From NCBI GenBank assembly GCA_025363435.1, contig JANYDY010000007.1, positions 1 through 47,188 of the forward strand: a DNA stretch of 47,188 nucleotides, read 5' to 3'. How positions within the stretch are numbered: position 1 is the stretch's first letter; each line of letters starts with the position of its first letter. This DNA comes from Betaproteobacteria bacterium (GTDB lineage Bacteria; Pseudomonadota; Gammaproteobacteria; Burkholderiales; SG8-41). Positions 1 through 47,188 of this stretch are shown here, one piece after another. The position numbers were made by a program, and so were the translations under genes. The notes under the pieces were generated by a model. It ran no database searches, had not been told where the DNA came from, and was given only the letters and a program-made list of their open reading frames with translations.

Positions 1-765
1 GGCGACCGCGTGATGGTCTGCCTGTCGGGCGGCAAGGACAGCTATGCCATGCTCGACGTGCTGATGCGCCTGCGCGAGAAAGCGCCGGTCGAATTCGAAT
101 TGTTCGCGGTCAATCTCGATCAGCGCCATCCCGGTTACCCCGAGCACATATTGCCGGCTTATCTCGAAGGCCTCGGTGTGCCGTACCGGATTGAAGTGCA
201 GGACACCTACTCGACGGTGAAGCGCGTCATTCCCGAGGGCAAGACCATGTGCGGCCTGTGCTCGCGGCTGCGCCGCGGCGTGTTGTATCGCGTGGCGGGC
301 GAAATCGGTGCCACCAAAATCGCACTCGGGCATCATCGCGACGACATCCTCGAAACGTTTTTTCTGAACCTGTTTTTCGGTGGCAAATTAAAAGCCATGC
401 CGCCGAAACTGGTGTCCGACGACGGCAGGCATGTGGTGATCCGGCCGCTCGCCTACGTCCAGGAAGAAGACCTCATCGCCTATGCGGAGCTCAAACAGTT
501 TCCGATCATCCCCTGCGATCTCTGCGGTTCGCAGCCGACGCTGCAAAGAAAGCAGATCAAGGGGATGCTGCGCGAGTGGGAAAAGAAATTTACCGGGCGC
601 GTCGACAGCACCTTCAATGCGCTGGCCGACGTGCGGCCGTCGCACCTGATGGACCGCCGGTTGTTCGATTTTGCCGGGCTGGCGGCCACCGGTCAGATTC
701 CGGCAGACGGCGACAAAGCCTTTGATCGGGAAGACGAATTCAGTCTTTTCTCGGACCCTAAGTAG
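1..765 (+). CDS. ttcA: tRNA 2-thiocytidine biosynthesis protein TtcA (5' end missing)
   Basis: TtcA thiolates cytidine 32 of certain tRNAs in the cytoplasm, using ATP and an iron-sulfur cluster. The frame is open from the first base, so the true start lies before the window. Visible motifs are the PP-loop ATP-binding motif SGGKDS near the beginning, the CxxC pair CGLC about 75 residues later, and a second CxxC (CDLC) about 90 residues further on; these cysteines hold the cluster in this family. The stretch [14 protein letters not shown] is typical of TtcA. The stop is TAG at 763-765. The identification is secure; only the N-terminus is absent. Confidence 0.95.
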
Positions 766-807
766 GCGCTAACTCTCGCGTTAGCTGCGATTTCGGCAAC
801 CATAGTT

Positions 808-826
808 TGTCAAAATAGTTTTGACA
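808..826. promoter_or_regulatory. Perfect inverted repeat upstream of the HTH-aminotransferase gene
   Basis: TGTCAAAA and TTTTGACA are perfect 8-base arms around a 3-base TAG spacer. The repeat ends 16 bases before the ATG at 843. A TTGTCA (807-812) and CAAAAT (830-835) 17 bases apart could be -35 and -10 boxes, which would place the transcript start almost on the ATG at 843. I infer an operator, perhaps bound by the helix-turn-helix encoded just downstream (autoregulation). Not tested. Confidence 0.55.
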
Positions 827-842
827 TGGCAAAATCTCTGCC

Positions 843-2354
843 ATGAACTGTGCTGATCGTCTGGTTGCCATTTTTGGTTCGCAAGCCGAAGTCGCGCGCC
901 AATTCCGTCTCGACCGCGCAGTCGTCAACAACTGGGTCAAATCGGGTTACGTGCCGGCGCGCTGGGCGATGGAAGTCGAACAGGCCACCGGCGGGCAGAT
1001 TGCCGCAGTAGAAGTGCTCAACGAAGCCACCACTCGCAAGCCCTTGCGCATGAAGTCGCGCCCGGACGGTGGCAGCTTATTCGAATCACTAACAGGAATC
1101 GACACCATGAATGAATTCGCACCCGCCAAACGCATCAGCTCTTTCCACCCGCCGCAACGCACGCTGCTCGGCCCCGGCCCGTCGGAGATCACGCCGCGCG
1201 TGATGGCGGCGATGAGCCTGCCGGCGATCGGCTACCTTGATCCGATTTTTGTCGGCATGATGGAAGAGCTCAAGGGGCTGTTGCGTTACACCTTCCAGAC
1301 CAAGAACCCGCTGACGTTTCCGATTTCCGGGCCCGGTTCGGTCGGCATGGAATTCTGCTTCGTCAACATGGTTGCCCCTGGCGACAAAGTGATTGTCTGC
1401 CGCAACGGCGTATTCGGCGGCCGCATGATCGAAAACGTCGAGCGTGCCGGCGGCGTGCCGATCGTGGTTGAAGATGCCTGGGGCGAGCCGATCGACCCGC
1501 AAAAACTCGAAGACGCGCTGAAGAAAAATCCCGATGTGCGCCTGGTTTCGTTTGTTCACGCCGAAACCTCAACCGGCGTGCAGTCGGATGCAAAAACGCT
1601 GATTGACATCGCGCACCGTCACGACGCGCTCACCATCATGGACGCGGTGACATCATTGGCCGGCACGCCGGTACTGGTGGATGAGTGGCATGCCGACGCC
1701 GTGTATTCGGCGAGCCAGAAGTGCCTGTCGTGCACTCCGGGTTTGTCGCCGGTGACGATTTCCGAGCGCGTGGTCGAATCCGTGAAATTGCGCAAAGACA
1801 AGATTCACAGCTGGTTCATGGACATGAACCTGCTGCTCGGTTACTGGGGCGAAACCACACGTACCTACCATCACACCGCACCGACCAACAGCCTTTATGC
1901 GCTGCACGAAGCGCTGGTGATACTGAAAGAAGAGGGTATCGAGAATTCGTGGGCACGCCACATGCGCAACCATCTCGCACTTAAGGCCGGTCTCGAAGCG
2001 ATGGGACTCAAGTTCCTGGTCAAGGAAGGCGCGGGATTGCCGCAGATGAACGCGGTACTTATTCCGGAGACGGTACAGGCACGCGAAGCCGAAGTGCGCA
2101 AAACGCTGCTCAACGAATTCAATCTCGAAATCGGCGCCGGTCTCGGCCCGCTCGCCGGCAAAATCTGGCGTATCGGCCTGATGGGTTATTCGTGCAAACC
2201 GGAAAACGTCATGCTTTGCCTGTCTGCACTCGGCTCGGTGCTCTCCGACATGGGGCTGCCGGTGCATGTCGGCGAAGCCGAAGGTGCCGCGCATAACGCG
2301 TATGCGGCGCTGCACGCCAAGGCAGCGCAGGCGAAGAAGAAAAAAGCCGCCTGA
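843..2354 (+). CDS. Cro/YdaS-like helix-turn-helix segment in frame with a serine/alanine-glyoxylate aminotransferase
   Basis: Residues 1-60 resemble YdaS/Cro-type DNA-binding proteins (SQAEVARQF followed by AVVNNWVKSG). From about residue 89 (ATG at 1107) the protein is a class V, fold-type I PLP aminotransferase of the serine-glyoxylate/alanine-glyoxylate group: LLGPGPSEI at the start, and SASQKCLS with the predicted PLP lysine at residue 293. No stop separates the two parts. The ATG at 1107 has its own AGGA ribosome site 9 bases upstream, whereas the ATG at 843 has no Shine-Dalgarno. So either a 503-residue fusion or a 415-residue enzyme plus an upstream coupled frame is made. The C-terminus is Lys/Ala-rich. 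Aminotransferase identity is firm; the fused product is inferred. Confidence 0.85.
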   Translation: MNCADRLVAIFGSQAEVARQFRLDRAVVNNWVKSGYVPARWAMEVEQATGGQIAAVEVLNEATTRKPLRMKSRPDGGSLFESLTGIDTMNEFAPAKRISSFHPPQRTLLGPGPSEITPRVMAAMSLPAIGYLDPIFVGMMEELKGLLRYTFQTKNPLTFPISGPGSVGMEFCFVNMVAPGDKVIVCRNGVFGGRMIENVERAGGVPIVVEDAWGEPIDPQKLEDALKKNPDVRLVSFVHAETSTGVQSDAKTLIDIAHRHDALTIMDAVTSLAGTPVLVDEWHADAVYSASQKCLSCTPGLSPVTISERVVESVKLRKDKIHSWFMDMNLLLGYWGETTRTYHHTAPTNSLYALHEALVILKEEGIENSWARHMRNHLALKAGLEAMGLKFLVKEGAGLPQMNAVLIPETVQAREAEVRKTLLNEFNLEIGAGLGPLAGKIWRIGLMGYSCKPENVMLCLSALGSVLSDMGLPVHVGEAEGAAHNAYAALHAKAAQAKKKKAA

Positions 2355-2367
2355 GCGCGGTTGCTGC

Positions 2368-2399
2368 AAAAAAAACGGCCGCATGATGCGGCCGTTTTT
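2368..2399. terminator. Bidirectional intrinsic terminator
   Basis: A run of A, the stem CGGCCGC/GCGGCCG with an ATGAT loop (2376-2394), then five T. The A and T tracts allow termination on both strands, which fits its place between the convergent aminotransferase gene (stop at 2354) and the cyclase gene (stop at 2400). Confidence 0.85.
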
Positions 2400-3512
2400 C
2401 TATTGCCTGAATCCCAGCACGTTGAACGCCGCCACCGGCCGCGCGAAGCCCTTGAGATTGAATTCGCCGAGCGGTTCGGAGTCCACCTGCAACTCTGCCA
2501 TATTGAGTGTCTTCTCGTTGGTCACGATCTGTCCGCCCTTGGCTTCGGCACACAGGCGCGCCGACAGATTGGTGACGCTGCCGATCGCCGCATAGTCCCA
2601 GCGTCCCTCGAAGCCGATCGCGCCGAGCGTCGCGTAGCCGTGCGCGATGCCCACGCCAAGATTCAAATCATGCCCGCGTTTGCGCCAGCCTTCCCGCAGT
2701 GGCGCAAAGTTATCGCGCAGGTCCAGCGCCATGCGCATCGACTGGGCAATCGGCATCTCGATCTGCACCGGATCGTTGAAAAAAATCATCACGCCGTCGC
2801 CGGCAAAGTGTTCCAGCGTGCCGTTATATTTCACCACCACGGGGCCGATCAAGCCGTGGTAATCGCGCAGCACGCGCATCACTTCTTCGGGCTCCGCCGA
2901 TTCGGTGAATGCGGTGAACCCGCGCAAATCGAGAAACACCACGCTGATTTCGCGGCGGTGCGGCTTCAGCAATTCATCGCCGCCGGTGACAATCGAATCC
3001 GCAATCTGCGGCGAAAAAAAACGCTTCAGGCGCCCCAGCCGCTCAAGCTGGGTGACCTGCTCGTCGACGCGCTGCGACAGTGTCTTGTTGAAGGCATCGA
3101 GCTCCTTTGCTTGCGACTGTACCGTATCGTAGAGTTCCTTAATACGGAGCAGCGATTTCACGCGCGCGAGGAGTTCCGGCTGGTTGATCGGTTTGGTCAG
3201 GAAATCGTCGGCGCCGGCCTCGATGCCCTTGATGCGTTCCTGTCCGGGGTCGAGCGCGGTCACCATCACCACCGGCAGGATGCCGTGAGCCGGATTGGCG
3301 CGGATCGTCTGGCATACCTCGTAACCGTTCATGCCGGGCATCATCACGTCGAGCAGCACCAGATCCGGATGCTCGGATTCCACTTTCGCCAGTCCTTCGG
3401 CGCCGGATGCGGCGGTTGAAACCTGATAGCCCTTGAAGGTCAGCAGGTCGGCGAGCATCTTGACGTTGAGCGGCGTGTCGTCGACTACCAGGATTTTTGC
3501 GCCTTCGTTCAC
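2400..3512 (-). CDS. Response regulator fused to a class III adenylate/guanylate cyclase
   Basis: 370 residues. Residues 1-125 form a receiver domain with phospho-acceptor Asp55 in LLDVMMPG and the conserved Lys of TKPI near 108. A helical linker (about 126-165) leads to a class III cyclase domain (about 185-370). Metal-binding aspartates are Asp195 (FLDLRGF) and Asp239 (FAGDGV); Asn315 and Arg319 (NLSARL) are the transition-state pair. The place that holds the adenine-selecting Lys in many adenylate cyclases looks like His235, while the partner Asp306 (WDYAAIG) is kept, so ATP as substrate is likely but not certain. The gene overlaps the preceding receiver gene by 4 bases (3509-3512) and is the last gene of the long minus-strand locus. 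Confidence 0.9.
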   Translation of the reverse strand: MNEGAKILVVDDTPLNVKMLADLLTFKGYQVSTAASGAEGLAKVESEHPDLVLLDVMMPGMNGYEVCQTIRANPAHGILPVVMVTALDPGQERIKGIEAGADDFLTKPINQPELLARVKSLLRIKELYDTVQSQAKELDAFNKTLSQRVDEQVTQLERLGRLKRFFSPQIADSIVTGGDELLKPHRREISVVFLDLRGFTAFTESAEPEEVMRVLRDYHGLIGPVVVKYNGTLEHFAGDGVMIFFNDPVQIEMPIAQSMRMALDLRDNFAPLREGWRKRGHDLNLGVGIAHGYATLGAIGFEGRWDYAAIGSVTNLSARLCAEAKGGQIVTNEKTLNMAELQVDSEPLGEFNLKGFARPVAAFNVLGFRQ

Positions 3513-3895
3513 GCTGCGCCTCCGCGCCTGGCGACAATCTCCGCCACCGCGTCGAGAAATTCCTTTACGTTGATCGGCTTGGTCTGCAATCCGTCGAAGC
3601 CCGCGGCGATGATTTTCTGGCGGTCCTCGGTCATCGCCGATGCGGTCACCGCCAGCACCGGGATCGTGCTCGTCTCCGCGTCCGCGCGCAGGACCGCGAA
3701 CGCCTCGATGCCGTTCATGCCCGGCAGATGAAAATCCATCAGGATCAGCGCAGGCTTCCGCTCGCGCGCGAGGCGGATGCCTTGCTCGGCCGTTTCCGAT
3801 TCGATCGTGCGGTAGCCTTTGAACGTCAGCACGTCGCGCGCCAGACGGCGATTCTTCTCGTTGTCTTCGATGATCAGTATCAGTTCATTGGCCAT
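3509..3895 (-). CDS. Single-domain response regulator (DivK-like receiver)
   Basis: 128 residues, only a receiver domain. It has the acidic pair at residues 10-11 (IEDN), phospho-acceptor Asp54 (LMDFHLPG), the Thr/Ser region VTASAM and the Lys of TKPI. It would take phosphate from the histidine kinase encoded 13 bases upstream and either pass it on or signal by protein contact, as stand-alone receivers do. Its stop overlaps the start of the cyclase gene by 4 bases, so the two are probably translationally coupled. No output domain is present. Confidence 0.92.
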   Translation of the reverse strand: MANELILIIEDNEKNRRLARDVLTFKGYRTIESETAEQGIRLARERKPALILMDFHLPGMNGIEAFAVLRADAETSTIPVLAVTASAMTEDRQKIIAAGFDGLQTKPINVKEFLDAVAEIVARRGGAA

Positions 3896-3908
3896 GCGGA
3901 ATCTCGAC

Positions 3909-6274
<2,366 letters not shown>

Positions 6275-6278
<4 letters not shown>

Positions 6279-6928
6279 GATGTCATCTCGAAGGCAGGAT
6301 GGTCTGCGCGCGCAGCGGCACCCGCGGCCTCGCGCCGCTCGATGTCGTGGATCAATCGCCCCGCCAACAGGCGCACGAGGTGGAAGCCGAGCCGCGGGTT
6401 CTGGAAATAGAGCTGGTACATCATGTCGTCGGTCATTTCATAGTACTCGCCGGCGGTCTCGGCCACCACCGTTTGCGTGCGCATGCGTTCCGGCGAAAAA
6501 AGACCGATCTCGCCGACCAGTTCGCCGGTTCTGCAGTGCCCGTCGATGTCGGGCAGTGCCACGCTGCCGCGCGCGATCACGATCATCGAATCAGCGCGCT
6601 CGCCCTTCTGCATCAGCACCTCGCCGGCCTTGAAGCGGCGCTTCCTCATGTGCGGCAGCAGCCACTCGGTCACCGGCACCGTCTGCGCGTCCTGGGCTAG
6701 CTGCCGGGTCAAGTGGTGGATATCCCACAGCCGCTTGAAATTGAGCGGCAGCAGAATGGCGTTGAGCAGCAGCGACGGCAGCATGTGTTCGGCGAGACCG
6801 TAGGCGATGAGAAAGGCGTTGCTGACGATCGCCAGTGCGCGCAGATGCGCCATGCGTTTGACGAGAAAACTCGCCACGCAGAACGCCACGCCCAAGAGGC
6901 CGAGCACGGTGCCGATGGTGAACGTCAT
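6275..6928 (-). CDS. Membrane protein with C-terminal cyclic-nucleotide-binding domain
   Basis: 217 residues. The first 65 residues are hydrophobic with two or three likely membrane helices. Residues about 95-205 form a cyclic-nucleotide-binding (Crp-type) fold with a phosphate-binding-cassette-like stretch (GELVGEIGLF, then RMRTQTVVAE). There is no helix-turn-helix, so it is not a transcription factor. It overlaps the histidine kinase gene by 4 bases and precedes it in the operon, and a nucleotidyl cyclase is encoded three genes on. A membrane cNMP sensor that feeds back on the kinase is a plausible role. The domain call is good; the ligand is unknown. Confidence 0.85.
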
Positions 6929-6960
6929 GGCACGCCCCGGTGGTGAGCGGTCGTACTCAT
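6925..6960 (-). CDS. 12-codon coupling frame between the SBP array and the signalling genes
   Basis: ATG at 6960-6958 overlaps the stop of SBP18 by 4 bases (ATGA). The frame runs 11 codons (MSTTAHHRGVP), and its stop TGA overlaps the ATG of the cNMP-binding gene, again as ATGA. Both overlaps have the form seen throughout the array. It is either a tiny coupling peptide or the relic of a lost SBP start. Too short to judge by coding statistics. Confidence 0.35.
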   Translation of the reverse strand: MSTTAHHRGVP

Positions 6961-7931
6961 TCGATCACCTTGTCTGCGCGCACGAGTATTGAGTTTGGAA
7001 TCTTGATGCCGAGCGCTTTGGCGGTTCTCATATTGACCTGCAGTTCGAATTGGGTCGGCTGCTCGATCGGGATATCGCCGGGCTTTGTGCCTTTAAGGAT
7101 TTTGTCTACGTACGTCGCGGCGTGTCGAAAAATCCCGGGCGTTCTTGCTCCATAAGTCAGAAGCGCGCCGGCATCGACCGCTTCGGAGGTCGCCAGGATA
7201 CTGGCCAGACGGCGTTTTGCTGCCGAGTCCAGGAGTTGCTTGAGGTTTGCCGCGAACATGCTGCTGGTGATGACTATGACGACGCTGGTGCGCGTTTTGA
7301 CCAGAGCATCGAAGGCCCTGTCGAAGCCGTCGGCAGAGCGCGCTTCGACAATCTGCAGTTGCAGATTCAGCGCTTTCGCGGCCTGCTGCGTGTCGGCGAG
7401 CGAGACGATGCTCGATCGGCTGTCGGGATTCCACAATACACCCACGCGGCTCAAGCCCGGCACTGCTTCTTTCGCCATTTCGAGACGTTTCGCAGAGAGA
7501 TCGGTGTGCAACGTCGTTATGCCGGTCACATTTCCATTCGGCCGTGAAAGGGAAGCGGCGAACTTTTCCTTCACCGGGTCGATACCGGCGATCATGACAA
7601 TCGGAATCGTGGATGTCGCCCTGCTGGCCGTGAGGGTCGCAGTGGCGCCCATTGTCACGATCAAATCCACTTTGAGGCGGACAAATTCGTTGACGATATC
7701 GGCGAGCTGCTCATAGCGATCGCCTGCGCTTCTCGTTTCGAGCCTAATGTTGCGGCCCTCAACATATCCCAGCTTGCTTAAACCCTCCCGCAGATACGGG
7801 ATACGGTCCTCGATTTCCAGCGTGAGTATGCCGACAACAGGCACGCGCTGAGTCGATTGCGCGACCGCTTTCAGTGGCCACGATGCGAGAATGGCACCGA
7901 ATGCGGCCAGCAGTTGGCGTCGTGAAGTCAT
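6957..7931 (-). CDS. SBP18: ABC_sub_bind-type periplasmic binding protein
   Basis: 324 residues, the last SBP in transcription order. I place the start at the ATG at 7931 because the twin-arginine signal peptide (TSRRQLL, cleavage after AVA or AVAQ) begins there and the ATG overlaps the stop of SBP17 as ATGA; the open frame extends upstream to 8102 only as a shadow of SBP17. Family marks are LGYVEGRN, a GNVTGIT hinge, YVDKILKGTKPGDIPIEQPT and the invariant end KVIE. Its first lobe (VKEKFAASLSRPNGN) departs from the DPVGSG/RPGGN wording of most copies, so its ligand may differ. ABC_sub_bind proteins bind small organic ligands such as aromatic amino acids in the known case TrpX; the ligand here is unknown. 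Confidence 0.9.
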   Translation of the reverse strand: MTSRRQLLAAFGAILASWPLKAVAQSTQRVPVVGILTLEIEDRIPYLREGLSKLGYVEGRNIRLETRSAGDRYEQLADIVNEFVRLKVDLIVTMGATATLTASRATSTIPIVMIAGIDPVKEKFAASLSRPNGNVTGITTLHTDLSAKRLEMAKEAVPGLSRVGVLWNPDSRSSIVSLADTQQAAKALNLQLQIVEARSADGFDRAFDALVKTRTSVVIVITSSMFAANLKQLLDSAAKRRLASILATSEAVDAGALLTYGARTPGIFRHAATYVDKILKGTKPGDIPIEQPTQFELQVNMRTAKALGIKIPNSILVRADKVIE

Positions 7932-8917
7932 TCGATCACCTTGTCTGCACGCAGCATGATCACGTCGGGAATCTTGATGCCGAGCGTTTTGGCGGTCTTG
8001 AGATTGATTACTGTCTCGAACTTGGTCGGCTGCTCGATAGGGAGATCTCCGGGTTTCGCGCCTTTGAAAATCTTGTCGACGTAAGCTGCAGCACCTCGCC
8101 ATCCGTCACTTCGGCTCGAGCCATAGGCGATCAAACCGCCTGCTTCGGCGAAAAGACTTGCCGCATATATCGCCGGCAGACGATGCTTGCGCGCGTGTTC
8201 GACGATGCTGTCCTTCCACGTGGTATAGGGGGTGGCCTGACTCACAATCAAGCCTTGCGTTGTGTCGCGCTTTAGCGCATCGAACACGGTTGGGATTTCA
8301 CGTGCGGTGCGCAAGGGGGCGCGTATCGAAGTAATCCGCAGCTTGGCGCAATCGGCTTCAAACTGTTTCAGGCCTGCCGAGTTGGCGGTGTTCTCCGGGA
8401 GGTACAGAAACCCGATGCGCCGTATGCCGGGCAACATCTGCCGCAGCAGGTCCAACCGTTTGCTGACAAGTTCTGAGGCCACACCATTTGCGAAACCGGT
8501 GACATTGCCGCCGGGACGTTGCAGCGTTGCGACAAGGCCGCTGCCGACCGGATCGCCGGCGCTGGCCACCACAATCGGGATTTCGCGGGTGACATTGCGT
8601 GCGGCGACGGCGGGTGGGGTGCCTGGTGCCAGGATCAGATCGACTTTCAGCGCCACCAACTCCGTCGCCAGTTTCGAAAGACTGGCAATGTCAGATTGGG
8701 CAGCCCGTTGCTCGATCGAGTAATCCTTGCCTTCAAGGTAGCCAAGCTCGCGCATTCTCTCGTTGAATATATTGATTCGCTCGACGTAAAAGGACGGGTT
8801 GCTTTCTATGAGCAGGCCGATGCGCCAGACTTTGCGTTGCTGCTGGGCAAAAGCGGTGAACGGCGCCGCAAGCGCACCGGCGCCGAATGCGGCGATCAAT
8901 TCGCGACGTGTGGTCAC
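7928..8917 (-). CDS. SBP17: ABC_sub_bind-type periplasmic binding protein
   Basis: 329 residues with a GTG start at 8917 that overlaps the stop of SBP16 by 4 bases. Signal peptide with TTRRELI and cleavage near AFAQ. Two-lobe fold marks: LGYLEGKD, DPVGSG followed by RPGGNVTG, and YVDKIFKGAKPGDLPIEQPT. The segment LKQFEADCAKL places it in a subgroup with SBP2 and SBP9. The array's periplasmic proteins would deliver ligand to a membrane partner that is not encoded nearby. Confidence 0.9.
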   Translation of the reverse strand: MTTRRELIAAFGAGALAAPFTAFAQQQRKVWRIGLLIESNPSFYVERINIFNERMRELGYLEGKDYSIEQRAAQSDIASLSKLATELVALKVDLILAPGTPPAVAARNVTREIPIVVASAGDPVGSGLVATLQRPGGNVTGFANGVASELVSKRLDLLRQMLPGIRRIGFLYLPENTANSAGLKQFEADCAKLRITSIRAPLRTAREIPTVFDALKRDTTQGLIVSQATPYTTWKDSIVEHARKHRLPAIYAASLFAEAGGLIAYGSSRSDGWRGAAAYVDKIFKGAKPGDLPIEQPTKFETVINLKTAKTLGIKIPDVIMLRADKVIE

Positions 8918-9897
8918 TCAATCACCTTGTCTGCGCGCACGAGTATCGCATTGGGAATCTTGATGCCGAGGGCCTTCGCAGTCCGGAGATTCACGATCAA
9001 CTCAAAACGCGTCGCCCGCTCGACCGGCAAATCTGCGGGTTTTGCGCCTTGCAGAATTCTATCGACGAAGTAGGCTGCGCGGCGATACAGTTCCAGGTTG
9101 TTCACCCCATAGCCGATCAGGCCGCCCGCCTGCGCGAACTCCGCGATTCCGGCAGCAGGAAGCCGTTGCTTTACCGCGAGGTCCGCGACCGTGCCGGCAT
9201 TGGTGAAAAACAGCGTGTCCTGACTGATGGTGACCGCATCGACGTGTTGCTTCGCCATCGCCGCAAAAGCGCCGCTGAATTCGTCCGATCCGCGCACCTC
9301 GAATTTTTGAATCTCCACATTCAATGACTTGCCGGCATTTTCCATCGCCTGGAAGGACACCCTGAAACCAAGGTTGTCCCGATTCGCGAGCGCAGCGAAG
9401 CGCGTCGCGCGAGGCAAAATCTCCTTGAGCAGTTCGAGCCGCTTGGCGCTGAGCTCTGGGTCAAAAAAGGTCGAACCGGTAACGTTGCCGCCCGGCCGCG
9501 CCAGGCTCGCGACCAGCCCGGCGGCGACCGCGTCACCGCTGACCGCGCTGACGATGGGTATCGTCGTGGTGGCGCCCTTGGCCGCGAGCGTTCCCGGTGT
9601 CGAATGCGTGACAAGGACATCGACGTTCAGGCGCACCAGCTCCGCCGCGAGGCCTGGAAGCCTCTCGTACCTGCCGTCGGCCCAACGATACTCTATGACA
9701 AGGTTCTTGCCTTCCACATAGCCGCGATCGCGTAAGCCCGCCCGCACCGCATCCACTCGGGTTGCATAGTCCGCGGCGGACGTGGTTCCCAGGAAGCCTA
9801 TGCGCGAAGTCTTCGCCGGTTGCTGCGCGAATGAAAGATGCCGAACCACCAGTGCCCCGGCGCCAAGCGCAGCGATAAGTTTGCGGCGGATATTCAC
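8914..9897 (-). CDS. SBP16: ABC_sub_bind-type periplasmic binding protein
   Basis: 327 residues, ATG at 9897 overlapping the SBP15 stop. Signal peptide NIRRKLIAALG with cleavage near SFAQ. It carries RGYVEGKNLVIEYRW, an RPGGNVTGSTFF hinge and FVDRILQGAKPADLPVERAT. The FF after the hinge and the THSTPGT segment group it with SBP15 and SBP5; that shared binding-cleft wording suggests related ligands. Intact, no odd codons or stops. Confidence 0.9.
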   Translation of the reverse strand: MNIRRKLIAALGAGALVVRHLSFAQQPAKTSRIGFLGTTSAADYATRVDAVRAGLRDRGYVEGKNLVIEYRWADGRYERLPGLAAELVRLNVDVLVTHSTPGTLAAKGATTTIPIVSAVSGDAVAAGLVASLARPGGNVTGSTFFDPELSAKRLELLKEILPRATRFAALANRDNLGFRVSFQAMENAGKSLNVEIQKFEVRGSDEFSGAFAAMAKQHVDAVTISQDTLFFTNAGTVADLAVKQRLPAAGIAEFAQAGGLIGYGVNNLELYRRAAYFVDRILQGAKPADLPVERATRFELIVNLRTAKALGIKIPNAILVRADKVIE

Positions 9898-10856
9898 TCG
9901 ATGACCCTGTCCGCACGCACCAGGATCGATCCGGGAATCTTGATTCCGAGCGCTTTGGCGGTTTTCATGTTGACGACGACTTCGAATTTGGTCGCCTGCT
10001 CGATCGGCAGGTCGCCGGGTTTCGCGCCCTTGAGTATCTTGTCGACGTATGCAGCGGCGCGGCGCGCGATGGCTGGGACGCTGACACCGTAGGCTAACAG
10101 ACCGCCGGCATCGGCGAGTTCGCTATTGCCGACCGAGGGGATCCGGTATTTGGCCGCGAGACTGGTTATGGTTCCAACGCTGGCCATAAGTACCGCGTCA
10201 TCGTTGATTGCGACCGCTTCAATCTGGCGTTTACGCATCGTTGCAAAGGCGTTTTCGAATTCGCCCGGATTGCGAACCCCGAACTCCTGCAACTCGACCT
10301 TCAACGATGCGGCTGCAACTCTTATCGCGGGTAATGGTGTTGAGAAATTATTCGAATTAAATAGAATAGCGACACGGCGAATACGTGGAACAGTTTCCCT
10401 CAGCAACTCCAGCCGTTTGGCATTGAGTTCCGGAGTGAAAAAGGACATTCCGGTGATGTTGCCGCCCGGCCGCGCGAGGTTTGTCATCAGTCCGGCGAGC
10501 ACGGGGTCGCCGACCGGCGCAAAGACGATGGGGATTGTCGTGGTGGCCTGCTTGGCCGCGCGTGCTCCCGGCGCCGAGTGGGTCACGATCAAGTCCACTT
10601 TTAGGTGGACCAGTTCGGCAGCCAATTCCGGCAGGCGGTCGTAGTTGCCCTCGGCCCAGCGGAACTCGATCACCAGATTGCGGCCTTCTACGTAACCGTG
10701 CTCCGCCATCCCGGAACGGAAGGCGTCGAGCCGGCTCGCGATGGCGGACGGCGTCGTCGGTCCGAGGAATCCGATGCGCGTCGTTTTCTGTTCCTGCGCA
10801 TGTGCGGGCCACGCAAGTGCGGCGCAGACGGCGACGAAACGGCGGCGCGAGATCAT
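9894..10856 (-). CDS. SBP15: ABC_sub_bind-type periplasmic binding protein
   Basis: 320 residues, the shortest intact copy; ATG at 10856 overlaps the SBP14 stop. Signal peptide ISRRRFVAVC with a short hydrophobic core ending AHAQ, close to the Tat consensus (RRxFV). Marks are HGYVEGRNLVIEFRW, THSAPGARAA, RPGGNITGMSFF and YVDKILKGAKPGDLPIEQAT. Subgroup of SBP16 and SBP5. The C-terminal wording LVRADRVIE differs slightly from its neighbours. Confidence 0.9.
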   Translation of the reverse strand: MISRRRFVAVCAALAWPAHAQEQKTTRIGFLGPTTPSAIASRLDAFRSGMAEHGYVEGRNLVIEFRWAEGNYDRLPELAAELVHLKVDLIVTHSAPGARAAKQATTTIPIVFAPVGDPVLAGLMTNLARPGGNITGMSFFTPELNAKRLELLRETVPRIRRVAILFNSNNFSTPLPAIRVAAASLKVELQEFGVRNPGEFENAFATMRKRQIEAVAINDDAVLMASVGTITSLAAKYRIPSVGNSELADAGGLLAYGVSVPAIARRAAAYVDKILKGAKPGDLPIEQATKFEVVVNMKTAKALGIKIPGSILVRADRVIE

Positions 10857-11845
10857 TCGATCACCATTTCGGCGGTGATTAGCAGCGACTGCGGAATTTT
10901 GAGGCCCAGTGCTTTGGCGGTTTTGCCGTTGATGATCAACTCAAAAATCGTGGGCTGCTCGATTGGCAGGTCAGCAGGCTTGGCGCCTTTGAGTATCTTG
11001 TCCACGTAGAAGGTAGCGCGCCGAAACTGACCAGCCATGCTCGTCCCGTAACTCATCAGAACGCCGGCCTCCGGATATATTCGATCTCCGGCCATGCATG
11101 GCAGCCGATGTTTCGTGGTTAATTCCGCAATCTGGTTCTTTTGTTGATTGAACAATGAATTCAGCAGCACGATTATCGCGCCGGCGCGCTGCTTGCTCAT
11201 CGAGGAAAACGCGTCGTCGATTTCCTGAGGTGTGCGCGCATCCATGCGCAGGATCTTCACGCCCCGCTTCTGTGCCTCTGCCTGGATGATCTCCAGCCGC
11301 GGAAGGCTGGATATGTTGGTTGGATTTACCAGGACAGCCAGGCGTGACAGTTTGGGCACCATGGTCAGTAGCATCTCAAGCTGCTTCGGACTCACATTTG
11401 TTGACATGGACGACAAGCCGGTCATGTTGCCGGCAGGCCGCGCGAGGCTCCTTACAAAGCCGCTACCGACCGGATCACTGATGTTTCCCATGACGATCGG
11501 GAGTGTGGTGGTTGCTTTTTGCGCTGCGCTTGCGGCAGACGTGTTAGTAGCCACGATGACGTCCACTTTAAGATTTACCAACTCGGACGCAAGACCCGGC
11601 AGGCGCTCTTCGTTGCCTTCGGCGGAGCGCCATTCAATCATCAGGTTCTTACCCTCAACGTAGCCAAGTTCGCGCATGCCCTGTCGAAACGGCCCGTAAT
11701 AACTGTCTGTATCCACAAAATCCACGTGCCGTGTTGAGAGGAACCCCACGCGCCAGACTTTGCCTTGCGGTTGAGCGAAGCAGGGAAGCGGTGCGGTGAG
11801 CACACTCGCGCCAAGCGCAACAATAATCTTGCGGCGGATATTCAT
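10853..11845 (-). CDS. SBP14: ABC_sub_bind-type periplasmic binding protein, first gene after the BrnTA break
   Basis: 330 residues, ATG at 11845. Unlike most copies it has no upstream SBP stop to overlap, because the BrnT/BrnA module separates it from SBP13; no clear Shine-Dalgarno precedes it. Its promoter must lie in the 39-base gap that also holds the 11862-11880 inverted repeat (TAAAAT next to the start is a possible -10). Signal peptide NIRRKIIVALG, cleavage near CFAQ. LGYVEGKNLMIEWRS, RPAGNMTGLSSM, and NQIAELTTKHRLP place it with SBP13 and SBP7. Ends in AEMVIE. Confidence 0.9.
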   Translation of the reverse strand: MNIRRKIIVALGASVLTAPLPCFAQPQGKVWRVGFLSTRHVDFVDTDSYYGPFRQGMRELGYVEGKNLMIEWRSAEGNEERLPGLASELVNLKVDVIVATNTSAASAAQKATTTLPIVMGNISDPVGSGFVRSLARPAGNMTGLSSMSTNVSPKQLEMLLTMVPKLSRLAVLVNPTNISSLPRLEIIQAEAQKRGVKILRMDARTPQEIDDAFSSMSKQRAGAIIVLLNSLFNQQKNQIAELTTKHRLPCMAGDRIYPEAGVLMSYGTSMAGQFRRATFYVDKILKGAKPADLPIEQPTIFELIINGKTAKALGLKIPQSLLITAEMVIE

Positions 11846-11861
11846 TGGAAAATTTTATGAT

Positions 11862-11880
11862 GTATATTATGGTAATATAC
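11862..11880. promoter_or_regulatory. Perfect AT-rich inverted repeat, probable BrnA operator
   Basis: GTATATTA and TAATATAC around TGG: perfect 8-base arms, spacer 3. It ends 4 bases before the brnT ATG and lies 16 bases upstream of the SBP14 start on the other strand. BrnA-type antitoxins are ribbon-helix-helix repressors that bind such repeats in front of their own operon. It may therefore also regulate SBP14-SBP18 and the signalling genes behind them. Confidence 0.65.
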
Positions 11881-11884
11881 AAAC

Positions 11885-12184
11885 ATGATTGATTTTGCGC
11901 GTATATCCGGCTTCGATTGGGATCGCGGCAATACGCTCAAGAATGAAAAGCACGGCGTTACGATTCTGGAGGCAGAGCAGATGTTCTTTGTCGTGCCTCT
12001 CGTTATCACGCCTGACGAGCGGCATTCGACAATAGAGCCACGCTTTCGGGCGCTCGGGCAAACGCTGCTGGGGCGGCGGCTGGTAGTCATTTTTACGTTG
12101 CGAGCCGGCGGCACGCGGTTGCGCGTGATCTCGGCGCGGGACATGCATCGGAAGGAAAGGACAGTTTATGAGCAAGAAGCTTAA
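11885..12184 (+). CDS. brnT: BrnT-family toxin (ribonuclease)
   Basis: 99 residues. The N-terminus FDWDRGN, then EKHGVTILEAEQMF, and the C-terminal half LVVIFTLRAGG followed by LRVISARDM and KERTVYE follow the BrnT pattern. BrnT is a RelE-fold RNase that arrests growth until bound by BrnA. The gene starts right behind the operator-like repeat and overlaps brnA by 17 bases, the usual toxin-first order. It stands on the opposite strand to the SBP genes and breaks their overlap chain. Apparently intact. Confidence 0.85.
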   Translation: MIDFARISGFDWDRGNTLKNEKHGVTILEAEQMFFVVPLVITPDERHSTIEPRFRALGQTLLGRRLVVIFTLRAGGTRLRVISARDMHRKERTVYEQEA

Positions 12185-12428
12185 GCGGGCGCCGGCGTTC
12201 AAGTCCGAAGCCGCGGAACGCAAGTTCTGGCAAACACACGATACGACTGAGTATTTCGACGCCGCCAAGTCGGTGCGCGCGGTGCTTCCCAATTTGAAAC
12301 CTTCGACCCAGACCATTTCGCTGCGCCTGCCGGCGCATCTGCTCGAAGGTATCAAGGCGGCAGCGAACTCCCGCGATGTGCCATACCAGTCGCTGATCAA
12401 AGTCTGGCTTCAGGAAAAGCTGCAGTAA
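12168..12428 (+). CDS. brnA: BrnA/CopG-type antitoxin
   Basis: 86 residues. FWQTHDTTEYFDAA followed by PNLKPSTQTISLRLP is the signature of the ribbon-helix-helix antitoxins paired with BrnT; the strand TQTISLRLP is the predicted DNA-binding beta strand, and the C-terminal RDVPYQSLIKVWL helix completes the fold. It neutralises BrnT and likely represses the pair through the repeat at 11862-11880. Its TAA ends 2 bases before the stop codon of the convergent SBP13 gene. Confidence 0.85.
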   Translation: MSKKLKRAPAFKSEAAERKFWQTHDTTEYFDAAKSVRAVLPNLKPSTQTISLRLPAHLLEGIKAAANSRDVPYQSLIKVWLQEKLQ

Positions 12429-12430
12429 GG

Positions 12431-13426
12431 TCACTCGATCACCTTGTCGGCGCTGATCAACAATGACTGCGGAATCTTGAGACCCAATGCTTTGGCGGTC
12501 TTGCCGTTAATTATCAATTCGAAAATCGTAGGCTGTTCGACGGGAAGTTCGGCCGGCTTCGCGTCTTTCAAGATTTTGTCCACATACGTAGCGGCGCGGC
12601 GCCAATCGTCAGCTCGATTACTCCCGTAGCTCATAAGACAGCCTGCCTCTGTATATATTCGATCGGCGGTCATGGTGGGCAGCCGATATTTCGTGGACAA
12701 TTCCGCAATCCGGTTGCTTTGTTGCTGGAACAGCGGATCAAGCAATACGATCAGCGCATCGGCATTCTGCTGACGTATAAGGGTGAATCCGCTATCTATT
12801 TCCTGAGGGGTGCTGGCTTCCGCACTCAGGATATCTACTCGGCGTTTTTGTCCTCCGTACTGGATGCTCTGCAGCCCTTGAAAACTGGCAGGGCTGGTAG
12901 GATTCAGCAAGACAGCGACTCGTGACAGCTTGGGCGCCATGTCGAGCAGCAGTTGAAGGCGCTTGGGACCAAGGTCGCCAGTGATGTTAGTAAGCCCGGT
13001 GATATTGCCGCCTGGTCGCGCCAGGCTTTTGATCAAGCCACGGCCGACCGGATCGCTGTTGCTTGTCATGACGATGGGAATCGTCGCGGTTGCTTTTTGC
13101 AGCGCTAGGGGGGCTAGCATTCCTGATGTTACGATGACATTTACGTTAAGTTGCACCAGTTCCGCCGCCAAGCTTGGAAGCATCTCTGCCCGGTTCTCGG
13201 CAAATCGCCACTCGATAACCAAGTTCTTCCCTTCGACGTAGCCAAGTTCGCGCATCGCGCGCAGGAATGCATCGTAAGCGTAGGCGTCGGACAGTGATGG
13301 AGGACGACTGTTCTGTGACAGGAATCCGATGCGCCAGACTTTAGTTTCGGGCTGGGCGAGAGACGAGAGAGGAGAGACGAGCGCAACCGCGCCCAACGCT
13401 ATCAGCAGTTCCCGTCGCGTCGTCAC
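12431..13426 (-). CDS. SBP13: ABC_sub_bind-type periplasmic binding protein
   Basis: 331 residues, GTG start at 13426 overlapping the SBP12 stop. Signal peptide TTRRELLIALG, cleavage near SLAQ. LGYVEGKNLVIEWRF, DPVGRG with RPGGNITGLTNI, and NRIAELSTKYRLP group it with SBP14 and SBP7. Its stop still overlaps a GTG (12434-12432, GTGACC) of a following SBP start, but after these two codons the brnA stop intervenes: a relic of the original junction. Confidence 0.9.
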   Translation of the reverse strand: MTTRRELLIALGAVALVSPLSSLAQPETKVWRIGFLSQNSRPPSLSDAYAYDAFLRAMRELGYVEGKNLVIEWRFAENRAEMLPSLAAELVQLNVNVIVTSGMLAPLALQKATATIPIVMTSNSDPVGRGLIKSLARPGGNITGLTNITGDLGPKRLQLLLDMAPKLSRVAVLLNPTSPASFQGLQSIQYGGQKRRVDILSAEASTPQEIDSGFTLIRQQNADALIVLLDPLFQQQSNRIAELSTKYRLPTMTADRIYTEAGCLMSYGSNRADDWRRAATYVDKILKDAKPAELPVEQPTIFELIINGKTAKALGLKIPQSLLISADKVIE

Positions 13427-15441
13427 TCGATCACCTTCGTCGCTCGCACGAGTATCGAGTTCGGTACCTTGATGCCGAGCGCGCGCGCGGTCTTGAGGTT
13501 GACCGCAAAATCAAAGCGCGACGGCTGCTCGACGGGAAGATCGCCGGGATTTGCACCCTTCAGGATTCTGTCCACGAAGTAAGCTGCACGGCGATAAAGG
13601 TCTGGAAAATTCACCCCGTAACCGATCAGGCCGCCGGCATCCGCAATCTCAGTGAACCCGCTCGAAGGCAGCCGCTGTTTTGCCGCAAGATTCATGATCG
13701 TTTTGGCGTTGACTATGAAAATCGGCTGCTCGTTAAGGACAATCGCGTCAACGCGCCGTTTAGCCATTGTCGCAAACGCGCTTTCGAACTCGTTGTGTTT
13801 GCTAATTGCAAATGATTGCACTTCCAGCTTTAATGATTTGGCCGCAACCTCCAATGCCCGCAAGGTCGGTTCGCTTGATTTCTCCGTCGGATTTACGAGG
13901 CAGGCTACCCGCGCGATGCGCGGCGCCGCTTCCTTGAGCAACTCCAGCCGTTTCGCGATGAGTTCCCGGCCAAAGTGGGTCGAGCCGGTAATGTTTCCGC
14001 CGGGTCGCGCGAGACTGGTGATAAGCCCCGTGTCGACTGCATCGCCGGTACTCGGAATGACAATGGGGATCGTCGTGCTTGCGCGTTTGGCTGCCTGGGC
14101 AGCCTGATTGGCGAAGGTCACGAGCACGTCGGGTTTTAGACGTACCAGTTCCGCTGCCAATTCAGGGAGTCGTTCGTATTTTCCGTCCGCCCACCGGAAT
14201 TCAAAGGTGATGTTCCTGCCTTCGACATAGCCGAGATCTCGCAGGCCGGCGCGCAGGGCTTCCAGCCGGGTCGCGTAACCGGCAGCATGTTCAGAACTCA
14301 GAATGCCAATTCGATAAACCTTCGTGGCCGGTTGCGCGAAAGAGGAGAACGGCGCCGTGATTGCTCCCGCGCCAAGAGCAATGAGCAACGCGCGCCGCGT
14401 TGAACGGTACGTTGCGTCCGTTCCACCCCGACGGCGCAAGCCGGCAACTCGCTGTCCGATCTTGCGCATTACTCGATCACCCTGGTCGCCTGCACAAGTA
14501 TGGTGTGGCATCTTGAGCCCGAGTGCTTTGGCGGTCCTCATGTTTACAACCAACTCGAATTTGGTCGGCTGCTCGATGGGGATGTCGCCGGGTTTCGTGC
14601 CCTTGAGAATCTTGTCCACGTAATAGACGGTACGGCGATAGAGCGCCATGCGGTCGGCGCCATAAGAGAGCAATGCGCCAGCTTCTGCGTATTCGCTTTG
14701 CCCGCCTATGGATGGCCAGCGGTGGTCCGCTGCGAGTTTGATGATGCGGTGCCGCTCGGACAAAAACAGCGGACCACTCATTATGACGAGTGCCTGCGCA
14801 CCTTCCTTCGCCAGTCGCGCGATGGCAGGTTCGATTCGTTCCGGACCTTCCACCTCGGTGAAACGTCCGTCGATTGAGTGTTGCATGACAGCCCGACGTG
14901 CCGCTTCCGTCATCGCTACGCGATTCAGGTTATTAGCGTCAACGAGAAACCCGATACGCCGCAGCTTTGGTATAGCGTCGTTCAATAACTCAGCAAGTTT
15001 TACATTGACCTGCGTAACGATGTTTGTAACACCCGTGATCATGCCGCCAGGCCGCGCGAGATTCGAGACCAACCCTGCGGCAAGCGGGTCGCCCGAGGCG
15101 ACAACAATTGGAGTTTCCGGCGCAGCCTTCGCCATGGCGACAATCGCTGGTGACGGTCCCGCGATTATGATTGCCGGCTTTTTTGCGGCGAGCTCCGCTG
15201 CCAATAACGGCAATCGATCGTAATAGCCGTCCGCCCAGCGGGCTTCGAATACGTAATTCTGATTCTCGCTCCATCCGAGCACGGCAAGCCCTTCCTTTAT
15301 TGCAGTGACGTAGTGGCTCGATGCTTCGCGCGACAGGACGGTGAGATACCCGATCATCATCGGCTGTTTCGATTGCGCAAACGCTGTGCGCGACGCAATT
15401 AGAGCGGCGCCAAGTGCGATGAGAAGTTGTCTGCGTTTCAC
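13423..15441 (-). CDS. SBP12: two ABC_sub_bind proteins fused in one frame by a small deletion
   Basis: 672 residues, twice the family length. The first unit (12a, from ATG 15441) has signal MKRRQLLIALG and cleavage AFAQ. It loses frame at about 14501-14505, where two bases are missing compared with other copies. If they are restored, the ancestral end reads ILVQATRVIE and stops at TAA 14471-14469, which overlaps an ATG at 14469. Because of the deletion the frame instead enters the second unit (12b), which has its own internal signal (STRRALLIALG, SFAQ) and a normal end ATKVIE. 12a resembles SBP10 (AAKKPAIII, RPGGMITG); 12b resembles SBP15/SBP16. A fused protein would carry a signal-like segment in its middle; a sequencing error is the alternative. 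Confidence 0.8.
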   Translation of the reverse strand: MKRRQLLIALGAALIASRTAFAQSKQPMMIGYLTVLSREASSHYVTAIKEGLAVLGWSENQNYVFEARWADGYYDRLPLLAAELAAKKPAIIIAGPSPAIVAMAKAAPETPIVVASGDPLAAGLVSNLARPGGMITGVTNIVTQVNVKLAELLNDAIPKLRRIGFLVDANNLNRVAMTEAARRAVMQHSIDGRFTEVEGPERIEPAIARLAKEGAQALVIMSGPLFLSERHRIIKLAADHRWPSIGGQSEYAEAGALLSYGADRMALYRRTVYYVDKILKGTKPGDIPIEQPTKFELVVNMRTAKALGLKMPHHTCAGDQGDRVMRKIGQRVAGLRRRGGTDATYRSTRRALLIALGAGAITAPFSSFAQPATKVYRIGILSSEHAAGYATRLEALRAGLRDLGYVEGRNITFEFRWADGKYERLPELAAELVRLKPDVLVTFANQAAQAAKRASTTIPIVIPSTGDAVDTGLITSLARPGGNITGSTHFGRELIAKRLELLKEAAPRIARVACLVNPTEKSSEPTLRALEVAAKSLKLEVQSFAISKHNEFESAFATMAKRRVDAIVLNEQPIFIVNAKTIMNLAAKQRLPSSGFTEIADAGGLIGYGVNFPDLYRRAAYFVDRILKGANPGDLPVEQPSRFDFAVNLKTARALGIKVPNSILVRATKVIE

Positions 15442-16424
15442 TCGATCACCTTCGTCGCTTGCACCAGAATCGAGTTGGGAACCTTCAGACCGAGGGTCTT
15501 CTCGGTTCTCATGTTGATCACCAGTTCGAATGTGGTCGGCTGCTCGACCGGCAGGTCGGCGGGCTTCGCGCCCTTGAGAATTTTGTCCACCAGGATGGCA
15601 GCGCGACGCACATAGTCCAGTATGTTCGCCCCATAGCTCATCAGCCCCCCGCTTTCGGGAATGGCGCCGTTCCCGCCCATCGTGGGCAGCTTGTGCTTCG
15701 CAGCCAGTGTCGTAATTCGTGCGGCCTCGCTATTGAGCATGGCATCGGAGAGAATGACTAACCCGGCTGGTCGATCGCGGAGGATTTGGGCGAACGCGCC
15801 TTCGAGTTCAGCAGGCGCCTTTACATTGACGACGGCAATTTCCAGATGCAGTGTCTTCGCCGCAGCCTGCATTTCGCTGAGAATAGGCGGAAGCGCTGAA
15901 TTGGCCGGGTTAGACAGGATAGCGACACGTTTGGCGGACGGAACAAGTTCCTTGAGCAGTGCAAGTGACCTGCCTGCCGTTTCACGGTTCTGATTGGTAA
16001 TGCCCGTGATATTGCCGCCTGGCCGAGCGAGGCCGGCCACGACACCTTGACCCACCGGGTCTGCTACGCCCATGAAGACAACGGGAATCGTCCGCGTCGC
16101 GTTTTTGACAGCGATCGCCGCGGGGGTACCCGTATTCGACAGAATGATGTCTACCTTGCGCCGAACCAGTTCGGCAGCGAGAGCGGGAAGCTCGTCATAC
16201 TTCCCGTTCGCCGATAGATACTCGAAGGTAACGGTCTTGCCTTCCACGTAGCCGAGATCGCGGAGTTGCTGCTTGAAAGCGTCGAACCGCTGATCGTTGT
16301 CAGACCGGAAAGGCGAAAGGACGCCGATGCGCCATACTTTGCCTTGCTGCTGAGCAAAGGAGTAGAGCGGTGCGGTGAGCGCGCTCGCGCCCAGCGCTAC
16401 GACAAGTTTGCGGCGGTTGTTCAC
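15438..16424 (-). CDS. SBP11: ABC_sub_bind-type periplasmic binding protein
   Basis: 328 residues, ATG at 16424 overlapping the SBP10 stop. Signal peptide NNRRKLVVALG, cleavage near SFAQ. Marks: LGYVEGKTVTFEY, DPVGQG with RPGGNITGITNQ, and LVDKILKGAKPADLPVEQPT, ending ATKVIE. The first lobe has SNTGTPAAIAVKNATRTIPVVFMG. Not clearly in one of the repeated subgroups. Intact. Confidence 0.9.
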   Translation of the reverse strand: MNNRRKLVVALGASALTAPLYSFAQQQGKVWRIGVLSPFRSDNDQRFDAFKQQLRDLGYVEGKTVTFEYLSANGKYDELPALAAELVRRKVDIILSNTGTPAAIAVKNATRTIPVVFMGVADPVGQGVVAGLARPGGNITGITNQNRETAGRSLALLKELVPSAKRVAILSNPANSALPPILSEMQAAAKTLHLEIAVVNVKAPAELEGAFAQILRDRPAGLVILSDAMLNSEAARITTLAAKHKLPTMGGNGAIPESGGLMSYGANILDYVRRAAILVDKILKGAKPADLPVEQPTTFELVINMRTEKTLGLKVPNSILVQATKVIE

Positions 16425-17395
16425 TCGATCACCTTCGTTGCCTGCACGAGTATCGAATTGGGAATCTTGATGCCGAGAGCTTTGGCAGTCTTCATGTTCA
16501 CGGCGAGTTCGAACGTCGTCGGCTGTTCGATCGGCAGGTCGCCGGGTTTTGTGCCCTTGAGAATCTTGTCGACGTACGCGGCCGCGCGGCGGTACATGGC
16601 AACCCGGTCCGCGCCATACGTCAGCAATGCGCCTGCATCGGCGAACTCAGGCTGGCTGGCGAAAACTGCCCAGCGCTGCGCCTGAGGGAATTTCAATATG
16701 CGACGCCGCTCCCCCTGCAACCACGGACTCGATAAGACTACCAACGAATCCACCCCGGCCTTGGCAAGTCGGGTCAGCGTTGGCTCGATTTCGCCTGGCG
16801 TCTTCGCGTCCGCAGAACTTACTTTTATCCGGAAGCGCGCCGCCGCGCTTCGCGCCTGCAACAGTGCGGACACTGAAGTGCTACCACCATCCCCGAGGCA
16901 GCCCACGTGATGCAGGCGCGGCGCAATGTCGTGCATCAACTCGATCAGCTTCGACGTGATTTCGGTATTGATATTCGTCATGCCCGTGATCATCCCGCCG
17001 GGCCGCGCGAGATTCGCCACCAGACCGGATGATTGGGGATCTCCGTTTGGCATTACCACCGGCGTCATTGGCGCGGCTTCGTGAGCCGCTTGCGCGGCCG
17101 GTGACGTATTGGCGACAATAACTACCGGCTTCTTCGCCGCAATTTCCGCCGCGAGCGCGGGCAGGCGATCGATATTGCCCTGGGACCACCGCTCCTCGAG
17201 CACATAATCGATGCCTTCCTTCCATCCGAGCGCCGCCATGCCTTCCTTGAAAGCGCCGAGTCGGGCGACGCTTTGCTCGCGGTATTGGGGGTCAAGATAG
17301 CCTATGACCAGCGGCGGCTTTGCCTGCGCCAGCGCGTAGCGCGACGCGAATGGAAAGGAGGCGAGGGCACCGAGAATATTGCGTCGCGTAGTCAT
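16421..17395 (-). CDS. SBP10: ABC_sub_bind-type periplasmic binding protein
   Basis: 324 residues, ATG at 17395 overlapping the SBP9 stop. Signal peptide TTRRNILGALA, cleavage near ALAQ. LGWKEGIDYVLEERW, EIAAKKPVVIVANTS and RPGGMITGMTNI set it apart from the main group and pair it with SBP12a, so these two probably share a ligand class. Normal C-terminal block YVDKILKGTKPGDLPIEQPT and end ATKVIE. Confidence 0.9.
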   Translation of the reverse strand: MTTRRNILGALASFPFASRYALAQAKPPLVIGYLDPQYREQSVARLGAFKEGMAALGWKEGIDYVLEERWSQGNIDRLPALAAEIAAKKPVVIVANTSPAAQAAHEAAPMTPVVMPNGDPQSSGLVANLARPGGMITGMTNINTEITSKLIELMHDIAPRLHHVGCLGDGGSTSVSALLQARSAAARFRIKVSSADAKTPGEIEPTLTRLAKAGVDSLVVLSSPWLQGERRRILKFPQAQRWAVFASQPEFADAGALLTYGADRVAMYRRAAAYVDKILKGTKPGDLPIEQPTTFELAVNMKTAKALGIKIPNSILVQATKVIE

Positions 17396-18369
17396 TCGAT
17401 CACCTTCGTCGCCTGCACAAGGACCGAGTTCGGCACCTTGAGCCCGAGCGCGCGGGCAGTTTTCATGTTGATCACGAAATCGAATTTGGTCGGCTGTTCG
17501 ATCGGGATATTGCCCGGTTTCTCACCTTTGAATATCTTGACTGCGTAGGCAGCAGCGCGACGGTAGAGGTCTTCGGCATCGGTGCCGTAGGAAAAAAGCC
17601 CGCCCGCATCAGGCCCGTCCGAGCGGCTGTGAATCGCCGGAATTTTCGTGTGCAAGGCCTGATCGACGATTTCGCGCACCCAGATATAGTTGGTCGCCGC
17701 GCCCGTGACCACGGTTGCCTGCACCATGCTTTTTTTCATGGCATCGAACACCACTGAAACATCCTCGCGTTTGGTGAGCGCCGCGAGAATCGGTTGCACA
17801 CCGATCTTTCTGCAGTCGGATTCGAACTGTTTGAGACCTGCAATGTCTCTGGCGTTGCCGGGGTTGTGCAAATATCCAACACGGCGCAATCCGGGCAGTA
17901 TCTGTCGCAACAGATCGAGACGCTTGGTGGTGAGATCAGTCGCCTGCCCGGTCAGACCGGTAATGTTGCCTCCCGGACGATTGAGCGCTGCCGCCATGCC
18001 GGTGGCAACCGGATCGCCCGCCGATGTAATCAGAATCGGGATTTCGCGCGTGGCTTTTTGCAATGCGAGCGCGGAGGGCGTGCCGCTCGATAAAAGAATG
18101 TCATACTTTGCCGCGACTAGCTTGCCAGCCAATTCCGGCAACTGGGTTGGCGCGGTATTCGCGGCGTGCATCTCCACCACGAAGTCTTTGCCGTCAACAT
18201 ACCCCAGTTCGCGCATGCCGGATTTGAAGGCCGCGATGTAGCGACCGGATCGCGGTCCGTCGTATTCCTGCAAATAGGCAATGCGCCTGGGCGCCGCCTG
18301 CGCGAACGCGCATTGCGGCGCCAGCGCGCCGGCGCCGATCGCCAACAGGATTTCTCGCCGCGTCGTCAT
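17392..18369 (-). CDS. SBP9: ABC_sub_bind-type periplasmic binding protein
   Basis: 325 residues, ATG at 18369 overlapping the stop of the SBP8 remnant. Signal peptide TTRREILLAIG, cleavage near AFAQ. LGYVDGKDFVVE, DPVATG with RPGGNITGLTGQ, and LKQFESDCRKIG group it with SBP2 and SBP17. C-terminal block KIFKGEKPGNIPIEQPT and end ATKVIE. Because the gene before it is truncated, translation of SBP9 may depend on whatever still initiates upstream. Confidence 0.9.
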   Translation of the reverse strand: MTTRREILLAIGAGALAPQCAFAQAAPRRIAYLQEYDGPRSGRYIAAFKSGMRELGYVDGKDFVVEMHAANTAPTQLPELAGKLVAAKYDILLSSGTPSALALQKATREIPILITSAGDPVATGMAAALNRPGGNITGLTGQATDLTTKRLDLLRQILPGLRRVGYLHNPGNARDIAGLKQFESDCRKIGVQPILAALTKREDVSVVFDAMKKSMVQATVVTGAATNYIWVREIVDQALHTKIPAIHSRSDGPDAGGLFSYGTDAEDLYRRAAAYAVKIFKGEKPGNIPIEQPTKFDFVINMKTARALGLKVPNSVLVQATKVIE

Positions 18370-18623
18370 TCGATCACCTTCGTCGCCTGCACGAGTACTG
18401 AATTCGGCACTTTGAGGCCGAGCGCGCGTGCAGTTTTCATGTTGAACACAAGTTCGAACTTCGTCGGCTGCTCGATCGGCAAGTCACCGGGCTTGGCACC
18501 TTTGAAAATCTTGTCGGCGTAAGCGGCGGTGCGGCGAAACATGTCGATGTAATCCGGCGCGTAGGAAATCAGGCCGCCTTCTTCTGCGTAGTTGTTGCGC
18601 GGATAAATCGCCGGGATACGATC
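18366..18623 (-). pseudogene. SBP8 3' remnant, cut by a PIN-type toxin-antitoxin pair
   Basis: Only the last 85 or so codons of an ABC_sub_bind gene survive, from DRIPAIYPRNN through GGLISYAPDY and KIFKGAKPGDLPIEQPT to ATKVIE. Homology stops near 18620, beside the antitoxin promoter. A matching 5' stub (ATG ATC GCA CGC CGG, coding MIARR) lies at 19310-19324 and overlaps the SBP7 stop as ATGA. So the toxin-antitoxin pair replaced the middle of the gene. The open frame continuing to 18884 is antisense to the antitoxin and is not SBP sequence. Not functional as a binding protein. Confidence 0.85.
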
Positions 18624-18636
18624 CGGCGAAAATCTG

Positions 18637-18642
18637 TATACT
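18637..18642 (+). promoter_or_regulatory. Probable -10 box of the antitoxin gene
   Basis: TATACT, 6 bases before the ATG at 18649, so the transcript could be almost leaderless. No good -35 box is visible at the normal distance, and no Shine-Dalgarno precedes the ATG. Confidence 0.4.
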
Positions 18643-18648
18643 GCTCGC

Positions 18649-18903
18649 ATGAAGACCATTGAACGCCCCGCAATTCCGGTGAGTTCCGATACCGCGGAAC
18701 GATTCGCCACGCTCAGCGAAGAGCAGAAACGTATTGTGCGCATGCGCGTGGCAATCGAGATTGGTCGATTCATGAAGCCCGCATCACGCGCCGCGTTTGC
18801 CGCGGAGTTTTGCGCGGCGACGGCCGCGGTGGCCCGCAGCCAGGCGCGCCGCAAGGGGCTATCGCTTGCCAAAGTCAAACGCATGATCGATGCCAGCCGT
18901 TGA
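18649..18903 (+). CDS. Putative antitoxin partner of a PIN-domain toxin
   Basis: 84 residues, mainly helical and Arg/Ala-rich, with an N-terminal segment IERPAIPVSSDTAERF and a basic C-terminus ARRKGLSLAKVKRMIDAS. I do not recognise a named family. The role is inferred from its place: it overlaps the PIN-domain toxin frame by 14 bases in the antitoxin-first order usual for such pairs, and the two sit together inside a split SBP gene. The frame itself is intact although its partner is broken. Confidence 0.6.
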   Translation: MKTIERPAIPVSSDTAERFATLSEEQKRIVRMRVAIEIGRFMKPASRAAFAAEFCAATAAVARSQARRKGLSLAKVKRMIDASR

Positions 18904-19309
18904 GCGCATCGTTGTCGATACCAATACCATCGTCAGCGGCATTCTCCTTCCTGATTAGATACCGGGGCGCCTGCTCGCCCGTGTGGCTGAATGTGCGACC
19001 CTGATATTTTCGGCGGCAACGCGCGATGAACTGCTTGCCGTCATTGCGCGCCGGAAATTCGACCGCTACGTCGCCCCCGCGGCCCGCGAACGGGTCGCGA
19101 CGATAGTGGTTCGCGACAGCGAAATGGTTGCACCACGCCGCACATTTCTCGTCTGTCGCGACCCTAAAGACAATAAATTCCTCGACGCTGCGTACGCTGG
19201 CAGGGCCGATTGCATCATTTCCGGCGATGTCGACCTTACCGTTCTCGAAACATTCGAAGGCATACCAATTCTCACCGCGAGACGGTATCTCGCACGCCAC
19301 GCCCGCTGA
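18890..19309 (+). pseudogene. PIN-domain toxin with an in-frame amber stop
   Basis: The frame starts at ATG 18890 (MPAVERIVVDTNTIVSGILL), reaches TAG at 18956-18958 (codon 23), then continues open as IPGRLLARVAE to the TGA at 19307-19309. The DTN near the start, the later CRDPKDNKFLDAA and the GDVDLTVL match the acidic active-site pattern of PIN-domain RNases of the COG1569 type. The stop would leave a 22-residue peptide. A restart at GTG 18983 would lack the first catalytic aspartate, so the toxin is probably dead. A base-calling error at one position is the alternative. Confidence 0.8.
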
Positions 19310-19324
19310 CCGGCGTGCGATCAT
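19310..19324 (-). pseudogene. SBP8 5' stub
   Basis: ATG at 19324 overlaps the SBP7 stop as ATGA, as at intact junctions, and codes MIARR, the beginning of a twin-arginine signal like MISRRQL in SBP6. The toxin stop codon follows immediately. Together with 18366-18623 it marks the two ends of the split gene. Confidence 0.65.
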
Positions 19325-20310
19325 TCGATCACCTTCGTCGCCTGCACCATGATCGACGCCGGTATCTTGATGCCGAGTGCGCGGGCGGTTTTCAGGTTGA
19401 CGACGAACTCGAACGTGGTCGGCTGCTCGACCGGCAAGTCGCTGGGTTTCGCGCCATTCAGGATCTTGTCTACATATACGGCGGCGTGCGCGAACTGGTC
19501 CGCCAGATTCGGCCCATAGCTCATGAGGCCACCGGCTTCCACGTATTCCCGGATGCCCGCGATCGAGGGCAGTCGATTCTTGATCGCCAGCGCCGCGATC
19601 TGGCGCACTTGCCGGTTGAAGAATCCATCACGCACCACGATCACGGCCCCGACCTTTTCCCGCGACATCGTAGAAAATGCGGTTTCAATCTGCGGCTCAG
19701 TCCGGGCTTCTACCGGCACCACTTTCGCTTTCACTTTCTGCGCTGCGTTCCGGAGGCCCGTCAGGATCGAGGGATGAACCACGTTAGACGGATTCAACAG
19801 GACAGCCACGCGCGCCCCCTTGGGCGCTATGCCGAGCAACATCTCCAAGTGCTTCGGGGTGGTGTCACCAGCTAAATTAGAGAGCCCGGTGATGTTACCG
19901 CCTGGCCGTGCGAGGCTCGCGATGAAACCACTGCCCACCGGGTCGGTCGCGCTTGCCATGATGATGGGTATCGTGGCGGTGGCTTTCTGAGCGGCGCTGG
20001 TGGCGGGCGTGCTGCCCGCCACTATCGCTTCGACGCCAAGCCGCACCAGCTCTTCAGCCAGAGACGGGAGGCGCTCGGCATTGCCGTCCGCGAAGCGCCA
20101 TTCGATCACAAGATTCCTTCCTTCCACGTAGCCCAGCTCGCGCAATCGCTGCGGAAACGCGCCGTAGAAGTGCGTCTGCAGAGAATCAGGGCGGCCGCTG
20201 AAAGCTAGAAACCCGACGCGCCGGATTCTTCCTTGCTGCTGCGCGAGCGAGCGGAAGGGCGCTGCGAACGCACATCCGAAAGCGGCGAACAGGAATCGAC
20301 GTCTGCTCAT
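19321..20310 (-). CDS. SBP7: ABC_sub_bind-type periplasmic binding protein
   Basis: 329 residues. Start chosen at ATG 20310, where the signal peptide SRRRFLFAAFG begins and the ATG overlaps the SBP6 stop; the frame is open up to 20400 without family sequence. SRRRFLF is the closest match in the array to the Tat consensus SRRxFLK. LGYVEGRNLVIEWRF, DPVGSG with RPGGNITGLSNL and AEELVRLGVEAIVAG place it with SBP13 and SBP14. Ends ATKVIE. Confidence 0.9.
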   Translation of the reverse strand: MSRRRFLFAAFGCAFAAPFRSLAQQQGRIRRVGFLAFSGRPDSLQTHFYGAFPQRLRELGYVEGRNLVIEWRFADGNAERLPSLAEELVRLGVEAIVAGSTPATSAAQKATATIPIIMASATDPVGSGFIASLARPGGNITGLSNLAGDTTPKHLEMLLGIAPKGARVAVLLNPSNVVHPSILTGLRNAAQKVKAKVVPVEARTEPQIETAFSTMSREKVGAVIVVRDGFFNRQVRQIAALAIKNRLPSIAGIREYVEAGGLMSYGPNLADQFAHAAVYVDKILNGAKPSDLPVEQPTTFEFVVNLKTARALGIKIPASIMVQATKVIE

Positions 20311-21296
20311 TCGATCACCTTGGTCGCCTGCACCAGTATCACTGGCGGAATAGTTACACCCAGCAAGCGAGCTGTCTTCAGGTTTACGGCCAAATCCCAT
20401 CGGGTGGGCTGCTCAACCGGCAAATCCGTCGGTTTGGCCCCTTTGATGATCTTGTCCACGTAACTTGCGGCCCGCATAGGTCCGTCCGCGAGCGCCTGAC
20501 CATAGCCGATGACTCCGCCAATTTCAGCGAAATCCACATAAGTGCCGATCGACAATAGCCGGTGTTTCAAAGCCAGTTCCACGATCTGCCGTCTTTGTTG
20601 CTGAAAGAACGGTTCCCGCAGAACGATGACTGCGCCCGCTTTTTGTCGCTCAATCAGTTCGAACGAATCGACAATTTCCCGGGATGACTTTGCCTCGGCA
20701 GGCAATACATCGATCCTGAAATTTTCTGCCGCTTTCCGGATGCCCCGCAGTGACAGCGCATGGCCCGGATTCTGCGGATTCATCAGAACCGCAATGCGAC
20801 TGGCCGCGGGCAAAATATCATGCGCAAAATTCATCAACTTCGGCGCAAAGTCCGGCGTCATAAGTGAAATACCCGTGATATTTCCACCCGGGCGCGCGAG
20901 ATTCTTGACCAGCCCGTTTTGAACGAGATCGCCTGCGCCCACCACAACGATCGGAATCTCGGCAGTCGCTTTTTGTGCGGCCAAGGAAGCAATAGTGCCC
21001 GCAGAAACGATGACATCCACTTTGGCGCGCACCAAGTCGGCGACGAGAGCCGGTATACGGGCCGCATTTCCTTCGGCCGATTTCAAATCAATGACAAAGT
21101 GTTTGCCTTCGATGTAACCCAATTCCCGGATGCGGTTCTTGAACGGGCCGTATTCATAGTCGGAACCGTCGGAGTCCAGCTGACGCAGAATGAGGTATCC
21201 GATTTTCCAAACCTTGCCGGGTTGCTGGGCCAATGTCGTGCAAGGCATCGCCGCGCCTGCGGCCAGTGCACAGAGTAATTGGCGTCGGCTGATCAT
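20307..21296 (-). CDS. SBP6: ABC_sub_bind-type periplasmic binding protein
   Basis: 329 residues. Start at ATG 21296 (overlap with the SBP5 stop; signal ISRRQLLCALA, cleavage near TLAQ); the upstream extension to 21467 is SBP5 in another frame. LGYIEGKHFVIDLKS, RPGGNITGISLM, and QRRQIVELALKHRLL. The hinge-side segment VVVGAGDLVQNGLVKNL is unusual compared with DPVGSG elsewhere. C-terminal block YVDKIIKGAKPTDLPVEQPT, end ATKVIE. Confidence 0.9.
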   Translation of the reverse strand: MISRRQLLCALAAGAAMPCTTLAQQPGKVWKIGYLILRQLDSDGSDYEYGPFKNRIRELGYIEGKHFVIDLKSAEGNAARIPALVADLVRAKVDVIVSAGTIASLAAQKATAEIPIVVVGAGDLVQNGLVKNLARPGGNITGISLMTPDFAPKLMNFAHDILPAASRIAVLMNPQNPGHALSLRGIRKAAENFRIDVLPAEAKSSREIVDSFELIERQKAGAVIVLREPFFQQQRRQIVELALKHRLLSIGTYVDFAEIGGVIGYGQALADGPMRAASYVDKIIKGAKPTDLPVEQPTRWDLAVNLKTARLLGVTIPPVILVQATKVIE

Positions 21297-22264
21297 TCGA
21301 TCACCCTGTCCGCACGCAGCAGAATCGACGGCGGCACCTTGATGCCCAGCGCACGCGCGGTTTTCAGGTTGATGACGAGCTCGAACTTCGCCGCCTGCTC
21401 GATCGGGATGCTGCCGGGGTTGGCCCCCTTCAAAATCTTGTCGACATAGGTTGCCGCGCGGTGCCACATGTCGGCGAGGTCGGCGCCGTAGGACATCAGG
21501 CCGCCGGCTTCGGCAATTTCCTTGAAGCCGATGGCGGGTATCTTGTATTTCGCCAGACTCTCGCCGACGGCTTTGGCGTTGGCGATCAGAATGGGTGTTT
21601 CGATTATTAGAATCGGCCCGCTGCGTTTCTGCGCGATGTTGACGATTGCAGTTTGTATTTCGGCCGGCGTATTTACAAAGACGCGATGAATAGTCACTTT
21701 TTTAGCGCGCGCAGCATTGTCGAAGCGACCCGGCACTGCGGACATGTATTGCTGATATATCAGATTGATCGACGAAGTACGCGGCAATATTTCGGTCAGC
21801 AATTCAATGCGCTTGGTGGCGATCTCCTCCACAAAAAATGACAGCCCGGTCACGTTGCCGCCCGGATGCGCGAGGTTGGTGACGATGCCCGCGGTCACCG
21901 CATCGCCGATCGAGGCTACGACGATCGGCACGCTCGACGTGGCCTGCATGGCGCCGCGTGCGCCGGGCGTGGCGTGCGTCACGATCAAGGCCGCCCCGGC
22001 CGCAATGAGTTCGCCGGCCAGTTTCGGCAGGTCGTCGTAGCGGCCTTCGGCCCAGCGGTAGTCGATGGCGAGGTTCTTGCCCTCGACATAGCCCAGCGCA
22101 TTGAGTCCCTCGCGCAAGGCGCCGACCATTTTCGCCCAGCCTGCCGGCGAGCCTGCGCCCAGCACGCCGATGCGGTATGTGCGGCCGGCCTGTTGCGCGA
22201 ATGCCAGACGTTGTGCAAACGCCGCTGCACCGAGCGCACACAGGATATCGCGGCGTGTGGTCAT
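21293..22264 (-). CDS. SBP5: ABC_sub_bind-type periplasmic binding protein
   Basis: 323 residues, ATG at 22264 overlapping the SBP4 stop. Signal peptide TTRRDILCALG, cleavage near AFAQ. LGYVEGKNLAIDYRW, THATPGARGAMQAT, HPGGNVTGLSFF relate it to SBP15 and SBP16. The second lobe is more divergent (SINLIYQQYMS instead of the usual RVAVLLNP). C-terminal block YVDKILKGANPGSIPIEQAA, end ADRVIE. Confidence 0.9.
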   Translation of the reverse strand: MTTRRDILCALGAAAFAQRLAFAQQAGRTYRIGVLGAGSPAGWAKMVGALREGLNALGYVEGKNLAIDYRWAEGRYDDLPKLAGELIAAGAALIVTHATPGARGAMQATSSVPIVVASIGDAVTAGIVTNLAHPGGNVTGLSFFVEEIATKRIELLTEILPRTSSINLIYQQYMSAVPGRFDNAARAKKVTIHRVFVNTPAEIQTAIVNIAQKRSGPILIIETPILIANAKAVGESLAKYKIPAIGFKEIAEAGGLMSYGADLADMWHRAATYVDKILKGANPGSIPIEQAAKFELVINLKTARALGIKVPPSILLRADRVIE

Positions 22265-23247
22265 TCGATCACCTTCGTCGCCTGCACGAGGATCGAGTTC
22301 GGCACCTTGAGGCCGAGCGTGCGGGCGGTTTTCATGTTGAGCACAAGCTCGAACTTCGTCGGTTGCTCGATAGGGAGATCGCCGGCCTTTGCACCCTTGA
22401 GGATCTTGTCCACGTATTTTGCGGTGCGACGGTATTGGTCGGTGCGGTCCACGCCATAGCTCATCAATGCGCCGGCCTCCGTGCTTTCCCTCACACCGGC
22501 GATCGATGGCAGTTTGTGCTGCAGGGCAAGGGCGACGATGCGCGGCGCATGCACAATAAAAAGCACGTCATTCGACACGAGCAATGCCCCGACCCGCTCG
22601 CGAGTCATCGTGGCAAAGGCGGCGGCGAATTCATTTTCGGTGCGTGCTTGCACGGCGAGAAATTCCTTGCCGGCTTTCTGCACGATTGCCTGCAGGCTCG
22701 CAATCCTTTTCATCGTGCTCGGATTGGCGGGATTGACGATCTCGGCGAGGCGTTTCACTTTCGGCGCGGCACTCATTAACAATTCCAGGCGCTTGACATC
22801 AAGGTCGCCGGATTGGTTCGACATGCCGGTGATATTGCCGCCCGGATGGGCGAGGCTGGTTGCGAAACCATTGGCAACCGGATCGCCGGTGGAGAGGAAG
22901 ACGATCGGGATTGTCCTGGTTGCGCTTTGAGCGGCGCGAATACTCGTTGCCTGGGTTGTTACAATTACGTCGACCTTCAGTTGCGCCAGGTCCGCGGCAA
23001 GCGCCGGCAGGCGTTCGAATTTTTCGTCGGCGTAGCGCCATTCAATGGCAATGTTCTTGCCCTCGACGTAACCGAGATCACGTAGACCATCAAGCAAGTG
23101 TCTATAGACGCCGCGATCCGCCCCGACTGGTGCGGATTCGGGCGAGAGCACGCCGATGTGCCAGACCTTCTGTGCCTGCGCCATTACACAACGCGGCGCC
23201 AACGCACCGGCGACCAGCCACCAAAGGAGTTCGCGGCGCGTGGTCAC
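22261..23247 (-). CDS. SBP4: ABC_sub_bind-type periplasmic binding protein
   Basis: 328 residues, GTG start at 23247 overlapping the SBP3 stop. Signal peptide TTRRELLWWLV, cleavage near VMAQ. LGYVEGKNIAIEWRY, DPVANG with HPGGNITGMSNQ, and a second lobe with EIVNPANPSTMKRI. C-terminal block YVDKILKGAKAGDLPIEQPT and end ATKVIE. Intact. Confidence 0.9.
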   Translation of the reverse strand: MTTRRELLWWLVAGALAPRCVMAQAQKVWHIGVLSPESAPVGADRGVYRHLLDGLRDLGYVEGKNIAIEWRYADEKFERLPALAADLAQLKVDVIVTTQATSIRAAQSATRTIPIVFLSTGDPVANGFATSLAHPGGNITGMSNQSGDLDVKRLELLMSAAPKVKRLAEIVNPANPSTMKRIASLQAIVQKAGKEFLAVQARTENEFAAAFATMTRERVGALLVSNDVLFIVHAPRIVALALQHKLPSIAGVRESTEAGALMSYGVDRTDQYRRTAKYVDKILKGAKAGDLPIEQPTKFELVLNMKTARTLGLKVPNSILVQATKVIE

Positions 23248-24209
23248 TCGATCACCTTCGTCGCTCGCACGAGTATCGATTGTGGCATTTTGATGCCAAG
23301 CGCGCGGGCGGTCTTGAGGTTGACCGCAAAATCAAAGCGCAAAGGTTGCTCGATTGGTAGATCGGCCGGTTTCGCGCCCCTCAGGATTTTCGCGACATGG
23401 GTCGCCGCCCTGCGGTAGAGGTAGGCGATGTTGGCGCCGTATGCAATAAGCCCGCCATCGTCCACTGCCTCCGTCCACGCGAAAATGGTGGCTAGCCGTG
23501 CGCGTGCGGCGAATTCGATCACGCGCCCGCGGTTGGCGAACAGCATGGGTTCGGGCAGACCGATAAAGGCGTCCGCGCGCTGGCGCTGCACGCTCGCAAA
23601 CGCGCCGTCGAGGTCGCCCGCCGTGCGCGCCTCGACCGGCAGCAGGCTGACCTTCAGCTTCTGCGCGGGCTCCGCCATGTTCTTCCACTCGACCGCTTTG
23701 TCGGGCAGGTCGGGATTTATGATGATGGCCACGCGTCGCATGTGCGGCGTGATTTCCTTCAGGATCTCGAGCCGCTTGGCGCCGAGCGACGAGCCAAGTG
23801 CGGTGAGGCCGGTCACGTGGCCGCCGGGGTGTGCAAGGCTTGCCGCGAGCCCGGTTGCGACCGGGTCGCCGACTACCGCGACGACGGTCGGGATGGTGAC
23901 GGTGGCTTTGCGTACCGCCTGCACCATTGGTGGCGTCGGGGCGAAGATCACGTTGACGTTCGCGCGCACGAGCTCTTCCGCGAGCGCGGGTAACTGCTCG
24001 ACGCTGCCCCGCATGTGGATGAACTGGACGTTCCGGCCATCAACCAAGCCTTGCTCGGCCATCCCCTCGACGAAGGCCTGGTCGAACGCGGGGTTGCCGG
24101 TCTGAAACACGCCCACCTTCGGGATTGAGGCGGTTTGCGCAAGCGCGATGCGCGGTGCGAACACCCCTGCGCAAAGACCGGTGATGAAGCGTCTGCGGTG
24201 GAATGTCAT
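23244..24209 (-). CDS. SBP3: ABC_sub_bind-type periplasmic binding protein, restart of the overlap chain
   Basis: 321 residues, ATG at 24209 with an AGGA ribosome site 5 bases upstream. An 86-base gap separates it from SBP2, so it has its own initiation, unlike most copies. Signal peptide FHRRRFITGLC, cleavage near ALAQ. It is among the most divergent members: QGLVDGRNVQFIHMR replaces the usual LGYVEGKNLVIEW, and the second lobe has VAIIINPDLPDKAVEW. The C-terminal block ILRGAKPADLPIEQP and end ATKVIE are standard. Confidence 0.9.
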   Translation of the reverse strand: MTFHRRRFITGLCAGVFAPRIALAQTASIPKVGVFQTGNPAFDQAFVEGMAEQGLVDGRNVQFIHMRGSVEQLPALAEELVRANVNVIFAPTPPMVQAVRKATVTIPTVVAVVGDPVATGLAASLAHPGGHVTGLTALGSSLGAKRLEILKEITPHMRRVAIIINPDLPDKAVEWKNMAEPAQKLKVSLLPVEARTAGDLDGAFASVQRQRADAFIGLPEPMLFANRGRVIEFAARARLATIFAWTEAVDDGGLIAYGANIAYLYRRAATHVAKILRGAKPADLPIEQPLRFDFAVNLKTARALGIKMPQSILVRATKVIE

Positions 24210-24240
24210 CTGATCCTACTGCTAGCGTGTCCCACCAAAC

Positions 24241-24266
24241 CTCGCCCGCGTGCGGGGGAGGGCGAG
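24241..24266. repeat. GC-rich hairpin in the SBP3/SBP2 gap, relative of 32668-32689
   Basis: CTCGCCC (24241-24247) pairs with GGGCGAG (24260-24266); an inner alternative CCCGC/GCGGG also exists. The core GCGGGGGAGGG recurs at 32682-32690, and GTGCCCCCGCCC-like sequence flanks both sites in opposite orientation. Possibly a small dispersed REP-like element. Confidence 0.5.
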
Positions 24267-24295
24267 GGCGGGGGGCACGAAGTTGCGGCGGCGGG

Positions 24296-25280
24296 TCATT
24301 CAATCACCTTCGTCGCCTGCACGAGGATAGAGTTCGGCACCTTGAGGCCGAGCGCGCGGGCGGTTTTCAGGTTGAGCACCAGGTCGAACTTCGTCGGCTG
24401 CTCGATCGGCAGGTCGCCGGGTTTGGCACCCTTGAATATTTTGTCGGCGTAGGCGGCGGCGCGGCGGTTGAGGTCGATAAAGTCGGATGAATAGGAATAC
24501 AGTCCTCCCGCTTCAACGTAAGGGCTGTTGCCGTAACCCGCCGGCAGTCTTTGTCGCTTCGCGAAGTCCACAATATTTCCGATCGCGGAATTGCTCGTGC
24601 GATTGGACAGCACCAGAAATCCCTGCACTTTTTTCTCGCTTAGTCCCTTGAGCGCCGCCTGCACCTGCTCGACGCCGCTTGCCGGGGCGCCAACAGGTTG
24701 CATGCGAAGTTTGCGACATTCTGACTCGAATTGCCGCAGCGTCACCTGATTGCTTTCGTTGGCGGGATCGTAAAGCAAACCGACGCGACGAATGTTTGGC
24801 ACGAGCTGGCGGAGCAAATCGAGCCGCTTCGTATTCACCTCGGTGCCGAGATTGGTAAGGCCGGTGACATTCTTTCCCGGCCGAGCGAGCGAATTCGCGA
24901 GACCAAGAGCAATGGGATCACCGATCGTCGTAGTGACGATTGGGATGTCGCGCGTCGCTTTGTAGGCTGCCATTGCCGTCGGCGTGCTTAGCGCCACGAT
25001 CACATCCACTTTGCGCGTCACGAGATCAGCCGCCATCGACTGCAATTGTGTCGCATCGCCTTCGGCATTCAGCAGATCGCTCGTGTAATCGATCGATCCC
25101 TTCCTTGCGCCCCAATGCGAGCATACCCGCCTTGAACGCTTCGACCCGCGGCGCGAGGACGTCGCGATCGTTGTCCGCGAGAAAGCCAATCCGCCAAACT
25201 TTGCCTTGCTGCGCGAACGCCGCCCGCGGCGCGAGCGCGCCGGCGCCGATCGCAAACAGGATCTCGCGCCGCGTCGTCAT
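24296..25280 (-). pseudogene. SBP2: ABC_sub_bind protein frameshifted by a 4-base duplication
   Basis: The N-terminal frame from ATG 25280 (signal TTRREILFAIG, AFAQ, then WRIGFLADN and GRKEGID) runs to about 25097, and the rest (YTSDLLNAEGD onward to ATKVIE) is in another frame. At 25088-25097 the sequence is ATCGATCGAT; removing one ATCG unit restores a normal family protein of about 326 residues. So a 4-base tandem duplication inactivated it, or the assembly holds an error. LRQFESECRKL groups it with SBP9 and SBP17. The ATG overlaps the SBP1 stop as usual. Confidence 0.85.
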
Positions 25281-26248
25281 TCGATCGCTTTGTCGGCGCG
25301 CAGCAATACCGACTGTGGAATCTTGACACCCAGCGCGCGCGCAGCCTTCGTGTTGAGCCAGAGTTCGAACCGGGTCGGCCGCTCGATCGGAATGTCGCCG
25401 GGTTTCACGCCCTTGAAAATCTTGTCAACATGGCTGGCGGCGCGCCGATACAGGTCCGGGTAGTTCACGCCGTAACTGATGAGGCCGCCGGCTTCGACGT
25501 ATTCCCTCGACGAATAGATGGTTGGCAGCCGGTGTTTTTGCGCCAGCGCCGCGATGGCGCCGCCGTTCACCTGCATCAGCGTGTCCTGCCCCACGGCGAG
25601 CGCATTCACGCGATCGCGCCGGGCGGCCTCAAACGCAGGCGCAATGTCCTCCGCCTTGCGGATGTCGAGCAGCCGCGGCTGGATGCCGAGCGACCGCGCG
25701 GCGCTCTCCATTTCTTTCCACTCCTGCGGCTGCGCGGGGTTGCTGAGATTGAGCAAGATGGCCATGCGCGACATCTTCGGCACCAGTTCCTTCAGGATTT
25801 CCACGCGCTTCGCCTGCAGCTCGGACGTGATCGAGGTGAGCCCGGTGATTTTGCCGCCCGGCCGCGCAAGATTTTTGACCAGCACGTAGGGGTCGCCGAC
25901 CGCCGTGGTGACGACCGGAATGGTGGCGGAGGCCTCGTTGGCGGCGCGCGTCGCCGGCGTGCCGCGCGCAACGATGACATCGATTTTCAGGCCGACGAGT
26001 TCGGCGGCAAGCTGCGGAAAGCGCTCGGCGCGGCCGTCGGCTGAGCGGTATTCGACGACGTAGTGCTTGTTCTCGACGTAACCGAATTCGCGCATGCCGA
26101 GGCGGAAGGCCTCGACATTGGCGGCATTGTCGGCAAGCGCGGTGGTCTCGAGCAGGCCGATGCGCCGCTGGCCTTGCGCTTGCGCGAAGGCGGCTGGCGC
26201 GAGGGCGCTTGCGCCGAGCGTGATCAGCATTTCGCGTCGCGTGGTCAC
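25277..26248 (-). CDS. SBP1: ABC_sub_bind-type periplasmic binding protein, first gene of the array
   Basis: 323 residues. Start chosen at GTG 26248, where the signal TTRREMLITLG (cleavage near AFAQ) begins; a strong Shine-Dalgarno (GGGGAGGAAG) stands just upstream, the best in the array. The frame is open to 26344 but that part is non-coding leader. FGYVENKHYVVEYRS, RPGGKITGLTSI, HVDKIFKGVKPGDIPIERPT, end ADKAIE. Two sites differ from the norm: DPYVLVKNL lacks the usual Gly-rich turn after the aspartate, and the last residues are AIE rather than VIE. Confidence 0.9.
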   Translation of the reverse strand: MTTRREMLITLGASALAPAAFAQAQGQRRIGLLETTALADNAANVEAFRLGMREFGYVENKHYVVEYRSADGRAERFPQLAAELVGLKIDVIVARGTPATRAANEASATIPVVTTAVGDPYVLVKNLARPGGKITGLTSITSELQAKRVEILKELVPKMSRMAILLNLSNPAQPQEWKEMESAARSLGIQPRLLDIRKAEDIAPAFEAARRDRVNALAVGQDTLMQVNGGAIAALAQKHRLPTIYSSREYVEAGGLISYGVNYPDLYRRAASHVDKIFKGVKPGDIPIERPTRFELWLNTKAARALGVKIPQSVLLRADKAIE

Positions 26249-26330
26249 CCGGTCTTCCTCCCCATGTCGAACGATGCCCAGTCTAGGCGCGCAGCCGGTC
26301 CGTCGGCAGTTAATTTTTACACCCGGATTT

Positions 26331-26345
26331 TGTGAAGTATTCACA
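26331..26345. promoter_or_regulatory. Crp-like inverted repeat in front of the SBP array
   Basis: TGTGAA and TTCACA around GTA. The half-sites match the Crp half-site TGTGA, but the spacing is 5 bases between TGTGA and TCACA instead of the canonical 6. It lies in the only intergenic region (26249-26379) upstream of SBP1, beside the gene of a Crp-family regulator. Candidate operator only. Confidence 0.45.
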
Positions 26346-26379
26346 TTCCGGGCGCCGGCTACCGCAGAAGCGTTGTCCG

Positions 26380-27030
26380 CTACCAGTGACGCGGCGGCGT
26401 GCGGTTGATCGTGATGCGTTTCTGGGCGACGCTGATGTAGCCGCCCTCGCCGAGGTCCTTGAGAATCTTGCTGATCATCTCACGCGAGGCGCCGACGCGG
26501 TCGGCGATGTCTTGCTGGGTAAGTCTCTCCTCGACCACCAGCGTGCCGTCGCGCTCCTGCGCGAGTTCGAGCAGCAGGCGCGCGACGCGTCCGTAGACGT
26601 CCATCAGCGCAAGGCTCTTGACGTTTTCGGTCAGCGCGCGCACGCGGAAGATCAGCTTTTCGATCAGGTGGATCGAGAACCGTGGATTGGCGAGCAGGAA
26701 GGCCTTGAACTCGCTCTTCGGCACGATCGCGAACCGCGAAGGTTCGAGCGTCATCACGGTGGCCGAGCGCGGGCCTTCGTCGAGCACCATTTCGCCGAAA
26801 TATTCGCCGGTCTCCTGCGTAGTTAGCACGATCTCCTTGCCGGCGTCGTCGCTGACGTAGACTTTGACGCGGCCGCTCAGGATCACGTAAAGGGAGTCGG
26901 TCTCGTCCCCCTCGTTGACGATCACCGTGTTTTTCGGGAAGGACTTGGTCGCGGCATGTTCGGAGAGGGCGCGCAACTGTGCATCGCCGAGGCTGGGCAA
27001 TCGAATGCCGGCACTTTCGCTGGTTTGCAT
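26380..27030 (-). CDS. Crp/Fnr-family transcriptional regulator
   Basis: 216 residues from ATG 27030, which has a GGGGG ribosome site; the frame is open to 27063. The N-terminal cyclic-nucleotide-binding barrel shows FGEMVLDEGPRSATV, with the Glu and the Arg-Ser that contact cAMP in Crp. A long dimer helix follows and then a winged helix: LTQQDIADRVGASREMISKILKDL is the recognition helix-turn-helix. No Fnr-type cysteine cluster is present. It precedes the SBP array on the same strand (131-base gap), and a nucleotidyl cyclase closes the same locus, so it may sense the cyclase product and control the array. Family call firm; ligand inferred. Confidence 0.9.
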   Translation of the reverse strand: MQTSESAGIRLPSLGDAQLRALSEHAATKSFPKNTVIVNEGDETDSLYVILSGRVKVYVSDDAGKEIVLTTQETGEYFGEMVLDEGPRSATVMTLEPSRFAIVPKSEFKAFLLANPRFSIHLIEKLIFRVRALTENVKSLALMDVYGRVARLLLELAQERDGTLVVEERLTQQDIADRVGASREMISKILKDLGEGGYISVAQKRITINRTPPRHW

Positions 27031-27043
27031 GGATCCCCCTTTA

Positions 27044-27062
27044 TGACACCGTGGTGGCGTCA
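27044..27062. promoter_or_regulatory. Imperfect inverted repeat before the Crp-family gene
   Basis: TGACACC and GGCGTCA around GTGGT, one mismatch in 7-base arms, ending 14 bases upstream of the start at 27030. Possible autoregulatory site; it does not match the Crp half-site. Confidence 0.25.
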
Positions 27063-27148
27063 TTTACCACTTGTTTTTATGGGGGGAACTTTATCACGGC
27101 GCCGCACAAGGTGCGAAGCGCTCCCGCGAGGGCGGGTTTGTTCAGCCG

Positions 27149-27430
27149 CTATTCGACTTTCACGCCTTTCCAGAAGGCGATATAGCCCTTGATGTTGTCC
27201 GCTGCGGCCTTGGGCTCGGGGTAGTACCAGGCGGCGTCCTTGTTGGTCTGGCTGTCGACTACCACGTCGAAGTAACTGGCGGTGCCCTTCCAGCCGCAGA
27301 TGGTGTGTGTCGTGCTGTCGTGCAGCAGTGCGCGATTCACGCTGTCGGCGGGGAAGTATTGATTGCCTTCGACCACCACGCAGCGGTCGCTTTCGGCGAT
27401 GACGGCGCCGCTCCAGCTCGCGCGCCGCAT
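27149..27430 (-). CDS. DUF427 family protein
   Basis: 93 residues. WSGAVIAESDRCVVVEGNQYFP, CGWKGTASYFDVVV and AAWYYPEPKAAADNIKGYIAFW are the conserved stretches of DUF427, a small beta-rich cytoplasmic protein of unknown function. The length is normal for a single-domain member. It starts 1 base after the metF stop, so it is probably the last gene of the metK-ahcY-metF transcript. The 118-base gap after it (27031-27148) holds the Crp-gene promoter region. Confidence 0.88.
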   Translation of the reverse strand: MRRASWSGAVIAESDRCVVVEGNQYFPADSVNRALLHDSTTHTICGWKGTASYFDVVVDSQTNKDAAWYYPEPKAAADNIKGYIAFWKGVKVE

Positions 27431-27431
27431 C

Positions 27432-28277
27432 TCAGAGGCCCAGGCGTTGCCAGATTGCGGTCGTCAGCGCTGCCTGGTTCAGCGTGTAGAAATGCAGCCC
27501 CGGCGCGTCGTTCTTCAGCAGGTCTTCGCACAAAGCGGTAACCACGTCGAGCCCGAAGGCGCGGATCGAGTCGGCATCGTCGCCGTAGCCCTCGAATTTC
27601 TTGCGCATCCAGCGTGGAATCTCCGCGCCGCAGGCATCCGAAAAGCGCGCCAGTTGCGAGAAGCGCCCGATCGGCATGATGCCCGGTACGATCGGAATAC
27701 TGATGCCCTTGGCCGTGCATTCGTCGATGAAGCGGTAGTAGGCGTCGGCGTTGTAGAAATACTGCGTAATCGCCGAACTCGCGCCGGCATCGACTTTGCG
27801 CTTGAAGTTGACGAGGTCGTCCTGCGCGCTTTTCGCCTGCGGATGAAATTCCGGATAGGCCGCAACTTCTATGTGGAAAGTGTCGCCGAATTCGCGGCGG
27901 ATAAATTCGACGAGTTCGTTGGCGTAGCGAAATTCGCCGGCGGCGGCGATGCCCGAGGGCAGATCGCCACGCAGCGCCACCAGATGTTTGATGCCGTTGT
28001 CCTTGTAGCGCTGCAGCCACTCGCGGATGTTTTCATGCGTGGAAGCCACGCACGAAATATGCGGTGCGGCGGCATGGCCCAGCGTGCGGATATCGAGCAC
28101 CGTATCGAGCGTACGCTCGCGCGTCGAGCCGCCCGCACCGTAGGTCACCGAAAAGAATTTCGGTTTGAGCAGCGCGAGTTCCGCCGTGGCCGCACGCAGC
28201 TTGTCCTTGCCTTCCGGCGTGTTCGGCGGGAAGAACTCGAAACTGAATGAGCGCGGCGGTGTGGCCTGTGTCGTCAT
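27432..28277 (-). CDS. metF: 5,10-methylenetetrahydrofolate reductase
   Basis: 281 residues, the usual length of the bacterial enzyme. It reduces methylenetetrahydrofolate to methyltetrahydrofolate with FAD, giving the methyl group for methionine. The N-terminal FEFFPP, the SVTYGAGGSTRERTLD segment and IPIVPGIMPI near the middle are family signatures. It lies 54 bases after ahcY on the same strand. No Shine-Dalgarno is seen before the ATG at 28277; instead a strong hairpin (28288-28322) stands there. Confidence 0.95.
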   Translation of the reverse strand: MTTQATPPRSFSFEFFPPNTPEGKDKLRAATAELALLKPKFFSVTYGAGGSTRERTLDTVLDIRTLGHAAAPHISCVASTHENIREWLQRYKDNGIKHLVALRGDLPSGIAAAGEFRYANELVEFIRREFGDTFHIEVAAYPEFHPQAKSAQDDLVNFKRKVDAGASSAITQYFYNADAYYRFIDECTAKGISIPIVPGIMPIGRFSQLARFSDACGAEIPRWMRKKFEGYGDDADSIRAFGLDVVTALCEDLLKNDAPGLHFYTLNQAALTTAIWQRLGL

Positions 28278-28287
28278 GGCTATAGGA

Positions 28288-28322
28288 GGGCGGATCGGGT
28301 TTTAAGTTTCCCGCATCCGCCC
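28288..28322 (-). promoter_or_regulatory. Strong hairpin in the ahcY-metF gap
   Basis: On the mRNA, GGGCGGAT and CGGG pair with CCCG and ATCCGCCC across one bulged base and an A/T-rich loop. The stem ends 10 bases before the metF ATG. No U tract follows, so it is not a standard terminator; it may affect metF initiation or protect processed mRNA. Confidence 0.5.
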
Positions 28323-28331
28323 GTCACCCCA

Positions 28332-29750
28332 TTAGTACCGATAGTGGTCGGCCTTGTAAGGGCCTTCGACCGGCAGGTTGAGATAGGCGCACTGCTTTTC
28401 GTTCAACGTGGTCAGTTCGACGCCGAGTTTTTTCAGATGCAGGCGTGCAACTTTTTCGTCGAGATGCTTGGGCAGCGTGTAGACCTCGTTTTTGTATTTA
28501 TCACCCTGCGTGTAGAGCTCGAGCTGCGCCAGCGTTTGATTGGCAAACGAGCTCGACATCACGAACGATGGGTGCCCCGTGCCGCAACCCAGATTCACCA
28601 GCCGGCCTTCGGCCAGTATGATCAGGCGCTTGCCGTCGGGGAACACAACATGGTCGACCTGCGGCTTGATGTTGTCCCACTCGTACTGCTTCAATGCGGC
28701 AATTTCGATTTCCGAGTCGAAATGGCCGATGTTGCAGACGATCGCGTTGTGCTTCATCTTCTTCATGTGCTCGTGCGTGATCACGCCGAGGTTGCCGGTG
28801 CAGGTTACGTAAATATCGCCTTTGTCCGCGGCGTAATCCATGGTGACAACGCGGTAGCCTTCCATCGACGCCTGCAGCGCGCAGATCGGGTCGATTTCGG
28901 TGACCCACACCTGCGCCGATAGCGCGCGCAGCGCTTCGGCGCTGCCTTTGCCGACGTCACCGTAACCGCAGACCACCGCGATTTTGCCGGCGATCATGAC
29001 GTCGGTGGCGCGCTTGATTGCATCGACCAGCGATTCGCGGCAGCCGTAGAGGTTGTCGAACTTCGACTTCGTCACCGAGTCGTTGACGTTGATCGCGGGG
29101 AAGGGCAGACGGCCTTCCTTCTGCATTTGATACAGGCGGTGCACACCGGTGGTGGTTTCTTCGGTCACGCCCTTGATGTTGGCCTGAATCTTCGAGTAGT
29201 AACCGGGTTTTTCCTTGAGCGTCTTGCGCATCGCGGCGAACAGCACGACTTCTTCTTCGTTGGTGCCTTCGGGCGGTTGTGTTTTATTTTTCTCGTGCTG
29301 TGCGCCCAGCGTGACCAGCAGGGTCGCGTCGCCGCCGTCGTCGAGGATCATGTTCGGTGTGCCGCCGTCCGACCATTCGAGAATGCGGTGCGTGTAGTCC
29401 CAGTAATCTTCGAGCGTCTCGCCCTTGTAGGCGAACACCGGTATGCCGCGCGCGGCGATGGCGGCGGCGGCATGATCCTGGGTCGAGAAAATATTGCACG
29501 AGGCCCAGCGGATATCAGCGCCGAGTGCGGCCAGCGTTTCGATCAGCACCGCGGTTTGAATCGTCATGTGCAGCGAGCCGGCAATGCGCGCGCCTTTCAG
29601 CGGCTGCTTGCCCTTGAATTCCTCGCGGATGGCCATCAGACCGGGCATTTCGGTCTCGGCAATGGCGATTTCTTTCCGGCCGAATGCGGCCAGCGCCATG
29701 TCGGCGACTTTGAAGTCGGTAAATTTTGCTTGAGTTGCGGCGTTCATCAC
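28332..29750 (-). CDS. ahcY: Adenosylhomocysteinase
   Basis: 472 residues, typical of the bacterial form. It splits S-adenosylhomocysteine into adenosine and homocysteine with a bound [15 protein letters not shown] near the start, the NAD-binding [16 protein letters not shown] and the end [10 protein letters not shown] are signatures. Start ATG 29750 has an AAGGAG ribosome site. The leader carries an SAH riboswitch (29782-29858), so expression should rise when its substrate accumulates. Flanked by metK upstream and metF downstream, completing the activated-methyl cycle. Confidence 0.97.
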
Positions 29751-29781
29751 GCTCTCCTTTCCAGGTTGCAGAAAAAAAATA

Positions 29782-29858
29782 CGTGAGCGCCGTTGCGGTA
29801 AGAACCCACCGAGCCTGGCAGGCTTTGGCTACAAGCCCGTCGCAACGCTCCTCGGCGA
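29782..29858 (-). ncRNA. SAH riboswitch in the ahcY leader
   Basis: The minus-strand RNA reads CCGAGGAGCGTTGCGAC, then CCAGGCTCGG, then CGCAACGGCGCTCACG. These are the conserved pieces of the SAH riboswitch class: GAGCGTTGCG pairs with CGCAAC...GCTC to close the main stem, and CCGAG with CTCGG forms the pseudoknot-type pairing. A T8 run (29772-29779 on this strand) follows, and the ahcY ribosome site lies about 20 bases further on. Known SAH riboswitches sit before ahcY in beta- and gammaproteobacteria and activate expression on binding S-adenosylhomocysteine. Confidence 0.88.
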
Positions 29859-29891
29859 GGCGCGCATTGTAACCCAACTGCTGCCCAAAAC

Positions 29892-29919
29892 AAAAACGCC
29901 CGCGTATGCGGGCGTTTTT
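29892..29919. terminator. Intrinsic terminator after metK
   Basis: AAAAACGCCCGC pairs perfectly with GCGGGCGTTTTT around a GTAT loop (12-base arms). T tracts occur on both strands; on the minus strand it ends metK transcription before the riboswitch, which implies that ahcY has its own promoter between 29858 and 29892. Confidence 0.9.
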
Positions 29920-29939
29920 GGCAGGCAAATGCCGGCTTG

Positions 29940-31115
29940 TTACTTGATACCGGCGTCGGCCTTGAGTGCCGCGGCTTTATCCGTGTGTTCCCAGGTGAAT
30001 TCCGGCTCGTCGCGGCCGAAGTGGCCGTGTGCGGCGGTTTTAAAATAGATTGGACGCAAGAGGTCGAGCGCCTGAATGATGCCCTTAGGACGCAGGTCGA
30101 AGTGTTTTTCCACCAGCTTGCCGATTTTCTCGTCGGCGATTTTACCGGTGCCGAAGGTATCGACCAGCACGCTGACCGGGCGCGCCACGCCGATCGCGTA
30201 GGCGACCTGCACTTCGCATTTACTGGCGAGGCCGGCGGCCACAATGTTTTTCGCGACGTGGCGCGCGGCGTAGGCGGCCGAGCGGTCGACCTTCGACGGG
30301 TCCTTGCCGGAGAATGCGCCGCCGCCGTGGCGCGAATAACCGCCGTAGCTGTCGACGATGATTTTGCGACCGGTGAGGCCGGTGTCGCCGAGCGGCCCGC
30401 CGATAACGAAGCGGCCGGTCGGATTGATCAGGAATTTGGTGTCGGCTCTGAGCAATTTCGGCGGAAACACCGGTTTGACGATTTCCTCGATTACCGCCTG
30501 TTCGATCTGCTCGTGCGTCACATCCGGGTGGTGCTGGGTCGAGACGACAACCGTTTCAACCTGCGTTGGTTTGCCATCGACGTAGCGCACCGTGACCTGC
30601 GATTTCGCATCCGGGCGCAGCCACGGCAGACGGCCGTCCTTGCGCAGTTCCGAATGGCGCTCCATCAGGCGGTGCGAGTAATAAATCGGCAGCGGCATCA
30701 GTTGCGGCGTTTCATCGCAGGCGAAGCCGTACATCAGGCCCTGGTCGCCGGCGCCTTGATCGAGATCGAGACCTTTGCCTTCATCGACGCCTTGCGCGAT
30801 GTCGGTCGATTGCGCGTCGAACGCGGTCAACACCGCGCAACTGCGATAATCGAAACCGAGCGATGAGTCGTCGTAACCGATTTTCTTGATGGTATCGCGC
30901 GCCAGATCGGCGTAATTGACTGCACCTTTGGACTGGTCGTACGTGATCTGGCCGGCCATGACGACGAGGCCGGTGGCGACCATGGTCTCGGCGGCTACAC
31001 GGCCGTATTTGTCCTTTGTTAAGATAGCATCGAGAACCGCATCCGAAATCTGATCCGCTACTTTGTCGGGATGGCCTTCGGAAACAGATTCCGAGGTAAA
31101 CAGAAAATCGCTCAT
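29940..31115 (-). CDS. metK: S-adenosylmethionine synthase
   Basis: 391 residues, standard length. It makes S-adenosylmethionine from methionine and [23 protein letters not shown] at the N-terminus, [12 protein letters not shown] and [19 protein letters not shown] are the classic signatures of the ATP and metal sites. It is divergent from the LpxL-like gene, as in other betaproteobacteria. ahcY and metF follow on the same strand. Confidence 0.97.
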
Positions 31116-31153
31116 GGTAAGCAGCCGCTTGATGGAAGTGATTAAGGGCGAGA

Positions 31154-31159
31154 ATTATA
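31154..31159 (-). promoter_or_regulatory. Candidate -10 box of metK
   Basis: TATAAT on the minus strand, 38 bases before the metK ATG. No convincing -35 box is visible 17 bases upstream. Confidence 0.4.
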
Positions 31160-31226
31160 ACAAAGGCTGGTCTGTGCGGCGAAAACCCATGCTGAAGTCA
31201 GGATTTATACGGAGTTGCGCGGCGTG

Positions 31227-32099
31227 ATGGTGCGGCTGGGTCTCGGCTGTATCTGGCTGCTGCATTTTCTGCCGCTGGCGCTGTTGTCGCGGCTGGGAAC
31301 GGTGCTCGGCACATTGCTCTATTTCGCCGCCGCGGCGCGCCGGCGCGTGGTGCTGCTCAATCTGCAATTCTGTTTTCCGGCGCTCGGCGATGGCGAACGC
31401 CGGGCACTGGCGCAGCGGCATTTTCGCGCCTTTGCGCGCAGTATCTGCGAGCACGGCATTCTGTGGTGGGGCTCGAAGGGGCGCGTGCAGGCGTTGGTGA
31501 AAATCGAAGGGTTGGAAAACTGGCGCAGTCTCGACGGCCGGCCGGTGATACTGCTGGCGCCGCATTTTGTCGGGCTCGACATGGGCGGTATCCGGCTCGC
31601 CGCCGACTATCGTTTGAATTCGGTCTACAGCCGCACCAAGGATCCGGTTTTCGACGACATATTGATACACGGCCGTACGCGCTTCGGTCAGACCACGCTG
31701 TACGCGCGCCAGGACGGCATCCGTCCGATGGTTAAATCGCTGAAGAACGGCGAACCTTATTATTACCTGCCGGACATGGACCTCGGCATCCGCGACTCGG
31801 TGTTCGCGCCGTTTTTCGGCAAGCCGGCCGCCACCATCACCGGCCTGTCGCGCATCGCCCAACTCGCCGGCGCGGTCATCGTGCCCTGCGTGACGCGCCA
31901 GTTGCCGGGCAGCGCCGGTTATGTGGTGACGCTTTATCCGGCGTGGACGGATTTCCCCGGCGGCGATGCCGCTGCCGATGCGACGCGCATGAATGCCTTC
32001 ATCGAAGCGCGCGTGCGCGAAATGCCCGAGCAATATTACTGGCTGCACAAGCGTTTCAAAACCCGCCCCGAGGGCGAGGCCAATCCGTATGAGCCTTAG
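31227..32099 (+). CDS. LpxL/HtrB-type lysophospholipid acyltransferase
   Basis: About 290 residues. It probably transfers an acyl chain to lipid A precursors at the inner membrane. An N-terminal hydrophobic helix (residues about 4-30) precedes the catalytic segment LLAPHFVGLDMGG, which contains the HxxxxD pattern of the family; PDMDLGIRDSVFAPFFG and the C-terminal YYWLHKRFKTRPEGE are typical. Possible starts are TTG 31215, GTG 31224 and ATG 31227; GGAG at 31211 favours 31224 or 31227. Whether it is the lauroyl, palmitoleoyl or another enzyme cannot be told. Confidence 0.9.
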   Translation: MVRLGLGCIWLLHFLPLALLSRLGTVLGTLLYFAAAARRRVVLLNLQFCFPALGDGERRALAQRHFRAFARSICEHGILWWGSKGRVQALVKIEGLENWRSLDGRPVILLAPHFVGLDMGGIRLAADYRLNSVYSRTKDPVFDDILIHGRTRFGQTTLYARQDGIRPMVKSLKNGEPYYYLPDMDLGIRDSVFAPFFGKPAATITGLSRIAQLAGAVIVPCVTRQLPGSAGYVVTLYPAWTDFPGGDAAADATRMNAFIEARVREMPEQYYWLHKRFKTRPEGEANPYEP

Positions 32100-32102
32100 G
32101 GC

Positions 32103-32618
32103 ATGAGCAGCGGGGTGCGCGCCGCGGCGCAAATTGCGCCGGTGCTTGCGGCAGACGCCGAAGCAATTGCCGCGCTCGCCGGCGTGATCTGGCGCGCGCA
32201 TTACGCGGACATCATTTCCGCGGCGCAGATAGAATACATGCTGAAGCAGCGCTACGATCCGGCACTGATACGCGCACAACTCGCGCGCGGTACGGCGTGG
32301 GACAAAATTGTGGTCAACGGCGTTATCGTCGGCTATGCATCCTATTGCGCCGATGACGGCGCGCGCGAAATGAAACTCGACAAGCTTTATGTGCACCCAC
32401 AGCATCAGCGTTGCGGCTACGGCGGCTTGCTGGTTGCGCGCGCGCTCGACGCTGCGCAGGCGGCCGGCTGCAAGGTGCTGGTCCTGGCGGTGAACAAGGC
32501 GAATGCCAAAGCGATCGCCGCTTATGCGAAATATGGTTTCCGCGTACGCGAATCGATCTTACAAGATATTGGCGGCGGTTTCGTGATGGACGATTACTTC
32601 ATGGTCAAAGATTTATGA
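32103..32618 (+). CDS. GNAT-family N-acetyltransferase
   Basis: 171 residues. The acetyl-CoA motif is KLYVHPQHQRCGYGGLLVARAL (about residues 92-113), with the R/QxxGxG/A loop, followed by LAVNKANAKAIAAYAKYGFRV, the usual motif B. It starts 3 bases after the acyltransferase stop and is probably co-transcribed with it. The substrate is unknown; general N-acetyltransferase is as far as the sequence allows. Confidence 0.9.
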   Translation: MSSGVRAAAQIAPVLAADAEAIAALAGVIWRAHYADIISAAQIEYMLKQRYDPALIRAQLARGTAWDKIVVNGVIVGYASYCADDGAREMKLDKLYVHPQHQRCGYGGLLVARALDAAQAAGCKVLVLAVNKANAKAIAAYAKYGFRVRESILQDIGGGFVMDDYFMVKDL

Positions 32619-32667
32619 TCGCGGTGCCCCCGCCCCGGATCGCTTTGCGAACGCCGAGTCGCGAGTG

Positions 32668-32689
32668 CCTCCCCCGCGCGCGGGGGAGG
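32668..32689. repeat. Perfect 22-base GC palindrome
   Basis: CCTCCCCCGCG followed directly by its reverse complement. It lies in the 108-base gap between the acetyltransferase and CoA-binding genes (32619-32726). Its core matches the hairpin at 24241-24266. It may act as a terminator-like or REP-like element; no T tract follows. Confidence 0.6.
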
Positions 32690-32726
32690 GGGCGATCAGG
32701 CGTTGCAGGAATACTAATGCGCATTC

Positions 32727-33143
32727 ATGTTTGAAAATCCAAATCGCGACCAGCGTTGTGCATTGTTGCAACGCGTGAAAAATATTGCGGTCGTCGGCCT
32801 CTCGCCGAACCCGGCGCGGCCCAGCCACGGCGTATCGGCAGCCATGCAGGGCTTCGGCTACAACATTATTCCGGTGCATCCGGCGGCGAAAGAAGTGCTT
32901 GGTGTCAAAGCCTACGCAAAACTCGCCGATATCGAGCTGCCGGTCGATCTGGTCAACGTGTTTCGCCAGCCCGAATTCGTCAGCGGCATTGTCGATGAGT
33001 GTATTGCGCTCGGGTTAAAAGCGCTGTGGCTGCAGGATGGCGTGATCGATGCGGTGGCGGCGGAACGCGCGCGCGCCGCCGGCATCCTTGTGGTGATGGA
33101 TCGCTGCATTTACCGCGATTACAAAAACGAATGCGTACGATGA
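32727..33143 (+). CDS. CoA-binding protein (YccU-like)
   Basis: 138 residues with a Rossmann-type CoA_binding_2 domain: [20 protein letters not shown] near the N-terminus, then NIIPVHP and [13 protein letters not shown], and ALWLQDGV. Small single-domain members such as YccU are cytoplasmic; their role is not established. Its stop overlaps the dapF start as ATGA (33140-33143), suggesting translational coupling. Confidence 0.9.
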
Positions 33144-33976
33144 AGCTGAAATTCACCAAAATGCACGGCCTTGGCAACGACTTTATCGTGCTCGACGCGA
33201 CGCGCGCGCCGCTTGAATTGAGCGCCGAACAATTGCGCCGCATCGCCGACCGCCGCTTCGGCGTCGGCTGTGACCAGATACTGCAGGTCGAAAAACCGCG
33301 CACCGCCGGCACCGATTTTTATTACCGCATATTCAACGCCGACGGCGGCGAGGTCGAACAGTGCGGTAACGGCGCGCGCTGCTTTGTGCGCTACGTGCAT
33401 GAACACGGCCTCACCAAAGCGACCGAAATCCGCGTCGGTACGCAGGGCGGCGTGATCGTGCCGCGGCTGGAGCAGGACGGCTCGGTCACGGTTGACATGG
33501 GCGCGCCCGAATTCGAACCCGCGCGTATCCCGTTCGACGCGCCGCAGCGCGCACCACTGTATTCGCTGGATGCCGGTAGCCGCTCAATTGAAATCAATGC
33601 GCTGTCGATGGGCAATCCGCATGCTGTGCAATTTGTCGCTGACGTCGAGGTGGCGCCGGTAGTCGAAGAGGGCGCGCTGATCGAGCGGCATGTGCGTTTT
33701 CCGCGCCGCGTCAATGCGGGTTACGTCGAGGTCGTCGATCGCGGGCATATCCGCCTGCGCGTATTCGAGCGCGGCGCCGGCGAAACGCTGGCCTGCGGCA
33801 CCGGCGCCTGCGCCGCGGTGGTGGCCGGCATTCAGCGCGGTTTGCTCGATGCGCGCGTAACGGTGACTACGCGTGGCGGCAAGCTCAGTATATTATGGGA
33901 GGGTGAAGGCAAGCCGGTGCTGATGACCGGCCCGGCCGTTACCGTATTTGACGGCGAACTGGAACTCGAACTTTAA
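33140..33976 (+). CDS. dapF: Diaminopimelate epimerase
   Basis: 278 residues from ATG 33140; the longer frame from 32999 overlaps the CoA-binding gene and lacks family sequence. It interconverts LL- and meso-diaminopimelate for lysine and peptidoglycan. The N-terminus [13 protein letters not shown] is diagnostic, and the two catalytic cysteines are in EQCGNGARC and LACGTGACA. First of the conserved dapF-DUF484-xerC set. Confidence 0.97.
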
Positions 33977-33986
33977 AGCGGCCACT

Positions 33987-34634
33987 ATGACACCCGAAGC
34001 AGTTGTGCACTACCTCAAGCAGCATCCGGAATTTTTCGAAGAACAGATCGAGTTCCTGTCGTCGGTGGCTTTGCCGCATCCGCACGGCGGCCGCACGGTC
34101 TCGATCAGCGAACGGCAGATACTGACGCTGCGCGAAAAAGGCAAACAGCTCGAAGACAAGCTGCGCGAGTTGATTGAATTCGGTGAGCAGAACGATGCAA
34201 TCGGCGAAAAAGTGCATCGCCTGACGCTGGCCATGATTGCCGCGCGCGACGCCGAATCGGCGATCCAGACGCTGTATTTTCATCTGCGCGAGGATTTCGC
34301 CGTGCCGCACACAGCGATCCGCCTGTGGCCGCAATGGGATCATCCGCAGACGCCGGAATTTGCCGAGGTCAGCATGGCTTCGCGCGATTTTGCGGCGAGC
34401 CTGGCGAACCCTTATTGCTCGGCGAAGGCGATGGTCGATACCGGCGACTGGTTCGGCGAAAATGCGGCGCATTTGCGTTCCTTTGCCTACGTCACGCTCA
34501 AAAACGACGAGACCATAGGCCTCCTGGCGATGGCGAGCGAAGACGCGCAGCGCTTTTATCCGGAGATGGGCACGCTTTACCTGAAACGTCTGGGCGACCT
34601 CGCGGCGGCGACGCTGTTGCGTTATTTGGCGTGA
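33987..34634 (+). CDS. DUF484 family protein
   Basis: 215 residues from ATG 33987 (10 bases after dapF). The N-terminus VVHYLKQHPEFFEE, the coiled segment EKGKQLEDKLRELIEF and a GAF-like C-terminal half (about 85-215, with GLLAMASEDAQRFYPEMGTLYL) match DUF484, which usually lies between dapF and xerC. Function is not known. The frame is open from 33948, but that part overlaps dapF. Confidence 0.92.
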   Translation: MTPEAVVHYLKQHPEFFEEQIEFLSSVALPHPHGGRTVSISERQILTLREKGKQLEDKLRELIEFGEQNDAIGEKVHRLTLAMIAARDAESAIQTLYFHLREDFAVPHTAIRLWPQWDHPQTPEFAEVSMASRDFAASLANPYCSAKAMVDTGDWFGENAAHLRSFAYVTLKNDETIGLLAMASEDAQRFYPEMGTLYLKRLGDLAAATLLRYLA

Positions 34635-34644
34635 TGGACAGAGC

Positions 34645-35577
34645 GTGAAGCGCGCGGCGGCACCGGCAAAACCGCCGCCCGCCCGCGACGCCGGCGCGGC
34701 AAAGCTGCTGGCGCAATTTCTCTCGCATCTCGCCAACGAACGGCGCTTGAGTCCGCATACCGTCAGCAACTATGCGCGCGATGTGCGCGCGCTGCTTGAT
34801 CTCGCGGGCGATGCGCCGCTGGCAAAACTGCAGATCCATCAAATGCGGCGTTACGTTGCGCAGTTGCACGCGCGCGGGCTCGACGGCCGCAGTCTGGCGC
34901 GCATGTTGTCGGCATGGCGCGGCTTTTTCCGCTACCTCGCGCGCGACCACGGTTTCACCAGCAACCCCTGCGCCGGGTTGCGCGCGCCGAAATCGAAAAA
35001 AACGCTGCCGCATGCCTTGTCGCCGGACGAAGCTGCGCGCCTGATGGACATCAGCGGCGACGATGCGATGGCGGTGCGCGACAAGGCGATTTTCGAATTG
35101 TTCTATTCCTCCGGCTTGCGCCTGTCCGAACTGACCGGACTCGCGCCGGACGACGTGAATTTGCGCGACGCGATCGTGCGCGTTACCGGCAAGGGCAGCA
35201 AAACGCGCGTGGTGCCGGTCGGCACGCAGGCGCTGGCAGCCCTGCGTGAATGGCTGAAAGTGCGCGCGTCGTTCGCCAATACCGATCCAACTGCAATGTT
35301 TGTCAATGCGGCCGGCAAGCGCGTCGCGCCGCGCAGCATACAGTCGCGAATGAAACAGTGGGCATTAAAGCTCGGCCTGTCGGCCGATCTGCATCCGCAT
35401 ATGCTGCGCCATTCGTTCGCCTCGCATTTGCTGCAGTCGAGCGGTGATCTGCGCGCCGTGCAGGAAATGCTCGGCCACGCCAGCATTTCAACGACGCAGG
35501 TTTACACCCATCTCGATTTTCAGTATCTCGCCAAGGTCTACGACCAGGCGCATCCGCGGGCGAAGAAAAAATCGTGA
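34645..35577 (+). CDS. xerC: Tyrosine recombinase XerC
   Basis: 310 residues with a GTG start at 34645. XerC with XerD resolves chromosome dimers at dif. The N-terminal SAM-like domain (about 20-110) is followed by the catalytic domain with Arg in SSGLRLSEL, Lys in GKGSKTR, HxxR in HMLRHSF, His in LGHASIS and the nucleophile Tyr in TTQVYTH. The length is normal and the context dapF-DUF484-xerC is the standard one, which marks it as the housekeeping recombinase rather than a phage integrase. Confidence 0.95.
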   Translation: MKRAAAPAKPPPARDAGAAKLLAQFLSHLANERRLSPHTVSNYARDVRALLDLAGDAPLAKLQIHQMRRYVAQLHARGLDGRSLARMLSAWRGFFRYLARDHGFTSNPCAGLRAPKSKKTLPHALSPDEAARLMDISGDDAMAVRDKAIFELFYSSGLRLSELTGLAPDDVNLRDAIVRVTGKGSKTRVVPVGTQALAALREWLKVRASFANTDPTAMFVNAAGKRVAPRSIQSRMKQWALKLGLSADLHPHMLRHSFASHLLQSSGDLRAVQEMLGHASISTTQVYTHLDFQYLAKVYDQAHPRAKKKS

Positions 35578-35587
35578 GGTGCGGTCT

Positions 35588-36766
35588 TCAGGCCTTGTTC
35601 AGTTCGGCAGCAATCGCCGAGCCGTAAACGTTATGCAGATTGCTGTTGCTGCTGGCGTCGTACAGGCTGATCAAATGCGCCGCAAGATCATATTTTCTGT
35701 AGACCACATGGGCGATGTAGGCGGTGCGCAGCAACAGGCGCGGGTCTATTGCCGTGATTGCAGCGGGATCTTTCATGTAAATAGCGTCCGCCCACAGCAG
35801 CCGCGAGCGCAGCGAATGCGACGGCAGAGCCTTGTAATTGTTCCAGCCGAATTTCACCAGATCAATGAGTTGAAAACCCCGCTGTCGCATGCATACGTCG
35901 ATATCCGAAAACAGCGGCTGACCGGAATAGAGCGGCGCGAATTCGGCTTCGATATGCACGCACAGCGTTTTCTCCAGCAGTCGCGCGGCATGCGCGACGA
36001 CATCAAAATCGCCGCCTTGAACGTCAACTTTCAAATAGTCGCAGGCGTCGATTTCCTTCACGTCATCGAGTTTGCGCGTCTCTACGTCGATGACCCTGAC
36101 GGTATTGCAGGTGGCGGTAAGCCCCGAAAATTCATTCATCAACGCCAGATTGCTGGGAAACAGCGAAGAGGTCGGCGACCAGGCGTTGAGATGAAATTTG
36201 GCTTTTTCGCCGTTGCCGATGAAGTAGGACAGCGTAGTTACCCGCGGGTCCGGCACCGCGGTGGCGAGCGGGAATTTTGTCGCCGGCTGTTCCAGCCCCG
36301 GATCTGCAAACGGATCGAAGCCGACAATGCGGCAGTCGCCCTCGCGCATCAGAGGCGCATAGATATGCTCTTCATAGGACAGAGGTTGTGCGCCGACGTC
36401 GACGATACGTACTTCAAGAGCGCCGGCGGCGATGCCGGGCAAAACGGGAAATGCTACGCGCGGCGGCAGGTAGTAGGCCTGGTCCGTCTCGATGGCATCT
36501 TTTTCTTTGGGCGCGGCCGGCGCGGTTTTCCTGCCGGCGTGCGCCGCAGTGTCAACGAGCGCCTTATATTGGCGCTGCGGGACGATCGCCACGCCAAACC
36601 ATCCGGCGGCGCCCTGCATGCCTGCGCTGATACGCCGTCCGGCCTGTTTGCACAGTTCTGCGCAGAGACGCATGAACATTGGGCGCATATGTGGATCCGG
36701 GTTTCTTTGATGAAATAAATCTGGGCTGAAGCGCAAAGTTTCGAGTGGACTTACAGCGCGAGTCAT
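35588..36766 (-). CDS. FkbM-like methyltransferase
   Basis: About 392 residues if it starts at ATG 36766 (alternatives 36793 and 36688; the frame is open to 36985 but that overlaps rlmI). A Rossmann region starts at VRIVDVGAQPLS, continues IVGFDPFADP, and CDYLKVDVQGGDFDVV matches the FkbM block (usually DxxLLKIDVEGxExxVL); SDIDVCMRQRGFQLIDL is the usual C-terminal part. Members methylate hydroxyl groups of glycans or natural products; the substrate here is unknown. It is convergent with xerC, 10 bases apart, without a terminator. Confidence 0.8.
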   Translation of the reverse strand: MTRAVSPLETLRFSPDLFHQRNPDPHMRPMFMRLCAELCKQAGRRISAGMQGAAGWFGVAIVPQRQYKALVDTAAHAGRKTAPAAPKEKDAIETDQAYYLPPRVAFPVLPGIAAGALEVRIVDVGAQPLSYEEHIYAPLMREGDCRIVGFDPFADPGLEQPATKFPLATAVPDPRVTTLSYFIGNGEKAKFHLNAWSPTSSLFPSNLALMNEFSGLTATCNTVRVIDVETRKLDDVKEIDACDYLKVDVQGGDFDVVAHAARLLEKTLCVHIEAEFAPLYSGQPLFSDIDVCMRQRGFQLIDLVKFGWNNYKALPSHSLRSRLLWADAIYMKDPAAITAIDPRLLLRTAYIAHVVYRKYDLAAHLISLYDASSNSNLHNVYGSAIAAELNKA

Positions 36767-36821
36767 TATACCGTCCGTTTCCTGCCGGGGCATCGTGCCA
36801 CCAGAATCCAGTAACTGCCGA

Positions 36822-37994
36822 ATGAAAAAACTCATACTCAAACCGGGCCGCGAGAAATCCCTCAAGCGTCGCCATCCGTGGATATTCTCGGGGGCGGTGG
36901 CGAAGCTGCCGGACGCCGTCGAGGGCGGCGAGACGGTCGAGGTTCGTGCCAGCGACGGCGAATTTCTCGCGCTTGCCGCGTGCAATCCGCAATCGCAGAT
37001 CGTCGGCCGTGTGTGGGACTGGCAGGCGCGCGAAATCGATGCAGGGTTTTTTCTCGAGCGTGTGGCGCGTGCAGTGGAGTTGCGCCGCCGCCTGCTGCCG
37101 GATTGCGCAGCGCTGCGGCTGGTGCACGCTGAATCCGATGGGCTGCCGGGTGTCGTGATCGATTGTTACGGCGACGTCGTGGTGGTGCAATTGTCGAGTG
37201 CGGGCGCGATGCGCTGGCGCGATGCCATTGTCGATGCGATTGATCAAACAGTAAAACCGAAAACGATTTTCGAACGCTCGGACGCCGATGTACTGACGCT
37301 CGAAGGTTTGCAGCCGCAGATCGGCCTGCTGCGCGGTGCGCCGCCGCCATCGGACATGACGGTGATTGACGCCGGCGCAAAATTCGAAATCGATGTGCCG
37401 CACGGGCACAAGACCGGTTTTTATCTCGACCAGCGCGACAACCGGCGGCGTTTGCGTGAACTGGCGGCGAACTGCGAGGTGCTCGATTGTTTCGCCTACA
37501 GCGGCGGCTTCACCATCAACGCATTGCTGGGCGGCGCCGCGCGTGTGACCGCGGTGGACAGCGCGGGGCCGGCGCTGGCGATACTGCGCCGTAACGCCGC
37601 CTTGAATAATCTGCCGGCGCCCGAATGCATCGAAGGCGATGTGTTCCAGGTCTTGCGCAAGCTGCGCGACCAGGCGCGCAGTTTCGATCTGATCGTGCTT
37701 GATCCACCGAAATTCGCGCCGACGGCGGCGCATGCGGAGAAAGCGGCGCGTGCCTACAAGGACATCAACCTGCTCGGCTTCAAGCTGTTGAAGCCAGGCG
37801 GATTGCTGTTTTCGTTTTCATGTTCGGGCGGCGTGTCGCGCGACCTGTTTCAGAAAATCGTTGCCGGTGCGGCGCTGGATGCGGGTGTTGACGCGCAAAT
37901 CGTCAATCACCTGAGTGCCGGCGTCGATCATCCGGTGGCGCTGAATTTTCCCGAAAGCGAATATCTGAAGGGCGTGATCTGCCGCGTCGCCTGA
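36822..37994 (+). CDS. rlmI: 23S rRNA (cytosine-C5) methyltransferase RlmI-like
   Basis: 390 residues from ATG 36822. An N-terminal PUA domain (LKPGREKSLKRRHPWIFSGAV) binds RNA; residues about 180-390 form the SAM-dependent methylase with HKTGFYLDQRDNRR, VLDCFAYSGGFTINAL (SAM motif I), LIVLDPPKF (motif IV) and FSFSCSGGVSR, where Cys is the likely catalytic nucleophile of this group. In E. coli RlmI modifies C1962. Its stop lies 1 base from the convergent yidD stop. Confidence 0.92.
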   Translation: MKKLILKPGREKSLKRRHPWIFSGAVAKLPDAVEGGETVEVRASDGEFLALAACNPQSQIVGRVWDWQAREIDAGFFLERVARAVELRRRLLPDCAALRLVHAESDGLPGVVIDCYGDVVVVQLSSAGAMRWRDAIVDAIDQTVKPKTIFERSDADVLTLEGLQPQIGLLRGAPPPSDMTVIDAGAKFEIDVPHGHKTGFYLDQRDNRRRLRELAANCEVLDCFAYSGGFTINALLGGAARVTAVDSAGPALAILRRNAALNNLPAPECIEGDVFQVLRKLRDQARSFDLIVLDPPKFAPTAAHAEKAARAYKDINLLGFKLLKPGGLLFSFSCSGGVSRDLFQKIVAGAALDAGVDAQIVNHLSAGVDHPVALNFPESEYLKGVICRVA

Positions 37995-37995
37995 T

Positions 37996-38214
37996 TCACT
38001 TGACCGGCGGCACCGGATCAACACCGCCCGCATGCCAGGGATGGCAACGCAGCAAACGCCGCACCGCCAGCCAACTGCCGCGCAGCGCGCCGTGCGTGTC
38101 AACGGCTTCAGCCGCGTACGCCGAGCAACTCGGATAAAACCGGCACTGGCCGCCGACAAAGGGGCTCAGGCACAGTTGATAGAGGCGGATGGCGATCAGC
38201 AGCAGGCGTTTCAT
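37996..38214 (-). CDS. yidD: Membrane protein insertion efficiency factor YidD
   Basis: 72 residues. [12 protein letters not shown]-type start ([11 protein letters not shown]), [14 protein letters not shown] with the conserved cysteines, and [16 protein letters not shown] are diagnostic. YidD assists insertion of inner-membrane proteins and normally lies between rnpA and yidC; here it stands alone between rlmI and a DUF2946-like gene, which is unusual. Confidence 0.95.
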
Positions 38215-38336
38215 CAGTCATGGCGGCGTGTAGCGAGGGCGCCAGTATAGCCCGCGCGGCAACAGGGTCTTTGCATCGCCGGCCTGATCGGCGTAGTCTT
38301 ATTGCCCTGAGTTACGGTTCGGGCAGCAGGCACACC

Positions 38337-38663
38337 ATGACAATCAAGCGCGGATTACTGCAAATACTGCTGGCAGCCCTGCTGCTGCTGGCGCAGTACA
38401 CCGCAATTTCACACAGCCTGCGCCACTGGCATCCGAACCAGCTCGCGCAGTCGCAGCAGGATGACAGCGGCAAACAGAAAGCGCCGTCCTCGCTGTGTGA
38501 TTTCCACGTTTCCTTCGCCGAAATACTTGGCGCCGTCGGCTCCTGCGCCATGCCGGCGATTGCGGTCGCGCAGATCGGCGAACGTGGCGCCGATCCGTTT
38601 TACGTCCCGCATACCGCCAGACTGCTCGCGCCGCTTTCGCGCGGCCCCCCCGTTACTCTCTGA
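38337..38663 (+). CDS. DUF2946-like exported small protein
   Basis: 108 residues from ATG 38337. A signal peptide or membrane anchor (residues about 5-24, LLQILLAALLLLAQYTA), then a His-containing segment (HSLRHWHPNQ) and a C-terminal end LSRGPPVTL. The RGPP-type end is shared with the protein at 44905, but the CPxC motif is missing here. It precedes an outer-membrane protein and zinc transport genes, so a link to metal handling is likely. Function unknown. The 122-base gap upstream shows no convincing promoter. Confidence 0.6.
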   Translation: MTIKRGLLQILLAALLLLAQYTAISHSLRHWHPNQLAQSQQDDSGKQKAPSSLCDFHVSFAEILGAVGSCAMPAIAVAQIGERGADPFYVPHTARLLAPLSRGPPVTL

Positions 38664-38674
38664 TTCGCATAGGG

Positions 38675-38695
38675 ACAATCGCCACCGGCGATTGT
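38675..38695 (+). promoter_or_regulatory. Perfect hairpin in the leader of the outer-membrane protein gene
   Basis: ACAATCGCC and GGCGATTGT around ACC, 9-base perfect stem, 12 bases after the DUF2946-like stop. No long T run follows. Possible intra-operon attenuator or mRNA processing site. Confidence 0.45.
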
Positions 38696-38726
38696 TGTGG
38701 TCCTTTGTGTTGACGGGAGAACTCCA

Positions 38727-40157
38727 TTGTTCAAACGAAATCTGATTGCTGTCGCGGTTGCGCTGACGTGCGCCGCGCCGGCATTCGCGCAGGATGCCGA
38801 ACTCGCGAAGATACGCGGCGAGATCAAGCAGATGCGCGACAGTTATGAAAAGCGCATCCAGGAACTTGAAAAACGGCTGTCTGACGCCGAAACAAAAGCA
38901 GGCAAGGCTGAAACAGCGGCAGGCAAAGCCGAACAAAGCGCCGGCAAGGCGGAAAGCGCGGCAGTGTCGGCCGCATCGGCAAACAACGCCGGGCGCAGCG
39001 CGGAAAATACTTTCAACCCCGCGATGTCGCTTATCCTGCAGGGCACGTACGCCAGAACGTCGCGTGACCCGAATCAATTCCGGATTACCGGTTTCGCGCC
39101 ATCAGGCGGCGAGGTCGGGCCGCCCAAACGCAGCTTCGGTTTGAATGAAACTGAACTTAACTTCAGCGCCAATATCGATCCGTACTTTCGCGGCGTCGCC
39201 ATCATGGCGGTAGCGCCAGAGGGCGGTATCGAAGTCGAAGAGGGTTATTTTCAAACGTCGGCGCTGCCCAGTGGTTTTACGCTCAAAGGCGGGCGCTTTT
39301 TCTCCGCGCTTGGGTATCAGAACGAGCAGCATCAGCACGCCTGGGATTTTCGCGATGCGCCGCTGCCGTACAAAGCCTTCCTCGGCAACCAGCTGAAGCA
39401 GGACGGTGTGCAGCTGAAATGGCTTGCGCCGACGGACCTGTTTCTTGAGTTCGGTGGCGAGATTGCCAGCGGCGACAAGTTTCCGGGCAGCAACCAGAAC
39501 AAGAACGGTATCGGCGGCAGCAGCCTGTTCGGCCATCTCGGCGGCGATATCGGCGAGAGCACGGCGTGGCGCGCCGGTGTTTCGCATTTGTGGACTTCGC
39601 CGAAAGACCGTAGCTATACCGACACCGACTCGCTGGGCGGCACGGTAACCAATACATTTACCGGCAGCACCAAACTGCTGGCGGTGGACGGTGTATTGAA
39701 GTGGGCGCCCAGCGGCAATTCGACCTATCGCAATTTCAAACTGCAGGGCGAGTACTTCCGCTTCAAACAGGACGGCACGCTGACCTATAACGATTCCGCA
39801 GGCAGCGCGGTGTTCAACAGCGTCAGCGGCGCGCTGCAGACCGATCAGTCCGGATATTACGTGCAGGGCGTGTGGCAGCTTTATCCGCGCTGGCGCGTCG
39901 GTTACCGCTATGACGCTTTGCGCTACGGCAGCGTCAACAACGGCGTGCTTGGCCTCGGGCCGACTGCGGTCGATATGCCTGTGCTCGCCAGCCACAATCC
40001 GACGCGCAACACGCTGATGCTCGATTTCAGCGCGACCGAGTTCAGCCGCTTCCGGCTGCAGCTCGCCGCCGACAAATCGCGCCTCGGCGTTACCGACAAT
40101 CAGGTCCTGCTGCAATACATTCACAGTCTGGGCGCGCATGGCGCGCACAAATTCTGA
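38727..40157 (+). CDS. Outer-membrane beta-barrel protein with N-terminal coiled coil
   Basis: 476 residues from a TTG at 38727, chosen because GGGAGA stands 8 bases upstream and a clean signal peptide follows (FKRNLIAVAVALTCAAPAFAQ). Residues about 23-80 are a heptad-rich coiled coil (KIRGEIKQMRDSYEKRIQELE) followed by Ala/Lys/Glu repeats (GKAETAAGKAEQSAGKAES), probably reaching into the peptidoglycan layer. The rest has alternating aromatic beta strands typical of a porin and ends in a C-terminal Phe. It precedes zinc-type ABC genes by 29 bases, so it may be the metal entry pore; I know no established function. Confidence 0.75.
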   Translation: MFKRNLIAVAVALTCAAPAFAQDAELAKIRGEIKQMRDSYEKRIQELEKRLSDAETKAGKAETAAGKAEQSAGKAESAAVSAASANNAGRSAENTFNPAMSLILQGTYARTSRDPNQFRITGFAPSGGEVGPPKRSFGLNETELNFSANIDPYFRGVAIMAVAPEGGIEVEEGYFQTSALPSGFTLKGGRFFSALGYQNEQHQHAWDFRDAPLPYKAFLGNQLKQDGVQLKWLAPTDLFLEFGGEIASGDKFPGSNQNKNGIGGSSLFGHLGGDIGESTAWRAGVSHLWTSPKDRSYTDTDSLGGTVTNTFTGSTKLLAVDGVLKWAPSGNSTYRNFKLQGEYFRFKQDGTLTYNDSAGSAVFNSVSGALQTDQSGYYVQGVWQLYPRWRVGYRYDALRYGSVNNGVLGLGPTAVDMPVLASHNPTRNTLMLDFSATEFSRFRLQLAADKSRLGVTDNQVLLQYIHSLGAHGAHKF

Positions 40158-40186
40158 GGCAGGCCCGGCATGCAAAGGACACCGCA

Positions 40187-41092
40187 ATGAAACAATGGCT
40201 GAAAATTTCGTTTTGTCTTGCCGCCTGTGCGCTTGCGCAGCCGGCGCTCGCCGCGTTGAATATTTTTGCCTGCACGCCGGAGTGGGGCGCGCTGGCGAAA
40301 GAACTCGCCGGCGACAAGGCGAATATCTATACGGCGACCAATGCGTTGCAGGATCCGCATCACGTCGAAGCGCGACCGAGCCTGATTGCGCGCGCGCGCG
40401 GCGCCGATCTGGTGGTCTGCACCGGCGCCGATCTTGAAGTCGGCTGGTTGCCGCTGGTGCTGACGCAATCGGGCAATCCGAAAATTCGCGCCGGTCAACC
40501 CGGTTTTTTCGAGGCTTCGCGTTTTGTGCCCATGCTCGAAGTGCCGGCTTCGGTCGACCGTTCGCAGGGCGATGTGCATCCGGGCGGCAATCCGCACATA
40601 CACCTCGACCCGCGCAACATCAGCAAGGTCGCCGCGGCATTGAGCGAGCGCATGGCGCAGCTCGATGCCGCCGACGCTGAAAATTACCGCGCGCGCGCAC
40701 GGGATTTTATTGAGCGCTGGCAGCAGGCGATCGCGCGCTGGGAAAAAGACGGCGCGCCGCTCAAAGGCATGACGGTGGTCGGTTATCACAAGAACATGAG
40801 CTATTTGAACAGCTGGCTCGGCATACGCGAACTTGGCAGCCTTGAACCCAAGCCCGGCCTGCCGCCGACCACCGCGCACATGAGCGAGCTGCTGGCGCGC
40901 CTGGCCAGAGACCCGGCGAAAGCGGTGGTGCGCTCCGCCTATAACGATCCGCGCGCAGCGGAATGGCTGACCGCCAATGCAAAAATCCCGGCGGTGGTAT
41001 TGCCGTTTACGGTGGGCGGCAGCGACCGGGCCAAGGATCTGTTTGGATTGTTCGATGACACACTTGCGCGTTTGCTGGCGGTGGCGAAATGA
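40187..41092 (+). CDS. Zinc/manganese-type ABC substrate-binding protein
   Basis: 301 residues with signal peptide (cleavage near ALAALN). ZnuA-like cluster A-I fold: IFACTPEWGALAKEL, DPHHVEARPS, ADLVVCTGADLEVGW, NPHIHLDP and YHKNMSYL, which provide the histidines of the metal site. The long His/Asp loop of ZnuA is absent. It overlaps the permease gene by 4 bases. It should carry Zn or Mn in the periplasm. Confidence 0.9.
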   Translation: MKQWLKISFCLAACALAQPALAALNIFACTPEWGALAKELAGDKANIYTATNALQDPHHVEARPSLIARARGADLVVCTGADLEVGWLPLVLTQSGNPKIRAGQPGFFEASRFVPMLEVPASVDRSQGDVHPGGNPHIHLDPRNISKVAAALSERMAQLDAADAENYRARARDFIERWQQAIARWEKDGAPLKGMTVVGYHKNMSYLNSWLGIRELGSLEPKPGLPPTTAHMSELLARLARDPAKAVVRSAYNDPRAAEWLTANAKIPAVVLPFTVGGSDRAKDLFGLFDDTLARLLAVAK

Positions 41093-41853
41093 ATGCCGCG
41101 GCGATTGATTTGAGCATACTGTGGCCCGCACTGATTGCGGGGCTGCTGGTCACCGCAACGCATGTGCCGCTCGGCAGCCAGGTGTTAAGCCGCGGCATCG
41201 TGTTTATCGATCTGGCGATTGCGCAGATTGCCGGACTGGGCGTGGTGGCAGCCGATCTGATGGGCTTCGAAGCGCACGGTTGGGCGGTGCAGGTGTCGGC
41301 TTTGACTGCCGCACTCGCCGGCGCATTGCTGCTGACGTGGACGGAAAAACGCTGGGCCGATGTGCAGGAAGCGATCATCGGCGTTACTTTCATATTGGCG
41401 GCGAGCGGCGCGCTGATACTGCTGGCCAGCAATCCGCATGGCGCCGAGCATCTAAAAGAACTGCTGGTCGGACAGATCCTGTGGGTCAACCCTGCGCATT
41501 TGCCGCTGGTGGCGATTGCTTCTGCGGTGATACTCGGGTTGTGGTTTGCGTTGCGTGAACGCATCGGGCCGGTCGGTTTTTACACGCTGTTTGCGTGTGC
41601 CGTCACCGTCTCGGTGCAGCTCGTCGGCCTCTACCTGGTGTTTACTTCGTTGATCGTGCCGGCGCTGGCGACACGCACGCTGAAGCGGCAGCGGCTCGCC
41701 GCCGGTTACGTGCTCGGCGCCGCCGGCTACGCGCTGGGCCTGCTGGTCTCGGCCATTACCGACTGGCCGTCGGGCCCGGCCATCGTCTGGGTAATGACCG
41801 CGATTGCGATCGTGTTTTACGCAATGGCGCCGGCGCGTGCTAAGGTGTCCTGA
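41089..41853 (+). CDS. Metal ABC transporter permease (ZnuB-like)
   Basis: 254 residues, about eight membrane helices. SRGIVFIDLAIAQIAGLGVV and QEAIIGVTFILAASGALILL are typical of the ABC-3 permease family; LGSQVLSRG near the start marks the first cytoplasmic loop. It starts within the binding-protein stop codon region. An ATPase gene, normally third in this set, is not present in the window; the next gene is a cation exporter. Confidence 0.9.
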   Translation: MNAAAIDLSILWPALIAGLLVTATHVPLGSQVLSRGIVFIDLAIAQIAGLGVVAADLMGFEAHGWAVQVSALTAALAGALLLTWTEKRWADVQEAIIGVTFILAASGALILLASNPHGAEHLKELLVGQILWVNPAHLPLVAIASAVILGLWFALRERIGPVGFYTLFACAVTVSVQLVGLYLVFTSLIVPALATRTLKRQRLAAGYVLGAAGYALGLLVSAITDWPSGPAIVWVMTAIAIVFYAMAPARAKVS

Positions 41854-41859
41854 ATCAAT

Positions 41860-42816
41860 ATGCCCGATCATTCTCACCACCATACGCACGGTCATCCGCA
41901 CGACCATCATCACGGTCACAAGGATCACCACCATCACCATCTGCCACGCGCCGATGCGATGCGCGCGTTTGCGATCGGCATTGCCTTAAACACGGTTTTC
42001 GTGATTGTCGAATGGATGTTCGGCGTGCTGTCGGGTTCGCTGGCGCTGATTGCCGACGCTACGCATAACCTCGGCGACGTGCTCGGCTTGATACTGGCCT
42101 GGGGCGCTGCATCGCTGGCGCGGCGCCCGCCGTCGGCGCGCTTTACCTACGGCCTCGGCGGTTCGACCATACTCGCCGCACTCGCCAATGCGATGTTGCT
42201 GCTGGTGGCGATCGGCGGCATCGCCTGGGAAGCGATCCAGCGGCTCGGCAGCACGCAAGCCGTCGATGCGCCGGTCATGATCTGGGTTGCGCTGCTCGGC
42301 GTGGCGATCAACGGCGCGACGGCATGGCTGTTCATGGCCGGCGGAAAAAAAGATCTCAATATGCGCGGCGCTTATCTGCACATGGCGGCCGACGCCGGCG
42401 TGTCGCTGGGCGTCGCAGTAGCCGGCATCGGCATGCTCTACTCCGGCTGGCGCTGGCTCGATCCGGTGGTCAGTCTGCTGATTGTGGCGGTGATATTCGC
42501 CGGCACATGGGGACTGTTGCGCGATTCGGTGCGCATGGCGCTGCAGGCGGCGCCCGAGAATATCGATACGGCCGGTGTGCGGCGCTATCTTGCCGCGCTG
42601 CCCGGTGTGTCCGAAGTGCATGATCTGCATATCTGGGCGATGAGCACCGCGGAAAACGCCATGACCGCGCATCTGGTGATGCCGGCGGGCCACCCCGGCG
42701 ACGATTTTTTTGCCGATGTGGTCGAACATATCGAGCACGCATTTGCGATCGGCCACGTCACCATACAAATCGAAACCGGCCGTGCCTGCGCGCTGGCGCC
42801 CGACCACGTCGTCTAG
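41860..42816 (+). CDS. Cation diffusion facilitator with His-rich N-terminus
   Basis: 318 residues. The first 28 residues contain 15 or so histidines ([18 protein letters not shown]), a likely zinc buffer. Six helices follow, with the metal sites HNLGD (helix [19 protein letters not shown]) and HMAADAG (helix V), and a cytoplasmic domain with [10 protein letters not shown]. It exports Zn or similar ions by proton antiport. It lies 6 bases after the permease gene, so import and export genes seem to share a transcript. Confidence 0.92.
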
Positions 42817-42829
42817 AACAATCGCGGGG

Positions 42830-42858
42830 CTTGAAATGCCCGCGCCGGCCCCAATTTA
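42830..42858 (+). promoter_or_regulatory. Probable sigma-32 heat-shock promoter of hslVU
   Basis: CTTGAAA (42830-42836) and CCCCAATTTA (42849-42858) match the RpoH boxes CTTGAAA and CCCCATNT with a 12-base spacer. hslVU is a classic RpoH target. The distance to the hslV ATG is about 75 bases. Confidence 0.75.
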
Positions 42859-42934
42859 TCAAGTTCCTTTATTCGCAATCACGCCGGCCGTTGCAGCAGG
42901 CGGCGCCGCTTCCGACCCCACGAGCGAGACCTTC

Positions 42935-43471
42935 ATGGAACAATTTCACGGCACGACCATCATCTCCGCGCGGCGCGGCAACCGTGTTGCGCTTGGTGGT
43001 GACGGCCAGGTCACTTTCGGCAATGTCGTCCTGAAGGCGAGTGCGCGCAAAGTGCGGCGCCTCTACGCAGACAAGATACTCGCCGGATTTGCCGGCGGCA
43101 CTGCCGACGCGTTCACGCTGTTCGAACGCTTCGAAGCGAAACTCGAAAAACATCAGGGCAATCTGTTGCGCTCGGCGGTTGAGCTGGCGAAAGACTGGCG
43201 CACCGACCGCATGCTGCGCCGGCTCGAAGCCATGCTGGTGGTCTGCGACGCGCAAAGTTCGCTGATCATTTCCGGCAATGGCGACGTGCTCGAACCCGAG
43301 CAGGGCCTTGTTGCAATCGGCAGCGGCGGGCCTTACGCGCAGGCAGCCGCGTGCGCCCTGCTTGAAAACACCACGATGGCGCCGGAGGAGATCGTCAAGA
43401 AAGCGCTGACTATCGCCGGCGACTTGTGCATCTATACCAACCAGAACCATACGATTGAAGTATTGGAATGA
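42935..43471 (+). CDS. hslV: ATP-dependent protease subunit HslV
   Basis: 178 residues from ATG 42935; upstream frame is non-coding. HslV is the proteolytic core of the HslUV complex. The sequence begins [20 protein letters not shown], so processing after Gly6 would expose the catalytic Thr7 of the TTI motif, as in related betaproteobacterial Hsl[21 protein letters not shown] and the end [11 protein letters not shown] are family marks. hslU follows after 65 bases. Confidence 0.96.
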
Positions 43472-43536
43472 ATGAGTGACATCGCGCGCCGTTTTTCCTG
43501 CCGGCGATTTCCACTCAATCCTGAATCCTGATTTCT

Positions 43537-44859
43537 ATGACCCAAATGACCCCGCAGGAAATCGTCCACGAACTGGACAAACACATCATCGGCCAGGCCG
43601 ATGCCAAACGCGCGGTGGCGATTGCACTGCGTAACCGCTGGCGCCGCCAGGAGGTGCCGGAACCGCTGCGGCAGGAAATCACGCCGAAAAATATTCTGAT
43701 GATCGGGCCGACCGGCGTCGGTAAAACCGAAATTGCGCGCCGTCTGGCGCGGCTGGCCAACGCGCCCTTCATCAAAGTTGAAGCGACCAAATTTACCGAA
43801 GTCGGTTACGTTGGTCGCGACGTCGACACCATCATCCGCGATCTGGTTGAAAGCGCGATCAAGCAGGCGCGCGAGCAGGCGACCCGCCGCGTGCGTCATC
43901 AGGCGGCGGATCAGGCCGAGGAGCGTGTGCTCGCGGTGCTGCTGCCGGTGGCGCGCGACGGTGTGGCCGCCGACAGCGACGGCCCGACGCGGCAGAAATT
44001 CCGCAAGAAGCTGCGCGAAGGCGAACTCGACGACAAGGAAATCGAAATCGACGTCGCCACCCCGCAGGCGCAGATGGAAATATTCGCGCCGCCGGGCATG
44101 GAAGACCTGACTTCGCAGATTCAGAGCATGTTTCAGAATCTCGGCGGTGGCGGCAAACGCAAAACGCGCAAACTGAAAATCCGCGAAGCGATGAAAATGC
44201 TCGCCGAGGAAGAAGCCGCCAAGCTCGTCAATGATGAAGAGTTGAAGCTGCAGGCGGTTGCCAATGTCGAGCAGAACGGCATCGTATTTCTCGACGAAAT
44301 CGACAAGATCACCAGTCGCAGCGAAGTCTCGGGCGCCGATGTGTCGCGCCAGGGCGTGCAGCGCGATCTGCTGCCGCTGGTCGAGGGCACGACGGTGTCG
44401 ACCAAGTACGGCATGATCAAGACCGACCACATCCTGTTCATCGCCAGCGGCGCATTTCACCTCGCCAAGCCGTCGGATCTGATTCCCGAAATGCAGGGAC
44501 GCTTCCCGATCCGCGTCGAGTTGGCCAGCCTGTCGGTCAACGATTTCGAACAGATCCTGACCAATACCGACGCCTGCCTGACGCGCCAGTACGAAGCCTT
44601 GATTGCCACGGAGGGCGTCAAACTCGAATTTCAGGCGAGTGCCATCAAGCGGCTCGCCGAGATCGCCTGGCAGGTCAATGAAAAAACCGAAAACATCGGT
44701 GCGCGCCGCCTGCACACCGTGATGGAAAAGCTGCTCGAAGATGTTTCTTACGACGCGGCCAAACATGCCGGGCAGAGTGTCGTTATCGACGCCACCTACG
44801 TCGATCTGCGACTCAAGGCGCTGGCGCAAAGCGAGGATCTCGCGCGTTACGTGCTCTAA
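43537..44859 (+). CDS. hslU: HslU ATPase/unfoldase subunit
   Basis: 440 residues, normal length. N-terminal [21 protein letters not shown], Walker A GPTGVGKT (about residue 59), pore loop GYVGRD, Walker [10 protein letters not shown], and the C-terminal tail [15 protein letters not shown] that docks on HslV. The inserted I domain (about 110-230) is present. It unfolds substrates for HslV with ATP. Confidence 0.97.
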
Positions 44860-44868
44860 GGCCGTTGT

Positions 44869-44898
44869 TTGCGTTGCCGCCGGCGCTTTTGTTATAGT
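44869..44898 (+). promoter_or_regulatory. Candidate promoter of the DUF2946 gene
   Basis: TTGCGT (44869-44874) and TATAGT (44893-44898) with an 18-base spacer, 6 bases before the ATG at 44905. A near-leaderless transcript would result. Confidence 0.35.
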
Positions 44899-44904
44899 CG
44901 CGCC

Positions 44905-45279
44905 ATGCTGCGCAATTCCACCAAACGCCGTTTCATCGCCTGGCTCGCCATACTGGCGATGGGCCTCAACGGCCTGTGGCCCTTGCTGGCCACCGCGGCG
45001 CCGGTGGAATTCTCTGCGCCGATTTGCTCGATGGCTGGTACCACCATGGCGCCGGACGCGTACAGCCTGCCGGCGCAGCCGGCGCCGGCAAAATCGCCCG
45101 CGCCGCATTGCCCGTTTTGCACGGGCGGCAGCGACCACAATCCGGCGCTCGCCACTTCCAAAACGCTGGCATTTGCACCGGCGGCGGTTGTGCCGCCGCT
45201 GCTTGCCGTTGTTGCAGTTTCCCCTTCCTTTATTTTTCTCGCCGCGCATCCGCGCGGCCCGCCTTCCCGCCTGATTTGA
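44905..45279 (+). CDS. DUF2946 family exported protein
   Basis: 124 residues from ATG 44905. Signal peptide (RRFIAWLAILAMGLNGLWPLLATAAP), a Cys at ICSMAG, the motif HCPFC in mid-protein, a second hydrophobic segment (PPLLAVVAVSPSFIFLA) and the end HPRGPPS. These match DUF2946, small proteins of unknown function often beside TonB-dependent receptors or copper genes. The Cys/His pattern suggests metal binding. Here a TonB receptor follows. Confidence 0.75.
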   Translation: MLRNSTKRRFIAWLAILAMGLNGLWPLLATAAPVEFSAPICSMAGTTMAPDAYSLPAQPAPAKSPAPHCPFCTGGSDHNPALATSKTLAFAPAAVVPPLLAVVAVSPSFIFLAAHPRGPPSRLI

Positions 45280-45288
45280 CCTGAACGC

Positions 45289-45322
45289 GCGTTTGCCTTG
45301 ATTCGGCGAACGCAGATTTTTT
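45289..45322 (+). terminator. Terminator-like hairpin between DUF2946 and TonB-receptor genes
   Basis: GCGTTTGCC pairs with GGCGAACGC (one U-G pair), 7-base loop, followed by AGA and six T (45317-45322). A second palindrome, GCCGGC-GCAT-GCCGGC, follows at 45324-45339, still before the receptor start. The pair could act as an attenuator for the receptor gene. Confidence 0.65.
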
Positions 45323-45361
45323 CGCCGGCGCATGCCGGCACGGGGCAATCGGGGAGGCTTC

Positions 45362-47158
45362 ATGTTGCAAGCAGACAGCCGGGTTCGTTGCGAACCGGCC
45401 ATTCGAATTAGTACGATATTCGTCGCAGTACTGGCGGCGTTGAGCGCGCCGCAACTGCGTGCGCAGGCAGTGGCAGCGGCAGCGACGCTGCCGGAAGTGT
45501 CGGTCACCGGCACACGCGAGAAGGAACTGCTGAGCGAAACGCCGGCATCAATTGGTGTCATCAAGCCGGAGGCGATCCGCGAGGTGCATCCGACGCATCC
45601 GTCGCAAATCATCAGTCAGGTGCCGGGTGCGGCGGTGGCGATCACCAATGGCGAAGGCCATACGACGGCGATACGCCAGCCGTTTACCACCGGGCCGGTG
45701 TATCTGTTTCTCGAAGACGGCATACCGATACGCGCGACCGGTTTTTTCAATCACAACGCGCTCTACGAAATCAACATTCCGATGGCGGGCGGTATCGAAG
45801 TGACGCGCGGGCCGGGCACCGCTTTGTACGGTTCCGACGCGATTGGCGGCGTGATCAATGTGCTCACCCCGGCGCCGCCGCTGAAACCTGAAGGCAATCT
45901 CTCGGTTGATGTCGGCAGCAACGGCTGGCGGCGTTTGCTCATGAGCGGCGGCAACGGCAACGCAGAAAGTGCCTGGCTCGGCAACGCCAATGTCACGCAC
46001 ACCGACGGCTGGCGCGACAAGACCGGCTATGACCGCCAGAGCGGCGGTTTTCGCTGGGACAAGGCGCTCGACGCCGGGCAGACGCTGAAAACCATCGTCT
46101 CGTTTTCGCGCGTCAATCAGGAGACCGGCGCGAATTCGCCGCTCACCTACACCGATTATTTATTCAATCCGAAACTCAATTACCTGCCGGTGGCCTATCG
46201 CAAGGTCGAGGCGCTGCGGGTTTCCACCAACTACGAACGCGAGTCGGGCAATTCGCTGCTTTCGCTGACGCCGTATTTCCGCGATAACAGCATGGATCTG
46301 CTGGCGTCGTTCAATCTGAATTCCGATCCGACCATCGCCCTGACGCAAAATCAGTCGTTCGGTTTGATGGCAAAGTGGCGGCAGGATTTTCCGCAGGCGA
46401 TGCGCGCGCGCGTCATCGGCGGCGTTGATGTCGATGTCAGCCCGGGCGGCCGCCGCGAAGATCGTTTGAACCTGACCACCAGCGGCGCCGGCGCGTCGCG
46501 CTACACGCTGGCCTATACGGTGAATCGCCGCGTTTACGATTACGATGTCACCTACAAGGGGGTGTCGCCTTATCTGCACGGCGAGTTGTCGCCGACCGAG
46601 CGTTTGCGTCTGACCGGCGGCGTACGCTACGACGCATTGAGCTACGATTTCACCAACAATTTTGCGGCCGGCACGGTAAGCCCGGGCGCCGGTGTGTTCT
46701 ACGGTCAGGCCGCCAACACCACCAGCAATTTCAAACATCTGAGCCCGAAGCTCGGCGCGACCTTTGCGCTGAGCGAAAAGACCAGCGTGTACGCCGACTA
46801 CAACCACGGCTTTCGTGCGCCGTCTGAAGGCCAGTTGTTCCGGCCGTCGGTTGGCACCACCGGGGCGCTGGCGATTGCGGCGAGTGACGCGGCGTTGCAG
46901 TTAAAACCGATCAAGGCCGATCAGGTCGAGCTTGGCGTACGTGGTGAGGTGGCCGGCGCATCGTACAATCTGGTTGCTTACAATCTGATCAAACGCGACG
47001 ATATCGTGAGCTTCACCAATACCACACCAATGTCCGCACCAACGTCAATGCCGGCCTCGACGCCACGGTGCGAGGTGCGCCCGGCATTGACGTTGGTGCG
47101 GACATTGGTGGTGGTATTGGTAAAGCTCACGATGTCGTCGCGCTTGATCAGGTTGTAG
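45362..47158 (+). CDS. TonB-dependent outer-membrane receptor (3' part corrupted by window-end fold-back)
   Basis: Start ATG 45362 has a GGGGAGG ribosome site. Signal peptide (IFVAVLAALSAPQLRAQA), TonB-box/plug region from VSVTGTREKELLSETPAS, plug motifs IISQVPGAAV, VYLFLEDGIPIRATG and GIEVTRGPGTALYGSDAIGGVINV, then barrel strands; SVYADYNHGFRAPSEGQLFRPS is the usual late-barrel segment. It imports a siderophore, cobalamin, metal chelate or similar; DUF2946 and the nearby zinc genes hint at a metal. After VSFTNTT (about 47025) a one-base deletion shifts the frame, and the remaining residues are an artefact of the inverted sequence at 46948-47188, so the true C-terminus is not in the window. 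Confidence 0.88.
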   Translation: MLQADSRVRCEPAIRISTIFVAVLAALSAPQLRAQAVAAAATLPEVSVTGTREKELLSETPASIGVIKPEAIREVHPTHPSQIISQVPGAAVAITNGEGHTTAIRQPFTTGPVYLFLEDGIPIRATGFFNHNALYEINIPMAGGIEVTRGPGTALYGSDAIGGVINVLTPAPPLKPEGNLSVDVGSNGWRRLLMSGGNGNAESAWLGNANVTHTDGWRDKTGYDRQSGGFRWDKALDAGQTLKTIVSFSRVNQETGANSPLTYTDYLFNPKLNYLPVAYRKVEALRVSTNYERESGNSLLSLTPYFRDNSMDLLASFNLNSDPTIALTQNQSFGLMAKWRQDFPQAMRARVIGGVDVDVSPGGRREDRLNLTTSGAGASRYTLAYTVNRRVYDYDVTYKGVSPYLHGELSPTERLRLTGGVRYDALSYDFTNNFAAGTVSPGAGVFYGQAANTTSNFKHLSPKLGATFALSEKTSVYADYNHGFRAPSEGQLFRPSVGTTGALAIAASDAALQLKPIKADQVELGVRGEVAGASYNLVAYNLIKRDDIVSFTNTTPMSAPTSMPASTPRCEVRPALTLVRTLVVVLVKLTMSSRLIRL

Positions 47159-47188
47159 GCGACCAGATTGTACGACGCGCCGGCCACC
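46948..47188. repeat. Imperfect inverted repeat at the window end, probable assembly chimera
   Basis: 46948-47054 and 47081-47188 are reverse complements with seven substitutions and one 1-base indel; the 26-base centre is 47055-47080. Both arms code the same receptor segment (AGASYNLVAYNLIKRDD). The minus-strand arm continues naturally as NAGRTSHRGVEAG, while the plus arm loses frame. All seven differences are synonymous. Confidence 0.85.

Follow-up and report, generated by a model that had tools for sequence, protein, structure and literature searches.

MocR regulators consist of a GntR domain joined to a class I aminotransferase (PMC5320631). The trigger enzymes PutA, BirA and NadR are metabolic enzymes that bind DNA and control their own supply; to our knowledge, none of them is made both as a long form carrying a helix-turn-helix (HTH) and as a short, enzyme-only form from a conserved internal start. 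Two in-frame products of a single gene occur in Shigella, where VirF30 and VirF21 are encoded together, one of them represses the gene, and VirF21 arises from an internal promoter (PMC5101355). The small regulator YdaS from a prophage of E. coli O157 binds and represses its own promoter (PMC8630535). The HTH domain of LeuA and CarA is already catalogued by NCBI as carph-isopro, a name that we take to refer to carbamoyl-phosphate and isopropylmalate synthases.

The gene described here lies in a window of 47,188 nucleotides from a Betaproteobacteria bacterium (contig JANYDY010000007.1, to which all coordinates refer). We suggest that it is likely to encode an autogenously regulated enzyme that carries a DNA-binding head on part of its product only, translation of both forms, DNA binding and repression all being inferred.

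Gene architecture

Positions 843-2354 form a single open frame from ATG to TGA, with 503 codons encoding a protein of 503 aa. The features discussed below are as follows.

807..812, + strand: -35 hexamer TTGTCA (promoter scan; layout conserved upstream of fused loci)
808..826, no strand: putative operator dyad TGTCAAAATAGTTTTGACA within the promoter, without binding data (motif counts, symmetric columns, genome scans)
830..835, + strand: -10 hexamer CAAAAT, preceded by TG at 827-828 (promoter scan, sequence reading)
843..1106, + strand: Cro/YdaS-type HTH (residues 1-66) and variable linker, with the start of the long form (PF15943, 68-residue model, pN/pS)
1094..1097, + strand: Shine-Dalgarno (SD) sequence AGGA for the internal start (junction SD pairing across 102 fused loci)
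1107..2354, + strand: AGXT-type class V aminotransferase, with the internal start of the short form of 415 aa (Aminotran_5, aligned residues, junction ATG)

The initial annotation had described an HTH continuous with an aminotransferase in one frame and an internal ATG and ribosome site at the junction, and had named 808-826 as a stretch to check for DNA binding. The observation is confirmed: the frame is open and both domains are matched, position 1107 carries the internal ATG, and AGGA occupies 1094-1097. Positions 808-826 form a palindrome, TGTCAAAATAGTTTTGACA, binding at this site being an inference.

Identity of the two domains

A scan of residues 1-88 alone gives a match to PF15943 (YdaS_toxin) of 41.7 bits, where the cut-off is 30. 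P22_Cro reaches 24.8 bits on the same residues, below its cut-off of 30.2, and the NCBIfam domain carph-isopro (NF046037) reaches 34.2 bits on the window HTH alone, short of a cut-off of 38 that some fused relatives of the window gene do pass. A model of the 68-residue HTH has five helices and a pLDDT of 87, and its nearest solved fold (Foldseek against the PDB) is the Cro protein of prophage Xfaso 1, with a TM score of 0.78-0.80; the YdaS structure 8c7k ranks 15 among the fold matches, and no PDB match was found at E <= 0.001 (best 2.1e-3). Xfaso 1 Cro is also matched by sequence (E 9e-4), and the relatives of the HTH in phage records are small regulators, the best of them 39.7% identical (E 3e-8). 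With a match above the family cut-off and a Cro-like helical fold, the HTH meets the criteria for membership of the Cro/YdaS family. Many of its residues are invariant among aligned relatives, and over 600 random pairs pN/pS is 0.26 for HTH residues 3-66, 0.51 for the linker and 0.20 for the enzyme. By this measure the HTH is constrained at the protein level.

The enzyme part matches Aminotran_5 at 72.4-73.1 bits (73.1 when residues 89-503 are scanned) against a cut-off of 21.5, and its closest solved relative is 1vjo (E 4.7e-99). K293, D267 and R443 match AGT structures in the alignment (1vjo, 3isl, 3kgw and 4cbr for K293 and R443) and are invariant across 40 aligned relatives. We take K293 to be the PLP lysine and R443 the substrate arginine, and an Aminotran_5 domain with these two residues meets the criteria for an AGXT-type class V enzyme. 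Its substrate cannot be named, because none of the listed NCBIfam equivalogs reaches its cut-off; the best is BhcA, at 199.4 against 650. The full-length AlphaFold model is poor over the enzyme part (mean pLDDT 65) and was excluded from considerations of geometry. The same genome encodes a second, unfused aminotransferase of this class, L002 (G000:C13:125-1147, - strand), which is 35% identical to the window enzyme over residues 107-449.

A design other than that of MocR had been proposed in the initial annotation, and this also held. No GntR model matches the window protein at E <= 1, PF15943 being found instead, and Aminotran_1_2 reaches 17.7 bits, below its cut-off of 19.7. Membership of the MocR family was therefore rejected, as there is neither a GntR-type winged HTH nor a class I aminotransferase-like domain above cut-off.

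Distribution and history of the fusion

The database search for the same fusion that the initial annotation had proposed as a check was run on genome contigs. It gave 276 stretches that encode a relative, and in all of the best 80, which were kept, the HTH is in frame without a stop (one of them, L079, is cut by the contig end and visible from residue 11 on). This search and searches of whole genomes yielded a pool of 156 non-redundant loci, window included, which was taken from best hits and is not an even sampling. The pool divides into 102 fused loci (window included) and 54 unfused loci. None of the 102 fused loci has a linker stop in the true frame, and an HTH relative (E <= 0.05) is found in the fetched stretch of none of the 54 unfused ones. 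Relatives with a stop or a frame change between the two parts had been named as the finding that would refute the fusion; with 0 of 102 it is not refuted, and an arrangement as two separate genes of an operon was rejected on the same grounds.

When 200 genomes were drawn evenly from the order, 26 contained a window-type HTH, 25 of which carry it in frames of at least 506 aa; in the remaining one the frame is truncated at the contig end. The only short HTH frame of window type in the order sample, in genome G443, ends 5 bases from the contig end, and a 27th match in the draw is a separate HTH of 74 aa. The enzyme is found at E <= 1e-80 in 87 of 200 genomes of the order, apparently the same draw. 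At the level of the phylum, 144 of 299 genomes have a match at E <= 1e-20; among the listed matches that of the window alone starts before query residue 36, the residue at which a weak match in genome G279 starts. In a plasmid collection the enzyme had matches in 541 records. The top ten are restricted to the enzyme part (residue 90 or later), and in 7 records outside these ten the match spans 80% of the query or more.

In a maximum-likelihood tree built quickly from the enzyme part, one change separates fused from unfused loci, the dividing branch having a support of only 55. The fusion is a real feature and an old one, and is likely to have arisen by a single gain within the Betaproteobacteria.

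Just upstream of the fused gene, on the same strand, lies a ttcA-like PP-loop gene (window 1-765), which is also found upstream in 50 of 81 loci. Other genes that recur nearby are SDR-like (36 of the 81 loci), metF-like (26), mgtE-like (21) and ahcY-like (17). These names are what we take the neighbors to be, since the PP-loop gene of the window alone was profile-scanned. The neighbors might possibly hint at one-carbon metabolism; they leave the fusion unexplained.

Evidence for two translation starts

An ATG is present at the junction in 102 of 102 fused loci, in 101 of them in the identical alignment column. SD pairing at this ATG averages -6.66 kcal/mol, compared with -2.51 at 1405 other in-frame ATGs of the same loci. 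When the six codons before the junction ATG were resampled, drawing on each gene's own synonymous codons, the pairing was -3.51 against the real -6.66 (Wilcoxon p = 4e-18). Among glycine codons, GGG or GGA account for 93 of 94 in the five codons before the junction versus 573 of 3431 elsewhere in the enzyme. We conclude that the junction SD is kept through synonymous codon choice; the p values are inflated by kinship, but such a codon bias is hard to obtain otherwise. The starts of unfused orthologues pair at -4.38 kcal/mol (28 of 54 assignable), more weakly than the junction SD, and the first ATG of the fused loci pairs at -1.48 kcal/mol (n = 93), more weakly than the control ATGs. Stops are found within the fifteen codons before the junction in 0, 16 and 67 of the 102 loci for frames 0, +1 and +2, respectively. 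Since they are absent from the true frame and present in the other two, the linker frame appears to be held open.

In the window the -10 ends 7 nt ahead of ATG 843, so that the transcript is inferred to start at or beside the start codon, the 5' end being unmapped. The first in-frame start lies 5-8 nt past the -10, a leaderless-like spacing, in 36 of 95 fused loci and 9-71 nt past it in the other 59; leaderless translation is therefore not general. Seven fused loci have their first start elsewhere, and 6 of these have a start 6-8 nt after the -10. One locus (L016:3001) has ATA at the position expected for the first ATG, 6 nt past the -10, which could be an assembly error or an unusual start.

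In a scan of 740..2450, the HTH stretch of the window contained nothing that resembles a promoter, and synonymous change (pS) is not reduced in the HTH (0.61) or the linker (0.63) relative to the enzyme (0.51). For these two reasons internal initiation on one mRNA is favored over a second promoter. The junction start, together with its SD, lends strong support to the suggestion of the initial annotation that long and short forms are made from one frame. Translation of both forms is inferred; for the start at 843 the inference draws on protein-level constraint and on the placement of the promoter.

Promoter and putative operator

The window promoter comprises TTGTCA, a 17 nt spacer and CAAAAT, followed by 7 nt to ATG 843. 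It is the only promoter-like site in the scan of 740..2450; because shuffles give a mean of 0.6, a single hit is no better than chance and the case for the promoter rests on conservation. The layout TTGTCA-N16-18-[TC]ANNN[TA] is found upstream of 96 of the 102 fused loci, with a spacer of 17 in 93 and of 16 in 3, and is missing in 6.

Of the fused loci, 101 extend far enough upstream to be searched, and 86 of these contain the dyad TGTCAA-N6-8-TTGNC, as opposed to 0 of 54 unfused loci, the summed shuffle expectations being 0.04 and 0.01, respectively; the exact motif is absent from 15 of the 101. When the loci are aligned on the -35, the columns outside the search pattern are strongly conserved and symmetric, and together read TTGTCAAAnTnAnTTTGnCATGnTA. 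Because the search pattern itself partly determines the first six positions of this promoter logo and its -10 letters, these are not counted as evidence. In the 526,504 bases of 80 related loci there are 89 dyad matches, counting both strands; each of them lies upstream of the fused gene at a distance of no more than 200 nt, and there are none elsewhere. Given that the loci are related and that the tree shows one change, the tie between HTH and operator in the aminotransferase amounts to roughly a single event, which makes the p values too strong.

In the genome of the window itself, which is 91.7% complete, a perfect dyad is found at 808-826 only. Allowing up to 3 mismatches gives 4 sites (one perfect and three with 3 mismatches), compared with 11 for the reversed control. 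A regulon was sought in this incomplete genome with the dyad pattern and was not found. As the perfect dyad is unique there, the most likely target of the head is its own promoter alone, although there are no binding data.

Similar layouts on other enzymes

Carph-isopro matches 66 of 200 genomes of the order at E <= 1e-4, and in 24 genomes its strongest matches lie in frames of 593-650 aa. Of these frames 22 were read (L192-L206, L208, L226-L228, L233, L234, L239), and all encode an HTH joined to 2-isopropylmalate synthase (LeuA), one having been confirmed by family scan. Many other matches to carph-isopro and PF15943 are in short frames, as expected of stand-alone phage-type regulators. Altogether 33 distinct LeuA loci were read, 22 fused and 11 unfused. 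A dyad, TTGAC-N4-6-GTC, is upstream of 18 of the 22 fused loci versus 0 of the 11 unfused ones, and the junction SD averages -5.56, compared with -1.66 at other ATGs and -2.79 after synonymous resampling (p = 1e-5). Two fused LeuA loci show no junction SD.

Among 170 genomes of the order, 4 have an HTH fused to GalU whose match begins at the first HTH residue. All 4 belong to a single family, in which the same fusion was also seen in a fifth genome (loci L221/L254, L223, L255, L256 and L257). An exact TGTTCA-N6-TGAACA dyad stands beside the start in three of the five, and the other two look alike by eye; this dyad is found in 0 of 24 readable unfused GalU loci, 2 more being unreadable. The HTH-GalU loci have an SD at the ordinary GalU start. 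Several GalU matches start between query residues 9 and 40.

Other cases are less clear. A YdaS match of 57.9 bits lies in a single 880-aa frame with the domains of PEP synthase (PpsA) at L214:383-3022 (- strand), a single case that could be a chance open frame. Two fusions to the small chain of carbamoyl-phosphate synthase (CarA) were identified, one by scan (L212:390-1760, + strand) and one by eye (L213). Neither has a junction methionine, so that a single protein is expected from them and the two-form layout is not required in every such fusion. In L207 and L217 a window-type HTH precedes another domain, some 350 aa long, which we take to resemble the RhuM family.

A similar layout with other dyads thus recurs on LeuA and GalU, the PpsA and CarA cases being less certain. 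A bolder reading, which we would neither favor nor dismiss, is that unrelated biosynthetic enzymes have acquired phage Cro-type heads in frame on several independent occasions. These would be the class V aminotransferase, LeuA, GalU and perhaps PpsA and CarA, every one of them having a dyad of its own in its own promoter and most retaining the old start. Autorepression would then depend on how many subunits of a mixed oligomer are headed and how many headless, the enzyme level being self-metering.

A model of autogenous control

The fusion, the conserved internal start with its SD, the promoter layout, and the dyad with its tie to the HTH are all shown in sequence. In the model that we propose for them, a Cro-like HTH would have been joined, probably once, in frame ahead of a free-standing AGXT-type aminotransferase, and the former ribosome site and start codon of the enzyme would have been retained at the fusion. 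A single promoter would give a single mRNA. Ribosomes that initiate at the poorly equipped or leaderless start 843 would make the long HTH-enzyme, and those that use the strong internal site at 1107 would make the free enzyme. The enzyme dimer would hold two HTHs on the dyad at 808-826 within the promoter, causing repression. Autorepression by the long form fits, by analogy, with the repression by YdaS of the E. coli O157 prophage of its own promoter (PMC8630535). It is a speculative guess that heterodimers of long and short forms, with one head, fail to repress, in which case the ratio of the forms or the occupancy of the enzyme might tune expression. The evidence for autorepression is entirely sequence-based, and neither protein, nor binding, nor transcription has been measured.

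If the model is true, such genes contain a portable, simple feedback circuit, in which the promoter is informed of the enzyme level by the enzyme itself and a separate regulator gene is unnecessary for feedback. It would also suggest a role for the NCBI carph-isopro domain, and the start-site annotation of enzymes of this type could easily be only half right.

Alternative explanations

The long fusion might be the sole product, with the ATG and SD at the junction a fossil of the former enzyme start. Many unfused orthologues start near the junction, which makes a relic a natural origin for these signals. A relic would decay, yet the SD surpasses synonymous resampling (p = 4e-18), the ATG is kept in 102 of 102 loci amid a varying linker, and junction pairing (-6.66) exceeds that of the 28 assignable unfused starts (-4.38), so we consider this reading very unlikely. 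We give equally little credence to the opposite view, that the enzyme alone is made in quantity and the HTH is a leader with merely coupled translation. The poor SD pairing of the first start speaks for it; against it, the HTH is constrained as a protein (pN/pS 0.26, many invariant residues), its frame is open in 102 of 102 loci, and it co-occurs with the dyad.

Instead of internal initiation, a second promoter within the HTH coding stretch might give rise to the short form; an internal promoter of this kind is known for VirF21 of Shigella (PMC5101355). This is unlikely, though less so than the other alternatives, given that no promoter-like site was found within the HTH stretch of the window and that pS in the HTH (0.61) and linker (0.63) is not below that of the enzyme (0.51). 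Finally, the protein could be a MocR-like regulator whose enzyme part is a sensor of PLP or a ligand, serving other genes and not working as an enzyme. The two share the broad idea of an HTH with a PLP fold type I domain. However, the enzyme is under stronger constraint than the HTH and its catalytic residues are kept, and the 4 dyad sites with up to 3 mismatches in the 91.7% complete genome, one of them perfect, compare with 11 for the reversed control; there is very little to recommend this possibility. The autogenous model, with internal initiation on one mRNA, remains the preferred reading.

Comparison with known systems

In a search of the open-licence PMC literature no title was recognized that describes this fusion or the HTH fusions to LeuA, CarA or GalU. 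MocR and GabR, like the window protein, have an N-terminal HTH and an aminotransferase-type PLP domain. The window protein differs from them in its Cro/YdaS HTH, its class V enzyme with catalytic residues, and the conserved internal start for free enzyme. The prophage repressors YdaS and Cro resemble the window HTH in sequence family, in fold and in a dyad that overlaps their own promoter, but they are stand-alone small proteins, whereas the window HTH is fused to an enzyme. PutA, BirA and NadR are similar in anatomy, combining an enzyme with DNA-binding control, both activity and binding being inferred for the window protein. In the case of VirF30 and VirF21 the repressor is the short form, whereas here repression is expected of the long form, the short form being an enzyme. 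The carph-isopro fusions (NF046037) come close, since they too have a biosynthetic enzyme that begins with a related Cro-like HTH and, in the LeuA case, an internal start and a dyad; they differ in the enzyme and in the dyad, and the window HTH falls below the cut-off of that domain.
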